Below, piece by piece: positions 1-64,000 of a stretch of DNA of 64,000 bases. The stretch is from NCBI GenBank assembly GCA_944362705.1, contig CALVTO010000003.1, forward strand, positions 1 through 64,000, read 5' to 3'. Below the pieces are notes generated by a model, which was given only the letters and a program-made list of their open reading frames with translations, was not told the DNA's origin and made no database searches. Made by a program: the position numbers and the translations under genes. The first letter of the stretch is position 1. The number at the start of each line of letters is the position of its first letter. Origin of the DNA: an uncultured Clostridia bacterium (GTDB taxonomy: Bacteria; Bacillota; Clostridia; Christensenellales; UBA1242).

Positions 1-45
1 ATTGTCAAATGGCGTCAAGGGATCGATATTTTGACAGCAAAAGAA

Positions 46-73
46 AAAACACTAGCAAAAATGCTAGTGTTTT
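46..73 (+). terminator. Rho-independent terminator at the left edge
   Basis: A 12-bp stem (AAAACACTAGCA / TGCTAGTGTTTT) with a short A loop. It lies just after a reading frame that ends with TGA at 32-34, so it probably terminates a gene whose body is outside the window. That gene fragment is too short to identify. Confidence 0.6.
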
Positions 74-119
74 AAAGACTTTTAGTAGGCAGAGCAAAAT
101 CCAATTTTTGCGCTGGGTA

Positions 120-166
120 AATTGGTAATGTTGAGGTCGGCAGTTCGAATCTGCTCGTTAGCTCCA
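120..166 (+). tRNA. 3' half of tRNA-Thr(GGT), not a complete gene
   Basis: The sequence matches a tRNA from the anticodon loop (TTGGTAA) through the variable loop, the T arm (GGCAG / CTGCT around TTCGAAT), the 3' acceptor strand CGTTAGC, discriminator T and CCA at 164-166. The bases upstream do not form the matching 5' anticodon strand, a D arm or a GCTAACG 5' acceptor strand, so this is only a 3' half. Such halves arise when an element integrates into a tRNA gene and displaces the original 3' end. The tRNA terminator follows at 173-216, so this is probably the original end and the element lies to the left. Confidence 0.7.
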
Positions 167-172
167 CAAATT

Positions 173-216
173 AAAATCGCTAAACCCCTTACAAAAAGGA
201 TTTCAGCGATTTTTTC
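173..216 (+). terminator. Terminator of the displaced tRNA-Thr end
   Basis: Inverted arms AAAATCGCT...AGCGATTTT are followed by a T run. It directly follows the tRNA 3' half, as expected for the original tRNA transcription unit. Confidence 0.65.
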
Positions 217-347
217 TTTTTATTTTTAAATCTATATTTTAGTAGAAAATATTTTTTGCAATTTAAAATTTCATTGAAAAATGGAAAGAGTTGTATTATT
301 ATATATAAATGAAAGTTTATAATATAAAAAATAAAAGGAGATGGAAA

Positions 348-833
348 ATGAAAGAATATGAACATAGTTTTAAAGTAGAGTCAATACTTCCATACATAGA
401 ATATTGCAAAAAAAATGGATATACAGAGATTGGTATTGTTACTCAAAATAGAGTGGTTTATGAAAACAAAAACAGCAATCACATAATCGCAAGAATAACC
501 ACTGAAACCATTGGTGATAAGGAACGAATCATTTTTGATTGTAAAAATGTAGGTAGCAAACAAAAGGATTTAAATATTTCTAAAGAATCCATTCCAATGG
601 AGTTAACACAAGAGACTAAAAAGATTATTTTATCTATGTTAGAAGTTCTTGAATTTTACGTTGCCGCTGATAATTTAAGAACAAGATACATATTTCAAAA
701 GAAAGGTGTAACCTTTGAGATAGATGATTATATAAGACCTAAAACCCAAGTAGTTGCAATTGAGGGTAACGAAGAAACTGTAGAAAAAGTATATAGTGAT
801 ATTTTATCTAAAATAAACAACAAAACAAAATAA
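348..833 (+). CDS. CYTH-fold (triphosphate tunnel) protein
   Basis: A 161-residue protein that resembles CYTH / class IV adenylate cyclase-like triphosphatases. It starts with an acidic-basic strand (EYEHSFKV, residues 3-10). It then has alternating charged beta strands (RITTETIG near 60, RIIFDCKNV near 70, RYIFQKKG near 113) and ends with the typical EIDDYI and VAIEG strands near 125-145. The canonical ExExK signature is only partly kept (EYEH), so catalytic activity is uncertain. The start is set by AAGGAG at 335-340. An in-frame ATG at 309 lies exactly 6 nt after a possible -10 box, giving an alternative leaderless start with 13 extra residues. Confidence 0.6.
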   Translation: MKEYEHSFKVESILPYIEYCKKNGYTEIGIVTQNRVVYENKNSNHIIARITTETIGDKERIIFDCKNVGSKQKDLNISKESIPMELTQETKKIILSMLEVLEFYVAADNLRTRYIFQKKGVTFEIDDYIRPKTQVVAIEGNEETVEKVYSDILSKINNKTK

Positions 834-1247
834 AATCATTAAGCTAGAAGTAGCTATACATACTATAATTACAGATAAAATTTACATGTATAACATAACA
901 CTAAAATTTGCCAAACCATATTAAAGCTATTTCGAAAAAAATGCTATGTTTTATATTAACTTACTTAAAAAGTTAAAAAATAAACGGCAGAAATGTACCG
1001 TTCTTGCAATAAGTTTATTGAAAATGAGGTTGTATAATGTGATATTTACTACCTGCAATATTAAAGTTTTAAAAATTATTTTTTATTGTTTAACATTTTT
1101 TATACAATATGTATGCATATTCTGTTTTATATAACCATAATATCTTTATATTTTTATAAAACAAAAAGCCAATTTTGTTAAATTGGCTTTTTATCTTTTA
1201 TTTTATACTTTTTTCTATCATTTGTTTTTTATAGATTTATAAAAATT
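834..1247. other. AT-rich intergenic stretch without a recognised gene
   Basis: Very AT-rich sequence. A 62-codon frame at 946-1134 has no ribosome binding site and a composition typical of random AT-rich DNA, so it is not called. The only clear feature is a terminator at 1164-1193. Confidence 0.6.
1164..1193 (-). terminator. Terminator of the LRR lipoprotein gene
   Basis: The perfect inverted repeat AAAAAGCCAATTT / AAATTGGCTTTTT is followed by T tracts on both strands. It lies about 55 bp beyond the stop codon of the minus-strand lipoprotein gene and may act in both directions. Confidence 0.75.
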
Positions 1248-2330
1248 TTATTTATTGTATATGTAATATTCCCCTTCTTCTGTTTTAGTGTAACCACCCG
1301 TTGTATTTAAATACGCGTTGATATTTGCTGTATCATCAACAATGGTTTTTAATACCTTGACCGTTATTGCATGTGCAATTACAGCACCGCAAGCAGAAGT
1401 GTTTGTTAATGCGTTATATATTTCTGCACTTTCTATTACAACATTTTCCAATGTAGTAAGATTTGCAAAAACGCCATCTTCTATGGTTTGTATAGATGCA
1501 GGAATGGTAATTGAAGTTAGTGCAGGCGTTTCAAATAATCCCCCACCTAACGCTTGGTCGGGAGATAAAGAACTTATCGTTTCTACCTGAAAATCATCTC
1601 CAGGAATAAATTTCAAATAATTTCCTATATTATATTTAATTTCACCTGCTAAAAACCCATTGTCGTAAATTTCTTCAATCACACCCATATTCTGCATGTA
1701 GTTTTCTTGCGTAAAGGTTACTACTTTATTGTTATATTCTAAAGTAAACGATTCAAGTTTGCCTGACAACATTTCTATAAAAGGTCTTGCAATAATGGTT
1801 ATGTTGCTTTGATCAATTTTATCTTCTGAAGTCAATGTATAATCGGTTAGTTCGATAGAAATGGTTGTATCGAGATTGGTATATGTTTCTTTAACCATGG
1901 TAAAATACGCTTCTGCTTCACCTACGCGAACATATGTTTTTTCTCCGCCATTAATGCTAACGTTATACATACCGCCAACCAACATGTATCTATCAAAATT
2001 TGATAAATCCTCTGCCCAAATTTCGTAATCTAAGGAAGATGTGTCTCCGTAATTTATAATGTCTTTGATAGTATATTCCATTGTATAAACATCGGATTTC
2101 GTGTTATGAATAGAATAAGAAGACGGAATCACAATTTCTGCATCTTCTCCCACATAACCAACAAATTTGTTTCCATCAAAAACAAAGTCTTCGTAAACAT
2201 TTGTTATTTCTGTTGTAGTATCGTTTGGTGATTTTGATGATTGCTTGTCATCATTACAAGCAAACAGCAAAAACATTGCAGGAATAAGTAAAACAAATGC
2301 TAAGCAAAAATTAAAAATTTTCTTTCTCAT
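1248..2330 (-). CDS. Surface lipoprotein with BspA-type leucine-rich repeat
   Basis: A 360-residue exported lipoprotein. Residues 1-25 form a signal peptide with lipobox LFAC (Cys25), so it should be lipid-anchored outside the membrane. Residues 30-250 are beta-rich without a recognised domain. Residues about 255-325 contain a BspA-like (LRR_5) repeat (LTSITIPASIQTIEDGVFANL). In gut Firmicutes such modules are usually surface-exposed, but the ligand is unknown. The start is supported by AAAGGAGG just upstream. A possible promoter (TTGATA-18-TATACT) lies upstream. Confidence 0.75.
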   Translation of the reverse strand: MRKKIFNFCLAFVLLIPAMFLLFACNDDKQSSKSPNDTTTEITNVYEDFVFDGNKFVGYVGEDAEIVIPSSYSIHNTKSDVYTMEYTIKDIINYGDTSSLDYEIWAEDLSNFDRYMLVGGMYNVSINGGEKTYVRVGEAEAYFTMVKETYTNLDTTISIELTDYTLTSEDKIDQSNITIIARPFIEMLSGKLESFTLEYNNKVVTFTQENYMQNMGVIEEIYDNGFLAGEIKYNIGNYLKFIPGDDFQVETISSLSPDQALGGGLFETPALTSITIPASIQTIEDGVFANLTTLENVVIESAEIYNALTNTSACGAVIAHAITVKVLKTIVDDTANINAYLNTTGGYTKTEEGEYYIYNK

Positions 2331-2496
2331 ATATCCCTCCTTTGTTATACATAAGTTGGTAAATGAATATAGAAAATCGCATAACTATATATAGTATACA
2401 GGCAAAAAGTTATATCTATCAAGTAAATACATAAATATATTTTTACGCTTCATACTTTTAAATTTTTAAAAATTTTTCATAATGAAACATAAACAT

Positions 2497-2525
2497 TTGC
2501 TAACCATATAAACACATATTATACT
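2497..2525 (+). promoter_or_regulatory. Promoter of the IMPase gene, predicted leaderless
   Basis: TTGCTA (2497-2502), a 17-bp spacer and TATACT (2520-2525). The ATG at 2533 begins only 7 nt later, where transcription should start, and there is no Shine-Dalgarno site. Confidence 0.7.
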
Positions 2526-2532
2526 ATAAAGT

Positions 2533-3264
2533 ATGAAAAAAAATGTTTATGAAACTATATGTAAAAATCTTATGCATTGTATACAAAATGTATTAAAACC
2601 CAACACGATGCAGTTTTTTTCTGTTTCTGCAAAAGGTTCTGATGATTTAGTAACCACGATTGATATTGCTTTTGAAGAAAATATAATAACCCAATTAAAA
2701 GCATTATACCCCAATATAGATATATTAAGTGAAGAGACTCATTTTACACAACCAAAACAAAATACGTATTTTACCATAGACCCGTTAGATGGTACGGTAA
2801 ATTTTGCCAATCACTTACCACTATATGGCATACAGTTAGCGTTTGTAGAAAAAGGCATTACCCAAGTGGCCGTTGTGTATTTAATTCCTACACAAGAAAT
2901 GTATTACGCTATACGTGGGAAAGGTGCATTTTGTAACAACCAAAAAATTTCAGTAACAACGCAGCCAGCAAAAAACACTTTGGTTTTTATAGACGGGAAT
3001 CATCAGCAAATGTTTGCAAACTTTGCACCAAAATTAACCAATGACTTTTTACGCGTTCGTATGATTGGAGCTTCTTGTGTTGAATTTACCAACATTGCAT
3101 CTGGTAATGCTGGCGGTTTATTGCTTATTGCTAAAACACCATGGGATTATATTCCGGGTTGTTTACTTGTTACAGAAGCTGGTGGCTATATTGAACAACA
3201 TGACGATGTTTTTATTTGTGGAGCAACGCAAGAAATTGTGCATGTTATAAAAAAATATGTATAA
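2533..3264 (+). CDS. Inositol monophosphatase family protein
   Basis: A 243-residue member of the Mg-dependent, Li-sensitive IMPase superfamily. The metal-binding signatures are all visible: the Glu pair in LSEE (about residue 65), IDPLDGTVNF (about 78-87) and PWDYIPG near residue 200. Substrates in this family include inositol phosphates, fructose-1,6-bisphosphate and PAP, and the sequence does not decide between them. The length is near the family norm of 240-270. It is a single-gene transcription unit with its own promoter and terminator, and it appears to be translated from a leaderless mRNA. Confidence 0.85.
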   Translation: MKKNVYETICKNLMHCIQNVLKPNTMQFFSVSAKGSDDLVTTIDIAFEENIITQLKALYPNIDILSEETHFTQPKQNTYFTIDPLDGTVNFANHLPLYGIQLAFVEKGITQVAVVYLIPTQEMYYAIRGKGAFCNNQKISVTTQPAKNTLVFIDGNHQQMFANFAPKLTNDFLRVRMIGASCVEFTNIASGNAGGLLLIAKTPWDYIPGCLLVTEAGGYIEQHDDVFICGATQEIVHVIKKYV

Positions 3265-3290
3265 AAAGCGGAGTTTTCACTCCGCTTTTT
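3263..3290 (+). terminator. Terminator between IMPase and MATE-HAD genes
   Basis: AAAAAGCGGAGT / ACTCCGCTTTTT with a TTTC loop, lying between two convergent genes. It probably serves both. Confidence 0.8.
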
Positions 3291-3299
3291 ATTACTCAC

Positions 3300-5240
3300 T
3301 TACGTTAATATTTCATCATATGTAAAGCCATCTTTAACTAAATAATAATGCATGCCTAATTTTTTTGCAGATTTTAAATCGTGCTTAAAATTATTACCTA
3401 CTACCAATACTTGCGAAGGCGTTACATTGTTTTTTTTCATAATTTCTTTATAAATGGTATATTTATCTAAATTTTCTCTTTTAGAAATATCGTTGCTTAA
3501 AATATCTTCAAATAAGTTTCTATCAAAATGATTATAATCTATAGCCTTTTGCAAGTCTTTTTCTTTCCAATTTGAAACAATATACAATTTACCTAACTCT
3601 TTAAATTTTTTCAATTCTTTATCGCTAATACGTTTGCCACGCACGTATTGCGGGTTGGTTTCTACAAACTCTCTAAAAATTAAGTATGATCGATTATTGC
3701 CTTCCACATCGAATAAAATTTCATTGATTTGGCTTGACAACCCTTCCCCATTTAAACCACAACCATATTTTTTTAACAGGTTGTTACGCTCTTTTTCTGT
3801 CATGTAAGAAAAGTGCTCGTTAAACCACTTTAAATTTATTTTTCTATGGTTATCCTTTTTTAAATCCCACACAAGCGTATCACGGAAATCGAAAATCACT
3901 AATTTTACTTGATTAGATATTAAGTTAGGATCGTTATTGATGTTTGCCATCCATTTTTTGCTTTTAAAAATACCAAAGTATACAGGCAAAAAGATGAGTG
4001 TTGGCAAAACCAATAAAAGGTACATAACAAAAATATTACTAGGCAAGTATTGTACAACAAAGCACTCAAGAATATATAACACGCTACAAGCAATTTCAAT
4101 AGCAACAAAAGGTGCGTTTTTACCGCCAAGTCTTAATAAATAGCTTCCCATATTCCATGCAACAAAACGGAAAAAGTGAATTCCAACATAACAAGGAATA
4201 ACATAATACATCATGCTTACATATTCTTTATTTACCCCTAAAGAAATTGGATAGATAAGGATCATGCTGCATACAAAGTAAAACACCCAAATAAGCATAG
4301 AAGCATAAATAGAATATTTTCCGTACTTGTAGGCTTCTTCGAAATTATTTCTACCTAAATATCTTGTAATTTTTATTGCACTAACACTTGTAAACGCAAA
4401 TAAAAAACCGTTAAATACATCTAAAACATTTTCTAGATAAGAATATGTATTAAATAGAGCTTCGCTCACACGAATCAGCATAACGGAACTTGCATAGTAC
4501 CCTATTTGCCATATAAATTCAACCACAAGGTTAGAAAGTAAAATTCCCCATTGTTTTTTTGTTAAGTTAATGGTTTGCAATTTTGAAAAATTTACAGAAA
4601 TTTCTTTATTTTTTAACAAAAAAACATAAGCAAACACAATTGTAATAGCACTGCTAATTATATAAGTAATGCCAATATAATTTAAATAATATATACCGCA
4701 GGTTAGTAGCACTACAAACCCAATAATTGTAACAAGTAAAGGAACTAGTTCAGAAATAAGTTGTTGTTTGAAAAATTTTAAACTTTTTAAACTATTAGCA
4801 AGATAATTGCTGGTACATGAAAGTAAAAAATAACCACACATAATGTAATAAAATGTATAATCCGATGGATGATAATCCATAAGCGTTTCCATAAAAAAGG
4901 TAGGAAAAGCCATAAGCAAAAAGGTGGCAATAACACTAAAAATAAAATTAATTTCAAACCCTATTTTAGCATACTTTCGCACTTTAAATTTAGAACCAAT
5001 GTTTTGATTCATAAAAATAGATATACCGTTGCTTACGCCAAAAGCAATAATACTAGCAAATGCATAAATTGACAAAAAAGCGTTTAAATACGTTAGTTCC
5101 TCAACGCCTAATAAATTTGCTAATACCGAAATAATGCTCATTAAAATAGCAACAACAATATATTTTAATAACAGCCATTTGCTTTCTTTAAATGTTGTTA
5201 CAAAGTATTTAGAAAATGTTTTTTTATTTGTTGTACTCAT
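3300..5240 (-). CDS. MATE-type flippase fused to a degenerate HAD domain
   Basis: A 646-residue fusion. Residues about 1-430 have about 12 hydrophobic helices in the style of MATE/MVF drug or polysaccharide exporters. Residues about 445-646 form a HAD-like domain. HAD motif I reads DFRDT instead of DxDxT, so the Asp that acts as general acid/base is Arg. Motif II is present (IVSNW). Motif IV reads VGNNFKHD, with Asn where the first metal-binding Asp is normal. Phosphatase activity is therefore doubtful and a regulatory or binding role is possible. A truncated HAD gene lies 30 bp upstream. No Shine-Dalgarno site is clear. The transported substrate is unknown. Confidence 0.7.
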   Translation of the reverse strand: MSTTNKKTFSKYFVTTFKESKWLLLKYIVVAILMSIISVLANLLGVEELTYLNAFLSIYAFASIIAFGVSNGISIFMNQNIGSKFKVRKYAKIGFEINFIFSVIATFLLMAFPTFFMETLMDYHPSDYTFYYIMCGYFLLSCTSNYLANSLKSLKFFKQQLISELVPLLVTIIGFVVLLTCGIYYLNYIGITYIISSAITIVFAYVFLLKNKEISVNFSKLQTINLTKKQWGILLSNLVVEFIWQIGYYASSVMLIRVSEALFNTYSYLENVLDVFNGFLFAFTSVSAIKITRYLGRNNFEEAYKYGKYSIYASMLIWVFYFVCSMILIYPISLGVNKEYVSMMYYVIPCYVGIHFFRFVAWNMGSYLLRLGGKNAPFVAIEIACSVLYILECFVVQYLPSNIFVMYLLLVLPTLIFLPVYFGIFKSKKWMANINNDPNLISNQVKLVIFDFRDTLVWDLKKDNHRKINLKWFNEHFSYMTEKERNNLLKKYGCGLNGEGLSSQINEILFDVEGNNRSYLIFREFVETNPQYVRGKRISDKELKKFKELGKLYIVSNWKEKDLQKAIDYNHFDRNLFEDILSNDISKRENLDKYTIYKEIMKKNNVTPSQVLVVGNNFKHDLKSAKKLGMHYYLVKDGFTYDEILT

Positions 5241-5270
5241 ATATTTGTAAACCTATTTTTTTATTTTTTT

Positions 5271-5684
5271 TCATTTTCGTGCGCTAACCATGCATGACTT
5301 TGTAGCGTAAAGTGTAACCCATATGTAGCACATAAAATTTATGAGTTTCACACAAACTTTTATGTTGTAAGTCACTTTAGCAAATTTTTTTAGCTCTGCC
5401 TCGGGCACCACAATAGGAGATTGTCGTTTTATAAAGCTTAAAAGTTCCGCATCACGTACTTTTGTCCACTCGTCGACACGCATACCTTGTTCTAATAAAA
5501 TTTTCGAAATATTCATTTCCGAAGAGTCGCTTTCTTCACCGTTTTCAAGTGAATTTTTAAAAGTTGTATTTTTTACATGTGTAATATGTTGCAAGTAATA
5601 ATTTAACTTAAAATCATTCCACTCTTTCCAGTTTACATTATAATACAAGGTGTCGTCAAAATCGAAAATGAAAACTTTTATCAT
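5271..5684 (-). pseudogene. HAD-like hydrolase, truncated after the N-terminal half
   Basis: The first about 105 codons encode a normal HAD N-terminus with intact motif I (IFDFDDT) and a helical cap. After AELKKFAK the frame should continue into the strand carrying motif II (hVSNS) and then motifs III and IV. Instead about 30 unrelated residues follow before the stop, and none of the HAD core is recovered in another frame. The -1 frame also stays open for about 30 codons. The gene probably lost its 3' half by deletion or frameshift. An upstream in-frame ATG at 5711 is possible. Both starts have a poorly spaced GGAG. Confidence 0.55.
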
Positions 5685-5767
5685 AACCAGGCAATTTCTC
5701 CATATAATCACTATAACGCAATTTATAAAAAAATAGCAAACAATTATAACTTTTTATATAAAATGTA

Positions 5768-7399
5768 TTATTTTATACATCGTTTATAATCATCATAATT
5801 TCCTAAATAAGTTTGAAGTTCACCTTCTTGTAAATGTACAACTTTCTCTGCAAAAGCATTGATAAAATATCGATCGTGACTTACAAACAAAAAAGTTCCT
5901 TGGAAATTTTGCAAGGCGCTTTCCAAAACCTCTTTTGTTGCAATATCAATATGATTTGTTGGCTCATCGAATATAAGCGTGTTTATTTTGCTTTGCAACA
6001 ATTGCGCTAATTTTAACCGCATTTTTTCGCCGCCCGAAAGATGTTTTACTTTTTTATGCACATCGTTTTTATAGAAATGAAACTTTGCTAAAATTGCTCG
6101 CGCGGTTTGCTCGCCAACACAAGCTTCTTCTTGAAAGCAAGATAACACATCTTGGTCTTCATTTGCAAAGGTTACAACTTGTGGCAAATACCCAATTTTA
6201 ACACTTGGCCCAATTTGCACTTTCCCTTTAATTTGTGCCTGCAACGAGCCCATAATAAGTTTTAACAAGGTAGATTTTCCACTACCATTATTTCCTAAAA
6301 GGGCGACTCTTTCTTTATCGCAAATAGTTAAAGAAACATTTCGCAAAACTGGAACATTTTCATTATAACAAACTGTAACGTTTTCTAATGCAATAACTTG
6401 TTTACTGTTTTTACGCTCCTCCTCAAACGCAACGTGCAACTTTTGTGGCAGTTTGGGTTTTTCCACAGCATCTTTTCGCAATCTTTCTAATTGTGTTTGC
6501 AACGCGTGCGCACGGTCGCAAAGGGTGGAACTATTATTTGCCATACCGCGCTCTGCAAAATACTTTATTTGCGTTTCGAGTCGCTGCATAACTTGTTGCT
6601 GGTTTTTATATAACAAACATTGTTTTTCATATTCTTGTTGTCTTTCTATTAAAAAACCTGAGTAATTTGTTGTATACACTTTGGAATTTGTACCACATAA
6701 ATGTAAAATTTTATTGGACATTTTATCTAGAAAATAACGATCATGCGAAACAATAACGGTAGCACCTTTGAAATTTTGAATGTAGGTTTCTAACCACTCT
6801 ATTCTAGCAATATCTAAATGGTTGGTAGGTTCATCTAGCAAAAACAAATCTGGTTTTAGCAACAACCCTTTCGCCAATTGCACTAACGTTTTTTCGCCAC
6901 CGCTTAGTTGCGTAAATTTTTGCGTTAATAATTTAGGATCTATTTGTAAACCATCGACAACCACACGAATGTTTTTATCTATTTCATAGCCACCTTCGGC
7001 AATAAATGTATCTAACAACCGACAATATTTGGTCATAATTTTTTCATAATCGGCCGAATTTTCCTGATAGCTTAAAGCTTCTTGTAGTTGTTGTAATTGT
7101 TTCTCTTTATGTACTAAATCTGCAAAGCTATCTTTTAAGATTTCATATACAACACGGTCATCGTGTATAGAAGAACCTATTTGATTTAAATATGCAACGC
7201 GTATACCTTTTTTTATATGAATATCGCCTTGTTCAACTTTTTCTAACCCCGCAATCATTTTTAATAGCGTAGATTTTCCGCAACCATTTTCACCAACAAT
7301 AGAAATAGATTCGCCTTCATTTAAAGAAAAAGAAACATTTTCAAAAACCGTTCCATACCCAAAGTTTTTTGAAACTTCATGAACATCTAAAATAATCAT
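5768..7399 (-). CDS. ABC-F family ATPase
   Basis: A 543-residue soluble protein with two ABC ATPase domains and no membrane segment, the ABC-F layout of ribosome-associated translation factors and antibiotic-protection proteins. NBD1 has Walker A GENGCGKST (about 36-44), signature LSGGE and Walker B LFLLDEPTNHLD. NBD2 has GNNGSGKST (about 370), LSGGEKMRL and LIFDEPTNHID. The arm linker between them (about 240-325) is helical and charged. A Shine-Dalgarno site AAAGGAG precedes the ATG. The leader upstream looks like an attenuator, which is common for antibiotic-resistance ABC-F genes (known for vmlR and lmo0919), so a role in ribosome protection is inferred. A housekeeping Uup/YdiF-type role is also possible. 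Confidence 0.85.
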   Translation of the reverse strand: MIILDVHEVSKNFGYGTVFENVSFSLNEGESISIVGENGCGKSTLLKMIAGLEKVEQGDIHIKKGIRVAYLNQIGSSIHDDRVVYEILKDSFADLVHKEKQLQQLQEALSYQENSADYEKIMTKYCRLLDTFIAEGGYEIDKNIRVVVDGLQIDPKLLTQKFTQLSGGEKTLVQLAKGLLLKPDLFLLDEPTNHLDIARIEWLETYIQNFKGATVIVSHDRYFLDKMSNKILHLCGTNSKVYTTNYSGFLIERQQEYEKQCLLYKNQQQVMQRLETQIKYFAERGMANNSSTLCDRAHALQTQLERLRKDAVEKPKLPQKLHVAFEEERKNSKQVIALENVTVCYNENVPVLRNVSLTICDKERVALLGNNGSGKSTLLKLIMGSLQAQIKGKVQIGPSVKIGYLPQVVTFANEDQDVLSCFQEEACVGEQTARAILAKFHFYKNDVHKKVKHLSGGEKMRLKLAQLLQSKINTLIFDEPTNHIDIATKEVLESALQNFQGTFLFVSHDRYFINAFAEKVVHLQEGELQTYLGNYDDYKRCIK

Positions 7400-7424
7400 A
7401 CTCTCACTCCTTTGGGAGTAGACA

Positions 7425-7533
7425 TAAAAAAATCATACTCCACCATATATCATCACTACAAAAGCAGTTACACCCACGTTGGGTGCAACGGCATATTGTA
7501 TGATTAATACATGATGACAGTATGATACCTCAT
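7425..7533 (-). promoter_or_regulatory. Attenuator-like leader of the ABC-F gene
   Basis: Read on the minus strand, ATCATACT (7526-7519) can pair with AGTATGAT (7439-7432), with a TCATCA/TGATGA helix inside, and the 3' arm runs straight into a T run (7431-7426), which looks like an intrinsic terminator. ATCATAC is repeated at 7504-7498 and could pair with the same 3' arm, giving alternative folds. A 10-bp hairpin at 7467-7489 (CACCCA-ACG-TGGGTG core) overlaps a possible 8-residue upstream reading frame, MPLHPTWV, at 7468-7494, which has no clear ribosome binding site. Confidence 0.55.
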
Positions 7534-7539
7534 AGTTTT

Positions 7540-7568
7540 ACTTTATCATTCCTTCAAAAGTTTGTCAA
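7540..7568 (-). promoter_or_regulatory. Promoter of the ABC-F leader
   Basis: TTGACA (7568-7563), 17 bp, then TAAAGT (7545-7540) on the minus strand. Transcription would begin near 7533, just before the first arm of the attenuator. Confidence 0.5.
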
Positions 7569-7590
7569 TACTTAATATTAGGCTTTGCGT

Positions 7591-8904
7591 TTATTGGTTT
7601 GTTCTGCTTTTTAAACCTATACAAAAACCTTCGGCAACTTCTTCAAAATTGTTTTTCATAAAAAAGGCTTCCAGCCCAGTATACTTTTCTATGACTAAAT
7701 AAAAATCACCTATGCCTAGTTTTCGTTCTGCTGCGATAGCATATCGAATAAGTTTTGATGCCACCCCCTTTCTTCTGTAAGGTAACAGTGTGGTGATTTG
7801 ACACAAAAAATCATTTGTTCCATTCCTATAACAAACAAGTAAAGCTATGGGTTGATGATTATAATAGGCCATATAAGGCGCTATTTTCTTTTCGTGAAGA
7901 AACAAATCGTTTAGATTTTTCTCGAAAACATTTAGATAATTTTCTCCGTATTTATATACCCCATCACCCATTTGATGAACAAAACCTGCATCAAGTATAT
8001 GAATAATATCTTTTTTTTCTTTTTCCCCGCAAGGTTTACATATAACATTTTCTAACATACAGTGTTTAAAGTTTGTATTATACCCACTTTTAAGTTTCAT
8101 CCAAGCATCATGATATAAAAGTTTATTTTCTCGAATAACATCCATAATTTTATGCATATTTTCTCGATTTTGGGTTTTCAAATAATACGCTGGCGTTCGG
8201 TTTACCTGCAACCATTGTACCTTTGTTTGCTGAACAACTTCTTTAAAATCTTCTGTTTTAGAAACATATATAAAGTTATTATATACATCATCGATGTATT
8301 GCGAAATAATTTGCGTATACTTAGAGTTTTCTTGCACTTTTGTTTTATACATTTCGGAAATTGTTTTGTAGAACGTAAGCACAATATTGTCTATTTTATT
8401 AATAACGTCGTAACGAATAAAAGATACAAACGATGCAATAAACATAATAAATTCACTTACAGCTCCAACGTACGCGTGTACAAGTATGTCGTAAACGAAA
8501 AGTAATATAGACGAAATAATGTACCCAACACGCAAAATTTTCATATTATCTTGCCAAGTTGTATACGTGAGTAAGCCCAAGTTGATAAGCATAAGTAAAT
8601 CTAGATAATCTTCCCACAGCAACATCGACGTAATAACACAAACAACTTGAAACGACGCCATAATGTAGCCATTAGGCTGTTTATTTTTTACTGCAAACGC
8701 ATAATACACGAATGTTCGCAAACACGCCATACCAACTAATATAATAGATAAATATCTACCCAACAAAAAATATGTTGCCATTATACTAATGTTGGCAATG
8801 GTGAAACACAACATGGTTTTGTATTTTTCTTTTTGCAAAATGCCGATGGCCGTTGTAATGACCGTAACAACACTCACGATTTGTGCAATATAAAAATAAC
8901 TCAT
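7591..8904 (-). CDS. YgjV-like membrane domain fused to GNAT acetyltransferase
   Basis: A 437-residue fusion. Residues 1-170 contain about six hydrophobic helices in the pattern of the YgjV inner-membrane family. A central region of about 120 residues looks soluble and helical. Residues about 300-437 resemble a GNAT N-acetyltransferase, with the acetyl-CoA pyrophosphate-binding loop in LLPYRRKGVASKLI and the terminal strand around ALEAFFMKNNF-type sequence. The acceptor substrate is unknown and the fusion suggests acetylation at the membrane. The start is supported by GAGGAAG upstream and a clear promoter at 8928-8956. A second YgjV protein (46884) and a third partial one (63805) occur in the window. 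Confidence 0.75.
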   Translation of the reverse strand: MSYFYIAQIVSVVTVITTAIGILQKEKYKTMLCFTIANISIMATYFLLGRYLSIILVGMACLRTFVYYAFAVKNKQPNGYIMASFQVVCVITSMLLWEDYLDLLMLINLGLLTYTTWQDNMKILRVGYIISSILLFVYDILVHAYVGAVSEFIMFIASFVSFIRYDVINKIDNIVLTFYKTISEMYKTKVQENSKYTQIISQYIDDVYNNFIYVSKTEDFKEVVQQTKVQWLQVNRTPAYYLKTQNRENMHKIMDVIRENKLLYHDAWMKLKSGYNTNFKHCMLENVICKPCGEKEKKDIIHILDAGFVHQMGDGVYKYGENYLNVFEKNLNDLFLHEKKIAPYMAYYNHQPIALLVCYRNGTNDFLCQITTLLPYRRKGVASKLIRYAIAAERKLGIGDFYLVIEKYTGLEAFFMKNNFEEVAEGFCIGLKSRTNQ

Positions 8905-8927
8905 AGCTTCCTCTATCTATTTCCTAT

Positions 8928-8956
8928 ATCATAGCAGTTATTTTTTTTATTGGCAA
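8928..8956 (-). promoter_or_regulatory. Promoter of the YgjV-GNAT gene
   Basis: TTGCCA (8956-8951), a 17-bp spacer and TATGAT (8933-8928) on the minus strand, followed by a short leader with a Shine-Dalgarno site. Confidence 0.7.
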
Positions 8957-8967
8957 AAGAAATAACC

Positions 8968-9747
8968 TTATGTACCCGTACCTTGATATTTTTTTAAGCT
9001 AAAATTAAAAAACAATACACAAGGAATCATAATTAGCATACCAAAACAAGGCGAAAGCGCATATACCCACGGTAGCAAAGTTCCTCCGCCAACCAAATAC
9101 GTTAGTGGCAAATAGTTAAAACAAGCAACCGGTATAACATAGGTAAATAAACGAGAAAGCCACTTTTGATAAATATTGATGGGATAATACGCCAAATCTT
9201 TACTTCCAGCAGTAAAGATGTTAATAAATTCTAAATTTTCAATGGTATATATACTCATACCCGCGCCTAGTATCATAAGCGAAAGAATAACCACCACGCC
9301 ACAAACAAACATACCCAGCAAAACCAAAACCTTCCATATAGACCATGTAATAGAAAGTTTACAAACCGCGATTATACTCACCACCACGCCAACAAAAAAT
9401 TTGCCTAGTTTGCTAAATTCCATTTTCGCGCCTAAAATTTGGTAATGTATGTTTACAGGGCGTATAAATAGCCTATCTAATTCCCCTGACTGCACAATTT
9501 CTGCAAAGGAATCGTACCCGCGAAAAAAACACTCACAAAACGAAAACACGGTTGTAACCACGCCAAACATGAGTAACGAATCGTAAAAAGTCCATGTACC
9601 TACGGTTGTAAATGTTTGAAACAACACATAAACCGCCAACAATTCCGACACAGCAACAACAGCTTGAGAAAACGATAAAAACACTGTATTCAACCTATAC
9701 TGCATAGAAGATTTTATGTGCATTTTTACATATTTTTGATACAACAT
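8968..9747 (-). CDS. ABC-2 type exporter permease (second subunit)
   Basis: A 259-residue integral membrane protein with about six helices, of the ABC-2 permease type found in paired exporters (PF06182-like). Cytoplasmic segments such as SGELDRLFIRPVNIHYQ are typical of this family. It is the last gene of a three-gene operon (ATPase 10561, permease 9751, permease 8968) with 3-15 bp gaps. AAGGAGG precedes its start. The two permeases probably form a heterodimer with the ATPase. The substrate is unknown. Related systems export drugs or lipids. Confidence 0.8.
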   Translation of the reverse strand: MLYQKYVKMHIKSSMQYRLNTVFLSFSQAVVAVSELLAVYVLFQTFTTVGTWTFYDSLLMFGVVTTVFSFCECFFRGYDSFAEIVQSGELDRLFIRPVNIHYQILGAKMEFSKLGKFFVGVVVSIIAVCKLSITWSIWKVLVLLGMFVCGVVVILSLMILGAGMSIYTIENLEFINIFTAGSKDLAYYPINIYQKWLSRLFTYVIPVACFNYLPLTYLVGGGTLLPWVYALSPCFGMLIMIPCVLFFNFSLKKYQGTGT

Positions 9748-9750
9748 ACC

Positions 9751-10545
9751 TTAACCTCCTTGCACAACCACTTTTTTTAGGGAAGATTTCATTAAGAGTT
9801 TCCCTATAACAATAAGCGCAACAAGCCAAACAAAAGCAATTCCTATTTGCATGCAACTTTCAGCAATGGTAAAATTGCCAATATAAATACGGTATGGTAA
9901 ATCAGACATATAGCGAAATGGTAAAAAATTCAAAACCGTTTGCACAGAAGCTGGCATAAGAGGTAACGGAATAAGCGCGCCACTTAACAACGAAGTTACA
10001 GACATAACAATGGCCGACGCGCCTTTTGGCATAAGGGTTTTTATAGATAAGTAAATGGCAATAAGAATAACAGCACTGCATAAACAAACACCAATACACA
10101 TACTTACGCAAAACAATAAAAATGCCTCAAAACTAACTGGAAGCATTAAGCCCATAGAATTAGGCAAACAAAACCCTAATATGATAATGGGCGAAAAACG
10201 TAATAAGGTAGAAGCAATTTTAGAACCTAATACACTTGCATACCACTGGTTGTATATATCCATGGGACGAATAAATTTATAGCAAATATCGCCACGAACA
10301 ATATCTTTGTTTACTTCAGGGGGCACGGTTATATAAAACGCCGCTAAAAAAGCCTGACCCAGCCAGATATAACTACTCATTTGATAAAGTGAAAAATCTT
10401 GCATAGACGATGTTGCTAAAAATGCAGTAAACAAAGATATGCGCATAAATCCCCAGAAAACTTGCGTAACTATACCAGAAATAGCCTTACCTCTATATTG
10501 TAGTTCACCTTTTAAGTGCATTTTAAAAATTCCTACGTACGACAT
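9751..10545 (-). CDS. ABC-2 type exporter permease (first subunit)
   Basis: A 264-residue membrane protein with about six helices and the ABC-2 segment VRGDICYKFIRPMDIYNQW, equivalent to the matching loop of the second permease. It begins 15 bp after the ATPase gene, with AAGGAGG upstream of ATG, and ends 3 bp before the second permease gene. It is probably half of a heterodimeric export channel. Confidence 0.8.
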   Translation of the reverse strand: MSYVGIFKMHLKGELQYRGKAISGIVTQVFWGFMRISLFTAFLATSSMQDFSLYQMSSYIWLGQAFLAAFYITVPPEVNKDIVRGDICYKFIRPMDIYNQWYASVLGSKIASTLLRFSPIIILGFCLPNSMGLMLPVSFEAFLLFCVSMCIGVCLCSAVILIAIYLSIKTLMPKGASAIVMSVTSLLSGALIPLPLMPASVQTVLNFLPFRYMSDLPYRIYIGNFTIAESCMQIGIAFVWLVALIVIGKLLMKSSLKKVVVQGG

Positions 10546-10560
10546 ACACTGCCTCCTTCT

Positions 10561-11550
10561 TTATAGTTCATACTCTTTATATAACTGTGCAAGTATTTCA
10601 TCTACGCTAATGGAAGAAACAGAAAAATCAACAATTTCATACTTTTTACAAACTTCTTCAATAAAATGTTGCGTATGAAACTCCGTAGTAGGTTCATTTT
10701 GTAATGTGGCTACATTCTTATTGTGTTCTAACACCCTATACCCTTCTATTTGTATCGTTTTATATTCTTTTGCAAACTCTACCGTAATTGTTTTCGTGCG
10801 GGCATATTTATTTTTTAACACAGAAAAACTACCATTATATAACACCTTACCTTTTCCAATAAGAATAATTTTGTTGGTAAGCGCATCTATATCATTCATA
10901 TCATGCGTTGTTAAAATAATTGTAGTTTTCCATTCTTTATTTATGTATTTAATAAAATCACGTACAGCAAGTTTTGTTACGGCATCTAGCCCAATTGTGG
11001 GTTCATCTAAAAACAAAATTTTTGGTTTATGTAACAAAGCACCCGCTAACTCACATTTCATTTTTTGTCCCAAAGACAACTGCCTTAAAGGCACATGAAA
11101 TAAAGGTGATAGGTTTAATGTTTTATCTAAAAGTTGCAACGTTTCTTTATAGGCTGATTCTTCTATTTTATAAATATCTTTTAATAGTTCAAAGCTTTCT
11201 ATTACGGGCACATCCCACCATAATTGCGAACGTTGCCCGAACACAACCCCAATATGTTGTACATATTTCTTACGGTCTTTCCATGGGACAAACCCAGCAA
11301 TTTGGCAAGTACCAGACGTTGGCGTTAAAATACCACACATAATTTTAATTGTAGTGCTTTTGCCCGCACCATTCGGGCCAATATACCCAACAATATCGCC
11401 TTCTTCTATAGAAAAAGAAACATTTTGTAAAGCCTCTATTGTTTTGTACTTTCGTTTGAATAATCCTAAAAAAGAACCCCAAACACCTTTATTTTTTAAT
11501 GAAATTTTAAAATTTTTGCAAATAGACTGAAATTCAATAATACTTGGCAT
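10561..11550 (-). CDS. ABC exporter ATP-binding subunit
   Basis: A 329-residue ATPase of the ABC-2 (DrrA-like) group. Walker A is GPNGAGKST (about residues 58-66), the signature is LSLGQ, Walker B is ILFLDEPTIGLD and the switch His lies in TTHDMND. The C-terminal about 100 residues form an accessory domain common in this group. It is the first gene of the three-gene exporter operon, with AGGAGG before ATG and a strong promoter at 11603-11631. The divergent half-transporter at 11714 shares this intergenic region. Confidence 0.88.
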   Translation of the reverse strand: MPSIIEFQSICKNFKISLKNKGVWGSFLGLFKRKYKTIEALQNVSFSIEEGDIVGYIGPNGAGKSTTIKIMCGILTPTSGTCQIAGFVPWKDRKKYVQHIGVVFGQRSQLWWDVPVIESFELLKDIYKIEESAYKETLQLLDKTLNLSPLFHVPLRQLSLGQKMKCELAGALLHKPKILFLDEPTIGLDAVTKLAVRDFIKYINKEWKTTIILTTHDMNDIDALTNKIILIGKGKVLYNGSFSVLKNKYARTKTITVEFAKEYKTIQIEGYRVLEHNKNVATLQNEPTTEFHTQHFIEEVCKKYEIVDFSVSSISVDEILAQLYKEYEL

Positions 11551-11602
11551 ACGCGCCTCCTAACCATATTCCTTCCAGTAAAAACAAAAAAGCAGGAATC
11601 AC

Positions 11603-11631
11603 AATATAACACACTTTTTACTACTTGTCAA
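11603..11631 (-). promoter_or_regulatory. Promoter of the ABC-2 exporter operon
   Basis: TTGACA (11631-11626), a 17-bp spacer and TATATT (11608-11603) on the minus strand, near consensus. Confidence 0.75.
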
Positions 11632-11678
11632 CACTTTTTTAAAAAATATTTATATTATATGGCTTAAACTGTATGATA

Positions 11679-11707
11679 TTGACAAACCAAACCATACTTT
11701 TTATAAT
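11679..11707 (+). promoter_or_regulatory. Consensus promoter, predicted leaderless, of ABC half-transporter
   Basis: TTGACA (11679-11684), 17 bp, TATAAT (11702-11707): a perfect sigma-70-type promoter. The ATG at 11714 follows after only 6 nt, so the start codon coincides with the expected transcription start. Confidence 0.8.
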
Positions 11708-11713
11708 AAGCAT

Positions 11714-13504
11714 ATGCATACAAAGAACAAAACATCTTTTTCTATTAAACCCTTTTTTGCACCATATAAAGGCGTAATTGTACTTTATATATTTTTAAAT
11801 ATTGTTTTAACAGTGGCGAATTTCTTTATAACGATTTACTTAGCCGAATTTTTAGAACTATTAACCTTAGGACAAATGCAATATGCTATGCAAAAACTTT
11901 CATTTATCTTTTTGCTTAAAGCAGGCTTTGTTTTCCTAAATTATATAACCAATATTATGTATCAAAAATACGCAAATAAAATTGCCCACCAAATAAGCCT
12001 GAAATTAGCGGAACAATCTTTTTGCTTAACTTCCGAAACATACGCAGAGCATGATACCGGAAGTTTTACAGAACGTATTATTCACGATCCTACCTTGTTA
12101 ATGAGCAGTTTTTTTAACATTACAAATGTGGTTTTAGGATTTTTATACGCGTTAGCCATTATTATTTATATTAGTTGTTTGCAGTATCTTTTAGGTATTA
12201 CTATTGTTATTTTCACCATACTTTCTATGGCCCTTCAATTTATTAGAGCAAAAATATACAAAAAGAATTTTCGCGTTTCTGCACAAAAACGTGAAAACAT
12301 GACTTCTTTAACCACCGAAATTATTAAAAGTGAAAAAGATATAAAAAGTTTAGGATTAGAAGACAAACTACTTTCTACTACAAAAGAAAATTACGGTGCT
12401 TTTTTCAAACAAAATTATAAAACATCTTTCATAAACCAATCTCTTGGGAAATTCAACGATGTAATTATATTATTAGAAGAATTTATATTGGTTGCTTTGG
12501 GTGTGTTTTTACTGGATAAGAGCATACTTACATTTGCATCTTTTATTATTGTATATTATAATAGTTTTTATTTATCCGATTGGGTAATTTGCGTAAGAGA
12601 CCTAATAGATATAAAAACAACCATACAAGTATGTATACAACGAATGGGCGAATTGTTTGACCAAACACAATACAAAACCGAAACATTTGGTGCTGTAACC
12701 CTATCTGATACACAGGGGCGTATAGAGTTTAACAATGTAAGTTTTTCATACAAAACACACCTTCCAACAAACACAATGAACAGTGAAAAACTGGACCAAG
12801 AAAAAAAGAAAGCAAAAACAACCGTTTTACATGATATTTCTTTTATCATAGAGCCCAACACCACAGTTGCTTTTGTTGGAAAAAGCGGAAGCGGTAAAAC
12901 AACTCTTTTAAACTTAATGTCAAAAATGTATACAGCCAATAGCGGTACAATTTATATTGACAACACACCTATTAACGAAATAACCAAAGAAAGTTTACGA
13001 AATACCATTTCTCTTGTAAACCAATTTCCTTACATATTTGATATGAGCATAAAAGACAACTTACTGCTTGTTAAACCTAACGCTACCGACGAAGAATTAT
13101 GGGATGTTTTAGATAAAGCTTCTATGCAAGATTTTGTAAAAAGTTTACAACAAGGTTTAGACACCGTTGTTGGCGAAAGTGGCATTAAACTTTCGGGCGG
13201 GCAACGTCAACGTTTGGCTATTGCAAGAGCTTTTCTGCGTCATACCCCTATTACGATTTTCGACGAAAGTACAAGTTCATTAGATAATTTTGCGCAAAAT
13301 GATATAAAACACAGCATTGATGTTTTAAAAGGCTCTGGAACCATTATTATTGTTGCGCATAGATTAAGTACTATTAAAAATGTAGATAAAATTTACTTTT
13401 TAGAAAACGGAACGATTATAGACCAAGGAACATTTACAGAATTATTTAACCGTAATAAACTCTTTAAACAAATGTTTTACGCAGAAAATTTAGAGGAAGA
13501 ATAA
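11714..13504 (+). CDS. ABC half-transporter (exporter, TMD-NBD)
   Basis: A 596-residue protein with six N-terminal membrane helices (about 1-310) and a C-terminal ATPase (about 340-596), the MsbA/LmrA layout, presumably active as a homodimer. Walker A is GKSGSGKT, the signature is LSGGQRQR, Walker B is ITIFDES and the switch His lies in VAHRLST. A charged insert of about 22 residues (around 355-377) sits between the first NBD strands and is unusual. The gene has a perfect promoter, no Shine-Dalgarno site and probably a leaderless mRNA. The substrate cannot be predicted. Confidence 0.87.
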   Translation: MHTKNKTSFSIKPFFAPYKGVIVLYIFLNIVLTVANFFITIYLAEFLELLTLGQMQYAMQKLSFIFLLKAGFVFLNYITNIMYQKYANKIAHQISLKLAEQSFCLTSETYAEHDTGSFTERIIHDPTLLMSSFFNITNVVLGFLYALAIIIYISCLQYLLGITIVIFTILSMALQFIRAKIYKKNFRVSAQKRENMTSLTTEIIKSEKDIKSLGLEDKLLSTTKENYGAFFKQNYKTSFINQSLGKFNDVIILLEEFILVALGVFLLDKSILTFASFIIVYYNSFYLSDWVICVRDLIDIKTTIQVCIQRMGELFDQTQYKTETFGAVTLSDTQGRIEFNNVSFSYKTHLPTNTMNSEKLDQEKKKAKTTVLHDISFIIEPNTTVAFVGKSGSGKTTLLNLMSKMYTANSGTIYIDNTPINEITKESLRNTISLVNQFPYIFDMSIKDNLLLVKPNATDEELWDVLDKASMQDFVKSLQQGLDTVVGESGIKLSGGQRQRLAIARAFLRHTPITIFDESTSSLDNFAQNDIKHSIDVLKGSGTIIIVAHRLSTIKNVDKIYFLENGTIIDQGTFTELFNRNKLFKQMFYAENLEEE

Positions 13505-13536
13505 AAATAGAATGGTTATAAACCATTCTATTTTTT
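13503..13536 (+). terminator. Bidirectional terminator between ABC and SDR genes
   Basis: AAAAATAGAATGG / CCATTCTATTTTTT with a 7-nt loop between two convergent genes. Confidence 0.75.
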
Positions 13537-14328
13537 ACTTAATATTCTTTTAATAATGCCCACCTGCCAAGCATCTGGCAACGCATTTAATAATTTTAAA
13601 TACCCATTTGCGTTCATGGCATACACAAACTTTGGTCGCTTACATGTAATAATTTTACAAACGAGTTTTGCAATTTGTTCTGGGGTAACGGTTTTAGATT
13701 CTACAGAATTGACAATCTTTTTAAATTTTCCCGTATTATAGGCGTATAATTTGGTTTTTGCACACATTGCATCAAGTGCTTTCGTAGACGCGGAAATCAT
13801 ATTTGTTTTAACGGCTCCAGGGCGCAAAACACTTACCTTTATACCTAGTAAATTTACTTCCATGCGTAAAGAATACGCATATTTTTCTACCGTGGATTTT
13901 GTTATGCCATACAGCCCTGTAAATGGCAAAGGATCAAGTGGAGCAAGTTCACTTGATGTTATAACAATTCGACCTTTATTATGTAGTAAAAGTGGTAAAA
14001 ATATTTTATTCACTCTATACACACCAAACACATTGATGTTAAAAATTTTTAACAATTCTTCTTCTTCAATTTCTATTAAAGAATCCATATGATAAATGCC
14101 AGCAAAATGCACAATAGCATCAACACCTTGGGTTTGCGCACAAACCTTTTCATAAGCTTTTTCTACACTTTGCATGCTTGTTACATCTACTGAAATAGGA
14201 ATGATATTTTCTTCTTCGGGTTGCTCAACAATATCAAGCGCAAACACTTTATGACCATGTTTTGCCAAATATTGTGCTGTGGCTTTACCCATTCCACTAC
14301 CAGCACCTGTTATAATAATTGTTTTCAT
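13528..14328 (-). CDS. Short-chain dehydrogenase/reductase
   Basis: A 266-residue Rossmann-fold oxidoreductase of the SDR family. The cofactor loop TGAGSGMGKA (residues 6-15) binds NAD(P). NVFGVYR carries the structural Asn. The catalytic Ser lies in ITSSELAPL, and the YxxxK motif is YGITK. ALDIVEQPE after the second strand places an Asp where NAD-preferring enzymes have one. The substrate is unknown. It is predicted to be translated from a leaderless transcript: CATACT ends 6 nt before the ATG. Confidence 0.85.
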   Translation of the reverse strand: MKTIIITGAGSGMGKATAQYLAKHGHKVFALDIVEQPEEENIIPISVDVTSMQSVEKAYEKVCAQTQGVDAIVHFAGIYHMDSLIEIEEEELLKIFNINVFGVYRVNKIFLPLLLHNKGRIVITSSELAPLDPLPFTGLYGITKSTVEKYAYSLRMEVNLLGIKVSVLRPGAVKTNMISASTKALDAMCAKTKLYAYNTGKFKKIVNSVESKTVTPEQIAKLVCKIITCKRPKFVYAMNANGYLKLLNALPDAWQVGIIKRILSKK

Positions 14329-14334
14329 ACATGT

Positions 14335-14363
14335 AGTATGCCATAATTGTTTTGTTTAAGCAA
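14335..14363 (-). promoter_or_regulatory. Promoter of SDR gene, predicted leaderless
   Basis: TTGCTT (14363-14358), 17 bp, CATACT (14340-14335), then 6 nt and the ATG at 14328, on the minus strand. Confidence 0.65.
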
Positions 14364-14532
14364 ATAAATATACCGTCTACTTATAAAAGTAAACAACTTA
14401 ATTGTTTACGTAAACAGCACAACTAGACAATACTTGTTTTTACAAAATATTCTATAATTTGTTATAAAGCCATGGCTTTTTATTGGAAATATACATACGC
14501 AAGTGCTATACTTTTTATAAGGAGTGAAAGTT

Positions 14533-15540
14533 ATGCAGTTTTTGGTAACAGGCGCTACAGGCCATTTAGGAAACACCGTAGTTAAACAACTTATAGAGCA
14601 AAACCACACAGTTTCAGCCATTGTATTACCCAAAGATGATGTTACTTGTTTACAAAATTTACCCGTTACATTTTTATACGGCAACATTTTAGACAAAGCT
14701 TTTTTACAAAGTGTCATAACACCAAATGTTACCGTAATTCATATGGCGGGTATTGTAGATATTACGCGCTTTAATAAACATGCACTCTTTGAAGTGAACA
14801 TTCGTGGAACACAAAATGTGGCCGATGTTTGTTTTGAAAAAAACGCGCGTCTTGTTTACACAAGTTCCGTACACGTCATTGACCCTAAACAAGGTGAAGT
14901 ATTAAAAGAGCCCACCATATTTAATGAGAAGAAAATTGTTGGTTTATATGCAAAAAGCAAAACATTAGCCACAAAATATGTATTTCAAAAAATACAACAA
15001 GGCTTGCAAGCGGTGGTTGTGTACCCTGCAGGCATCATTGGCCCTAACGATTACAAGGTTTCCAATATTGGGCAGATGATTGTAGAACTTATAAATAAAC
15101 GTATACCTTGCAGTATAGATGGTGCTTATAATTTTATTGATGTACGTGATTGCGCCTCTGCCGTAATTAACGCTGCACTTAAAGGGCGTGTTGGCGAAGG
15201 TTATATTTTATCGGGCAATGTGGTAACTGTAGAAGAAATGTTTACTTGTATTTATCATTTATTCGGTCGAAAAAAAATACCTGGTAAAGTTCCTTTTTGG
15301 CTAGCAAAACTATTTTGCGTGCCGGCTACTTGGTATTATAAAATAAAACGAATAAAGCCACTATTTAACTCTTATGCATTATATACATTAAAAAGCAATC
15401 ATAATTTTGACAACACCAAAGCAAAAACAGAACTTCAATTAAAGGTACGCCCATACCAACAAAGTTTAACCGATGCAGCCAAATGGATGCTAAAAAACAA
15501 ACCATATTTGTTTAATAGAAAAAAACTAAAAAAAGCCTAA
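14533..15540 (+). CDS. NAD-dependent epimerase/dehydratase family protein
   Basis: A 335-residue extended-SDR protein. The dinucleotide loop is TGATGHLG (residues 6-13), followed by a conserved MAGIVDI segment. The active-site region has YTSSVH and YAKSK (the YxxxK motif), and NFIDVRDCA is typical of the family. Relatives act on nucleotide sugars, steroids or flavonoids, so the substrate is open. The start at 14533 is set by AAGGAG at 14519-14524. A promoter (TTGGAA-18-TATACT) ends at 14512. Confidence 0.82.
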   Translation: MQFLVTGATGHLGNTVVKQLIEQNHTVSAIVLPKDDVTCLQNLPVTFLYGNILDKAFLQSVITPNVTVIHMAGIVDITRFNKHALFEVNIRGTQNVADVCFEKNARLVYTSSVHVIDPKQGEVLKEPTIFNEKKIVGLYAKSKTLATKYVFQKIQQGLQAVVVYPAGIIGPNDYKVSNIGQMIVELINKRIPCSIDGAYNFIDVRDCASAVINAALKGRVGEGYILSGNVVTVEEMFTCIYHLFGRKKIPGKVPFWLAKLFCVPATWYYKIKRIKPLFNSYALYTLKSNHNFDNTKAKTELQLKVRPYQQSLTDAAKWMLKNKPYLFNRKKLKKA

Positions 15541-15552
15541 AAGGGCTTTTTT
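15528..15552 (+). terminator. Terminator after the epimerase gene
   Basis: AAAAAAGCC / GGGCTTTTTT overlaps the stop codon of the gene at 14533. Confidence 0.65.
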
Positions 15553-15630
15553 CTTTATTGTTTGGTTGTCTAATTTGCTTATTTTTGCTATACTTACCCT
15601 TAGAATAGTTAAAGAAAAAGGAAGGATTGT

Positions 15631-17817
15631 ATGGACATTACATTAAAGTTATGTGAAGAATTTGGCTTAACAAAAAACCACGCAGAAAACGTAATTTCCC
15701 TTATTGACGAAGGGTGCACCATTCCGTTTATTGCGCGTTACCGTAAAGAAATGACAGGTAGCTTAGACGATCAAACCTTGCGTTTGGTAGACGACCGTTT
15801 AAAATATTTACGCAACCTAACCAAACGTAAAGAAGAAGTGCAACACTTAATTGAAGAACAAGGAAATTTAACGCCCGATATTGAAAAAGCATTACAAAAC
15901 GCACTTACACTTACAGAAGTAGAAGATATTTACCGCCCATTTAAACCAAAACGTAAAACGCGCGCAAGCGTGGCTATAAGTAAAGGTTTACAACCTCTTG
16001 CAGATTATATTTTAGCGCAAAAAGACAACAATTTAGAAAAAGAGGCTGAAAAATATATAAATGAAGAAAAAGAAGTTCATTCGGCGGAAGAAGCCATTCA
16101 AGGTGCAAAAGATATTATAGCTGAAACCATGAGTGATGATGCAGAATTACGCAAAAAACTTCGTGCATTTTTTCATGATAAAGGCAAAGTGGTCACCAAA
16201 AGCGCTTTAAAAAAGGGCGAAGAAAAAGAAGGCAGTTACGTATACGAAAATTACTTCGATTTTTCTGCTCCTGTCAAAGATATGACTAGCCACCGCGTAC
16301 TTGCGGTAAACCGTGGTGAAAAAGAAGGCTTTTTAAAAGTAGGTTTAGAAGTAGATGAAGAAAAAGCACTTGCATTTTTAACCAAACGCTTTATTCACAA
16401 AGACTCGACTTACCAAGACTTACTTACCGAAATAGCCCAAGACGCATACCAGCGTTTAATTTTTGATAGTATTGAGCGTGAAGTTCGCACCGAACTGACG
16501 GACCAAGCCAACGAACAAGCCATAAAAATGTTTGAAGTAAACTTACGCCCGTTACTTATGCAACCACCACTTAAAAATAAACGTATTTTAGGGCTAGATC
16601 CCGCTTACCGTACCGGTTGCAAAATTGCCGTAATTGACGAAAACGGAAATGTTTTAGATACAACGGTCATTTACCCTACCCCACCACAAAACAAAATTGC
16701 GGAAAGTGAAATTATTATTGCAAAATTATTAGAAAAAGACCAAGTTGATGTTATTTCTATTGGTAACGGAACAGCCACCAAAGAAAGTGAAATTTTTGTA
16801 GCTAACCTTATTAAAAAACTAAAACGAAAAGTTTCGTATGCTGTTGTAAACGAAGCAGGCGCAAGTGTATATAGTGCAAGTAAACTTGGCGCAAGCGAAT
16901 TCCCTACGTTTGACGTTGCATTGCGTAGCGCCGTAAGTATTGCACGTCGTTTACAAGACCCACTTGCAGAACTTATTAAAATTGATGTAAAAAGTATTGG
17001 CGTTGGGCAATACCAACACGATATGCCACAAGCTCGTTTAACAGAGGTGCTAGATGGCGTTGTGGAAGATTGCGTAAACTCTGTTGGTGTAGATTTAAAT
17101 ACAGCAAGCGTTAGTCTTCTTTCCCACGTGGCGGGTATTAACGCGGGCATTGCGAAAAACATCGAAACATACCGCAAGGAAAACGGGAAATTTACAAACC
17201 GTTGCCAATTATTAAAAGTTCCAAAACTAGGCGCAAAAGCATACGAACAATGCGCGGGCTTTTTACGCGTATTAGATGGCGACAATGTGCTAGACAACAC
17301 CGCCGTTCACCCGGAAAGTTATAGCGTAGCACAAGCGCTTTTACAACACTTTAACCTATCTTTGCAAGACGTAAAACAGGAACATGTAGAACTACTTCCA
17401 AAACTTGTAGAAAAAGAAGGTATAGAAAAATTAGCCAAAACACTAAACGTTGGCGTACCTACACTAGAAGATATTATTAAAGAATTGCAAAAACCAGGCC
17501 GTGATATTCGCGATGAGTTACCAAAACCTGTATTAAAAAGCAAACTTTTAGATATTTCTTCTTTAAAAGAAGGCATGGTACTGCAAGGCGTGGTTCGAAA
17601 CGTTATTGACTTTGGTGCATTTGTAGATATTTCCGTTCACCAAGATGGCTTAGTACACATTAGCGAAATTAGCAAAGATTTTATTAAACACCCAAGTGAA
17701 GCCCTAAAAGTAGGCGACACGGTAAAAGTAAAGGTAATTGGTGTAGATGTAGCAAAAAAACGTATTAGCCTTTCTATAAAGCAAGCCGAAGATTGTGAAC
17801 TAAGTGAAGATGTATAA
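15631..17817 (+). CDS. tex: Tex-type RNA-binding protein (S1 domain)
   Basis: A 728-residue Tex/YhgF-family protein, full length. It has the N-terminal helical Tex domain (with FIARYRKEMTG), a YqgF/RNase H-like domain around residues 325-450 (ILGLDPAYRTGCKIAV), helix-hairpin-helix segments (about 490-570) and a C-terminal S1 domain (about 645-715, GAFVDISVHQDGLVHIS). Tex binds nucleic acids and influences transcription and RNA quality control, but its exact role is not settled. A promoter (TTGTCT-17-TATACT, 15566-15594) and AAGGAAGG precede the start. Confidence 0.93.
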   Translation: MDITLKLCEEFGLTKNHAENVISLIDEGCTIPFIARYRKEMTGSLDDQTLRLVDDRLKYLRNLTKRKEEVQHLIEEQGNLTPDIEKALQNALTLTEVEDIYRPFKPKRKTRASVAISKGLQPLADYILAQKDNNLEKEAEKYINEEKEVHSAEEAIQGAKDIIAETMSDDAELRKKLRAFFHDKGKVVTKSALKKGEEKEGSYVYENYFDFSAPVKDMTSHRVLAVNRGEKEGFLKVGLEVDEEKALAFLTKRFIHKDSTYQDLLTEIAQDAYQRLIFDSIEREVRTELTDQANEQAIKMFEVNLRPLLMQPPLKNKRILGLDPAYRTGCKIAVIDENGNVLDTTVIYPTPPQNKIAESEIIIAKLLEKDQVDVISIGNGTATKESEIFVANLIKKLKRKVSYAVVNEAGASVYSASKLGASEFPTFDVALRSAVSIARRLQDPLAELIKIDVKSIGVGQYQHDMPQARLTEVLDGVVEDCVNSVGVDLNTASVSLLSHVAGINAGIAKNIETYRKENGKFTNRCQLLKVPKLGAKAYEQCAGFLRVLDGDNVLDNTAVHPESYSVAQALLQHFNLSLQDVKQEHVELLPKLVEKEGIEKLAKTLNVGVPTLEDIIKELQKPGRDIRDELPKPVLKSKLLDISSLKEGMVLQGVVRNVIDFGAFVDISVHQDGLVHISEISKDFIKHPSEALKVGDTVKVKVIGVDVAKKRISLSIKQAEDCELSEDV

Positions 17818-17828
17818 TAAAAGTTATA

Positions 17829-17867
17829 AAAAAAGAACTTTACAACATATAAAGTTCTTTTTTTTAT
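17829..17867 (+). terminator. Terminator of tex
   Basis: AAAAAAGAACTTTA / TAAAGTTCTTTTTT, probably bidirectional between convergent tex and the NIF3-like gene. Confidence 0.8.
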
Positions 17868-17876
17868 TGTTCATGT

Positions 17877-18218
17877 TTATTCAAAACAAGTTTCATCGAG
17901 TATAGGCACAATATCTATGGCCGGTTCTTCGTATGGGTGTGCTTTTCTTATGGCTTGCACAACGTTTTTTACTTGTGAAACATCACATAAAACTTCTAAC
18001 TTTTCTTCTTCCACAAATTCTAACGTGCCCGCTTTACCAATATGTGGGTTAGATTGCTGATTTGGCAAAAACGTTCCCGTACCTTTTACGGCATAGGTAC
18101 ACCAAGAATAATTTCCAATCATTCCCCCACCTACTTTACAAACAGCTTCTCTTACTTGTGCAACATGCGAACAAGGAATAGTTACAAAAATTTTCACTTT
18201 GTTCATTTCTACTTTCAT
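17877..18218 (-). CDS. NIF3/CutA-like small protein
   Basis: A 113-residue protein that matches the CutA/NIF3 insert-type domain (as in the middle of YqfO). It has KIFVTIPCSHVAQVREAV at the N-terminus, a GGGMIGNYSWC loop and a C-terminal KAHPYEEPAIDIVP motif. The HPYEEPA motif is diagnostic. The biochemical role of these standalone domains is unknown. The promoter is TTGCTT-17-TATAAT (18272-18244) and a weak AAAGG precedes the ATG. Confidence 0.8.
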   Translation of the reverse strand: MKVEMNKVKIFVTIPCSHVAQVREAVCKVGGGMIGNYSWCTYAVKGTGTFLPNQQSNPHIGKAGTLEFVEEEKLEVLCDVSQVKNVVQAIRKAHPYEEPAIDIVPILDETCFE

Positions 18219-18388
18219 ACGTTTACCTTTATATCTTTATTTTATTATAAAGTATATTAAAAAGAAAAGCAAACACTCGCACGGCATAAGCAAAAACACA
18301 ACCGCAAAACACCTTATTTCTTTATAAATTTTTGTTTATACATAAAAAACAAAGTAAATTAGCATACTAACAAAAAGGAGAGAAACGT

Positions 18389-18505
18389 ATGGACCAACAA
18401 CAAGTTTTTTCAGCACCAATTGGGCAATTAGATAAATCGATAAACGCTTATTTTGCCACACAGAAACAACAAGCCACCACAAATTTACAGAACAAAAAAA
18501 TGTAA
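18389..18505 (+). CDS. Small protein of 38 residues
   Basis: An open frame starting with ATG 8 nt after a strong AAAGGAG (18374-18380). The product is short, polar and Gln-rich (starts MDQQQVFSAPIGQ). It has no signal peptide or membrane segment and I do not recognise it. No terminator follows. The good ribosome binding site is the main support. Confidence 0.4.
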   Translation: MDQQQVFSAPIGQLDKSINAYFATQKQQATTNLQNKKM

Positions 18506-18710
18506 ATATAAAAAAACAATCTTAGTTTTAAACTCTTATTAAAAAGTTGTTAATTTATAAATGAACAATATTTTATATACTGTTTTTGTTTTTATCATTT
18601 ATGCATTTTTCAATTTAGATATAATAAAGGCATACAATATATATTCTTTGTATGACTTTTCATATAAAATAATGTTTTAAAGTTCTCTGTTTTTTATAAG
18701 GTTGTTATCT

Positions 18711-19271
18711 TCAATTTTTTTTATTAAATTGTGCTACAGCTTTATCATATTCATTTTTAGTTATTAGGTTTAATATTTTAGAAATTTCATCACATGAATT
18801 TTCAATAATATCAATATCTTGTATAGATAAAGGTTCTAAAACCCAATCTCCAAGTATTGTATTCCCTTTTTTATTTCCTACTCCAACCCTTAATCGAATA
18901 AAATCATTACGTCCAAATGCATCTATTATGCTTTGCAGTCCTTTATGTCCTCCAGAGCTACCACCTTTTTTTAATTTATTTGTACCAACTGGAAAGGCAA
19001 CATCATCATGTATCACTATAATATTTTCAATGTCAAATTTATATGCCTTCACATATTTATAGATCGAATCACCACTATGATTCATAAAGGTTATAGGTTT
19101 AATAATTAAATAATCTTTTAAATTTAATTCGTATGCTTCAAAATTTTTATTTAGTTTAAACTTTGATTTTTCAAAAATTTTATCAATTACAATAAAACCC
19201 GCATTGTGTCGAGTATTTATAAATTGTATACCTGGATTTCCCAAGGCAACGACTAAATATTTTGGATGCAT
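18711..19271 (-). CDS. pth: Peptidyl-tRNA hydrolase
   Basis: A 186-residue Pth that frees tRNA from prematurely released peptidyl-tRNA. The visible signatures are LGNPGIQFINTRHNAG with the catalytic His, KPITFMNHSG with the conserved Asn, VIHDDV with the catalytic Asp, and KKGGSSGGHKGL. The length is normal. AAGG precedes the ATG. The gene is visibly more AT-rich in codon choice than its neighbours and is flanked by about 200-bp AT-rich spacers on both sides, so it may have a different history, but this is only an impression. Confidence 0.93.
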   Translation of the reverse strand: MHPKYLVVALGNPGIQFINTRHNAGFIVIDKIFEKSKFKLNKNFEAYELNLKDYLIIKPITFMNHSGDSIYKYVKAYKFDIENIIVIHDDVAFPVGTNKLKKGGSSGGHKGLQSIIDAFGRNDFIRLRVGVGNKKGNTILGDWVLEPLSIQDIDIIENSCDEISKILNLITKNEYDKAVAQFNKKN

Positions 19272-19467
19272 ACTTTTCCTTAAGGTTTATTTTGTTCTTT
19301 TATTTTATTTTTTATGAAAAATTTTATCATAGAATATTGATCTTTCATATCTGATAAATGGTAATATTCTTTACATTGCTTTTTACACAAGCGTCCATCA
19401 AGTCATAAAAAACCTTTTCATTATACATATACATTATTATACAATACAGCAAAAAACTTGTTAACTT

Positions 19468-20058
19468 TTACAACTGCTTTCTATCTTCTAACGCGCGGTG
19501 CAACGTAACTTCATCAGCATATTCAAGTTCGCTACCCATACTAACGCCTTGCGCAATACGCGTTACCTTTACGCCTAATGGTTTTAATAATTTTGCAATA
19601 TACATAGCGGTAGCATCGCCTTCTACATCGGGGTTCGTGGCCATAATAACTTCGTCTACCCCGCCCTCGGCAACACGGGCCAACAATTCTTTAATGCGAA
19701 TATCGTTCGGTCCAACACCTTGCATTGGGTTAATGGTGCCATGCAATACATGGTACACGCCGTTGTAGCATTGTGTTTTTTCTATAGCTGTTACGTCTTT
19801 AGGCTCTTTTACCACGCAAATAATATTATGCTTGCGCTTTTGACACAGTTCGCATACGTCTTTATCGGTTATATTCCCACAAACAGAACAAAATTTCACC
19901 TGCTTTTTTACATCAAGCAGTGCTTGGGCAAACGCTTCTGCTTGTTCTTGGGGCATAGTAACCACAGCATAAGCATACCGTTGTGCTGTTTTTCTACCCA
20001 CTCCTGGCAATTTGGCAAATGCGTTTTGTAATTGCGCAATGGAAGAAATGTATTCCAT
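19468..20058 (-). CDS. recR: Recombination mediator RecR
   Basis: A 196-residue RecR, which works with RecF/RecO in loading RecA at gaps. It has a helix-hairpin-helix (KLPGVGRKTAQRYAY, about 14-28), a four-Cys zinc motif (CSVCGNITDKDVCELC, about 57-72) and a Toprim domain (IICVVKEPKDVTAIE, ATNPDVEGDAT). Its ATG overlaps the stop codon of ybaB (TAATG), which implies translational coupling. It is the last gene of the mrnC-to-recR operon. Confidence 0.95.
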   Translation of the reverse strand: MEYISSIAQLQNAFAKLPGVGRKTAQRYAYAVVTMPQEQAEAFAQALLDVKKQVKFCSVCGNITDKDVCELCQKRKHNIICVVKEPKDVTAIEKTQCYNGVYHVLHGTINPMQGVGPNDIRIKELLARVAEGGVDEVIMATNPDVEGDATAMYIAKLLKPLGVKVTRIAQGVSMGSELEYADEVTLHRALEDRKQL

Positions 20059-20375
20059 TACATTAAACCTCCAAACATACCCATTTTATCTGCAGAAAGT
20101 TTATCTGCTTTATTCGATGCGTCCATCATGGCTGCAAGCACTAAATCTTCTAGCATTTCGTTATCTTGATCTTCTAATAACTCCGGTGCAATAGAAACCG
20201 AAATAGGTTTCTTTTTACCATTGATAACCACTTTTACCATACCGCCAGAAGCAGAGCCTTCTATTTGTGTTTGCTCTATTTCTTCTTGCGCACGCAAGGC
20301 ATCTTGTTGCATTTTTTGTGCTTGTTTCATAAGTTGTTGCATATTTTGGCCACCGCCAAACCCACCAAATTTCAT
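20058..20375 (-). CDS. ybaB: YbaB/EbfC nucleoid-associated protein
   Basis: A 105-residue DNA-binding protein of the YbaB/EbfC family, normally found between dnaX and recR as here. It has a Gly-rich N-terminus (FGGFGGGQNMQQLMKQAQKMQ), the SASGGMVKVVINGKKK strand pair and a helical C-terminus. AAGGAG precedes ATG. Confidence 0.93.
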   Translation of the reverse strand: MKFGGFGGGQNMQQLMKQAQKMQQDALRAQEEIEQTQIEGSASGGMVKVVINGKKKPISVSIAPELLEDQDNEMLEDLVLAAMMDASNKADKLSADKMGMFGGLM

Positions 20376-20387
20376 ATTTTTTTCTCC

Positions 20388-21961
20388 TTATTTACATTTT
20401 AAATATTTCCCAAATAGCATGTTTAATGTTTGCTCTATTTGCTCTAAACTTGTATCTTTTGTATGTTCGACAACATAAGTTAACCCTTTTTTCTTAAAAA
20501 AGGCAAGCAATATTTGTGCGTTTTTTTCAAATTTTAAGATATCGGCTAACGCTTGTGTTTGCACCCCAATATGCGCCGTTTGACCTAAAACGCGTATGCT
20601 TTGAATTTCTCGACAGGCGGAAAGTAAAGAAATATGATTTTTTTGCCGTAAAAAGCTTAACAATTTCCCTAATATATTATTCGAAACCACTTTTGTTTCG
20701 TTTTCAGCAAATGGCCGATTGGTTGAAGTTTTAGGCTCTTTGCTTGTTTCTTCTTTGGGCAAAGATTGTTTTACCGTTTGTATTTCTTTAAGAAGCCTTT
20801 CCGCCTCTATTGGTTTTTTGATTGAATATCCTTTACTTGTTTTTCAAGCGCTTCTACACGTGCAACCAAAGACGTATTTTCTATGGCGCGCACCACCCCA
20901 CACTCTAACACAATACGTGGTTGTAGGCTATATCTTAATTCTTGTTCTATTTTACTTAACTCTTCCATAGCTTGCACCACTTTTGCGTAATTTTCAGGCG
21001 TTGCTTGTTCGAGCATGGCCTGCATATCTTCCGCATCGGCAATCAAAAGTTCTTTGCCTTTATCGCCAATGGTAATGAGCATAAGTAAATCTCTAAAATA
21101 AGCAATTAAATCTTTAGACAATACAAGCGGGCTTTTACCTTGCGAAAGCACTTCATCTAATGCAAGCATAGATGTGCCCACATTGCCTGCAAGCATTTCT
21201 CTAGAAATACGAATTAAGTGTTCGCGACTTGTAGCCCCTAAAACGTCAATGACAGCGTCATACGTAATGTGACCACCCGCAAAAGAAACGCACATATCTG
21301 TAATACTTAAAGCATCTCGCACGCCACCTTCTGCAGCACGTGCAATAAGTTTTACCGCACTTGGCTCAAAGGTTACGCCACTTTGCGTAAGCACTTTTTC
21401 AATAAGTTTCGCAATTTCATCGGTTGAAACCAGTTTAAAATCAAAGCGCATGCAACGTGAAAGAATGGTTGCTGGAAGTTTATGCACTTCGGTGGTAGCC
21501 AAAATAAATACAACGTATTTTGGTGGTTCTTCCAGCGTTTTAAGTAGTGCATTAAAAGCACTATCGGTAAGCATATGAACTTCGTCAATAATATATACTT
21601 TGTATTTCCCATTTACTGGCGGATATTTCACCTTTTCACGAAGATCGCGAATTTCATCTACACGGTTGTTACTTGCCGCATCAATTTCTAAAATATCTAG
21701 ATTGTTCGCTTGTTCTAACGCTAAACACGTTGCGCACTCTCCACATGGCGAACCATGGTGCGGACGTTCACAGTTAATCGCGCGCGCAAAGATTTTCGCG
21801 GTACTGGTTTTACCTGTTCCACGACTTCCGCAAAACAAATATGCGTGGCCAATTTTCCCACTTTCAATTTGGTTGATAAGCGTTTGTACAACATGTTTTT
21901 GCCCAATCACTTCATCAAATGTTTTGGGCCTAAACTGACGATACATGGCTAAATAACTCAT
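20388..21961 (-). CDS. dnaX: DNA polymerase III tau subunit (by -1 frameshift) and gamma subunit
   Basis: The clamp-loader ATPase. The zero frame (21961-20807) gives a gamma-like product of 384 residues with Walker A GSRGTGKTS, a zinc site (CERPHHGSPCGECATC), the DEVH-type Walker B IIDEVHML and sensor 1 ATTEVHKLPATILSRC. The -1 frame continues without a stop to 20388. Reading through the heptamer A AAA AAC at 20819-20813 with a one-base back-step gives a tau-like product of 524 residues, whose extra C-terminus would contact the polymerase and helicase. The total length, 1574 nt plus one re-read base, is exactly 525 codons. A GAGGT ribosome binding site precedes the ATG. Confidence 0.9.
20791..20834 (-). 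promoter_or_regulatory. Programmed -1 ribosomal frameshift cassette in dnaX
   Basis: In order on the minus strand: an internal Shine-Dalgarno AAAGGA (20834-20829), a 9-nt spacer, the slippery heptamer AAAAAAC (20819-20813) in the correct A AAA AAC phase, the zero-frame stop TAG (20809-20807), and a small hairpin GAGGC-GGAAAG-GCTTC starting about 5 nt after the heptamer. This is the same architecture as the E. coli dnaX signal, which uses A AAA AAG. Confidence 0.8.
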
Positions 21962-21973
21962 AGACTACCTCTT

Positions 21974-22537
21974 TTATTTTAATTTATGACGAATACGTTG
22001 TAGCGTATTTTCTACTGATTTTTCATTTTTACCCACACTTATGGCAATTTCAGCGTATTTCTTACCCTCTAAAAAAAGTTTTAACACTTGCATTTCGTAC
22101 GAAGATAAACTTTGGGTAAGTTTTGCCAAAGCTTCTTCCCCCGCTTCTACTTGAATAAATTTTTGTTCTGGGTTTGGATTGCTTTCATCTTCAATATCGT
22201 ATATAAACCCTGTTTCGTTTTCACTAAATGTTTGTTGTAAAGAAATGCTTGTATTGAGCGCCTTATTTTTTTGCGCATTCGCTTTTCTAACAGCATCAAT
22301 TACCTGCCGTTTGGCACACATCATGGCAAACTTAGCGAACGCAGGGCTATCGATATCTCCTTTTTCTGTATCAAAATTTTTGACAGCTTCTAAAAAACCA
22401 ATCATAGCTTCTTGAAATAAATCCTCCTCATTGCCACCAATAAAGTAATATTTTCTACATAATTGACGAATATCTTTACTGTATAATTTTATAAGCTGTT
22501 CTATTTTTTCAATACGTATGGTGTTTTGTTTGGTCAT
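21974..22537 (-). CDS. sigH: RNA polymerase sigma factor, SigH-like
   Basis: A 187-residue sigma-70-family protein. Region 2 is seen in EEDLFQEAMIGFLEAVKNFD, region 2.3-2.4 in FAKFAMMCAKRQVIDAVRKA, and the region 4 helix-turn-helix in SSYEMQVLKLFLEGKKYAEIA and the following ENTLQRIRHKL. The pattern and the position after rlmB match SigH of Bacillus (sporulation and stationary phase), although the protein is shorter than the usual about 215 residues. It starts 2 nt after rlmB and is followed by dnaX within 12 nt. Confidence 0.8.
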   Translation of the reverse strand: MTKQNTIRIEKIEQLIKLYSKDIRQLCRKYYFIGGNEEDLFQEAMIGFLEAVKNFDTEKGDIDSPAFAKFAMMCAKRQVIDAVRKANAQKNKALNTSISLQQTFSENETGFIYDIEDESNPNPEQKFIQVEAGEEALAKLTQSLSSYEMQVLKLFLEGKKYAEIAISVGKNEKSVENTLQRIRHKLK

Positions 22538-22539
22538 AT

Positions 22540-23265
22540 TTACCCTCTTTGTCTTACAACTTCATACAAAGCAACGCCCGTTGCTACGGAAGCATTTAGC
22601 GAATTAACCTTTCCTTTTAACGGGAAAGAAACAATGGCATCTACATTTTTACGTACCAAGGTGCTTACACCTGAGCCCTCGCCACCAACCACAAGCGCCG
22701 TAGCGTCGGTAAGATTTTGTTTATAAATGCTTGTGCCGTCCATGTCAAGCGCATACACCCAAACATTTTTCTGCTTTAATTGCTCAATGGTTTGGTTTAT
22801 GTTGTTTACTTTTACCACCAGCATGTGTTCCGCAGCACCCGCTGAAACACGAATAACCGTTTCGTTTACAGTTACATTTCGGTGCTTAGGAATAATAACC
22901 CCATGTGCACCTGCGCATTCTGCTACACGCAAAATACTTCCTAAGTTATGCGGATCTTGCACACCATCTACAAGCACCAATAATAGTGCTTCGCCACGGC
23001 TTTGCGCTAAGCGAAAGCAATCTTCAAGTTCTGCGTAAGCAAAATCTGTAACTTGTGCGGCTATGCTAGTAGAACGATTGGTTTGCACAAGTTTTTCAAA
23101 AGCTTGTTTTTCCATAAATTCTATACGCACGCCACGTTCTTTGGCTTGCGAAATAAGTGCTTGTTGTTCTGCGGGCATGTTTCCTTGTTTTTTTACAAAT
23201 AATTTTTCAATCGTTTTACCACTTTGAAACGCTTCTAAAACGCTATTTTTGCCTGTAATAATCAT
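22540..23265 (-). CDS. rlmB: 23S rRNA (guanosine-2'-O)-methyltransferase RlmB type
   Basis: A 241-residue SpoU-family methyltransferase with an N-terminal substrate-binding domain (IITGKNSVLEAF). The three SpoU motifs are visible: VDGVQDPHNLGSILR, VVGGEGSGVS and FPLKGKVNSLNASVATG. The knotted C-terminal domain binds SAM and the family methylates G2251 (E. coli numbering) of 23S rRNA. The start is at 23265, where ATGA overlaps the mrnC stop. GGAG is 7 nt upstream. Confidence 0.92.
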   Translation of the reverse strand: MIITGKNSVLEAFQSGKTIEKLFVKKQGNMPAEQQALISQAKERGVRIEFMEKQAFEKLVQTNRSTSIAAQVTDFAYAELEDCFRLAQSRGEALLLVLVDGVQDPHNLGSILRVAECAGAHGVIIPKHRNVTVNETVIRVSAGAAEHMLVVKVNNINQTIEQLKQKNVWVYALDMDGTSIYKQNLTDATALVVGGEGSGVSTLVRKNVDAIVSFPLKGKVNSLNASVATGVALYEVVRQRG

Positions 23266-23693
23266 ACCAATCTCCTGCAAGTTTCTTCTAAAATTTTTTC
23301 TAAAAGTTGCTCTAATCGCTCTGTTTGCCAGCTTATATATATATACCCAAGCAAAGCTTCTACCGCCGTAGCCTTTTTATAGTCTGTGGCAGAAAAGTTT
23401 TTTGCTTTATGCAACGCTTTTGCATTGCGCCCATGGTGTAATACCATACGTTCTTTTTCTGTAAGCATAGGCTCTAACACATAATACATTTCAGCTTGCA
23501 TTTTTGCATTCACCATTTTATTGACGCGCGTATGCAACGCCCCTACCTTGGCCCCACTGTGCATAACTATATATTTGCGCGCACTAAGCGCGTATACTGC
23601 ATCACCAATGTAAGCAAGGGTTAGCGCGTTCATTCTTGCCACATCTTCTTCTTTGTATGATGAGCCAGGTAAAATATAAGAAAAATTTTCCAT
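23262..23693 (-). CDS. mrnC: Mini-ribonuclease III
   Basis: A 143-residue RNase III-type nuclease without a double-strand RNA-binding domain, which matures 23S rRNA in Firmicutes. The RNase III signature is LAYIGDAVYALSAR (about 27-40), and the second acidic site lies in YKKATAVEALLGYIY. The start at 23693 is preferred because it fits family length and lies 6 nt after a -10 box, so the operon mRNA should be leaderless. It is the first gene of mrnC-rlmB-sigH-dnaX-ybaB-recR. Confidence 0.93.
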   Translation of the reverse strand: MENFSYILPGSSYKEEDVARMNALTLAYIGDAVYALSARKYIVMHSGAKVGALHTRVNKMVNAKMQAEMYYVLEPMLTEKERMVLHHGRNAKALHKAKNFSATDYKKATAVEALLGYIYISWQTERLEQLLEKILEETCRRLV

Positions 23694-23699
23694 AAAAAA

Positions 23700-23728
23700 A
23701 GTATAGCACATAAACCCCGCAAACACAA
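23700..23728 (-). promoter_or_regulatory. Promoter of the mrnC operon, predicted leaderless
   Basis: TTGTGT (23728-23723), 17 bp, TATACT (23705-23700), TTTTTT and ATG, on the minus strand. Confidence 0.7.
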
Positions 23729-23834
23729 CCACCCCGCAATGTATTCCTAAAATTTTTCTATAAGTGCCCAAACACCTTTGTTTAAAAGTCATAAATACCT
23801 TAACGTAACATACATTGTACTACAAGGAGCTTGT

Positions 23835-24536
23835 ATGTTTGCGGTTATAAAAAAATCTCAAATGATCATGATTGCTATAGTGCTATGCGTTGTTGTTTGC
23901 AGTAGCATTGTTTTATCGTCTACCACTGCAAAAGAAATAGACACCATACCAAGTTTAGGCATTACCGTAGTGGTGGATGCAGGCCACGGGGGCGTAGACC
24001 CCGGAGGCATTGGCATTAACACAAAAGTAAAAGAAAGTGATTTAAACTTAGAAATTGCTTTTAAGCTCAGTGCGTATTTGAAAAACATGGGAATTAACGT
24101 GGTTATGACACGCACCAACGCCAACGGTTTATATGGGTTATATTCAAGCGATTATAAAAAGCGTGATATGCAAAAGCGTAAAGAAATGATTGAAAAACAC
24201 AACCCAGATATTGTGGTAAGTGTGCATATGAACCGCTATATTTTATCTTCTTTACGTGGCGCGCAAGCTTTTTACGATAAAAATAACGAACAAGGTAAAA
24301 AACTAGCAGAAAGTATACAACACTATTTTCACGAAACATTAGCAAGTAGTAAAAGCGAAATTTCGATAGGCGATTATTTTATGTTAAAATGCTCAGGCGT
24401 TGCCTCTGTGATTGCTGAATGCGGTTTTTTATCTAACCCAGAAGATGAAGCCTTGCTAGTAACCAACGAATATCAAGAAAAAGTGGCTTATGCTATTTTT
24501 TGTGGCATTGTGCGCTACCTTTCTTTAGAAGAATAG
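23835..24536 (+). CDS. cwlD: N-acetylmuramoyl-L-alanine amidase, CwlD-like
   Basis: A 233-residue zinc amidase (Amidase_3) with an N-terminal membrane or signal segment (about residues 9-28), so it acts outside the membrane on peptidoglycan. The zinc and catalytic residues are visible: VVVDAGHGGVDPGG (His), KESDLNLE (Glu), VSVHMNR (His) and VIAECGFLSNP (Glu). The length and the GAQAFYDKNNE segment fit CwlD, which makes muramic-delta-lactam in spore cortex. A vegetative amidase cannot be excluded. The start at 23835 has AAGGAG 8 nt upstream. Confidence 0.85.
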   Translation: MFAVIKKSQMIMIAIVLCVVVCSSIVLSSTTAKEIDTIPSLGITVVVDAGHGGVDPGGIGINTKVKESDLNLEIAFKLSAYLKNMGINVVMTRTNANGLYGLYSSDYKKRDMQKRKEMIEKHNPDIVVSVHMNRYILSSLRGAQAFYDKNNEQGKKLAESIQHYFHETLASSKSEISIGDYFMLKCSGVASVIAECGFLSNPEDEALLVTNEYQEKVAYAIFCGIVRYLSLEE

Positions 24537-24538
24537 TA

Positions 24539-24570
24539 AAAAAAACATATACGTTTTGTATATGTTTTTT
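24539..24570 (+). terminator. Bidirectional terminator between cwlD and tsaD
   Basis: AAAAAACATATAC / GTATATGTTTTTT with a short loop between convergent genes. Confidence 0.8.
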
Positions 24571-24573
24571 GTT

Positions 24574-25593
24574 TTATTCTAAAGGTATGGTAGATGATGG
24601 CGTTAAGGTTATATCGGCTATATCTTTACCATGAATAAACGAGTAATACCCTTGCGAAGCAATCATGGCAGCGTTATCGGTACATAATTTTAGTGGTGGG
24701 TAATATACGTGTATGCCATAAGGCTTAGCAGCCTTTTCACACATAGAGCGAAGCGTTTGGTTAGCGCTTACCCCACCTGCAATAATTAACGTTTTTTCGT
24801 TATACTTCACGCAAGCCTGCACCGCTTTAAACACCAATTGTTCTAACGCTTCTTTTTGAAAGGAAGCACAAATATCTGGTACAGAAATAGCTTCGTTTCT
24901 TTGCTTGGCGTTGTGAATGTAATTGATAACCGCTGTTTTTAAACCACTGTAGGAGAAGTTAAAATCTTTTCGTTTTTCATGAGGCTTCTTTACAAACGTT
25001 ATGCATGCAGTGCCCATTTTTGCTTGTTTTTCAACTTCTGGCCCGCCTGGGTAACAAAGCCCACACTCGCGTGCAACTTTATCAAAGCATTCGCCCACCG
25101 AGTCGTCGGTCGTTGAGCCAATTTTTTCTCTCGTATGGTAATCTTTTACATGTAAAAGTGCGGTATGCCCACCGCTTACCAATAAGCACATAAACGGCGG
25201 CTTAAGCGTTGGGTGCGCAATATAGTTCGCTGCAATGTGCCCTTGTATATGGTTAATAGCAAGCAAGGGTTTGCCTGTTGCATAACTTAAAGATTTCGCA
25301 AAGCTTACACCCACAATTAACGCACCTAATAAGCCTGCCCCATAGGTAACCGCTATAGCATCTATGTCTTCTAGTGTTTTTCCTGCTTGTTGCAAAGACT
25401 CCTGCAAAACTACATCTATATTTTTTACATGATTTCTTGATGCAATTTCTGGCACAACGCCACCATATAACCTATGAATATCAATTTGGCTAGCTATAAC
25501 ATTGCTTAACACTTCGCGCCCATTTTTCACAACGGCCACACTTGTTTCATCACAACTACTTTCTATGCCTAAAATATATATATCTTTTTTCAT
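24574..25593 (-). CDS. tsaD: tRNA N6-threonylcarbamoyladenosine synthase subunit TsaD
   Basis: A 339-residue TsaD, which transfers the threonylcarbamoyl group to A37 of ANN-decoding tRNAs together with TsaB and TsaE (not in the window). The ASKHA fold starts with ILGIESSCDETSVA. The metal site is NHIQGH (about 109-114). Later motifs are LLVSGGHTALL, FSYSGLKTA and CTDNAAMIA. The ATGA overlap with the prfB stop indicates coupling. Confidence 0.95.
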   Translation of the reverse strand: MKKDIYILGIESSCDETSVAVVKNGREVLSNVIASQIDIHRLYGGVVPEIASRNHVKNIDVVLQESLQQAGKTLEDIDAIAVTYGAGLLGALIVGVSFAKSLSYATGKPLLAINHIQGHIAANYIAHPTLKPPFMCLLVSGGHTALLHVKDYHTREKIGSTTDDSVGECFDKVARECGLCYPGGPEVEKQAKMGTACITFVKKPHEKRKDFNFSYSGLKTAVINYIHNAKQRNEAISVPDICASFQKEALEQLVFKAVQACVKYNEKTLIIAGGVSANQTLRSMCEKAAKPYGIHVYYPPLKLCTDNAAMIASQGYYSFIHGKDIADITLTPSSTIPLE

Positions 25594-26696
25594 GATTCTC
25601 CTTTATGCAACCACGTAGTGTAGGCAATAATAAACGGCTCTAAATTTCCATTTAAAACACCTTGCGCATCTGCGGTTTCATGGTTGGTTCGTAAATCTTT
25701 TACCATAGAATATGGGTGTAAAACGTACGATCGTATTTGGCTACCCCACTCTATTTTTTTCATTTCACCGGTAAGCTCGGCATTCTTTTTTAAAATTTCT
25801 TGCTCTTTCAATTCTGCAAGTTTACCTTTTAGCATTTGCATCGCCCACTCGCGGTTTTGTATTTGGCTACGCTCGTTTTGACACTGCACCACAATACCCG
25901 TTGGCAAGTGCGTAATACGCACCGCACTTTCCGTTTTGTTTACATGCTGTCCGCCCGCGCCACCACTACGGTAGGTATCTATTTTTAAATCTTTTTCATC
26001 TATGGTTATGGTTGTATCGTTTTCTAAAAGCGGAACCACTTCCACCGAAGCAAACGACGTATGCCTGCGGTTGTTGGCATCAAACGGCGAAAGACGCACC
26101 AGTCTGTGCACGCCCTTTTCGGCCTTTAATTTACCATACGCATACGCGCCTTCTATCACATATACCCTTTCTTTAATACCCGCTCCATCGCCATTTTGGT
26201 TCGAAAGCATAGAAATACTAAACCCAGCTTTTTCTGCATATTGCTCATACATTCTGGCAAGCATTTCTGTCCAATCTTGGGCTTCTTCTCCACCCGCACC
26301 TGCATGCAAGGTTATAACTGCTGGAAAATGATCGTACTCGCCCGAGAATAAAGTTTGCACCCATAGCGTTTGCAAAAGCTCTTGCAATTTTTTTTGCAAT
26401 GGCTCTAATTCACTCTCTAAAGAAACTTCACCCTCTTTTAAAAAGCCAATGAGCGTTTCAAAATCGTTTAATAACGTTTGCAATAAACGTATATCTTCCA
26501 TATTATTTTCCACAACTTTTAAAGCCTGATTCACCTTTTTTACTGCTTGCAAATCTTCATAAAATGCAGGTTGCTCTTGCTTGTGTTGTAGTTGTTTCTT
26601 TTTTTCTTCAAGCGCCACTATGGGCATACAAGCAAAAATATGTTCCGCTTGTTGCATAAATTGTTTATATTGCTGTTCTAGTTGAAAAATATCCAT
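25590..26696 (-). CDS. prfB: Peptide chain release factor 2
   Basis: A 368-residue RF2 that recognises UGA and UAA. The specificity tripeptide SPF lies in VRLSPFDANNRRHTS, and the catalytic GGQ in SGGAGGQHVNKTESA. The start at 26696 has GGAG 6 nt upstream. The frame is open from start to stop, so the autoregulatory UGA frameshift found near codon 25 of many prfB genes is absent. A promoter (TTGTTC-17-TACAAT, 26741-26713) lies upstream. tsaD follows in the same operon. Confidence 0.95.
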   Translation of the reverse strand: MDIFQLEQQYKQFMQQAEHIFACMPIVALEEKKKQLQHKQEQPAFYEDLQAVKKVNQALKVVENNMEDIRLLQTLLNDFETLIGFLKEGEVSLESELEPLQKKLQELLQTLWVQTLFSGEYDHFPAVITLHAGAGGEEAQDWTEMLARMYEQYAEKAGFSISMLSNQNGDGAGIKERVYVIEGAYAYGKLKAEKGVHRLVRLSPFDANNRRHTSFASVEVVPLLENDTTITIDEKDLKIDTYRSGGAGGQHVNKTESAVRITHLPTGIVVQCQNERSQIQNREWAMQMLKGKLAELKEQEILKKNAELTGEMKKIEWGSQIRSYVLHPYSMVKDLRTNHETADAQGVLNGNLEPFIIAYTTWLHKGES

Positions 26697-26799
26697 ACCA
26701 TTCTCCAAACGTATTGTACCACAACCGCAAAAAAAGAACAATGAAAAATAACGCCATGTTTGGGTACGATTGTTTGCTTTGTATATTTTTCTGGCATAA

Positions 26800-26829
26800 A
26801 AAAACGAAAGCAAATGCTTTCGTTTTTTT
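26800..26829 (-). terminator. Terminator of the coiled-coil gene
   Basis: AAAAACGAAAGCA / TGCTTTCGTTTTT with flanking T runs, overlapping the stop codon region of the minus-strand gene. Confidence 0.8.
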
Positions 26830-29800
26830 ATTTTGCTCTATATCCTGAAATCGTCAGAGTTACTTCTTCTGCTAATTTCGTCAATCCACGTTCTGCAATT
26901 TTTTTCACTTCGTCCTGTGTTTTTCCCTTATAAGAGTCATACGCCATGTTTTGAATTCTTGTACGTTTATTACCTATTTTTGTGTGAGGAGATGTTCCTG
27001 TTAATTCGTCACGCTCATACTTCCCGGTAGAAACATCTAAAACACCTAATAATTCTTCTTCTAAAGCATCTAAACGATCTAAAACATTATTTTTTATTGC
27101 ATTAAATTCATCTTCTGTTATTAGCGTAACTACACCGCCACCACCACCGCGAACATGTCCTGCGTTAACCAAAGGCTCATAAGCAGCTAAGTCTGTTAAC
27201 GTTGCATCTATTTTTGATTGTTCGTTTTGTATATCCGTAACTAAATTAGTTAATTTAGTAATATTCGCAGGATCAGTAACAACCCCAGTAGCAATTGCAT
27301 TGTTGATATCTGTTTTCAATGCTTGTAAATCATTACGTAAAGCAGAAGCTTCTCGTTGAATAGTATGTATAGAATTTAGTGTCGCAACTAAATCAGTTCC
27401 ATCTGTAAGCATTTTGTCAGGGTCAGCTATATGATCCGCCATGTTTGGCAACTCACTAGATACCTTAGTAGCCACATCGCTACATCTTGCCATTAAATCA
27501 TCTTTACGATCGTTTAAATCTTGTACAGTAGCAATCTCATTTTCTTTTGCCATCTTGATATTTTGCGCACTTGCTTTTTTACCTGCATATTTACTAAGAG
27601 CAGTTGTTACCTTGGTAATATTTGTTGTAATTGCATTGATTCTTGCTTGCAATGCAGCATCGACCGTACCACCTGCCGCGGTTAATGCGTTATTGATTCT
27701 AATTTGCAAATCGCTCCAGTTTACAGCTGAAATAGTAGCGTTTTGCGTATCTATATCTGCAATATATGTTGTTAAATCTGCAAGGCTTTTAGCTTGCAAC
27801 GTGGCATCCGTTTCTGCCAATAAACTTTCAAATGTTGTTAATGTAGAAGAAATAGTTGCAAATGCATTTTCCGCTGCTGTTACAGCATTTTCCAAAGCAA
27901 TTTCACTCGCACGTCTTACTTGCTCTTCTTTTGCTTCTTTGATTTTATCTTTTAACGCTTCTATATCAGCATTATAAATTTCTAATAATTCATTATAGGC
28001 ATCAGCCATGTTGAAATCAAACGGAACTCCCGAATAAGTATCTGCACTTAAAGCGTCGTAGTTGGCATCAATTTCTGCTTGCAGTTCTGAAATTTTTCTT
28101 TCCGCGGCCGTCACATCTATTTTATTCACTTTAGATTCTAATTTTATAAGTTCTTCCAATTCGTCGTCTCTTAAACTTGCAACATTTTCACGCCTAACAT
28201 CGGTGCCTGTAGATAAAGTTGCTAAACGGCTAATTTTTCCATCTACAGAGTTAAGGGCATTTTCAGCAGCATCTTTTTTACGTTGTATTTTACTTCTAGC
28301 AGAATTTGCTGCTTTAATTATAGTTACTTTATCTTTGCAAAGTTGTAAATTATCCATATTGTTACGAATAATATTTGAAGCTTGCATAGAATTTATGTCA
28401 TTTTTCAAATTCGTAATATCGGTTTGTATCGCCGTTAAATCTGCTGGAGAAAGTTTAGATAAATCTAAATCATTTAACTCTGTAAGCATATCATACAATT
28501 CAGTTTCTGAATATTTATCTGCATTTGCAGGATTTCTTTCAATAGCTGCTAACGTTGTTACATCATTCGTCGTTGCAACAACACTCAAACTTGTTTGTCG
28601 TGCTTCTTCATAATGTTTCATTTTTTCAAATTTTGTACGAATACGAGAAACTTCACTATTTACGGTTCTTGCCGCACCCGTAAACTCAGCAGCTAAACTA
28701 TCATATCTTTCTTGCGCTTTTCTGCGTAAGTCTTCTGCTTCTGTTTTCATAGGAGCCACCAAAGTGCTACGTATTTCTGCAATGGTATTTGTTATTTCTG
28801 CTACTTGCGCTTCCTGCCCTGCATATTTATCCAAGTTTGCCAATCTATTTTGTATGGTTGTAAGTTCGTTTTCCAAAGTTGTCAGATTACTTGGAGAACC
28901 CGTAGATAAAACATTATTAATATCTGCAACAAAAGTGGCTGCAGCAGTTATATCCATACTTGCAATAGAACTTTCTCTTGCTTTTAAAGGATCAAACGTT
29001 CCCGTTTTAAGAGCTTGTAATTCAGAACGAATTTGCGTAATTCTATTTTTGTCGTTTGTTATAATTTGTTGATTTGTTCTTCTTAATGGAGGAATTGCAT
29101 ACAAATTATTTTTATCTCGCGTTTTATCACGAAGTTTAATATTTTCTTTTGCGTTATCTCTTGCCTCGCGCGCTCTTTCAAATTCTTGTAATCTTGCTCG
29201 CTTATCTTCTATAGCTTTTGCTTTTTTTGCTTTCGATTTACCCGACAACCATTTAATGGCGGATTTTACTAATTTATAGCCAATATAACCAACCGTACCC
29301 ACGGCGGCTAGGCCAAAAAGACCAACGCCTACCGTGCCACCTAACATCGTAGCAAACGCAGAAGAAGTTAATAACGAACCAACAGCGGTTAAACCACCAC
29401 CAATGGCACCTAACGTTGCCACAGGAACAGCAAGACGTGCTAAGTTCCAACCAAAAATTCTTGCATTGGCCGCACGCTTTGCAGACTTTGCTCTTTTATA
29501 ATCAGCTTGTGCATTTAGTAAAGTTCTGGGAGCGTTTCTGTAATAATCATCGGCCGCTTTTCTGCTATTTTCAAAATCTGAGTCAAGTTTACCTTCAGTA
29601 TTTAAGTTGTTAGCAATTAAATAACTAGAATATTCCCTAAATTTTTCTTCCGTTACCGTACTTCCGTTAATAGTCATAGGCCAAGAATAACTTCTTAAAA
29701 CAGCCTCATCAATAACATCGTCTGCAGCATGCGCGTACGCAGGCATTGTTTTTAACGCTGTTCTTTCGCGAAGCATCCACTGCATAACATTATAATCAAC

Positions 29801-29839
29801 ACCTGAATATAAATCTCTTGGATCAATTGTATCTGCCAT
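26828..29839 (-). CDS. Long coiled-coil protein with glycine-rich membrane segment, unknown function
   Basis: A 1003-residue protein that I do not recognise. Residues about 1-125 are mixed. About 125-190 form two glycine- and alanine-rich hydrophobic segments (with GAIGGGLTAVGS and GGTVGVGLFGLAAVG), followed by a Lys-rich stretch (SGKSKAKKAKAIEDKR). Residues about 200-880 are almost continuous charged helix in the coiled-coil style, rich in Ala, Thr, Asn and Leu. A GGGGG linker follows near 895-900, then a helical tail. It has no ATPase, protease or lipobox motif. The start at 29839 is set by AAAGGAG. A promoter (TTGCGT-17-TATACT) lies upstream. It may span or deform the membrane. Confidence 0.75.
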   Translation of the reverse strand: MADTIDPRDLYSGVDYNVMQWMLRERTALKTMPAYAHAADDVIDEAVLRSYSWPMTINGSTVTEEKFREYSSYLIANNLNTEGKLDSDFENSRKAADDYYRNAPRTLLNAQADYKRAKSAKRAANARIFGWNLARLAVPVATLGAIGGGLTAVGSLLTSSAFATMLGGTVGVGLFGLAAVGTVGYIGYKLVKSAIKWLSGKSKAKKAKAIEDKRARLQEFERAREARDNAKENIKLRDKTRDKNNLYAIPPLRRTNQQIITNDKNRITQIRSELQALKTGTFDPLKARESSIASMDITAAATFVADINNVLSTGSPSNLTTLENELTTIQNRLANLDKYAGQEAQVAEITNTIAEIRSTLVAPMKTEAEDLRRKAQERYDSLAAEFTGAARTVNSEVSRIRTKFEKMKHYEEARQTSLSVVATTNDVTTLAAIERNPANADKYSETELYDMLTELNDLDLSKLSPADLTAIQTDITNLKNDINSMQASNIIRNNMDNLQLCKDKVTIIKAANSARSKIQRKKDAAENALNSVDGKISRLATLSTGTDVRRENVASLRDDELEELIKLESKVNKIDVTAAERKISELQAEIDANYDALSADTYSGVPFDFNMADAYNELLEIYNADIEALKDKIKEAKEEQVRRASEIALENAVTAAENAFATISSTLTTFESLLAETDATLQAKSLADLTTYIADIDTQNATISAVNWSDLQIRINNALTAAGGTVDAALQARINAITTNITKVTTALSKYAGKKASAQNIKMAKENEIATVQDLNDRKDDLMARCSDVATKVSSELPNMADHIADPDKMLTDGTDLVATLNSIHTIQREASALRNDLQALKTDINNAIATGVVTDPANITKLTNLVTDIQNEQSKIDATLTDLAAYEPLVNAGHVRGGGGGVVTLITEDEFNAIKNNVLDRLDALEEELLGVLDVSTGKYERDELTGTSPHTKIGNKRTRIQNMAYDSYKGKTQDEVKKIAERGLTKLAEEVTLTISGYRAK

Positions 29840-29905
29840 AATAACCACTCCTTTTTATTGAATTTAGTATACCATATATACTTCCAGAACGCAATATCTT
29901 TTAAA

Positions 29906-29934
29906 AAAAAGTAGCGAATATTCGCTACTTTTTA
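29906..29934 (-). terminator. Terminator of secA
   Basis: The near-perfect palindrome AAAAAGTAGCGAATATTCGC TACTTTTT (split here) lies just beyond the secA stop codon. Confidence 0.8.
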
Positions 29935-32598
29935 AACTTTATTTTTACCACAACAGTTCTTGTATTTTTTACCGCTACCACACGGGCAAGGAGAGTTTCT
30001 GCCAATAGGTTCCTCTTTACTTACAGTGCCTTGTACTACAATAGGCTTACGTTTTATAGGCATTGGTTTTTCTTTTACTGCTCGCACAGCGCATAAAAAA
30101 CCCGCAACCTCTTCGCGAACTGACGTAATCATGTTATCAAACATATCATACCCTTCTCGCTGATACATTTGAATTGGATTTTGGTTGCCATACTGCCTTA
30201 ACACAATACCCTGGCGCAACATTTCCATATCATCTAAATGATCTATCCATTTTCTATCAAGCGCACTTAATAAGACGTGGCGCTCAATCACACTCCAATC
30301 AATACCTTCTTTTGCGCCTTCGGCGATTTTATGTTCGTACCTGCTTACGGCAGCTTTATACACGAGCTCTACCAATTCTTTCGCAGAATGGGTGTTAACC
30401 ATATCTTCGGTTATAAAGTTAGTATCTTTTTCTAAAAGTTGAGCTTCTAATGCGCGGTTAAACTCTTCTATATTTAAGCCATCGTCGTCTTCTAAGAAAG
30501 ACAAATATTCTTTTACTACGCTTTCACATTTATCGTGAATCATACCTAGTATTTTATCATGCATATCTTCGCCGTCTAAAATTTTATTACGTTCTTTATA
30601 TACTTCTTCACGTTGACGGTTGAGTACATTATCAAATTCAACCACCGTACGGCGAGAAGAATAGTTACGCCCCTCTACACGTTTTTGCGCATTTTCTACG
30701 CTACGCGAGAAAAATTTAAAGTTAATAGAAGTATCTTCTTCTAACTTAAACATAGCCGCCATACTTTTCAATCTATCGCCACCAAAAATACGAGCCAAAT
30801 CATCATCCGCAGAAATATAAAACACACTAGAACCTATGTCGCCTTGACGTCCACTACGCCCACGCAACTGGTTATCAATACGCCTACTTTCATGACGCTC
30901 CGTGCCAATAATACGCAAACCACCAAGTTCTAATACCTTTTCTTTTTCTTTCGCTACTTCTTCCCCGTATTGTTTTAAAAAGGCATGGTATTCTTCACGT
31001 GCTTTTAATACTTGCTCATCATCGGTGTTAGCAAACGATGTGGCTGCTTCTACAATTTCAGGTGCATAGCCTTTCTTTTCTAAAGCCTTTTTTGCCATAA
31101 ACTCGCTACTTCCGCCAAGCATAATATCAGTACCACGACCCGCCATGTTGGTAGCAATGGTAACCGCACCTAATCTTCCGGCACTTGCTACAATTTCAGC
31201 TTCACGCAAATGGTTTTTGGCATTCAGTACATTATGTGGTATTCTGCGTTTACGAAGTTCTTTGCTAATTTCTTCACTTTTTTCTACCGTAATGGTACCC
31301 ACAAGCACGGGTTGGCCGCGTTTATAACAATCTTCTACATCAGCAACAATCGCTTTGATTTTTTGTGCGTGCGATAAGTAAAATACGTCGTTTTCGTCTT
31401 TACGTTTCACAGGTAAATTGGTAGGAATAACCACAACATCTAGCCCATAAATATCTTTAAATTCGGCTTCTTCTGTTTTTGCTGTACCAGTCATACCGGA
31501 AATTTTTGTATAAAGTTTAAAGAAATTTTGTAAAGTAATGGTAGCCCAAGTTTTATCTTCCGCCTTAATTTTTACATTTTCTTTAGCTTCAACGGCCTGG
31601 TGCAACCCATCAGAGTACCTTCTGCCCACCATAATACGACCCGTAAACTCATCAACAATAAACACTTCACCATCGTTTACAATATAATCATTATCTCTTT
31701 TCATAATATAATGCGCACGAATGGCATTATTGATATAGTGGTTAATTTGTAAATTCTCGGGGTCACTTAAATTTTCTAATCGATAAAATTTTTCTGCTTT
31801 TTCAATACCGCTTTGCGTTAAGTGAATGGTTTTTTCTTTTTCATCAATAGAATAATCGTCTGGTTTTAAACTTTTTGCAAAAGCGTTAGCCACTTTATAA
31901 TCATCGGTAGATTCGCCCGCAGGCCCACTAATAATAAGCGGTGTACGTGCTTCATCGATTAAAATAGAGTCTACTTCATCAATAATCGCAAAATCTAACC
32001 CACGCATAACACGGGCACGTTTATCGGTTACCATATTATCTCTCAAATAATCAAAACCAAGTTCACTGTTTGTTCCGTAGGTTATATCACAAGCATAGGC
32101 TAAACGTTTTTGTTCTGGGGTTTGACCTGAATACACATTACCAACCGTAAGACCTAAAAATTTATGAATTTTACCCATCCATTCCGCGTCACGTTTTGCA
32201 AGATATTCGTTAACCGTAATTACATGTACCGCTTTGCCAGAAAGCGCATTTAAATACGCTGGCAACGTAGAAACAAGCGTTTTACCTTCACCGGTACGCA
32301 TTTCGCTTATTCGCCCTTGGTGCAACACAATACCGCCCAACAACTGTACATTAAACGGGCGCATATGCAAAACCCTATACGATGCCTCACTAACCACAGC
32401 AAACGCATCTACTAGAATATCATCTAATGTCTCGCCATTTTGCAATCTATTTTTAAGTATTTGTGTTTGTTGTTTTAACTCATCGTCGCTCATGCTTTCA
32501 TACTTTGGTTGTAAAGCATGTATGGCATCTGCTTGTTTTTGCAGTTTTTTGATACTTCTATTATTATCGTAATTTTTTAACCAAGAAATTAAGCCCAT
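29932..32598 (-). CDS. secA: Preprotein translocase ATPase SecA
   Basis: An 888-residue SecA, the motor that drives precursor proteins through SecYEG. NBD1 has Walker A MRTGEGKT and Walker B AIIDEVDSILID, and the helicase core contains TNMAGRGTDI and QLRGRSGRQGD. The C-terminus ends with the SEC-C zinc motif RNSPCPCGSGKKYKNCC, which contacts SecB or ribosomes in other species. The start at 32598 is preferred over the ATG at 32610 because the latter contains the ribosome binding site GGAG itself. Confidence 0.96.
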   Translation of the reverse strand: MGLISWLKNYDNNRSIKKLQKQADAIHALQPKYESMSDDELKQQTQILKNRLQNGETLDDILVDAFAVVSEASYRVLHMRPFNVQLLGGIVLHQGRISEMRTGEGKTLVSTLPAYLNALSGKAVHVITVNEYLAKRDAEWMGKIHKFLGLTVGNVYSGQTPEQKRLAYACDITYGTNSELGFDYLRDNMVTDKRARVMRGLDFAIIDEVDSILIDEARTPLIISGPAGESTDDYKVANAFAKSLKPDDYSIDEKEKTIHLTQSGIEKAEKFYRLENLSDPENLQINHYINNAIRAHYIMKRDNDYIVNDGEVFIVDEFTGRIMVGRRYSDGLHQAVEAKENVKIKAEDKTWATITLQNFFKLYTKISGMTGTAKTEEAEFKDIYGLDVVVIPTNLPVKRKDENDVFYLSHAQKIKAIVADVEDCYKRGQPVLVGTITVEKSEEISKELRKRRIPHNVLNAKNHLREAEIVASAGRLGAVTIATNMAGRGTDIMLGGSSEFMAKKALEKKGYAPEIVEAATSFANTDDEQVLKAREEYHAFLKQYGEEVAKEKEKVLELGGLRIIGTERHESRRIDNQLRGRSGRQGDIGSSVFYISADDDLARIFGGDRLKSMAAMFKLEEDTSINFKFFSRSVENAQKRVEGRNYSSRRTVVEFDNVLNRQREEVYKERNKILDGEDMHDKILGMIHDKCESVVKEYLSFLEDDDGLNIEEFNRALEAQLLEKDTNFITEDMVNTHSAKELVELVYKAAVSRYEHKIAEGAKEGIDWSVIERHVLLSALDRKWIDHLDDMEMLRQGIVLRQYGNQNPIQMYQREGYDMFDNMITSVREEVAGFLCAVRAVKEKPMPIKRKPIVVQGTVSKEEPIGRNSPCPCGSGKKYKNCCGKNKV

Positions 32599-32720
32599 AT
32601 GTTTCTCCAATGTTTAATACCAATACTATACTATATTTTACAGCAATTTTCAAAAGTTTTCTTTATTTTATAAAGAATATTTATTGTTTTTGTACTATTT
32701 TTCTCACGAAATTTATATAA

Positions 32721-33473
32721 TTATTGCAAAATTTGTTCTTTATTTCCTAATGGCACCTTTAAAAAGGTAAATACGCCAATTGATTTTGGTTTACACTTCC
32801 GCATTTGCTGTGCCAATGCATTGGTTGTAGCGCCTGTTGTAAATACATCATCTATGATGAATATATCTCTCCCTTTTACAACGTTAGCATTTGTTACGCG
32901 AAATGCTTTTTCTAAGTTTTTAGCTCTTTCTTTTTTATTTAAATGAGTTTGCGTAGGCGTGTCTTTCACTCTTTCTACAATATCCGTACGCATTTCTAAA
33001 CCCAAAACTTTACAAAACGCTTTTGCCAATAATTCACTCTGGTTATACCCACGTTCTTTCTCACGTTCAGCAAATAATGGAACAGGTATAACTAATGGTT
33101 GCACAGAACCTTCTAAAAATTTTTCATAATAGGTAGCCATAAGTGCACCAAGTTTTTCTGCAACAAACGCGCAATGTTTATATTTTAAATCATGTATAGG
33201 TTTGGCTGTTTGTTCGGTAAAAAGCGCTACCGCCCGGGCGTAATCAAAAGAATACGTTTTATGTTTACACTCCAAACATACCTCTCCGTGGTGCGCTATA
33301 GGCATACCACATTTCGCGCAAACTTCGCCGGTAATAAAAGGAAGCGTGTGTAAACATGTTTCACAAATTCCTTCATCACAATACAACGCCTCTGCATCAC
33401 AAAACACACAGCGTAAGTTTGGGTACACAGCAGAAAGTACATCGTTCCACAATTCTTTCCATATTTGTTTCAT
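32721..33473 (-). CDS. comFC: ComF-family phosphoribosyltransferase-like protein
   Basis: A 250-residue ComFC-type protein, associated with DNA uptake in competent Firmicutes. It has two N-terminal zinc finger-like Cys groups (CVFCDAEALYCDEGICETC and CAKCGMPIAHHGEVCLEC) and a C-terminal PRTase fold with the PRPP loop IFIIDDVFTTGATTNA. No comFA is in the window. The start at 33473 lies 6 nt after TACAAT, so it is predicted to be leaderless. Confidence 0.88.
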   Translation of the reverse strand: MKQIWKELWNDVLSAVYPNLRCVFCDAEALYCDEGICETCLHTLPFITGEVCAKCGMPIAHHGEVCLECKHKTYSFDYARAVALFTEQTAKPIHDLKYKHCAFVAEKLGALMATYYEKFLEGSVQPLVIPVPLFAEREKERGYNQSELLAKAFCKVLGLEMRTDIVERVKDTPTQTHLNKKERAKNLEKAFRVTNANVVKGRDIFIIDDVFTTGATTNALAQQMRKCKPKSIGVFTFLKVPLGNKEQILQ

Positions 33474-33479
33474 GCTGAT

Positions 33480-33508
33480 ATTGTAACACACAAAAATAAT
33501 TAACACAA
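33480..33508 (-). promoter_or_regulatory. Promoter of comFC, predicted leaderless
   Basis: TTGTGT (33508-33503), 17 bp, TACAAT (33485-33480), ATCAGC, ATG, on the minus strand. Confidence 0.65.
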
Positions 33509-33567
33509 CGCTATTATTTTATTTACAACATTTACTTACCTGTATTAAAAAATAAACAAAACAAAAC

Positions 33568-33592
33568 AAAAAACACCCCGAAGGGTGTTTGT
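33568..33592 (-). terminator. Terminator of tRNA-Asn
   Basis: AAACACCC-TTCG-GGGTGTTT on the minus strand followed by T residues, directly after the tRNA 3' end. Confidence 0.8.
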
Positions 33593-33593
33593 G

Positions 33594-33668
33594 TGGCTCC
33601 CCGAGTAGGATTCGAACCTACGACCTATCGATTAACAGTCGAGTGCTCTACCGCTGAGCTATCGAGGA
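33594..33668 (-). tRNA. tRNA-Asn(GTT)
   Basis: A complete cloverleaf: acceptor TCCTCGA / TCGGGGA, D arm GCTCAGCGGTAGAGC, anticodon loop CTGTTAA with GTT, T arm GTAGG-TTCGAAT-CCTAC, and encoded CCA. It is a single-tRNA transcription unit with its own promoter and terminator. Confidence 0.96.
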
Positions 33669-33766
33669 ATACATAGTTTGTTTTGTGGTTTATCAACGCC
33701 CTTACGAAGCAACAAACGAAAGCAAAATCAAAAAGTTAGGCGCCTTGTTACACAAAACGTAAGTGT

Positions 33767-33795
33767 ATTATATAACACTTACTGCGTTTTTGCAA
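33767..33795 (-). promoter_or_regulatory. Promoter of tRNA-Asn
   Basis: TTGCAA (33795-33790), 17 bp, TATAAT (33772-33767) on the minus strand. It implies a 5' leader of about 90 nt removed by RNase P. Confidence 0.65.
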
Positions 33796-33847
33796 CACTT
33801 TTTTTAGCATTTTTGTATATTTTTTTTATGATTTTTTGCTTTTTATT

Positions 33848-34249
33848 TTACATATTTGGGCATTGCAACAACAAATATTCTTTTTCTAACGTGTTTTTAA
33901 CACAATTTTGTATGCATGCAATGGTTTCTTCATGTAGCACATACACCTTTTGTTCTAACTGTTGCCACTGCGCTTGGGTAAGTAAAAAACCCGGAGCAAA
34001 CGTTTGCGTGTACATATCGGTAATTTCTTTTTTAAGCGTAAGCAAAGAAATGTCGTACATAGAAAATTTGAAAATAAGCATCATAACTGCACGCATGCTA
34101 TTTTGCAACATATATTCCATTTGCGTAACATTACTTACGCGCACGCTACAATTATTTAATTTTACTTTTTGCACTTGTAGTTGCAAATGCAACACTTTTG
34201 CATACACCTTTAAAATATTAGACCTTTGTTGCGATGTTAGTTTACACAT
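33848..34249 (-). CDS. Hypothetical helical protein
   Basis: A 133-residue, mostly helical protein with no signal peptide. It contains several Cys residues and a MEYMLQNSMRAVMMLIF segment that is hydrophobic but short. A strong AGGAGG 9 nt upstream of the ATG supports it as a real gene. It lies between tRNA-Asn and the dinB partner gene. I do not recognise the family. Confidence 0.6.
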   Translation of the reverse strand: MCKLTSQQRSNILKVYAKVLHLQLQVQKVKLNNCSVRVSNVTQMEYMLQNSMRAVMMLIFKFSMYDISLLTLKKEITDMYTQTFAPGFLLTQAQWQQLEQKVYVLHEETIACIQNCVKNTLEKEYLLLQCPNM

Positions 34250-34315
34250 ACACTTTTCCTCCTATTTCTACTGCACTATATGTTGTAGGTTTGTAAACAT
34301 GTTACCTTTGCTAAA

Positions 34316-34549
34316 TTAAGACAAATTTTCTATCCAAAACCTATCTTTATCGAAAAACAAATATTTCTTTTTGCCTTGCATAACAACGGTATAGCGTACG
34401 CCTGCACCGCCACCTTTTAAACTTGCACATGGGCGTACATCTAAAATTTTATCAATAGAAAAAAGCCTACCGTCTTCCCATACAATAGAAAGCGGTTCGA
34501 CTTTTCCAAAACTATGCAATTTTGCAATAACCGTTAGATATGTAATCAA
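34316..34549 (-). CDS. Small protein coupled to dinB
   Basis: A 77-residue beta-rich protein with the pattern FGKVEPLSIVWEDGRLFSID and GGGAGVRYTV. It begins with TTG one nucleotide after the dinB stop codon, with no separate ribosome binding site, so it is probably translated by coupling. Small proteins of this look are often found next to Y-family polymerases and may be structural partners. That role is an inference from position. Confidence 0.65.
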   Translation of the reverse strand: MITYLTVIAKLHSFGKVEPLSIVWEDGRLFSIDKILDVRPCASLKGGGAGVRYTVVMQGKKKYLFFDKDRFWIENLS

Positions 34550-34550
34550 A

Positions 34551-35789
34551 TTATTTTTTGAAACTTACCGGATGAATAACATGCGTTTCTTTTACATTGG
34601 TGCTAGAAAGTTTGGCGTCTTGCAGTACAACCCCACGCAATACAGAATTTCTTCCAAACCGATTGCGAAGCTGTTCTACCGTTTTTTCTAGTGTTTCTGT
34701 TTTTTCACGCATGATAACCGATTCGCCCATACAAAGTTGCTCTTGCGCAAGAAAATCGGACACGGAAATTCCCAACCCCCGTACTAAATTTTGCCAAGAA
34801 TGATGCTTTTTAAACAGCACCATAGCATATTCTGCAATTTCTTTGCTGGTAGAGGCAGGCGGTTGCATTTTCATCATACGCGTAGTGTGTTCTAAGGTGT
34901 TGGCAACAATGGTAAGCGTGATGGTGCGCGCCCGACAAAAGCCATACTCGCGCATGCGCGCCGCGACACTTTCTGCCAGCACATACACCAAACACTCGGC
35001 TTCATTATTGTTGACGATATCTTTATAAAACGTCATGCTATTGCCCACGCTTTTAATTTCGGTGCGCTCATCGTATTTACGTACGGGCGCAATATCTTGC
35101 CCTGATGCATAGGTATGCAAATATCCACCCCATTTGCCCAAGTGCTGTTCAAGTAACCCGCGGTTAGCACGGGCTAAATCGCCAATGGTGCAAATATTAA
35201 GTTTTTGCAATTTTTCGGCGGTTTTGCGCCCTACATATAAAAGTTCTTTGGCAGGTAATGGCCAAATAAGCGATTGAAAATTCTCTCGCGAAATTACGGT
35301 AATGGCATCGGGCTTTTTCATATCTGACCCAAGTTTTGCAAACACTTTATTAAAACTTACGCCAATAGACACCGTAACCCCTATTTCTTTTTTAATGCGC
35401 TCTTTAATTTCCCGTGCTACGTTTTCTGCTGAACCATACGCACGCAAGCAACAAGTAACATCGAGCCACGCTTCATCAATGCCAAAGGGTTCTACTTGAT
35501 TGGTATATTCTAAATAAATATTACGCACACGGCGCGAATAATCTAAATAGGTATCAAAATTAGCTTCTACCCCAATTAAATCGGGGCACAAGCGCTGCGC
35601 TTCAAACATGGTCATGCCTGTGGTAACACCCGCTTTTTTTGCCTTCATGTTTTTTGCAAGCACAATGCCGTGCCTATCTTCAATGCTCCCACAAACAACC
35701 ACGCTCTTTCCGCGCAGTTCTGGGTGCAATAAACATTCTACCGATGCATAAAAATTATTTAAATCGGAATGTAAAATAGCTCTATCCAT
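34551..35789 (-). CDS. dinB: DNA polymerase IV (Y-family)
   Basis: A 412-residue translesion polymerase. The catalytic acidic residues are in LHSDLNNFYASVE (about 6-18) and in EPFGIDEAWLDVT (about 100-112). Helix-hairpin-helix (LYVGRKTAEKL) and little-finger regions follow. There is no obvious C-terminal beta-clamp motif of the QLxLF type. The start at 35789 (MDRAILHS) lies 6 nt after -10 TATGCT. The 6-nt leader also contains AAGGG, but too close to ATG to act normally. A LexA box lies immediately upstream of the promoter, so the gene should be SOS-induced. Confidence 0.92.
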   Translation of the reverse strand: MDRAILHSDLNNFYASVECLLHPELRGKSVVVCGSIEDRHGIVLAKNMKAKKAGVTTGMTMFEAQRLCPDLIGVEANFDTYLDYSRRVRNIYLEYTNQVEPFGIDEAWLDVTCCLRAYGSAENVAREIKERIKKEIGVTVSIGVSFNKVFAKLGSDMKKPDAITVISRENFQSLIWPLPAKELLYVGRKTAEKLQKLNICTIGDLARANRGLLEQHLGKWGGYLHTYASGQDIAPVRKYDERTEIKSVGNSMTFYKDIVNNNEAECLVYVLAESVAARMREYGFCRARTITLTIVANTLEHTTRMMKMQPPASTSKEIAEYAMVLFKKHHSWQNLVRGLGISVSDFLAQEQLCMGESVIMREKTETLEKTVEQLRNRFGRNSVLRGVVLQDAKLSSTNVKETHVIHPVSFKK

Positions 35790-35795
35790 ACCCTT

Positions 35796-35824
35796 AGCAT
35801 ACATCATTTACATATAATTTTCAA
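35796..35824 (-). promoter_or_regulatory. dinB promoter, predicted leaderless
   Basis: TTGAAA (35824-35819), 17 bp, TATGCT (35801-35796), 6 nt, ATG at 35789, on the minus strand. Confidence 0.65.
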
Positions 35825-35831
35825 GTGTTTT

Positions 35832-35845
35832 CGAACATTTGTTCG
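35832..35845. promoter_or_regulatory. LexA (DinR) SOS box
   Basis: CGAACATTTGTTCG is a perfect match to the Firmicutes LexA consensus CGAACN4GTTCG. It lies 7 bp upstream of the dinB -35 box and 30 bp upstream of the -35 box of the divergent radical SAM gene. Confidence 0.85.
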
Positions 35846-35875
35846 AATTTTTTGTAGAGAACATACAACAGGCAC

Positions 35876-35904
35876 TTGCCCGTGCATAAAAAAAAGTATA
35901 TACT
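35876..35904 (+). promoter_or_regulatory. Promoter of the radical SAM gene, predicted leaderless
   Basis: TTGCCC (35876-35881), 17 bp, TATACT (35899-35904), 7 nt, ATG at 35912, with no Shine-Dalgarno site. Confidence 0.65.
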
Positions 35905-35911
35905 TACCTTT

Positions 35912-36796
35912 ATGAAATATTGTTCTATTTGCCCACGAAACTGCAACATAGACCGCACCACAGGCGCGGGTGTTTGCGGTGCAAGCGAAACCTTGCGAGT
36001 TGCCAAAGTAATGTTACACCATTTTGAAGAACCTTTTATTTCCGGCACACGTGGAAGTGGGGCTATCTTTTTTTCACACTGCAACTTAAAATGCGTGTTT
36101 TGCCAGAACCACACAATTAGCCACGGCGGGTTTGGAAAAGAGATTACCCAAGAGCAATTGATACACATGATACAAACACTTGAAGAAAAAGGTGCGCATA
36201 ACCTGAACCTAGTTTCCCCTACCCAATACACCTTACAAATTGTAAAAGCCCTGCGCGCCTATAAACCTAAAATTCCCGTGGTTTGGAATAGTAACGGGTA
36301 TGAAACGGTACATTCGTTACGTTTATTAGAAGGTCTTGTAGATATATATTTAGTAGACGATAAATATGCTGAACCCGACCTAGCACAAACACTTTCCTTA
36401 GCGCAAGATTACCCACAAGTTGCGCAAAGCGCGATACTTGAAATGCGCAGGCAACAACCCCAAGACGTGTTTGATACAAACGGCATGATGCTAAAAGGTG
36501 TGGTTGTTCGCCACTTGCAACTACCCAAACAATTACAAAACACCTATAAAGTGCTAACATGGCTAAGCGAGTGTGTAGGCAAACATACGTATATATCTTT
36601 AATGAGCCAATATACTCCCTTTTACAAGGCAAAAGCTATGCCACCTTTTGATAAACCTATTACACCGCTAGAATATAAACTTGCTTGCAAAAAAGCTATG
36701 GACTTAGGCTTAGAAAATGTGCTTGTGCAAGACGCAGAAAGCGCAACCACAGAATACACCCCAAACTTTGACGGCGACTTAATGATAAATGAATAA
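35912..36796 (+). CDS. Radical SAM protein, PflX-like
   Basis: A 294-residue radical SAM enzyme resembling PflX, a putative pyruvate formate-lyase activase-like family. The N-terminal Cys cluster CSICPRNCNID and CGA may hold a second metal site. The segment FEEPFISGTRGSGAIFF is typical, and the SAM-cluster motif is CNLKCVFCQN (CxxxCxxC). It is shorter than true PflA-type operon partners would predict and no glycyl-radical enzyme is nearby, so the substrate is unknown. It is divergent from dinB across the LexA box. Confidence 0.85.
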   Translation: MKYCSICPRNCNIDRTTGAGVCGASETLRVAKVMLHHFEEPFISGTRGSGAIFFSHCNLKCVFCQNHTISHGGFGKEITQEQLIHMIQTLEEKGAHNLNLVSPTQYTLQIVKALRAYKPKIPVVWNSNGYETVHSLRLLEGLVDIYLVDDKYAEPDLAQTLSLAQDYPQVAQSAILEMRRQQPQDVFDTNGMMLKGVVVRHLQLPKQLQNTYKVLTWLSECVGKHTYISLMSQYTPFYKAKAMPPFDKPITPLEYKLACKKAMDLGLENVLVQDAESATTEYTPNFDGDLMINE

Positions 36797-36805
36797 AAAA
36801 GATAT

Positions 36806-36831
36806 AAAAAAACACCCCAACGGGTGTTTTT
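36806..36831 (+). terminator. Terminator of the radical SAM gene
   Basis: AAAACACCC / GGGTGTTTTT with a CAAC loop. It is probably shared with the convergent gene at 36833. Confidence 0.8.
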
Positions 36832-36832
36832 A

Positions 36833-37258
36833 TTAACGCAAAATAATGGTGGTTGTGGTAGCACCAACTTGCTGACCTTCGGCTAAAACAATTTCATCGC
36901 CATGGTGCAAGGTTTTTACCTGTAAATCGATACGAATATTGATTTCTGTTTGATGCTCGTTACTGCTTAGCACGGTATACTTACCTGGTAAAATAGGACC
37001 TTCTTTGGTTACAAGTTGTAACTGACGTGGTTTTAAAATAATATCTTGTTTTAAAAACGACACTTCTTGTTCCCCATTTTCTGCTACAATGGTTTCGTTT
37101 ACAGAATAGCGAACGCCTTTTTCTTCATTTACCTCACTTGCTTTACGCGCGCGGATGGCTTTTTGTTGCTGATGATATTTAACGCTTAGAACAATGACAG
37201 CAATAAGTAAGATAAGCGCAACAACAGCTAAAATGATAACAATTGCTAAATCTTTCAT
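36833..37258 (-). CDS. Membrane-anchored beta-rich protein, unknown
   Basis: A 141-residue protein with one N-terminal membrane helix (about 3-27, no lipobox), a charged stretch (HQQQKAIRARKASE) and a predicted beta-rich domain (about 50-141) with KPRQLQLVTKEGP and GATTTTIILR. The start at 37258 has AAGGAG 8 nt upstream. A likely promoter (TTGTAT-17-TATAGT) lies divergent from that of tcdA. Its function is unknown. Confidence 0.65.
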   Translation of the reverse strand: MKDLAIVIILAVVALILLIAVIVLSVKYHQQQKAIRARKASEVNEEKGVRYSVNETIVAENGEQEVSFLKQDIILKPRQLQLVTKEGPILPGKYTVLSSNEHQTEINIRIDLQVKTLHHGDEIVLAEGQQVGATTTTIILR

Positions 37259-37329
37259 AATAAACTCCTTACGTTTACTATACCATTTTTTTACAAAAAA
37301 TACAATCATTTCGAAAGTATTTTTAAGCA

Positions 37330-37358
37330 TTGACAAAAACATTCACTTTTTTTATACT
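37330..37358 (+). promoter_or_regulatory. tcdA promoter, predicted leaderless
   Basis: TTGACA (37330-37335), 17 bp, TATACT (37353-37358), 6 nt, ATG at 37365. Confidence 0.75.
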
Positions 37359-37364
37359 AGCCTT

Positions 37365-38072
37365 ATGGAAAACATATACTCACGCACAACACAACTCATT
37401 GGAAACGAAAACATGCAAACTTTACAACAAGCGCATGTTGTTATTTTTGGCGTTGGTGGCGTAGGCGGATACGTGGTAGAAGCCTTGGCGCGCGCGGGCG
37501 TGGGCAACCTTACGGTTGTGGACAATGACACCATTCACCCAAGCAACCTAAACCGCCAAATATATGCACTACACTCTACCATAAACCAAAGCAAGGTAGA
37601 TGCTTGCAAAGCACGCGTGCATGATATAAACCCGCAATGCAACGTACACGCACAAAGTGTTTGGGCAACGCCTGAGAATATAAAAGATATATTCCCGCAA
37701 AATACTACCTATTGCATAGATTGCATTGACACGATAACTAGCAAACTTGCCATAATAAAGGCCTGCAAAGAAGCACACATACCGTGCATAAGTTGTATGG
37801 GCACAGGCAACAAGTTTAACCCTTTTGCTTTTAAAATTGACGACATAAGCAAAACGACCGTTTGCCCGCTAGCGAAAACCATGCGTAAACTGTTAAAAGA
37901 AAACAACATACAAAACGTACCTGTTTTATACAGCACAGAGCCCGCACAAAAAGTATGTGCCGAAGAAGCAAACGGCAGGCACGCACCTGCAAGCATTTCT
38001 TACATTCCCGCTGTTGCAGGCAATATGTTAGCCGGGTTTGTTATTTGCAAACTTTTAGGTGTAAAAATATAA
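37365..38072 (+). CDS. tcdA: tRNA threonylcarbamoyladenosine dehydratase (ThiF/E1-like)
   Basis: A 235-residue E1-like enzyme that cyclises t6A37 in tRNA (TcdA/CsdL group). The ATP loop is FGVGGVGGYVVEALARAG (about 28-45). SNLNRQ and CIDCIDTI follow. CMGTGNKFNPFAFKIDDI and TTVCPLAK match TcdA rather than MoeB. The start at 37365 is chosen over upstream in-frame codons because it follows a consensus promoter by 6 nt. It acts downstream of TsaD, which is also encoded in the window. Confidence 0.9.
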   Translation: MENIYSRTTQLIGNENMQTLQQAHVVIFGVGGVGGYVVEALARAGVGNLTVVDNDTIHPSNLNRQIYALHSTINQSKVDACKARVHDINPQCNVHAQSVWATPENIKDIFPQNTTYCIDCIDTITSKLAIIKACKEAHIPCISCMGTGNKFNPFAFKIDDISKTTVCPLAKTMRKLLKENNIQNVPVLYSTEPAQKVCAEEANGRHAPASISYIPAVAGNMLAGFVICKLLGVKI

Positions 38073-38103
38073 AAAAACGATGAAATAACCCATCGTTTTT
38101 TCT
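38072..38103 (-). terminator. Bidirectional terminator between tcdA and leuS
   Basis: AAAAAACGATG / CATCGTTTTTT between convergent genes. Confidence 0.8.
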
Positions 38104-38124
38104 TTTATTTTGCACGAAACACGC

Positions 38125-40539
38125 TTAGTTAATAATATTTACAATTCTGCCTGGTACGTAAATAAATTTTTTCATGTTTTCTAACAGTTCTGGAGATTGT
38201 TTGGCAAGCATTTCTTTCACCTCAGCTTCGGTTGCTGTTTTAGAAACATGAAGTTTGCATTTTATTTTACCTTTTACTTGTACTGGAATTTCTACCAAAC
38301 TTTGTTCAAGTACGCTAGCATCAAACGTTGGCCAAGTAGCATCTTTAAAGGTTGGCGTGTAGCCCATAATTTCATACATTTCTTCTGTAATATGTGGCGC
38401 AACAGGGTTTAAAAGAATTAAAAATTGCCTTAACTCTTCACGCGTAATAAACCCATCTTCCCTGATTTTTTTGATAAATATCATTAAAGAAGAAATAACC
38501 GTATTTAATTTTAAGTTTTCATAATCTTCGGTAACTTTTTTAATAAGTGTATGTAAACTAACGGCGTGTTCTTTAGATACTTCTTCACCTTTAACCATAT
38601 CTTGCAATGCCCAAACTTTATCTATAAAGGCGGTAATACCATTAATACCATCGTATGTCCATGGCGTGTTATCTTCATACCCACCCAAGAAGTGCACATG
38701 CAATCTTGCAACATCGGCGCCGTATTTTTCAATAACTTTTAATGGAGAAACACCATTGGCTGAACTTTTACTCATTTTCTTGCCTTGGTCATCTAAAATT
38801 AAACCGCTACCCATTTTCTTTTTGAACGGATCTCTGGTTGGAACGGCACCAATTTCATATAAGAAATTTTGCCAGAAGAACGCATATAACACGTGACGCG
38901 TAATGTGTTCTGTACCACCTGTATAGCAATCGACACTACCCCAATATTTTAGTTTTTCGTAATCGGCAAGTGCATTTTTGTTGTGTGGATCAACATACCG
39001 TAACCAATACCAACTAGAACCCGCCCAGTTTGGCATGGTGTCTGATTCACGTCTTGCTTTGCCACCGCATTTAGGGCAAGTGCAATTCATCCAAGAATCA
39101 ATTTTAGAAATAGGAGAATCACCATTTTTATTTGGTAAATAATCGTCTGTTTCTGGCAATACAAGTGGAAGGTCTTTTTCTTCCATAGGTACCCAACCGC
39201 ATTTTTCGCAATAGACAACTGGGAATGGTTCACCCCAATACCTTTGCCTATTAAACGACCAGTCTTGCATTTTATAGTTAATTTGTTTTTCGCCTACACC
39301 CATAGCAATGACTTTTTCTGCAATTTTTTGTTTTGCTTCTTTTACAGGCATTCCTGTAAATTCAGCAGAATTCATCATTTTACTATTTTTTGCTAAGTAT
39401 TCTTGTTTTTCTACGGCACATTTAGAAACATCGCCTTCAATAACTTGAATCATAGGAATAGAGAATTTTTGTGCAAACTCAAAATCTCTTTGGTCATGCG
39501 TTGGAACGGCCATAACCGCACCTGTTCCGTAAGTCGCTAAAACAAAATCGGCAGTATAAAGCGGAACTTTTTTATTGTTTACTGGGTTAATAGCATACAA
39601 ACCTTGAATTTCACAACCTGTTTTTGTTTTTTGATCAGATAATCTATCGAACTCCGATCTTAGTGCTGTGCTTTCTTGATATTTTTGAATACTTTCATAA
39701 TTTTTAATATATGGCTTCCATTCGGCTAGTTTTTCACTTTCTGGTGCTAGAACTAAGAACGTAATACCATACATGGTTTCTATGCAAGTGGTGAATATTT
39801 CAACATTACCCACTTTTTCGTCTTTTTCGTTTACAACATCAAACGTTACCTGCATACCTTCGCTTCTGCCAATCCAGTTGCGTTGTGCATCTTTTAACCT
39901 TTCTGCCATATCGATGCGGTCTACATTTTGTAAAAGTTTTTCGGAATATTCTTTCATTTTCAAGAACCAAACAGCCCTTTCTACTTGTATAACATCGGAA
40001 CCGCAACGGTCGCATTTGCCACCTTGGCTATCTTCATTAGAAAGAACCGTTTGACATTTTGGACAGAAATTCACATACCCTTTCTTTTTATACGCCTTGC
40101 CGTGTTTGAATAATTGTAAAAAGATCCATTGCGTCCATTTATAGTATTCTGGGTCGCTGGTACAAATGGTTCTATCCCAATCGAAAGACAAGCCCATTTG
40201 TTTAGATTGCTCTAATACTTTTTGCATGCCTTCTTTTACAAAGGTTTTAGGGTTGATACCTTTTTTTATAGCGGCATTTTCAGCAGGCAAGCCAAACGCA
40301 TCACCACCGATTGGAAACAATACGTTATAGCCTTGCAACCTTTTCATTCTTGCCAAAGCATCTGCCGGAATGGTTCCCTTCATGTGCCCCATATGAAGAT
40401 TGCCACTAATATTGTAAAATTCATACAAAACATAGTATTTTGGTTTTGTCGGGTGAAAATCAATAGCCTGAAAACGCTTTTCTTTTACCCACACGTCTTG
40501 CCATTTTTTTTCAATTTCTTTAAAATTATATTCTTTCAT
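38125..40539 (-). CDS. leuS: Leucyl-tRNA synthetase
   Basis: An 804-residue class I synthetase of normal bacterial length. The HIGH-type motif is GNLHMGHMKG (about 47-56) and the KMSKS motif is KKMSKSSANG. Cys-pair zinc sites occur (CPKCQ, CDRCG, CEKCGW, CPKCGG). The CP1 editing domain carries the usual Thr-rich and Asp sites (VPTHDQRDFEFA). AAGGAG precedes the ATG. A transcription attenuator with a leucine-rich leader peptide precedes the gene. Confidence 0.96.
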   Translation of the reverse strand: MKEYNFKEIEKKWQDVWVKEKRFQAIDFHPTKPKYYVLYEFYNISGNLHMGHMKGTIPADALARMKRLQGYNVLFPIGGDAFGLPAENAAIKKGINPKTFVKEGMQKVLEQSKQMGLSFDWDRTICTSDPEYYKWTQWIFLQLFKHGKAYKKKGYVNFCPKCQTVLSNEDSQGGKCDRCGSDVIQVERAVWFLKMKEYSEKLLQNVDRIDMAERLKDAQRNWIGRSEGMQVTFDVVNEKDEKVGNVEIFTTCIETMYGITFLVLAPESEKLAEWKPYIKNYESIQKYQESTALRSEFDRLSDQKTKTGCEIQGLYAINPVNNKKVPLYTADFVLATYGTGAVMAVPTHDQRDFEFAQKFSIPMIQVIEGDVSKCAVEKQEYLAKNSKMMNSAEFTGMPVKEAKQKIAEKVIAMGVGEKQINYKMQDWSFNRQRYWGEPFPVVYCEKCGWVPMEEKDLPLVLPETDDYLPNKNGDSPISKIDSWMNCTCPKCGGKARRESDTMPNWAGSSWYWLRYVDPHNKNALADYEKLKYWGSVDCYTGGTEHITRHVLYAFFWQNFLYEIGAVPTRDPFKKKMGSGLILDDQGKKMSKSSANGVSPLKVIEKYGADVARLHVHFLGGYEDNTPWTYDGINGITAFIDKVWALQDMVKGEEVSKEHAVSLHTLIKKVTEDYENLKLNTVISSLMIFIKKIREDGFITREELRQFLILLNPVAPHITEEMYEIMGYTPTFKDATWPTFDASVLEQSLVEIPVQVKGKIKCKLHVSKTATEAEVKEMLAKQSPELLENMKKFIYVPGRIVNIIN

Positions 40540-40553
40540 ACTTTTTCTCCTTA

Positions 40554-40596
40554 AAAAATAAAAGTTTAGCGTTCTTCTGTAACACTAAACTTTTTT
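40554..40596 (-). terminator. Attenuator terminator in the leuS leader
   Basis: A 14-bp stem on the minus strand, AAAAGTTTAGTGTT pairing with AACGCTAAACTTTT across a 7-nt loop, followed by ATTTTTT. It lies between the leader peptide and the leuS ribosome binding site, as in amino acid biosynthesis attenuators. Confidence 0.8.
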
Positions 40597-40624
40597 ACTT
40601 ACAAAAAGAACAAATACGTATTTG

Positions 40625-40663
40625 TTAAGCGTGTATGCATAATAGTAGTAGGTTTGCTCTCAT
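40625..40663 (-). CDS. Leucine leader peptide of leuS
   Basis: A 12-residue reading frame, MRANLLLLCIHA, with four consecutive Leu codons CTA CTA CTA TTA. GGAG lies 6 nt upstream of its ATG. It follows a consensus promoter and ends in a perfect palindrome (AACAAATAC / GTATTTGTT, 40626-40609) that overlaps the stop codon. Stalling at Leu codons when charged tRNA-Leu is low would leave the CACGCTTAAC segment free to pair with GTTTAGTG and so disrupt the terminator. Confidence 0.75.
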   Translation of the reverse strand: MRANLLLLCIHA

Positions 40664-40681
40664 ATGTTCTCCAATGGTTGC

Positions 40682-40710
40682 ATTATACCGCGTTGCGCCA
40701 TTCTTGTCAA
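40682..40710 (-). promoter_or_regulatory. Promoter of the leuS leader
   Basis: TTGACA (40710-40705), 17 bp, TATAAT (40687-40682) on the minus strand: perfect consensus. Transcription should start near 40675, giving a leader of about 136 nt. Confidence 0.8.
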
Positions 40711-40714
40711 CGAC

Positions 40715-41572
40715 TTAATTTTCTTTTTTTACATAAACAATACCAATGGTACCTGGCCCACAATGCGTGCCGATAACTGGACCAACAGGTTGTTGCCATA
40801 TTTCTGCTTCTGGCAATTTTTCTGTTAGCATTTGGTTAACTTGGCTTGCATGCTCTTCATCATCGGCATTTAAAATAACCACAGGGTACGAAATATCAGC
40901 TTTATGTATCACTTCTTGCACCATAGTTGCAAACGCTTTTTTAGCGCCAAGTTCTTTGCTTTTTACTACAAGTTTACCTTCTGCGTTTACCATAATAATA
41001 GGTTTAATACTCAACAACGTACCCACAAAAGCAGCTGCACTTGTTAAGCGACCACCGCGTTTTAAATGGTTTAAATCGCTTGCCATAAAAATAGTGGAAA
41101 CTTTATCTCTAAACGATTCTAAAAACGCTACCGTTTCAGGTATGGTGTGTCCTTCACGCAAATATTTTGCGCCTTCATATACTTGGAGCCCCGCACCCAT
41201 AGAAATACTTTTGGTATCGAACCAAGTAAATGTTGCTTGGGGATATTTTTCTTTTAAGGTTTGTATAGCCGATTGCATAAAGGAAAATGTTGCACTTAGT
41301 TGGCTTGAAAAAGAAATGTATAAAATATCTTCCCCTTTTTGAAAGTATGGTTCAAAATATTCTATATAATTTGCTTCGTTTAGCGCCGATGTTTTTGGCA
41401 TGTTTTTTTCACGCACAGCCTGGTAAAATGCTTTAAAATTTGTATTTTTGCCTAAATCGTAATAATATTCTTCTCCTTTTAAGGTGTAAGGCATGGAAAT
41501 GACTTTTAAGCCAAGTTCTTCGGCTTTATCAAACCACAACTCACAATTGCTATCACAAAATATAACAGACAT
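40715..41572 (-). CDS. DegV family fatty acid-binding protein
   Basis: A 285-residue DegV-type protein. The family binds fatty acids and in FakA/FakB systems presents them for phosphorylation. The N-terminal CDSNCEL strand, TSALNEANYIEYFEPY, SSQLSATF and the C-terminal GPVIGTHCGPGTIG motif are characteristic. It starts 12 nt after the epimerase-like gene, with AGGAG, and is probably co-transcribed with it. No FakA is in the window. Confidence 0.87.
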   Translation of the reverse strand: MSVIFCDSNCELWFDKAEELGLKVISMPYTLKGEEYYYDLGKNTNFKAFYQAVREKNMPKTSALNEANYIEYFEPYFQKGEDILYISFSSQLSATFSFMQSAIQTLKEKYPQATFTWFDTKSISMGAGLQVYEGAKYLREGHTIPETVAFLESFRDKVSTIFMASDLNHLKRGGRLTSAAAFVGTLLSIKPIIMVNAEGKLVVKSKELGAKKAFATMVQEVIHKADISYPVVILNADDEEHASQVNQMLTEKLPEAEIWQQPVGPVIGTHCGPGTIGIVYVKKEN

Positions 41573-41583
41573 GTTTTTTTCTC

Positions 41584-42615
41584 CTATTGTTTACATTTTT
41601 CTGGGTAGCAAGCACGCATGGTATGCGCGATACTTTCACGAACATTTTTACCACCCGTAAACCCAAGGTCTGCATAATGCAGTTGATGGTGCAATTCTTG
41701 GGCGTTGACATAAAATTTTTTATTTTGTATTTGCGTCATAAGTTTTGCAGCATTAAGGCCGTTTTCTTTGCCTTGTTTTTGCATGTTTTTCATTAGTTTT
41801 TTTGCACCTAATGCACACAACCATGCCGGAAGCTCTATATATTTTCGGTTATCTTTTATGCTTGAAAGCATAAGGGTAACCAATTCTTTAAACGTCATGT
41901 TTTCTTGCCCCACAGGGTACGCTTGCTTGCTTTCACCATAAAAAACACTTGCCACTATGGCTTCAGCAACGCCTGTAACATCAATAACGGCTGTACCACC
42001 ACCTTTAGGAAAATAAATCGCTTTCATACCATTAAAATGAGATAAAAAACTTTCGCGCCATAAAGGTTTTCTGCCTTCTATTGTGCCAAATATGTAGGGA
42101 AGTTCAAGCACCATGCATGCAAAGGTAGTATCTGCTAGTGCAAAAACAGCTTGTTCTTGCTCTCTTCTTGCGCGAATGTATGGATGGTAAGCCGAAAGTT
42201 TACCATTTTGAAGTTTATCGAAATGCGCAAAGTACGAACCCATAACCGCACACACCTTAATGCCCGCTTTTTTGGCTGCTCTACAAATTTTTTCGCATTG
42301 CACAACTAACTTTTCGTGAAAAAAATCATACGCAGGAGCATTAGGCAGTACGCGGTCATCCGGACCTAGACCGTACACAAAGGCATCGTAGCCTTTGTCT
42401 TTAAGTAATGCAACAATCTCTTCTTCTGTTTGTTCAAACAGATTGCCTAGGGTTAAACCAATACGCTTGTCCATCCAATCAAGCGAAGAAAGTTCATTAG
42501 GAAGCGCAATAGCATCTACCTTTACACCCATATCTAAAAATTTTAAGGCTGTATAGTACCCTAAAAAGCCCGTACCACCAGCAATACATACTTTTTGAAT
42601 GTTGCGTTTATTCAT
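41584..42615 (-). CDS. NAD(P)-binding epimerase-like protein
   Basis: A 343-residue extended-SDR/NmrA-like protein. The cofactor loop is CIAGGTGFLGYYTA (about 10-23). The YxxxK catalytic motif is not evident: the region has MGSYFAHF and AYHPYIRARRE instead, so the enzyme may be non-canonical. VIDVTGVAEAI corresponds to the family's VxDVA segment. A promoter (TTGCCA-16-TATACT) and AAAGGAG are upstream. The substrate is unknown. Confidence 0.72.
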   Translation of the reverse strand: MNKRNIQKVCIAGGTGFLGYYTALKFLDMGVKVDAIALPNELSSLDWMDKRIGLTLGNLFEQTEEEIVALLKDKGYDAFVYGLGPDDRVLPNAPAYDFFHEKLVVQCEKICRAAKKAGIKVCAVMGSYFAHFDKLQNGKLSAYHPYIRARREQEQAVFALADTTFACMVLELPYIFGTIEGRKPLWRESFLSHFNGMKAIYFPKGGGTAVIDVTGVAEAIVASVFYGESKQAYPVGQENMTFKELVTLMLSSIKDNRKYIELPAWLCALGAKKLMKNMQKQGKENGLNAAKLMTQIQNKKFYVNAQELHHQLHYADLGFTGGKNVRESIAHTMRACYPEKCKQ

Positions 42616-42666
42616 AAAACACTCCTTTAAAAGCAGTATAGCATTTTTTTATAAAATGGCAAAGAA

Positions 42667-42693
42667 AAAACAACACGCAATTCGTGTTGTTTT
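42667..42693 (-). terminator. Terminator of the trxB-trxA-hydrolase operon
   Basis: AAAACAACACG / CGTGTTGTTTT with a 5-nt loop, just past the stop codon of the hydrolase gene. Confidence 0.75.
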
Positions 42694-42703
42694 ATTATTC
42701 TTT

Positions 42704-43657
42704 TTACATATATTTGTCTATCATGCCAAACACGGCGTTCCAATAAGCTGTTGGGTTAACAGTGGCTGCGTAGGCATGAGCGGCTCCTTCTACAATCAGC
42801 TTTTCTTTCGGTAGCGTTGGGTTAGCATTATAAAGCTGTTCGAGCATGGTAAATGGAACAAAATCATCTTCGGTGCCGTGAATGAACAAAGTTGGCGTTT
42901 TAGATTTTTGTAATTGTTGAATACAGCTTGCCTCGGTGATATTAAACCCCGTAAAGCGTTTGGCAAACATGATAGCAATATCCATAATAGGACGTGCTGG
43001 AATAGAGCCAAACTCTTCTAAAATATAAGCAAATTGGTCGTACACAGAAGTGTAGCCACAATCTTCAATGGCAACTTTTACATTGCTTGGCAACATTTCG
43101 CCAGTGGTCATCATAACCGTGGCTGCGCCCATAGATACACCATGCAACACAATTTTACATTGCGCATCTTGCGCAACAAGGCCTTGTATCCATTGCACAA
43201 TATCTAGCCTATCGTACCAGCCCATGCGAATATACTCTCCACCACTGCCAGAGTGCCCACGCAAATTAGGCATTAACACATTAAAGCCTGCATCGTAAAA
43301 CGTTTTTGCATAATAACTCATATCTTCGCTTGTGCCACGGTAACCATGTATGGTAATGACCCATTGATTGGTATACTCTGGTTGTAAAATTTCCCAACCT
43401 GTTACGGTAGCGCCATCGTACGAAACCAACTTTACCGCTTGGCGACCTGATTCGTTGATTAACCATTCGGTTTCTTCTAGTTGGGGAAAATCGGGCTGTT
43501 CAAAAGGTGGCTCCATAGTAATGACAAATGCAGAAGAAAACGCCACTTGGCAAAAAGCATAACCAAGCGCAATATACCCCATGGTTAATATACATATAAT
43601 GCAACAAAAGCCTATATAAAATTGCTTTGCTATTTGTTTTTGCTTTTGTGTAATCAT
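42704..43657 (-). CDS. Alpha/beta hydrolase, membrane-anchored
   Basis: A 317-residue hydrolase with one N-terminal membrane helix (about 12-40) and an extracytoplasmic alpha/beta fold. The triad is visible: Ser in LHGVSMGAAT, Asp in HGTEDDFVP and His in GAAHAYA. It resembles YqkD-like hydrolases. The ATG at 43657 directly follows the trxA stop codon with no good ribosome binding site, so it should be coupled to trxA. An in-frame TTG at 43672 is a less likely start. The substrate is unknown. Confidence 0.8.
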   Translation of the reverse strand: MITQKQKQIAKQFYIGFCCIICILTMGYIALGYAFCQVAFSSAFVITMEPPFEQPDFPQLEETEWLINESGRQAVKLVSYDGATVTGWEILQPEYTNQWVITIHGYRGTSEDMSYYAKTFYDAGFNVLMPNLRGHSGSGGEYIRMGWYDRLDIVQWIQGLVAQDAQCKIVLHGVSMGAATVMMTTGEMLPSNVKVAIEDCGYTSVYDQFAYILEEFGSIPARPIMDIAIMFAKRFTGFNITEASCIQQLQKSKTPTLFIHGTEDDFVPFTMLEQLYNANPTLPKEKLIVEGAAHAYAATVNPTAYWNAVFGMIDKYM

Positions 43658-43658
43658 A

Positions 43659-43970
43659 TTACATTTCTTCAATTAAACGGATAAGTTGATTTTTGGTGAT
43701 GTACCCCATTTGTTTATGCATAAGTACACCATCTTTATAAAAAAGTAATGTAGGAATGCTCATGATACGAAACTTGTAAGCAAGTGCCTCTTCTTCGTCG
43801 ACATTTATTTTTACAATTTTTACTTTGCCGTTAAGTTCTTTTTCGACTTCTTCTAATTCTGGTGCTAACATTTTGCATGGACCACACCAATCGGCATAAA
43901 AATCGACAACGACAACGCCTTGTGCTTGTTCTACTTCTTGTGAAAAATTTTGTTGTGTAATGTGTTTCAT
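43659..43970 (-). CDS. trxA: Thioredoxin
   Basis: A 103-residue thioredoxin with the WCGPC active site (FYADWCGPCKMLAPE), the cis-Pro loop MSIPTLLFY and the usual length. Its ATG overlaps the trxB stop codon (ATGA), and AAGGAG lies 7 nt upstream. It is reduced by TrxB in the same operon. Confidence 0.95.
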   Translation of the reverse strand: MKHITQQNFSQEVEQAQGVVVVDFYADWCGPCKMLAPELEEVEKELNGKVKIVKINVDEEEALAYKFRIMSIPTLLFYKDGVLMHKQMGYITKNQLIRLIEEM

Positions 43971-44809
43971 TCTTTTTCTCCTTTCATGATTTGCATGGCT
44001 ACTTCCATACCTTGGTATACGGCTTTGGCAATTTGCGCCACGCCCGCAGTGCAATCGCCACACGCATAAAAATTAGGTATATTGGTTTGACCATGTGTAT
44101 TTGTAACAATTTTATTATTTTCTATTTGGCAACCAAGCTTTCGAGCCATATCGGTTGCACCCATTGTGCCTAGCGCCACAAACAAACCTTGCACGGCAAG
44201 TGTAGAGCCATCTTCAAACACAATCGTTTCTAACGTTTCCGAGCCTTGCAACGACGCTATTTTTTTCTCTATAACTTGCGAATACTTTCCCTTTAACGGT
44301 TGCCCGTTGGTAAGTATGATTACGCTTTTAGCCAAGTTTTTTAAATAAGTTGCTTCTTCTATAGCATATGCCGCATTTCCAAGAACTGCCACGGCTTTGT
44401 TTTTATAAAAAAAGCCATCGCACACGGCGCAATAACTTACACCTTTGCCTTGCATGGTTGCCAAGCCTGGTATGTTTGGGCTTTCACGCTTATTACCCGT
44501 AGCGATAACCACGTGCTTGGCCTGATAGGTAGTTTGCTCTGTTTTCATTTCAAAGCCATTTGCTAGCATTTGCAAAGAAACAACTTCTTGCTTTTCGACA
44601 GGAATTTGTAACGAGTTAAGTTGCTGTAAACCCTGTTTATATAGTTCTGGACCGGTGCATACGGTTCCATAATAATTTTCTATGCGCGGAGCATAAAGTA
44701 GCGCGCTATCGGCTTTATCTAGTACAAGCACCTGCCTACCCGCACGTTTTAGATACAATGCGCACGAAACCCCTGCAGGGCCAGCGCCAATGATAACAAC
44801 ATCGTTCAT
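43967..44809 (-). CDS. trxB: Thioredoxin reductase-like flavoprotein
   Basis: A 280-residue flavoprotein. The FAD site is IGAGPAGVSCALYLKRAG and the redox-active disulfide is CAVCDG (about 131-136). The C-terminal FAD motif is FYACGDCTAGVAQIAKAV. The expected NADPH loop GGGxSAxEEA reads VLGNAAYAIEEA, and the HRRxxxR motif that binds the NADPH phosphate is absent. Ferredoxin-dependent thioredoxin reductases of clostridia also lack these, so the electron donor may not be NADPH. The protein is shorter than the usual 300-320 residues. Confidence 0.88.
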   Translation of the reverse strand: MNDVVIIGAGPAGVSCALYLKRAGRQVLVLDKADSALLYAPRIENYYGTVCTGPELYKQGLQQLNSLQIPVEKQEVVSLQMLANGFEMKTEQTTYQAKHVVIATGNKRESPNIPGLATMQGKGVSYCAVCDGFFYKNKAVAVLGNAAYAIEEATYLKNLAKSVIILTNGQPLKGKYSQVIEKKIASLQGSETLETIVFEDGSTLAVQGLFVALGTMGATDMARKLGCQIENNKIVTNTHGQTNIPNFYACGDCTAGVAQIAKAVYQGMEVAMQIMKGEKE

Positions 44810-44910
44810 ATATATCCTCTTTATATTATTTATATAAGTATTCGCGCTGGTTTGTCAAATCATTCTTGACTAGGCAATTGAGAAAATTTTTATAAATTAC
44901 AAAAAAAATA

Positions 44911-44939
44911 TTGACATTTATTTTTCACTTTGGTATGAT
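44911..44939 (+). promoter_or_regulatory. Promoter of the tRNA-Ala/tRNA-Ile unit
   Basis: TTGACA (44911-44916), 17 bp, TATGAT (44934-44939), upstream of tRNA-Ala. Confidence 0.7.
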
Positions 44940-44963
44940 AAACGAGCGTTGTAAATGCGTTAC

Positions 44964-45040
44964 GGGGGTATAGCTCAGCTGGCTAGAGCACCTGCCTTGC
45001 AAGCAGGGGGTCAGCGGTTCGAATCCGCTTACCTCCACCA
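44964..45040 (+). tRNA. tRNA-Ala(TGC)
   Basis: A complete cloverleaf: acceptor GGGGGTA / TACCTCC, D arm GCTCAGCTGGCTAGAGC, anticodon loop CTTGCAA with TGC, T arm AGCGG-TTCGAAT-CCGCT, and encoded CCA. tRNA-Ile follows 42 bp later. Confidence 0.96.
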
Positions 45041-45082
45041 ATACACGTAGACAGTTGGTAAAGTCTTTAACACAAACCATAT

Positions 45083-45159
45083 AGAGATGTAGCTCAGCCG
45101 GTTAGAGCACCACCCTGATAAGGTGGGGGTCGGTGGTTCGAGTCCACTCATCTCTACCA
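45083..45159 (+). tRNA. tRNA-Ile(GAT)
   Basis: A complete cloverleaf: acceptor AGAGATG / CATCTCT, D arm GCTCAGCCGGTTAGAGC, anticodon GAT in CTGATAA, T arm GGTGG-TTCGAGT-CCACT, and encoded CCA. Its 3' part and terminator are repeated twice downstream within a tandem repeat. Confidence 0.96.
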
Positions 45160-45196
45160 GAAGAAACGAGAGCCTGGTTGCTTTCGTTTTTTTGTT

Positions 45197-45451
45197 ATTT
45201 CCCCACCTTGCGGGCGGTAGCACGCGGTGGCGCGCGGTAGCGAGACACCATCAGGGTGGAACCCTGCATTGAAAATTGCCGAAAGTATTTCGGCCTAAGG
45301 TGGGGTCGGTGGTTCGCTCCTGTCGGAGCCAGACCGCAACAAAAGTTGCTCCCGGCTTTGGCTAAAAATTTGCCACTGGCAACTTTTTGCACGCGTCGCC
45401 CCACTCATCTCTACCAGAAAAAAACGAGAGCTTAGCTGCTTTCGTTTTTTT
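45197..45451 (+). repeat. GC-rich tandem repeat, unit 1 (255 bp)
   Basis: The unit starts at ATTTCCCCACC. It contains hairpins CAGGG-TGGAA-CCCTG and CCGAAA-GTA-TTTCGG, then a tRNA-Ile piece from the anticodon stem to the T loop (AAGGTGGGGTCGGTGGTTCG). An 84-bp insert follows in the T loop (45317-45400), with hairpins CTCC-TGTC-GGAG and GCAAC-AAAA-GTTGC. The tRNA 3' end and CCA come next, then a copy of the tRNA terminator. It is much richer in GC than its surroundings. No credible protein is encoded. Confidence 0.85.
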
Positions 45452-45706
45452 ATTTCCCCACCTTGCGGGCGGTAGCACGCGGTGGCACGCGGTAGCGAGA
45501 CACCATCAGGGTGGAACCCTGCATTGAAAATTGCCGAAAGTATTTCGGCCTAAGGTGGGGGTCGGTGGTTCGCTCCTGTCGGAGCCAGACCGCAACAAAA
45601 GTTGCTCCCGGCTTTGGCTAAAAACTTGCCACTGGCAACTTTTTGCACGCGTCGCCCCACTCATCTCTACCAGAACAAAACGAGAGCTTAGTTGCTTTCG
45701 TTTTTT
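45452..45706 (+). repeat. GC-rich tandem repeat, unit 2 (255 bp)
   Basis: A nearly identical second copy of unit 1, beginning at the same ATTTCCCCACC junction. It differs by a few substitutions and short length changes (for example GGTGGCACGC for GGTGGCGCGC, and one extra G in the AAGGTGGGGG run). The tRNA-Ile 3' end CCACTCATCTCTACCAGAA therefore occurs three times, at 45144, 45401 and 45657, with about 256-bp spacing. Confidence 0.85.
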
Positions 45707-45714
45707 TTAATATT

Positions 45715-46083
45715 CTAAATTTTTCTTGAAAAATCTTCCTTTGCAGGTTTTTGTCTCCATATTTCAGATTCAAACCACTGTTCCTGAAATTCGGTTAAAG
45801 CTCTAATTTGCTCATCTGTATACGTTTTGTTTGCTGGCACAACCACAAGTTTATCATCGTTATCACTTGTTCTATGAATAACAGCAATAACTTTGCCTTC
45901 AAACGTTTCTAATGGCTCAAATACGCCTAAAACATATGCATCTAATTCTTCCCCATCACCTGAAACCGTATTGGGAATATACCCATAATTTACAGGATAT
46001 ACAAACCCGTGTTTAGGGTGCTTGCTCCCCATAGGCCTATCCATCTTCACTTTTACCATTTTCCCAAGATATTCTTTACTCAT
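45715..46083 (-). CDS. ppa: Inorganic pyrophosphatase, short family I type
   Basis: A 122-residue soluble pyrophosphatase that hydrolyses PPi to two phosphates. The signatures are HPKHGFVYPVNYGYIPN, the acidic motif DGEELDAYVLG (equivalent to DGDPxDxxxL) and TSDNDDKLVVVP. It is shorter than the about 175-residue E. coli enzyme but matches short forms in Firmicutes. AGGAGG lies upstream of ATG. Confidence 0.85.
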   Translation of the reverse strand: MSKEYLGKMVKVKMDRPMGSKHPKHGFVYPVNYGYIPNTVSGDGEELDAYVLGVFEPLETFEGKVIAVIHRTSDNDDKLVVVPANKTYTDEQIRALTEFQEQWFESEIWRQKPAKEDFSRKI

Positions 46084-46165
46084 ACATTTTCCTCCTTTTT
46101 ATAAACCTATTTAAACAACATTTTGTGTTGTTTTTTAATATTTGACATAAAAATCCATGACAATG

Positions 46166-46651
46166 TTATGCCTGAACGCGATCTATAATTTCTTGATTTT
46201 CTAAGCCTTTTAACAACACTTCTTTTAACGCAGTTGGACGGACATCTAAACTTTGCAGTTCTTCCAAGGTAATCCATGTAAATTTATGCACTCTTTTGCG
46301 CCCTTTATCTATTTCTTCTTTATAAAAATTCGTTGTTTTTAAGGGTTGTTTACTTTTTAAAAGATAATAAAACCCTATTTCGTGAAAAGGTTTTCCATCT
46401 TCCCTTTGAAAAAACAGTTGTATGTTCGCCAGCGTTTTTACAATTTCCGTTTGAATGTTGGTTTCTTCTAACACTTCTCGAATAACCGCTGTTTTTGTAT
46501 CTTCTCCAAGTTCCACATGTCCACCTGGGTAACTAAAAAACGGAGCATTGTCACAGTTATTTATAAGTATTTTACCTTCTGAAAGTATAACGCCACATAC
46601 CCTTAATTTAAAAGAACCATCTTCTTTATAAAATTTTACATCACTTGCCAT
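46166..46651 (-). CDS. NUDIX hydrolase
   Basis: A 161-residue NUDIX protein. The Nudix box is visible as GHVELGEDTKTAVIREVLEE, which binds Mg and cleaves a nucleoside diphosphate-linked substrate. LRVCGVILSEGKILI forms the first strands. The substrate is unknown. AAGGG lies 11 nt before the ATG at 46651. A GTG at 46657 is an alternative start. A promoter (TTGCAC-17-TAAAAT) lies upstream. Confidence 0.83.
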   Translation of the reverse strand: MASDVKFYKEDGSFKLRVCGVILSEGKILINNCDNAPFFSYPGGHVELGEDTKTAVIREVLEETNIQTEIVKTLANIQLFFQREDGKPFHEIGFYYLLKSKQPLKTTNFYKEEIDKGRKRVHKFTWITLEELQSLDVRPTALKEVLLKGLENQEIIDRVQA

Positions 46652-46835
46652 AAACACTTTACCCTTTTACATATTAAAATATTTTATATGATTTTAAATT
46701 TTAGTGCAATTGTACAACAAAACATGTAACGCCCACGTGTACCATTTCCCTATTTGTTCACAAATTTTCTTATTATATATAGTATATTATATATTGAAAT
46801 TTGTAAAACACTTCTTTTATCATCATGTATTTTGT

Positions 46836-46864
46836 TTGCTATAAGCTTAAAAAAATGGCATACT
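46836..46864 (+). promoter_or_regulatory. Promoter of the standalone YgjV gene
   Basis: TTGCTA (46836-46841), 17 bp, CATACT (46859-46864). The mRNA would begin about 13 nt before the start codon, just enough for the GGAG site. Confidence 0.6.
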
Positions 46865-46883
46865 TTTTGTGTTTGGAGTTTCT

Positions 46884-47432
46884 ATGTATATCACATCACA
46901 AGTTTTAGTTTTTGTTGGTTTAGTTATTGATTTGGTTGGGCGCTGTTTTAAGCATAAGAAACAAATTTTATTTTTTAATGTAACTGCGTCGTTATTCTAC
47001 GTTTCTAGCTATGTATTTTTACAAAGTTGGTTAGGTGCCATTGCCAACGGATTAAATTTAATAAGAAATATTTGGTATATGCGTTTAGATGAAAAAGAAT
47101 GCAACCAAGCTTCTTATATATTGCCCGCTTGCTTGATTACTTGCCTTTTTGCAATAAGTTTAGGTATATTCTGGAAAAACGCATTAGACCTTGTTTTATT
47201 ACTTTCCATGCTGCTTGTTACTATAGGTTTTTCTTTTAAAAACGTATTTGTGGTAAGATGGACGATTATTGCAAACAGCATCGTTTGGGGAATTTACAAT
47301 TTTTCCATTGCCGGCTACGTAAATTTTGCATGCGATATGATAGGCCTAACCATAGCACTTGTTTCCATTATTTATTACCACTATATGCCACACAAAATGA
47401 AAGAAAATAAAGTAGAAAAAACACATAAATAA
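46884..47432 (+). CDS. YgjV-family inner membrane protein
   Basis: A 182-residue membrane protein with about six helices, similar in layout to the YgjV domain of the 7591 fusion (repeated hydrophobic segments interrupted by FKNVFVVRWTIIAN and YNFSIAGYVN). The function of YgjV is unknown. GGAG is 5 nt upstream of the ATG at 46884. A terminator follows. Confidence 0.8.
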   Translation: MYITSQVLVFVGLVIDLVGRCFKHKKQILFFNVTASLFYVSSYVFLQSWLGAIANGLNLIRNIWYMRLDEKECNQASYILPACLITCLFAISLGIFWKNALDLVLLLSMLLVTIGFSFKNVFVVRWTIIANSIVWGIYNFSIAGYVNFACDMIGLTIALVSIIYYHYMPHKMKENKVEKTHK

Positions 47433-47434
47433 AC

Positions 47435-47472
47435 AAAAGAAGTTCAAAATGAGTGAACTTCTTTTGTTTTAT
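47435..47472 (+). terminator. Terminator of the YgjV gene
   Basis: ACAAAAGAAGTTCA / TGAACTTCTTTTGT followed by T residues. Confidence 0.8.
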
Positions 47473-47518
47473 TACACGAATCATTTACTTTTCTTTTAAA
47501 ATTTTTTCAAAGCCTGTT

Positions 47519-47713
47519 TTAAAATAGATAAATTTGTTCATCTTGAAAATATGCAATGCAGTTTTTACCCGCTTTATACCAACCTTTTTCTTCCCCGTTT
47601 ATATCAAACATACTTGGGTCACGCTGTGCTAATTCGTGCACTTGGTCGGTCAACTCTTTTTTTTCAAGTTTTCTATGCTTTACAACGCGGAATATTTTTT
47701 ATAATCTTTCCAT
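47519..47713 (-). pseudogene. Remnant of a small gene
   Basis: A 60-codon frame on the minus strand (stop TAA at 47519-47521) reads like real protein (VHELAQRDPSMFDINGEEKG, ending CIAYFQDEQIYLF) but has no start codon. An in-frame ATG at 47713 is followed after three codons by TAA. It may be the tail of a decayed gene. The remaining part of this 430-bp gap (47714-47861) holds only the promoter TTGACG-17-TATACT (47800-47828) of the next gene. Confidence 0.4.
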
Positions 47714-47861
47714 AATATACTATTTCTACATCTTTAAATTGTTGAAATATTTTAAGGCTCAAGAAACTCTCCATCCCCTAATCATTTTATTGTAATTATT
47801 TGACGATAATACGCGTTTATTTTATACTACATAAATAAAAAAACAATAAAAAGGAGCTTGT

Positions 47862-48509
47862 ATGCAAACGATACGTGCGGTAATTTTTGACGTTGACGGG
47901 CTTATGTTTGACAGCGAACGTGTTGGCAAACGTATTTTGGAAAAGTTAAATAAACAACTTTCTATTCCATTAACCGAAACTTGGCGACAAAGTATTTGCG
48001 GTAAAAACGAAGAAACAATACGAAATGAACTAAAAAAAATGTTCCCCGACTTAGATGTAGTATCTTACAGAAACTCTTTTTTTGAAAATGTACAGGCTAT
48101 TTTTCATAAGCGTGGCGCAAAATGCAAAAAGGGATTAAAAGCCTTACTAAAATTTTTACAAAAAAACCATATTCCTATGGCCATTGCTTCGGGCAGTAAA
48201 TTACCACATATTAAAAATTTGTTAGCAAAGGCACATATAGATACATCTATTTTTTCTGCGATTGTTTGCGGAAGTGACAACGTTTTGCCTAAACCTCACC
48301 CAGATATTTTTTTGAAAACTTGTGAACACCTACACGCAAACCCAGAACATACCATTGTTTTAGAAGATTCACCTAACGGAATTCTAGGAGCATATAAAGC
48401 AGGTTGCATACCTATTATGGTGCCTGATTTAATAAAACCTACACCAGAAATACAAACAATGTGTTACAAAATTTTACCTAATCTTTACAAGGTTAGAAAA
48501 GAATTGTAA
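47862..48509 (+). CDS. HAD hydrolase, beta-phosphoglucomutase-like
   Basis: A 215-residue HAD-IA protein with all four motifs: IFDVDGLMFDS (motif I), IASGSK (II), the Lys in VLPKPHPDIF (III) and VLEDSPNGILGAYKAG (IV). The subgroup includes sugar-phosphate mutases and phosphatases and the substrate is not clear. AAGGAG and a promoter (TTGACG-17-TATACT) precede it. Confidence 0.85.
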   Translation: MQTIRAVIFDVDGLMFDSERVGKRILEKLNKQLSIPLTETWRQSICGKNEETIRNELKKMFPDLDVVSYRNSFFENVQAIFHKRGAKCKKGLKALLKFLQKNHIPMAIASGSKLPHIKNLLAKAHIDTSIFSAIVCGSDNVLPKPHPDIFLKTCEHLHANPEHTIVLEDSPNGILGAYKAGCIPIMVPDLIKPTPEIQTMCYKILPNLYKVRKEL

Positions 48510-48530
48510 AAACTAAATATTACAAGAAAA

Positions 48531-48562
48531 AGATTTCACAATTGTGTGAAATCTTTTTCTTT
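48531..48562 (+). terminator. Terminator after the HAD gene
   Basis: AAAAAGATTTCACA / TGTGAAATCTTTTT, bidirectional between convergent genes. Confidence 0.75.
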
Positions 48563-48625
48563 AAATTTTGCTAATTTTTTTAATTACAACCTACACATTG
48601 ATCAAAAGCAACCTGTTTTATTAAG

Positions 48626-49462
48626 TTATCTTTCTTGAGACAAATATTGTTTGTTTGCAACGTCTTTCATCTTTTTCTTTGCAACTTCTTTTCGGACTTC
48701 CGTTGTTTGCACCACCAAACCGGCCTCTTTTCTACCTTCAACCAACTCGCCGTCAGTTAAAGGTCTTACTTCTGGTTCTTTTTCAGTTTGCTGTTCATTT
48801 TGTTGTATCTTTTCTTGTTCCGCAATGTTTTTATGTATAGCTTGTTCTAAATTAGGAAATCTTTTAAACAATTCCTCCGGAATATACTTTATACTATCTT
48901 GATTTTTCGCACAATAACTTCCCACTATTTCTTCTACCGAGATAGGTTCACAACTTTGATTCCTATCCTTAGATTCACTAGCTTCTTTAGGTAATAAAAC
49001 ATTTAATCCATCTCTAGTAGAGGTTTTATAATAGCCTTTATTTTTCATATTAAAGTTACCTATTACAACACCATCTTTTGTGATAACATCATATGTTTTA
49101 TCTTTTTCGTTTAAACCTACATACAGATCATCGCCATAGATATTGGTATCGAGTTTCGAAATGCTTCGATACGGCACATCTTGCATTATACGTTGCACTG
49201 CCGCAGGCGCACTTTCACCCATACGCAATAATTCACTCATAGATTTAGACTGTATTACTAAATTTTTTACCGAAGCTACTTGATCTACACGTTTCGTTGG
49301 CTGAGTAGATGATTTTTTTGCAATTTTTTCAAAAAAGGCTTTAATTCTTGACTGCTTTTTGGTTTTTTGTACTTTTGCATCTACAAACTCCCCATATTCC
49401 ACATAAACGTTACCTCGATTTTTCATTGCACTTTTAATATATTTAGGATCTATCTGTTGCAT
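48626..49462 (-). CDS. Hypothetical protein
   Basis: A 278-residue soluble, charged protein without signal peptide or membrane segment. Residues 30-70 are basic and Lys-rich. A central region (about 100-155) looks beta-rich (NIYGDDLYVGLNEKDKTYDV). The C-terminus (about 200-278) is Glu- and Gln-rich and probably coiled-coil. AGGAGG precedes the ATG. I do not recognise the family. Confidence 0.6.
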   Translation of the reverse strand: MQQIDPKYIKSAMKNRGNVYVEYGEFVDAKVQKTKKQSRIKAFFEKIAKKSSTQPTKRVDQVASVKNLVIQSKSMSELLRMGESAPAAVQRIMQDVPYRSISKLDTNIYGDDLYVGLNEKDKTYDVITKDGVVIGNFNMKNKGYYKTSTRDGLNVLLPKEASESKDRNQSCEPISVEEIVGSYCAKNQDSIKYIPEELFKRFPNLEQAIHKNIAEQEKIQQNEQQTEKEPEVRPLTDGELVEGRKEAGLVVQTTEVRKEVAKKKMKDVANKQYLSQER

Positions 49463-49609
49463 TTCTACCTCCTTAAAAAACCAAAAAAAAATATATATAT
49501 ATATTACTTTACATTATGACCATTGTCAACAATTTATCAATTTCTTACTCTATCTTTAATTTGTATGCTGTTTTGCATGTATCTGAAACATAATATAGTT
49601 TACATACAT

Positions 49610-49993
49610 TTATTTGTAAACAATCCAACCTGCACCATTGCTTCTTGGAACAACCATTGGCGGAATACGCACCACATTTTTTAACCAAACAAGCGTGCAA
49701 TACTTTTTTTGCAAAGTTGATTACCAATCTTCAAATGTATCTGTCCCTATTTGCTTCCCGTACATAATGCGAATTTCTTCTACTTTTTGCGGAGTTAAAG
49801 TAAAGTACTTCACATCTGCAACTTCAGCTTTTGCCATAACGGGTTGCCCTGTTTTTTTGATAAGCAACTCATCTCCTACTTATATTTTTTGGTAAGGCAC
49901 GAATTTATGCACACCCCAACGACTTTCATTTGTTTTCTCCCCACGAAGCACCATACTAAAATACGGTTCTTTTAAGATAACAATATGTTTTAT
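49610..49993 (-). pseudogene. ASCH-domain protein, inactivated by point mutations
   Basis: The 128-codon minus-strand frame reads as an ASCH-domain (PUA-like) protein: KHIVILKEPYFSMVLRGEK, then VGDELLIKKTGQP, VKYFTLTP, KYCTLVWLK and the ending SNGAGWIVYK. It has three defects in a single uninterrupted frame. The start codon is ATA instead of ATG, and in-frame TAA stops lie inside (after VPYQKI and after FEDW). The ribosome binding site GGAG remains upstream. The ATA overlaps the stop of the upstream gene as ATAA, where ATGA would be expected. Confidence 0.8.
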
Positions 49994-50388
49994 ATTTTTT
50001 CTCCTTCCCACAATTGTATCCAACCAAGAGACAGCCACCTTTGTATTTCATCGTAACAAAAAACTTGTTTATCTGGCATTTGGTAAATAAAAGTTTGAAT
50101 ATTTTTTCCATACACTGCATGTAACGATACAGCAAAATGTAATTCAGCAAACCCCGCAGCGCCAATATACCCTTGCACCCCGTTTTTATCGTAATTAAAT
50201 AACAACAACACATCGGTTTGCGCGATGCTCTTCATAAATGTTTGGTGTATTTGTGAATACATTTTTTCAAAATCACCCGTAATCGGTTTTGGATAATCTA
50301 AAATTGTATATTGCTTAGCTAATTTTTCTACTAAGTTTTGTATGTTTTGTTGGTTAGATACACTACCAGATACAACGATGGTTTGCAT
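49990..50388 (-). CDS. Nucleoside 2-deoxyribosyltransferase-like protein
   Basis: A 132-residue Rossmann-like protein with an N-terminal VSGSVSN loop and the segment FNYDKNGVQGYIGAAGFAELHFA, as found in nucleoside 2-deoxyribosyltransferase-like families. Enzymatic activity is not proven and the short length suggests a divergent member. It overlaps the broken ASCH gene. AAGGGG precedes the ATG. Confidence 0.65.
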   Translation of the reverse strand: MQTIVVSGSVSNQQNIQNLVEKLAKQYTILDYPKPITGDFEKMYSQIHQTFMKSIAQTDVLLLFNYDKNGVQGYIGAAGFAELHFAVSLHAVYGKNIQTFIYQMPDKQVFCYDEIQRWLSLGWIQLWEGEKI

Positions 50389-50431
50389 ATGAATCCCCCT
50401 TATGAAAACTCATTTTTGAAGTAACACGAGT

Positions 50432-50908
50432 TTACAAGTTTAAACTTTTTACCCATGCCGAAAGTTCTTGGCTGGTCACATTGGGTTGAAAGACTTTTCC
50501 AGAAAGGAATTTTACTTTAGGGGCGCTTGATGAAAGAATAGCATTTGTTTTTCCCATACCGCTACCACCCGAAGTGGCAAAAGGAACAATGATTGTATTT
50601 TCAAAAGAATAACTTTCTAAAAATGTGTTAATAATGGTGGGTGCAACATACCACCAAATAGGAAAACCTAGAAATACAACATGATACGCTTGCATATTCT
50701 CTATTTTATGAACAATTTCGGGGCGAGAATTAGGGTTCGCCATTTCGACGCTACTACGCGACAATGGGTTTTGCCAATTAAGGTCGTTGCTTGTATACGG
50801 CTGTTGCGGTAGTATTTCAAATAGATCGGCTTGCAAAGTTTGTGCTAGCATTTGCGCCACTTTTTTTGTATGACCCGTGGCACTAAAATATGCAACTAGT
50901 GCTTTCAT
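50432..50908 (-). CDS. Flavodoxin
   Basis: A 158-residue FMN-binding protein. The phosphate loop is YFSATGHTKK (about 7-16). The flavin-contact segments are FLGFPIWWYVAPT and FATSGGSGMG. AAGGAG precedes the ATG. It starts 15 bp after the upstream hydrolase gene, with which it probably forms an operon. It likely serves as an electron carrier or NADPH-linked reductase-like flavodoxin. Confidence 0.85.
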   Translation of the reverse strand: MKALVAYFSATGHTKKVAQMLAQTLQADLFEILPQQPYTSNDLNWQNPLSRSSVEMANPNSRPEIVHKIENMQAYHVVFLGFPIWWYVAPTIINTFLESYSFENTIIVPFATSGGSGMGKTNAILSSSAPKVKFLSGKVFQPNVTSQELSAWVKSLNL

Positions 50909-50923
50909 ATACTTCTCCTTACT

Positions 50924-51895
50924 TTATAAATATTTTTGATAAAATGTAACGATTTTTCTAAATGGGATGATATTTGTTTGGTCGTACAAATCTGTATGCA
51001 CAGCGTTTGGTATAAGCAATAATTTTTTGTTTTTACCTTTTAATTTTGCAAAAGCATCTTTTGTAAAATAGCAAGAGTGGGCTTTTTCTCCGTGAATCAT
51101 CAATACTGCACTTTGAATTTCGTTGCTGTACGCACAAATAGGCATGTTAATAAACGACAACGCAGAAGTTATATTCCAGCCTTGGTTGGAATTTAATGAA
51201 CGCTTATGATACCCGCGCTTTGTTTTATAATATGCATAATAATCTTTTACAAAGTCAGGTGCGTCTTGTGGAAGTGGATCTACCACGCCACCTGCACGGG
51301 CATACGTAGAAGACATATAGTCTTTGGTGCGTTGTTCGTTTAAAGTTTGTTTTAGTTTATATCTATCTTTTTCATTATTATTTGCATCAAAATACCCATT
51401 GGCATTTATACGGCTCATATCGTACATGGTAATAGTTACCGTTGCACAAATACGCGTATCTATAGCTGCCGCATTTAGTGCCATGCCACCCCAACCACAA
51501 ATACCAAGAATACCAATTTTCCTAGAATCAACACGTGGGCATGTAGACAAATAATCTACCGCTGCACAAAAATCTTCTGTGTTGATATCTGGGGAAGCTA
51601 CGTTCCTTGGAAAACCCCCACTCTCTCCCGTAAACGATGGATCAAACGCTATAGTAAAAAACCCTTGTTCTGCTAATGTTTGCGCATACAAGCCCGAGCA
51701 TTGTTCTTTTACTGCGCCAAAAGGACCACATACAGCTACAGCTGGCAGTTTGCCACTACTTTGTTTAGGCTCGTATACATCTGCCACCAAAGATATACCA
51801 TAGCGATTATGGAACACAATTTTTCTATGTTGAACTTTTTCACTTTTTGCAAAGGTTTTATCCCACTTTTTTTCAAGTTTTAATTTTTCTTTCAT
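50924..51895 (-). CDS. Alpha/beta hydrolase with Cys nucleophile
   Basis: A 323-residue cytosolic alpha/beta hydrolase resembling dienelactone hydrolase-like and YcjY-like proteins. The nucleophile elbow is GICGWGG, so Cys replaces Ser. The His is in PNAVHTDLYD. The segment FDPSFTGESGGFPRN is family-typical. The substrate is unknown. It heads a two-gene unit with the flavodoxin. AAGGAG precedes the ATG. Confidence 0.8.
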   Translation of the reverse strand: MKEKLKLEKKWDKTFAKSEKVQHRKIVFHNRYGISLVADVYEPKQSSGKLPAVAVCGPFGAVKEQCSGLYAQTLAEQGFFTIAFDPSFTGESGGFPRNVASPDINTEDFCAAVDYLSTCPRVDSRKIGILGICGWGGMALNAAAIDTRICATVTITMYDMSRINANGYFDANNNEKDRYKLKQTLNEQRTKDYMSSTYARAGGVVDPLPQDAPDFVKDYYAYYKTKRGYHKRSLNSNQGWNITSALSFINMPICAYSNEIQSAVLMIHGEKAHSCYFTKDAFAKLKGKNKKLLLIPNAVHTDLYDQTNIIPFRKIVTFYQKYL

Positions 51896-52080
51896 GTAAA
51901 CTTCTCCTTGATTTTATTTTTGGTAAACTTAATTTTTTATTATTAAAGAACCTTTTCCTTGAAATTCGCTTGTACATTACAAAACTACAATAAAAAGCGG
52001 TTTTTAGCATACGTGCAATTTCTTTTATGTATTGTACCACACCTTATCATTTTTCGTAAATAAAAATAAGCCACAAGGGC

Positions 52081-53898
52081 TTATTCTACGGTTACACTTT
52101 TTGCTAGGTTTCTTGGTTTATCTATATTCGTGCCTTTACACAGGCTTAGCTCATAACTTAACAACTGCATAGGGACTATGGCAACACTTGCGCTAAACAA
52201 CGGGAGTACGGGTGGTAAAAGTATAGACACATGTTTTATACCTTGAGGTAAAGGACTTGTGGTTATAGCGACCAATTGTGCACCTCTACTTTGCGCTTCT
52301 ACCATATTGCTTATGGTTTTTTCTGCAATATCAGGTTGCGTAAGACATGCAAGCAACAATGTGTTGGGCTCGATTAAACTAATAGGGCCATGTTTTAACT
52401 CACCCGACGGGTATGCTTCGGCATGTATGTAACTTACTTCTTTAATTTTTAACGCACCTTCTAGCAAAGTAGCGTAATCAAGCGCTCTGCCTACTAAAAA
52501 CATTTGCGATTGTTGAAAATATTGTTTTGCAATGTGTTGTATGGTTTGCCGTTGCTGTAAAACCTGCGCAATATAAGATGGTATTTTTTTTAGTTCTGTG
52601 AGTAATGTTTGCAAATTTTTACAATGCAATGCTCTTTTTTCGCGCGCCAAGACAAGTGCCAACACATACCCAACCACCAATTGGGCACTATATGCTTTGG
52701 TGGTTGCCACCGAAATTTCAGGCCCTGCTTGTGTATAAATAGCATGATGCACTTCACGCGAGATGCTTGAATGCATAGCATTAACCACACCTAACGTAAA
52801 ACAGCCCATTTGTTTGGCTTTTACAACACTTGCAAGCGTATCGGCCGTTTCGCCTGATTGGCTAATTGCAACCACAACGGTATGCTTAGGTAAAACAAAT
52901 GTGCCATAGCGAAACTCCGAAGCACACACAGCTTGCGCCGAAACCCCAGCTATTTGTTGCACAACTTGCGCAAGGGTAACACCTACATGGTAAGCCGAAC
53001 CGCAACCTAAAAACAGAACATGCTGTACTTGTTTACAGTAAGCACGTGTAAGACCTAACGTGGACACGGTAAGTTTTTGTTTTGGCAACATATACGCAAG
53101 TGTTTTTTCAACAGCTTGCGGCTGTTCGTATATTTCTTTTTCTAAATAATGCGTATAATTATGTTTATGAAAGAAAGTATTCTGCAATGGCTTAGGCATA
53201 TATTTTATTTTAATAGCTTTACCTTTCTGATTATATATTTTGATGTGCTGATTGGTAACACACGCATATTCAAAATTTTGCATAACATACACACGTTGTA
53301 TGCTAGATGATAACGCAGATATATCCGACGCAAGCATAGCCTCTTGTGGGCCTTGCCCAACCACCAGCGGGCTATCTTTTTTAACAGCATATAGCGTATG
53401 TAAAGCGCCCGCAAACCACACAACCAACGCATACGAGCCTTGCGCCACGCGCATAAATTGTTGCAAAGCGTTGTGCATATTTTGTTGGTTTTGTTGCAAA
53501 GTGTATTCCAGCCAATTGGCAACAACTTCGGTATCGGTTTGAGAAGCAAAGGTACACCCTTTTTGTTGCAATTCGGCTTTTAGTTGTTGGTAGTTTTCAA
53601 TAATACCGTTATGCACCACAACCACTTTACCCCCACAAGAAACGTGGGGGTGCGCATTCACTACACTAGCCATGCCATGGGTTGCCCAACGCGTATGCCC
53701 CATACCGCAACACCCTTGCAAACTTTGTTGTTGCAAACAAGTTAAATCCCCTTTTTGTTTACACACTTGCATGCACCCTTGTGCGGTTTGTATAGCTACG
53801 CCTGCAGAACCGTACCCACGATACTCTCATTTTTTTAGCCCCTGCAATAAAAACGGCTGAGCTTCTTTATGCCCCACATACCCTACAATACCACACAT
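52081..53898 (-). pseudogene. glmS: Glucosamine-6-phosphate synthase with in-frame TGA
   Basis: A 606-codon frame covering the whole of GlmS, which makes glucosamine-6-phosphate from fructose-6-phosphate and glutamine for cell wall synthesis. It starts MCGIVGYVG with the catalytic Cys and ends with the usual PRNLAKSVTVE. SIS domains are intact (SQSGETADT, EISVATTKAYS, YPSGELKHGP). Codon 24 is TGA (53829-53827), where family members have a sense codon (LKRLEYRGYDS is typical), and the nearby YDSAG is YGSAG. Translation from the next ATG (53772) would lose the glutaminase start. It is a pseudogene, a sequencing error or a readthrough case. Confidence 0.8.
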
Positions 53899-53962
53899 AT
53901 TTGTTACTCCTTATGGTTGTAGTATATGCAAACCCGTTGCCGTTTGTTTGAAATAAAGGCAT

Positions 53963-53987
53963 AAAAAAAGCCCCGCAGGGCTTTTTT
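53963..53987 (-). terminator. Terminator of the large lipoprotein gene
   Basis: AAAAAAAGCCC-CGCA-GGGCTTTTTT between the lipoprotein stop and glmS. Confidence 0.8.
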
Positions 53988-56205
53988 ATGCTTCACTTGT
54001 TGAAGCGTATACGGTTAACGACAAGGTCTCCGATGGACAATACATTTCGTTATTTGATGTAAATACAAGGAAGTAATTTCGGTTTCCTTCTGGCGCGTCA
54101 ATAAGTGTTGAAACGTCTATTTCTTCACCCGGTTTACTCGCACCACCACCGTAAGCACATATTTTCCATGAGCCGTATGCATTTGTTAGAGTATCCGTAT
54201 TGATATAATCTTCAAACTTGAACTGTGCTCCACTTGTTTGGGTAAGGGTGATGCTGTTCGAATTGTCATTAAGGACCGTTCTTTCTGTTGTAGATACGTA
54301 ATCCGTTGTTTTCAACGTATATTTGCTTACAGCGGCAGTGGCTTCTATTTGAATATCTGTGTTATAGAAAGCTCCATCGGCTGTGCCGTTAATGGTAAAT
54401 GTTGCGGTAGGGTATGAACCAGACATTTTAGTTACCGTAGCTGTGCATTGAATGTATACTTGGCCATTGTTGCTTTCCGTGCCTATGGTAAACGTAGCAT
54501 TTTCAAGCGTCACCGCGCTATTTGGCGCCATAGATAATTGTAAACTTTCTACATCAATCACCGAATCATCGGTTAACGTGCCGTATGAAGACATGGTACT
54601 ACCCGTCCATTGTAGCGGAACTTTTATGACCACAGTTCCATTTGGACTTGGTGTAACCGTTGGCGTAGAAGCATTAGAATCTTTATCGATTGTCGATTTA
54701 TTCATAGTTAGCGTGCCTGCAGTTGCGTTACCCTCGACAAGAACTGCCTCCGTATATTTTGCTCGTACTTTTACCGTATAAGTTCCTAGTTGTATCTGGG
54801 TTTTTGCCATTGTTAACCAAAAAGAATTACCATCATGCTCCACTTGCGTACCTGCATCGTATGGTACTTCTTCCCCATTAAGCAACAAACCAAAAGAAAC
54901 TACGTTGTAGATATCTATACCATTTGAAAGACCTGTTGCTTGTAAAACAAATCGATTTTCGTTGTTAGACGAGTTTGCAAGAAATTCATGCACGCTTACT
55001 GTTTTTGTTACTGCTTTATTTACAGAAATAGTAACTGGCGTAATATTAAATTGTACATTTACGTTTAACCCTGATATATCAAACCCTTCGAGATAATATG
55101 TTTCGGTTGAGCCTATTTTTTTAATCCAACTATAAGCCGTACAGCTATGCGCATATTTTTGATCGTTAGATGTTGCATAATGAATAGAATCTGGTAAATT
55201 TACCCATTGTTCGCCAAAATAGAAATTTTCAGCAGAGTAAGTGTTGCCTTTTGTATCTTGAATAGATAACGCCGACGATAACGCAACATCAAACCCATTG
55301 CCTGCAAGAGAACCGACAGGTATGCCATTAAGCATTTCGTCTAGTGTTTTATAGGACAAATTCATTTCTTTTGCAATGTTGCCTGTAGTTTCGGTTAATA
55401 CCGTTTTTGTAATTGTTAATCCAACACCATGCACTGTAAACTGTTCATTATAATTGTTGCTTGCTGGCACTTTAGCAATAAGCACATAGTCTCCTGGGGA
55501 AAGAAGCGTAGTGTATAAGTCAATTTTATAAGCTTCGTTAAGTAAAGTTTGCGCTTGGGCTGTGTTTGGCAAACTATACTTACCTACACCCGATTCTCCA
55601 CATTCTTGTTGCACGCGTTGCCATTCGGTTAAAGTGATATAGTATATATCTGTACTTTCTGGCGTATAAGTAGTTTTACCAACTACGGTAAGTTTATCGA
55701 TAAAACTTTCTAGTTCTGGATTGTTTGCGTAATCCCAAGAATAGGTTGGTTGTTGGTTTTTAAAACGAAGTGCAAAATTACCGCCTGCCCCTGCTGCGTG
55801 TACATTAATAGGCACAATAATTTGTTGTTTGCCATACGTAATAAACATTTCATATACGCCTGCTTGGTAATTATTAGATTCAGGCAATGCAGGCAGTTCC
55901 ACACGTTCTTCATCGAGCGCGTCCATCGTTTTATAAGTGTATGTAATTTTTAAACTGCTATCTGTTAAAGCAAGTATTTTTGTAGAAGCATCACTATATG
56001 TTACCTTTAAAGATATGCCATTTAATGGTTCTATAACCGAGCCATAGGTGTAGTCAAACCAATGCACTTCTTCACCCGTTGAACGCACTAATGTAATGTT
56101 AGACACTGTTGGCGCTGAATCGGTTTTATTGCAAGAAGCAAACAAAAACAGACTTGGCAACAAAACAACCATTAGCACCAACATAGTTAAAATTTTCTTT
56201 TTCAT
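53986..56205 (-). CDS. Large surface lipoprotein, beta-rich
   Basis: A 739-residue secreted protein. Residues 1-25 form a signal peptide with lipobox FASC (Cys25), followed by several predicted beta-sandwich domains with Ser/Thr-rich content (segments such as GISLKVTYSDAS, YTVKVRAKYTEA and VTVTPSPNGTVVIKV). Repeated TVKV/TATVT strands suggest Ig-like or MBG-type modules. No catalytic motif is seen. It is probably anchored to the outer face of the membrane. A start with GGGGGAAC upstream fits. It lies upstream of glmS on the same strand. Confidence 0.72.
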   Translation of the reverse strand: MKKKILTMLVLMVVLLPSLFLFASCNKTDSAPTVSNITLVRSTGEEVHWFDYTYGSVIEPLNGISLKVTYSDASTKILALTDSSLKITYTYKTMDALDEERVELPALPESNNYQAGVYEMFITYGKQQIIVPINVHAAGAGGNFALRFKNQQPTYSWDYANNPELESFIDKLTVVGKTTYTPESTDIYYITLTEWQRVQQECGESGVGKYSLPNTAQAQTLLNEAYKIDLYTTLLSPGDYVLIAKVPASNNYNEQFTVHGVGLTITKTVLTETTGNIAKEMNLSYKTLDEMLNGIPVGSLAGNGFDVALSSALSIQDTKGNTYSAENFYFGEQWVNLPDSIHYATSNDQKYAHSCTAYSWIKKIGSTETYYLEGFDISGLNVNVQFNITPVTISVNKAVTKTVSVHEFLANSSNNENRFVLQATGLSNGIDIYNVVSFGLLLNGEEVPYDAGTQVEHDGNSFWLTMAKTQIQLGTYTVKVRAKYTEAVLVEGNATAGTLTMNKSTIDKDSNASTPTVTPSPNGTVVIKVPLQWTGSTMSSYGTLTDDSVIDVESLQLSMAPNSAVTLENATFTIGTESNNGQVYIQCTATVTKMSGSYPTATFTINGTADGAFYNTDIQIEATAAVSKYTLKTTDYVSTTERTVLNDNSNSITLTQTSGAQFKFEDYINTDTLTNAYGSWKICAYGGGASKPGEEIDVSTLIDAPEGNRNYFLVFTSNNEMYCPSETLSLTVYASTSEA

Positions 56206-56306
56206 ACCGTTCCCCCTGTATATTCTTTGTTATATTATAACATATTTATGGTGGTACACCAAATAAATAGACATAGAATATGCATATTATTAGTTTAACC
56301 CTCATC

Positions 56307-56335
56307 TTGATTATTTACACAGAATATGCTATATT
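56307..56335 (+). promoter_or_regulatory. Promoter of the Fic-like gene
   Basis: TTGATT (56307-56312), 17 bp, TATATT (56330-56335). The leader would be about 12 nt and carries GGAG. Confidence 0.6.
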
Positions 56336-56352
56336 TTGTATGGAGATTAGTT

Positions 56353-57339
56353 ATGGAACAAAAACAAGTACACAGACATATTCATGATGAAGTTCATTAT
56401 ACATTTGAAAATAATACACTCGCGTTGCAACAAGTTGATGTACAAAAAGACGAATTATGGAAACTTGTGCAAGAAAATCAATGTCAACCACTCATTGATG
56501 AACTTAATCAGGAAGCAGAAACTGACTTTATTTTATTTTCTTCACAAGAAATGGCTGAATTTTTTCAAAAACATCCTCATTTTAAAATTATAAAAACCAC
56601 ACCACCGCCAAAAGAAATGATTCTTTCAACAAACCTAAACGAAAAGGACTTCCCTTTTCAATTATTTGCTTATGATGTGGCTTATGTTGAAAAAAAGCCA
56701 ATGCAATTAGAACCTTTTGAAGAAGCACCAGAAATGGTAACCATTGGCGAACATAAGGGTGAATGGCTTCGTTTTTTTCAAGTGCCTTTACCTAGCAAAC
56801 CATTTGCTGTTTTTTATCATTTAGCACAAGATATAAAAAATGGGCGGATATTAGATTCTGTTTATGTAAGCGATTTACATTATTACTTTTATCAGCATAC
56901 CAAAATGAAGGGCATTGCCGGCATGTTACGAACCGGTGGATTTTGTTTTATGAAGCATTTCGAATACAAAGTTCCGGGCCGAACGCTAGATGAAGTTGAT
57001 GGCTTTTTAAATAATTTGTTCGAAAATTACCAAAGCCGTTGGCAAAATTTACATCCTATTGAAAAAGCAGTAAGTTTACATAACGAAATGATAGCTTTAC
57101 AACCATTTCACGATGGGAATAAACGTATAGCCCGTTTAGTTTTAAATTCTATATTACTTGAACACGGTTATCCTACCATTCAACTACGTCAGGGACAAAA
57201 CGCATTATATGTGCAAGCTGTGAAAGAAGGGGTTTTATATCAAAACGGACAACCTATGTTTACCCTAGTAATGCAACAAGTAAAAAAGCAATTAGAAAAA
57301 TACAAAGAAGCCGTTCAAGCATGCAGTATGAACAGATAA
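56353..57339 (+). CDS. Fic/Fido-domain protein with Gln for the catalytic His
   Basis: A 328-residue protein with a C-terminal Fic fold. The active-site loop reads LQPFHDGNKRIAR, where the canonical sequence is HPFx(D/E)GNGRxxR: the catalytic His is Gln (codon CAA). The rest of the loop is intact, so it may still bind nucleotide but should be inactive as an AMP transferase. Residues 1-190 have no recognised domain. ALYVQAVKEG follows the loop. The start at 56353 follows GGAG. An upstream in-frame ATG at 56326 lies before the predicted transcription start. Confidence 0.8.
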   Translation: MEQKQVHRHIHDEVHYTFENNTLALQQVDVQKDELWKLVQENQCQPLIDELNQEAETDFILFSSQEMAEFFQKHPHFKIIKTTPPPKEMILSTNLNEKDFPFQLFAYDVAYVEKKPMQLEPFEEAPEMVTIGEHKGEWLRFFQVPLPSKPFAVFYHLAQDIKNGRILDSVYVSDLHYYFYQHTKMKGIAGMLRTGGFCFMKHFEYKVPGRTLDEVDGFLNNLFENYQSRWQNLHPIEKAVSLHNEMIALQPFHDGNKRIARLVLNSILLEHGYPTIQLRQGQNALYVQAVKEGVLYQNGQPMFTLVMQQVKKQLEKYKEAVQACSMNR

Positions 57340-57368
57340 AAAAAAGAAGTGTAAACACTTCTTTTTTA
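57339..57368 (+). terminator. Terminator between Fic-like and membrane protein genes
   Basis: AAAAAAAGAAGTG / CACTTCTTTTTT, overlapping the converging gene ends. Confidence 0.75.
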
Positions 57369-57971
57369 TATTTCTTCTTTTGGTTTAGCCGATTCTTTTT
57401 CGTTTTGTTTTTCGCAACCCTTCACAGAACGTTTAGAGTATTGATAATCTAGCAATTTATAAACAACGAAACCTATAACACATACCATGAGTGTAAGGAA
57501 AAACCCTGCGCCAAAACGTAAACCCATTCGAGAAACGGCACTTATATCTTTTTCCACAACTTGATTTAACGAAATTAAAACAATGCTAAAAATTAACAAT
57601 AACACTTGCAACCCAGCGTAAATGTACCATAAAATTTCGCCAACGGTTTTTGTTTTCGTTTTACCTATAGTTTCCGGAAATTTTTGAAAATTACCAAATG
57701 TTTTAAACACTCCACACAGGCCATACACAAGCATGGCTATTGCTATAAGCAAGGTGAATATTTGCAACAAAGAACATATAATGCCCGCAAACCCGCCTTG
57801 CCACAAATCTAACATTTTGTACCCACTAATATTTCCTGTTTGTTCTACAAACACTACGCCGTATTCCATGGAAATATACCCTTTTAAATAAGGCAAAAAC
57901 ATAAATAGAAATTGTAACAACGCAAACCCTGCTGTAAAAATATAAATAAGATTTTGTTTAATTTTTTGCAT
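57366..57971 (-). CDS. Membrane protein with four helices, unknown
   Basis: A 201-residue protein with four hydrophobic helices (about 8-30, 58-88, 110-133 and 148-170) and a charged C-terminal tail ending in KQNEKESAKPKEEI. AAGGAG precedes the ATG. It is separated by a terminator from the upstream LURP-one operon, so it is its own unit. It is not recognised. Confidence 0.65.
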   Translation of the reverse strand: MQKIKQNLIYIFTAGFALLQFLFMFLPYLKGYISMEYGVVFVEQTGNISGYKMLDLWQGGFAGIICSLLQIFTLLIAIAMLVYGLCGVFKTFGNFQKFPETIGKTKTKTVGEILWYIYAGLQVLLLIFSIVLISLNQVVEKDISAVSRMGLRFGAGFFLTLMVCVIGFVVYKLLDYQYSKRSVKGCEKQNEKESAKPKEEI

Positions 57972-58061
57972 ACTTCCGCTCCTTTTTATTTTACTTTATA
58001 GAATTTTATAAAGTTCTATTATAGTATATCATAATTTTTTGCAAATGGGAACCCCTTTTTA

Positions 58062-58090
58062 AAAAAAACAACCCCGTAGGGTTGTTTTTT
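58062..58090 (-). terminator. Terminator of the LURP-one operon
   Basis: AAAAACAACCC / GGGTTGTTTTT at the stop of the gene at 58089. Confidence 0.8.
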
Positions 58091-58571
58091 ATCTGCTTGC
58101 TCTATCAACAATGTTGTCGATGGCGATAACAAACGCGATCATGAATGGAGCGTTTTCTGGATTTTCGACATTTACTTCAAAACTATTGACTATAAAGTTT
58201 AATTCGCGCTTAATGGTTCCTATAACTTCTCCGTTTTTAATAACAGAAAAGTTCCAACCAAACACAGACCCGTCGATAGCGTATTCATCTTCGGTACCTT
58301 GTACTGAATAGTCGTTTTTAATTGCAAATTTACGTTTTACTTTTAAAAGCTTGTTACCTTCGGCATCGTAAATAAAAGCACTTTTCATAAAGAAATGCCA
58401 ATATTTATTGCGAACCATAAATAAACGATTATCTTCCATATCGCATATATATTTTTTACGCGTAATAGAAAAAATTTTACCTTTTACTTTATAAATCGGT
58501 TCTTTATTTTCATCTAAAACTTCTGAACTTCCACCCCAAGATAAGAATTTGTTTTTTACATAGAATTTCAT
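58089..58571 (-). CDS. LURP-one-related (YxjI-like) protein
   Basis: A 160-residue soluble protein with the LURP-one/scramblase-like beta-barrel pattern: a SSEVLDENKEPIYKVKGK start, a repeat-like YICDMEDNRLFMVR and the segment EYAIDGSVFGWNFSVI. The function in bacteria is unknown. It is the last gene of a three-gene operon (59537-58089) with two membrane proteins and 3- to 15-nt gaps. AAAGGAG precedes the ATG. Confidence 0.8.
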   Translation of the reverse strand: MKFYVKNKFLSWGGSSEVLDENKEPIYKVKGKIFSITRKKYICDMEDNRLFMVRNKYWHFFMKSAFIYDAEGNKLLKVKRKFAIKNDYSVQGTEDEYAIDGSVFGWNFSVIKNGEVIGTIKRELNFIVNSFEVNVENPENAPFMIAFVIAIDNIVDRASR

Positions 58572-58586
58572 ATATAATCTCCTTTT

Positions 58587-59087
58587 TTATACTAAACATA
58601 CCACAAGAACAATAACTGCAACAATCCAACATGCAACTTTTGTTGCAATTAAAATTTTTTTACGCTTTTTTACTTCCTTATGAAACGTATACACGTTGCT
58701 TTCATTATCTTCAAAAGCACCTTCTTTTGCCGTTAAGGCTTTGCCGTTTGGCGTAGGTTTTTCCATGACAAGTTCCAATTTACTTGTTTCAAGTACATTG
58801 ATTTTTCCTTTATAACTTAAAGAATAATCGTTGCTTTTTATTTTCCATGAATCAAAAATTCCAAATACGCTCACAATAAAAAACAACATAGACATAATAA
58901 ACCAATGTTTGTAAGTAAGTTCGTTGGGTACAGTATAAACGGAAATTTCCGCTTCGGGTTGCTCTACCTGAATATTGGCCATGTAATGCCCAAACTCGTT
59001 TTTCTTTAATTTTACATTTTTACCATTCACTCGCACAATAGGGCGGAATGCGGCTTGTTGTTTTAATTTAAGTTGTAATGTATGCAT
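58587..59087 (-). CDS. Membrane protein, unknown
   Basis: A 166-residue protein with a short soluble N-terminal region (about 1-55), a first helix near 63-80, a soluble loop with beta strands and a C-terminal helix (about 148-165). GAGGGTG precedes the ATG. It is translated 3 nt after the upstream membrane gene and 15 nt before the LURP-one gene. No family was recognised. Confidence 0.62.
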   Translation of the reverse strand: MHTLQLKLKQQAAFRPIVRVNGKNVKLKKNEFGHYMANIQVEQPEAEISVYTVPNELTYKHWFIMSMLFFIVSVFGIFDSWKIKSNDYSLSYKGKINVLETSKLELVMEKPTPNGKALTAKEGAFEDNESNVYTFHKEVKKRKKILIATKVACWIVAVIVLVVCLV

Positions 59088-59090
59088 GGC

Positions 59091-59537
59091 TTACACCCTC
59101 CCCGAAATGAGTACCACAATAACTAAAGCAATTAAAAGCGCAAACATAACACCAAGCACAATTAAACGTGTTTTTGATTTTGTATTTTGCCTATCTGGTA
59201 AAAGCAAAATAAAGGAAGCAATGAGTGCGGCTGCTGTAACTGCTACTATATATGGAAATGCTTGCATCATTTTTTCCATGACATCTACTAAGCCTTGGTT
59301 GAAAAGCAAATCTTTGGTGTTGCTTAAAAATTTTCTGTAATTTTCAAAGGTTAACACAGTCCCAAGGGTAAACACAACACTAATAAAAGCAAAAAATACA
59401 AAAAATAGAAGCGCGACTACCCACAATACACCACTTGCAATGCAGGCTAAGGCCAAAACAACACCCGCTATACCTATGTTAAAAAAGATGGAACCAAAGT
59501 GGCCAAGGTATTGCCTAGTGATTTCATAACGATTCAT
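59091..59537 (-). CDS. Membrane protein, unknown
   Basis: A 148-residue protein with four likely helices and no soluble domain (segments near 17-35, 38-60, 88-108 and 122-145). The start at 59537 has GGAG 7 nt upstream. It is the first gene of the three-gene LURP-one operon, with TTGACA and an AT-rich -10 region upstream. Confidence 0.62.
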   Translation of the reverse strand: MNRYEITRQYLGHFGSIFFNIGIAGVVLALACIASGVLWVVALLFFVFFAFISVVFTLGTVLTFENYRKFLSNTKDLLFNQGLVDVMEKMMQAFPYIVAVTAAALIASFILLLPDRQNTKSKTRLIVLGVMFALLIALVIVVLISGRV

Positions 59538-59634
59538 ACGCGTTCTCCAAATATCTATTATTAACATATTATAAAAAAATAACCAATATGTCAAATAGTT
59601 TTTTTTATAAATGCAAATTTATAAAAAAACAATA

Positions 59635-59661
59635 AAAAACAAGGCTTATTGCCTTGTTTTT
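59635..59661 (-). terminator. Terminator of ileS
   Basis: AAAAACAAGGC / GCCTTGTTTTT around a TTATT loop at the end of ileS. Confidence 0.8.
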
Positions 59662-62600
59662 ATTGTTTATCCATTTGAATGGCTACTTCTTTGCCTTCAA
59701 ACGCAACGCTTGTTACAAATGTACCTTGGGTTCCTTTTGTAAGTGTGTCGGCAAGTGTAGATTTTTGAATTATATCTGCATACTTCATAGCCACAGATAC
59801 TAAATGTTCATCACCTTGCACGGTTAGCAAAATATGATTCGTAACTTCTAATCCGCTTTCTTTACGCAAGTTTTGTACCTTACTAACAAACTCATTCACA
59901 AACCCTTTTTCTAATAGGTCTTGGGTTAAGGTGGTATCGAGCACTACCGTAGTTGTTCCGTTGGTGCTAGACGCATAGCCTTCTTTATTTTCCAACTGAA
60001 TGAGAATATCGTCTTTACCAAGTGTTACATTTTGACCTTGCACGGTAAATGTAAAGGTTTCGCCATTACGAACTTTTGCTACAATTTCGCCGGCATTTGC
60101 GTTTGCTAAATATGTGCGAATATCGTTGATAAGTTTGCCATATTTTGGCCCTAGTGTTTTTAATTGCGGTTTTAAGCTATAGCTTACATACGCATCGGCA
60201 TTATGTAAAATTTCTAATGCTTCTACATTTAATTCTTCTAAAACAAGTTGTTGTAGTTCTTGATCTAAATGTAGTTTTTCTGCCGTGCACACAATAAGTT
60301 TAGAAAGGGGTTGCCTATTTTTTACATTGCATGCGCTACGACAAACACGGCCTAAATCGACAATCTCTAAAACCTTATCCATACCTTGGTTAAGTTCGGT
60401 TTGAATGAAAGAAGCATCGCTTTCTGGATACGAGCAGAAATGTACACTTTCCGGCGCGTTTTTATCTAAACTACGCACCAAATTTTGATACATAGTTTCA
60501 GAAATAAATGGCACAAATGGCGCAATAAGTTTGGTTAAACCAACAAGCACTTCGTATAGCGTTTTGTAAGCGCTAATTTTGTCATCGGTTTCTTCACTAC
60601 CCCAGAAGCGTTCACGAGAGCGACGTACATACCAGTTAGAAAGTTTATCAACAAACGCACTGATGGCTTTTGTAGGTGTTGGCAAGTCGTACTTTTCTAA
60701 ACTTTCGTTGACAAGTTGTACAAGCGCGTTATAATCGGATAATAGCCATTTATCTAAAAAAGATAGTTTGCATTGCTTGATATCGTATTTGGTTGGATTC
60801 ATTTTATCAATTTCTGCATACAAAACATAGAAATAATACACATTCCACAACGTTCCCATAAACTTACGTTGCATATCTACAAGCGTTTCTTCAATAAATG
60901 GTAAACCTTGTGCTGGGCTACATGCCGACATAAAATACCATCTTACACCATCGGCGCCGTATTTTTGTAAAACTTCCCACGGGTCTACGCCATTTTTTAA
61001 GCTTTTACTCATTTTTAGTCCGTGTTTATCAAGCACTAAGCCAAGCACGTTGCACGCTTTAAATGGTGCTTTACCAAACACTGCGGTATTAACCGACAAT
61101 AAGCTATTAAACCAACCGCGCGTTTGGTCGATACCTTCACTGATATAATCGGCACAAAATGCTTTTTCAAAAATATCTTTATTTTCAAACGGGTAATGGT
61201 ATTGCGCAAACGGCATCGAACCGCTATCGAACCAGCAGTCCATAACTTCTGGTGTACGGTGCATGGTTTTACCGCACACAGGACAAGCAAAGGTAATTTT
61301 ATCAAGCGTTGGCTTGTGTAAATCAATTTCGCCTTTTACGCCAGATAGTTTACGCAATTCTTCTACACTACCAATTACGTGAACATGCCCGCATTCGCAT
61401 ACCCAGAAAGGAAGCGGTGTGCCCCAAAAACGGTTACGTGAAATGTTCCAATCGATATTATTGGCTAAAAAGTTGCCCATACGCCCATTTTTAATGTAAT
61501 CGGGTATCCAAAAAATGCCTTGGTTGTTTTTTACAAGTTCATCACGAATGGCTGTGGTTTTGACAAACCAAGCGTCTTGCGCGTAATACAAAAGCGGGCT
61601 TTTGCAACGCCAACAATGTGGATAAGAGTGCTCAAACGGAACAACCTTAAACATTTTGCCTTCTTGGGTAAGTTTTTCAATAATTGGTTTATCTGCTTTT
61701 TTAACAAAACTACCTGCAAACTCTGTTTCTTCGGTCATATTGCCGTATTTATCTACAAGTTGAATAAAATCTAAACCATATTTTTTACCCACATTGGCGT
61801 CATCTTCACCAAAGGCTGGGGCGATGTGTACAATGCCTGTACCATCTTCGGTGGTAACGTAATCATCTACGGTAACAAAATATCCTGTTTTTACTTTATC
61901 TTTCACATAACCAAACAATGGTTCGTACGTATGGTATTCATACGCCTTGCCTGGTTTGCTTTCTAAAATGGTATACGTTCCTTCTTCAAAAAGAGTAGGC
62001 ACTAGTTTTTCAAGCATAATGTAATGGATGCCTTCAAACGATAGTTTACAATACGTTTCCGCTGGATTCATACATAGTGCAATGTTGGAAGGAAGCGTCC
62101 ACGGGGTTGTTGTCCAGACTAAAAAGTAGGTGTTTTCTTCTTGTGTGCTTTTAAATTTCACAACTACGGAATTTTCTTTTAAAACTTTATAGTTATCGCC
62201 GTTTTCTAGTTCTGCTTTTGATAAAGATGTTCCGCAACGCGGGCAATATGGCACTACCTTATGTCCTTGGTAAATAAGCCCCTTTTTATGCATTTCTTTA
62301 AGCGCCCAGAAAATACTTTCAATGTAGGAATTGTCGTATGTAATGTATGGGTGTTCCATATCAACCCAATACCCAATTTTTCGGGTTAGGTCTTCCCACA
62401 TGGATTTATATTCCCATACAGAACTTTTACATAGTTCAATAAATTTATCTACACCATAATTTTCAATATCTTTTTTACCGTTAAAGCCTAGGCGTTTTTC
62501 CACCTCTACTTCTACAGGCAAGCCGTGCGTATCCCACCCTGCTTTGCGAAAAATGTAGTACCCTTTCATGGCCTTAAACCTAGGAATAACATCTTTCATG

Positions 62601-62791
62601 GCGCGAGTTAACACGTGCCCAATATGAGGTTTACCATTCGCCGTTGGCGGACCATCGTGCAAGACGAAACTTTTGCCTGTTTCTTTGTTTTGTTCTAATG
62701 CTTTTTTAACAATATGGTTTTCGTCCCAAAATTTAAGAACATTTTCTTCATTTTTTAAGAAATCTAATTTACCATCTACTTTGTTATACAT
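59660..62791 (-). CDS. ileS: Isoleucyl-tRNA synthetase, IleRS2 type
   Basis: A 1043-residue class I synthetase. The HIGH motif is PHIGHV in LHDGPPTANGKPHIGHVL, and KMSKS is LKMSKSLKNG. Zinc-type Cys groups occur (CPRCGTS, CWRCKS, CECGH, CPVCGK). The length and sequence style fit the long, eukaryote-like IleRS2 class, which is often naturally mupirocin-tolerant, rather than the about 920-residue IleRS1. AAAGGAG precedes the ATG. Expression is controlled by an Ile T-box in the leader. Confidence 0.95.
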   Translation of the reverse strand: MYNKVDGKLDFLKNEENVLKFWDENHIVKKALEQNKETGKSFVLHDGPPTANGKPHIGHVLTRAMKDVIPRFKAMKGYYIFRKAGWDTHGLPVEVEVEKRLGFNGKKDIENYGVDKFIELCKSSVWEYKSMWEDLTRKIGYWVDMEHPYITYDNSYIESIFWALKEMHKKGLIYQGHKVVPYCPRCGTSLSKAELENGDNYKVLKENSVVVKFKSTQEENTYFLVWTTTPWTLPSNIALCMNPAETYCKLSFEGIHYIMLEKLVPTLFEEGTYTILESKPGKAYEYHTYEPLFGYVKDKVKTGYFVTVDDYVTTEDGTGIVHIAPAFGEDDANVGKKYGLDFIQLVDKYGNMTEETEFAGSFVKKADKPIIEKLTQEGKMFKVVPFEHSYPHCWRCKSPLLYYAQDAWFVKTTAIRDELVKNNQGIFWIPDYIKNGRMGNFLANNIDWNISRNRFWGTPLPFWVCECGHVHVIGSVEELRKLSGVKGEIDLHKPTLDKITFACPVCGKTMHRTPEVMDCWFDSGSMPFAQYHYPFENKDIFEKAFCADYISEGIDQTRGWFNSLLSVNTAVFGKAPFKACNVLGLVLDKHGLKMSKSLKNGVDPWEVLQKYGADGVRWYFMSACSPAQGLPFIEETLVDMQRKFMGTLWNVYYFYVLYAEIDKMNPTKYDIKQCKLSFLDKWLLSDYNALVQLVNESLEKYDLPTPTKAISAFVDKLSNWYVRRSRERFWGSEETDDKISAYKTLYEVLVGLTKLIAPFVPFISETMYQNLVRSLDKNAPESVHFCSYPESDASFIQTELNQGMDKVLEIVDLGRVCRSACNVKNRQPLSKLIVCTAEKLHLDQELQQLVLEELNVEALEILHNADAYVSYSLKPQLKTLGPKYGKLINDIRTYLANANAGEIVAKVRNGETFTFTVQGQNVTLGKDDILIQLENKEGYASSTNGTTTVVLDTTLTQDLLEKGFVNEFVSKVQNLRKESGLEVTNHILLTVQGDEHLVSVAMKYADIIQKSTLADTLTKGTQGTFVTSVAFEGKEVAIQMDKQ

Positions 62792-62830
62792 AATTTTCTC
62801 CTTTGATTGGCAAATGGAAAACGCAAGAAA

Positions 62831-63070
62831 TAAAAAAACCTAGTGCAAGCCACAAGAACCGCACTAGGCAAATTACCACTTGTAAACTTATGTTATGGGC
62901 CAGCACCCATACCTTCTATTACGGGAAGACCCGATACCCCTTACTGCTATTTCTGGGGTACAACTCCGAAAGTGATACCTTTATATGTTTGCTACCGTTT
63001 TACACCAGCCAACGGCTCTCTGCGCGCTAGAATATAAAGTGTTGTCTTTCATCTGCGTTTTTCTATTTGT
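62831..63070 (-). promoter_or_regulatory. T-box riboswitch, isoleucine specific
   Basis: On the minus strand the leader has the stem I start AGAGAGCCG...GGCTGGTG, a specifier codon ATC (62976-62974, Ile) in GGTATCACTTTCGG, the T-box-like segment AGTGGTAATTTGC (62880-62868) whose TGGT can pair with the tRNA ACCA end, and a terminator CCTAGTGC / GCACTAGG followed by T7 (62868-62832). Uncharged tRNA-Ile should favour readthrough into ileS. The T-box bulge diverges from the consensus TGGNACCGCG. Confidence 0.85.
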
Positions 63071-63076
63071 ATACAC

Positions 63077-63105
63077 ATTATAAAATACAGTTTACAAAAA
63101 GTCAA
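63077..63105 (-). promoter_or_regulatory. Promoter of the ileS T-box transcript
   Basis: TTGACT (63105-63100), 17 bp, TATAAT (63082-63077) on the minus strand, giving a start near 63070. Confidence 0.75.
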
Positions 63106-63144
63106 TAAAAAACATTGCCTATTAACGCAATGTTTTTTATATAC

Positions 63145-63744
63145 TTATTTTGAGTTTGACAACTTTTGATACGGTTCAGTTAATGCTAAAGACTCTTCCG
63201 GACAAATAAGTTGTTGATGATGACGCGTTCGATAGGCTTCCCACTTTTTGTGAATTCGATAAAAAATAGCATAAAATCTTGCATTTGGAACAAGTTCAAG
63301 ATCTTGCACCTGCTTATTGTTTATAATCATAAAAAACTTATAAGCAAAGTTATCATCGATAGAATCAAAAGTAAGTACATTCTTTTCTATTAAATTACAT
63401 AAACTCCGTATCCAACCAAAATAACTTAATATATCTTTTTTTGTTTGTTTGTTAGAGAAATCAACTTTTTCTCCATCGTATTTCGCATCTAATAAAGCTA
63501 ACATTCGTTTGTTTTGTTCTGATTCATAAAAACTATTATGAAACTCTACAATAAACGATGCGTTGTTGATTTCTTTGTCTTTTTTAAACTGAATATACAA
63601 TGCAACCGCACCAATAACGGCTGTAATTGTGGTTACAATAGACGAAATACGTGAATCTTCTTTTGTAAAAATTAAAGACGCTATTAACCCTATAATAATT
63701 AATGCCGTGCTAATGTAAACAACAATATTTTTACCTTTTTGCAT
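63145..63744 (-). CDS. Membrane protein with cytosolic domain, unknown
   Basis: A 199-residue protein with two N-terminal helices (about 6-25 and 32-52) and a cytosolic helical domain (about 60-199) with KRMLALLDAKYDGEK and NLIEKNVLTFDSIDDNF. It is similar in style to DUF4760-like proteins, but the match is weak. GAGGTG is upstream of the ATG at 63744. Confidence 0.6.
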   Translation of the reverse strand: MQKGKNIVVYISTALIIIGLIASLIFTKEDSRISSIVTTITAVIGAVALYIQFKKDKEINNASFIVEFHNSFYESEQNKRMLALLDAKYDGEKVDFSNKQTKKDILSYFGWIRSLCNLIEKNVLTFDSIDDNFAYKFFMIINNKQVQDLELVPNARFYAIFYRIHKKWEAYRTRHHQQLICPEESLALTEPYQKLSNSK

Positions 63745-63804
63745 AAAACACCTCTTACGCAATATAGCATACAGGTTAAAAAAAAGCAAACGTTTTGAAA
63801 CTAT

Positions 63805-64000
63805 TTACATAATGCCCGTGTGCCCATTTTTATATTTTATAATAGCACATGTAATTGCTACCATTTCTACAAAATCGAGTAACGCACTTGCATATGTTGC
63901 CACAAACACATTATATAGCCCCATACATACATTAGGAAATAACATAACATACCTTGTTACTTTTATATTTTTTATGTAAAACGCTATGGTACATAAAATA
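63805..64000 (-). CDS. YgjV-like membrane protein, partial (cut by window edge)
   Basis: An open frame runs from the window end to a TAA at 63805. The 65 visible residues are hydrophobic and include VTRYVMLFPNVCMGLYN and VAITCAIIKYKNGHTG. This matches the C-terminal layout of the other YgjV-like proteins (around TIIANSIVWGIYN and IALVSIIYYH in the gene at 46884). The 5' part lies outside the window. Confidence 0.6.
   Translation of the reverse strand, partial: ILCTIAFYIKNIKVTRYVMLFPNVCMGLYNVFVATYASALLDFVEMVAITCAIIKYKNGHTGIM

Follow-up and report, generated by a model that had tools for sequence, protein, structure and literature searches.

Our analysis suggests that leuS, the leucyl-tRNA synthetase gene in a 64,000-nucleotide stretch of contig CALVTO010000003.1 (the window), is regulated by transcription attenuation in which ribosomes on a leader ORF sense charged tRNA-Leu. 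From the sequence we put the probability of this reading at about 0.83. Our confidence in ribosome-mediated attenuation as the class of mechanism is high, and a ribosome stalling for lack of leucine probably switches leuS on. An earlier note on this DNA had proposed a leucine leader-peptide attenuator rather than a T-box, and that proposal is well supported: the leader anatomy is complete and its order is right, an SD-led leader with four consecutive Leu codons is unique in the genome, leuS is without a T-box while glyS, pheS, ileS and thrS have one, and the enrichment of CTA matches the Salmonella leu leader. It is supported as well because analogous cognate-codon leaders precede leuS, ileS and hisS in the window's family, and because a third Leu-leader design is found upstream of leuS in Bacilli-like MAGs. 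We regard the window leader as a very probable additional case of a known kind of attenuator, in a group that normally relies on T-boxes; the wider family pattern is the more surprising result.

The leuS leader and the T-boxes of the genome

The leuS product is a bacterial LeuRS, based on its match to TIGR00396, and the gene has its own Shine-Dalgarno (SD) sequence and an ATG at 40539. The following features were located in the window.

38125..40539, minus strand: leuS, leucyl-tRNA synthetase, the gene proposed to be regulated (TIGR00396, 834 bits)
40682..40710, minus strand: sigma-70 promoter TTGACA-17-TATAAT (12/12 consensus positions)
40669..40672, minus strand: Shine-Dalgarno GGAG of the leader ORF (from sequence)
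40625..40663, minus strand: leader peptide ORF MRANLLLLCIHA, 12 codons (ATG 40663, TAA 40625)
40640..40651, minus strand: putative regulatory codons CTA CTA CTA TTA, Leu 5-8 (from sequence and codon usage)
40609..40626, minus strand: perfect 18-nt palindrome AACAAATACGTATTTGTT, sharing bases with the leader stop codon (from sequence)
40553..40594, minus strand: intrinsic terminator with a 14-bp stem, 7-nt loop and U run (from sequence and folding)
62850-63064, minus strand: T-box of ileS (RF00230)

The order is promoter, SD, leader ORF, palindrome, terminator and leuS, which places the terminator between the leader ORF and the gene. The consensus promoter, the 12-residue leader with its four Leu codons, the palindrome overlapping the stop (40626-40609) and the 14-bp terminator with a T run had been described in the earlier note, and all were confirmed. 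The encoded peptide is M R A N L L L L C I H A. Judged from the position of the -10 element, transcription is expected to start near 40675, giving a leader 5' UTR of about a dozen bases. The terminator hairpin (40594-40560) has 14 pairs and a loop of 7, is followed by ATTTTTT, has a folding energy of -13.2 kcal/mol and lies about 20 nt 5' of the leuS start. The whole leader folds better than its shuffles (z -2.3). Two features of a leader-peptide attenuator are found here: a cognate codon run in a short SD-led ORF, MRANLLLLCIHA before leuS, and an intrinsic terminator 3' of the promoter, between the ORF and the gene. The gene 5' of the leader (40715-41572, minus strand) is one which we take to be DegV-like.

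We looked for comparable ORFs throughout the genome, which comprises 970 kb in 3 contigs. Upstream regions, 373 in all, contain 481 short ATG ORFs, 29 of them with an SD, and four consecutive Leu codons occur in just one of the 481, the SD-led ORF before leuS. Genome-wide, such a run is found in 0.55% of 14,475 short ATG ORFs. When the whole genome was scanned for a run-containing short ORF followed by a terminator, no second convincing leader attenuator was found. The CTA codons had been called rare-type. We found that CTA makes up 10% of Leu codons in the genome and is fourth of the six; CTG and CTC are rarer, thus CTA is uncommon but not the rarest Leu codon. The probability of at least three CTA among four Leu codons is 0.004.

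In Firmicutes, leuS, ileS and valS are usually under T-box control. Four T-box matches were obtained in the genome, at glyS, pheS, ileS and thrS. The T-box assigned to ileS in the earlier note was recovered with RF00230 at 75.8 bits (E 1.3e-14), below the curated cut-off of 93 bits. Since 280 of the 309 family genomes contain a T-box, leuS might be controlled by a degenerate or unrecognised one, or by another tRNA- or protein-binding leader. We consider this highly improbable: no RF00230 match was found upstream of leuS at E up to 10, the roughly 140 nt from promoter to gene are short for a T-box, and a simple pattern for a T-box-like motif occurs in just 2 of 226 leuS upstream sequences (some of them duplicated between collections). 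As a separate observation, genus g42 (G261-G269 and G057) gave no T-box match in any of the 10 genomes searched, unlike most other genera of the family.

Candidate stems and proposed switching

Folding of the leader yielded three elements that may take part in attenuation.

40653..40660, minus strand: element 1, AGAGCAAA, leader codons 2-4; can pair with UUUGUUCU (folding)
40599..40614, minus strand: element 2, UUUGUUCUUUUUGUAA; candidate partner of element 1 or of the terminator apex (folding)
40571..40582, minus strand: element 3, the terminator apex UUACAGAAGAAC; would pair with element 2 to form the proposed antiterminator (folding)

Element 1 and UUUGUUCU form an 8-bp helix (-8.8 kcal/mol) that is present in the MFE fold of the leader, and UUUGUUCU overlaps the post-stop segment that pairs with the terminator apex. 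In nascent-transcript folding, GUUCUUUUUGUAA (40611-40599) forms 12 pairs with the apex (40582-40571). This duplex of spacer and apex has an energy of -10.8 kcal/mol and a shuffle p of 0.0085, for a pairing chosen after the fact. The chain of alternative helices, 1:2, 2:3 and 3:4, is thus a candidate drawn from single-sequence folding of one leader, and we give this particular set of stems somewhat less than an even chance of being correct.

We propose that when leucyl-tRNA is plentiful the ribosome would reach the leader stop codon, leaving codons 2-4 free to pair with the post-stop segment, and the terminator would form. When leucyl-tRNA is scarce the ribosome would halt on codons 5-8 and cover codons 2-4. 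The post-stop segment would then pair with the terminator apex as the apex emerges, and RNA polymerase would read through into leuS. The terminator wins at equilibrium in every ribosome state that we modelled, so under this model switching must be kinetic.

A different pairing within the same kind of attenuator had been put forward in the earlier note, between CACGCTTAAC and GTTTAGTG; the two sides of this pair lie at 40632-40624 and 40590-40582. With the ribosome stalled upstream, codons 11-12 and the stop (ACGCTTAAC) would base-pair with the terminator's 5' arm (GTTTAGTGT), whereas a ribosome at the stop would mask them and let the terminator form. The pairing does exist, with 8 of 9 positions paired, and the arm is free during a stall on codons 5-7 and masked at the stop. 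However, its duplex is weak (-7.1 kcal/mol, a value that 9% of shuffles equal), it has a competitor in the palindrome, which involves the same bases, and its pairing probability falls near zero once the terminator loop has been transcribed. We therefore regard these stems as unlikely to be the ones used. In our modelling the chain of elements 1 to 3 appears stronger and fits better.

Cognate-codon leaders in the family and beyond

The broader reading that we favour, and hold to be likely, is that leuS, ileS and once hisS in this family are under leader-peptide attenuators, mostly with leaderless ORFs, beside T-boxes; that at least three unrelated designs exist (window, family and Bacilli-like); and that the family type precedes leuS genes of at least four clades, as if the element stays while the gene is replaced.

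We identified cognate-codon leaders before 26 leuS genes (LALLL), 27 ileS genes (IIII) and one hisS gene (HHH) of the family. A covariance model built from four leuS leaders, R1, matched 30 of the 309 family genomes (E up to 0.01): 26 matches lie before leuS, one before hisS and two before ileS, and one is spurious (L311). The leuS leader peptides include MKINSLALLLR, MIKKELALLL and MKNKYLALLL. The hisS leader encodes MKTLNILHHHK (L305 in G220; the gene matches TIGR00442) and the two ileS leaders matched by R1 encode MLNTIIITNIIISI. Weaker second R1 matches in the same genomes are Ile-rich leaders, with ileS downstream in 5 of 6; at the remaining one, in G232, the first ORF downstream encodes another IleRS-like protein. 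When R1 was searched across the order, matches outside the family were spurious only (the sequences of L362 and L363 were inspected). A second model, R3, built from eight ileS leaders, matched 40 of the 309 family genomes, the strong matches nearly all falling in one genus, with peptides before ileS such as MKINAIIISNIIISSNN and MFKAIIIRNIIINI. Ile-rich, leaderless-looking leaders were seen at ileS loci L365-L389 and others (mainly one genus), and at L309, L310 and L312-L317.

The family-type leaders share a layout in which a hairpin, 1a:1b, follows the leader stop and element 2 is a possible partner for 1b (GGCACA with TTGTGC). Elements 2 and 3 form an antiterminator (GGTTGTGCT with AGCACAACC; -13 to -18 kcal/mol in most cases), and the terminator is formed by 3:4. 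In an alignment of 23 sequences (A3), scored in the register common to most members, 7 of 7 terminator pairs changed on both sides somewhere, which 0 of 500 shuffles reached; this covariation is strong but is not a probability, because sequences that are related may score above shuffles. For the antiterminator, 93% of cells are paired, with two double changes, and the figure for hairpin 1a:1b is also 93%. The ileS leaders likewise carry a terminator and an antiterminator, and use GCGTTTTGCTG with CAGCAAACGC. The hisS leader keeps the attenuator layout of the leuS and ileS leaders, with different letters in its stems.

We found exactly 6 nt between the -10 element and the ATG in 47 of the 54 family leaders, which places the ATG at the expected transcription start, and an SD-like motif in 0 of 54. 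We infer from this spacing that the family leader ORFs undergo leaderless translation. A scan for leaderless promoters on a 273-kb contig of G224 returned the leuS leader, the ileS leader and one unrelated ORF. If leaderless starts are real, attenuation would extend to ribosomes that initiate directly at an AUG at the very 5' end, and coupling to RNA polymerase would have to begin at once.

In the leuS tree, the genes preceded by the family-type leader fall into at least four clades (G022, G224, G223 and the main group), and by inspection G223 and G224 also have upstream flanking sequence in common. The simplest reading, not proven, is that leuS was replaced under a retained leader. The loci concerned include L285 (G223), L282 (G224), L290 (G022) and L284 (G048), where one and the same leader stands before leuS genes that belong to different clades.

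Eleven leuS loci of Bacilli-like MAGs (L047, L053, L057, L058, L060, L065, L067, L071, L076, L077 and L109) have another, strongly conserved leader in common, such as MKNIIVNNNLLLALLLNRLCSNGSILSAI, with a long terminator. In this third design the terminator's 5' arm is paired by the 3' portion of the ORF (-16 to -20 kcal/mol). The C-terminal part of the peptide, NRLCSNGSILSA, is conserved at the DNA level, partly as antiterminator. The leader corresponds to no Rfam family, and a model of it, R2, gave 0 matches in a phylum sample, an uninformative result.

Conservation of the peptide and stems in relatives had been named as a check on the window leader. The leader is absent before the nearest leuS genes (70-78% identical; the relatives compared are all of other genera), and in the leuS tree, where several family-type loci are unlabelled and shown as 'n', the window sits among leader-less relatives. 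With no such leader in these closest relatives, its stems are without comparative support, and the proposed covariance test was limited to the family's other leaders, where the covarying terminator was found. Neither R1 nor R3 found a match in the genome of the window, and homology of its leader to the family type was set aside on that ground. The window leader also differs from the leaderless type in having an SD and an ATG 18 nt after the -10 element. At the gathering threshold, no Rfam family was found in the window leader or in the relatives' leaders.

This lack of conservation, together with the terminator being the stable fold at equilibrium, is what one would expect if the short ORF were a coincidence or a spacer and the hairpin a constitutive partial terminator, fixing the level of leuS or ending transcription of the DegV-like gene. 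We judge this quite improbable, since the DegV-like gene and the terminator are separated by a 12/12 promoter, there is no room for another promoter downstream, the SD-led run of Leu codons before leuS has no equal in the genome, and leaders with cognate codons recur in the family, upstream of leuS, ileS and hisS.

Relation to known systems

The leu leader of S. typhimurium and E. coli, like the window leader, has a terminator, and its alternative stems have candidate counterparts in the window. Its leader ORF likewise contains a CUA-rich stretch of adjacent Leu codons, and in Salmonella three CUA codons set the sensitivity of the leader (PMC1183508). In contrast to the window, it serves a biosynthetic operon, encodes a longer peptide and uses other stems. 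Attenuators have been predicted for leuS itself in Streptomyces avermitilis and S. coelicolor (PMC1262725). These resemble the window in having a Leu leader ORF, a terminator and an antiterminator, in the window a candidate one, before leuS, but belong to Actinobacteria, and in 2005 no Firmicutes synthetase gene was known with classical attenuation (PMC1262725).

The earlier note had set the window against Firmicutes practice. T-boxes are indeed usual there, but leader peptides are not new to the group. Bacillus hisZ and its paralog hisS* have predicted His leader peptides (PMC2965389); as in the window, a leader peptide takes the place of a T-box in Firmicutes and does so in part upstream of a synthetase gene, but the amino acid is histidine and the hosts are Bacilli. 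A text search of PMC2965389 found no mention of leuS. A Leu-rich attenuator peptide is reported for S. aureus ilv-leu, again in Firmicutes, where it controls branched-chain biosynthesis and not a synthetase (PMC5794164). In the open-access literature, outside which most subscription papers fall, we found no report of a Firmicutes leuS or ileS gene with a leader-peptide attenuator, and none of leader ORFs that are themselves leaderless.

T-box leaders (RF00230) respond to the same input, tRNA charging, but in them the tRNA binds the RNA directly and there is no leader ORF. The lineage, with genomes near 1 Mb and many from animal gut samples, would sense tRNA charging by stalled ribosomes for some synthetases and not for others, and the two sensing systems inside one genome offer a natural comparison. 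Leader peptides appear to have emerged repeatedly.

A further observation concerns the window ileS (59660-62791, minus strand). Its product scores 940 and 926 bits against the MupA and MupB models, whose cut-offs of 1900 bits lie far above these values. Because these scores are nearly equal to its ileS score, they suggest that the IleRS is of a type related to mupirocin-resistant enzymes.
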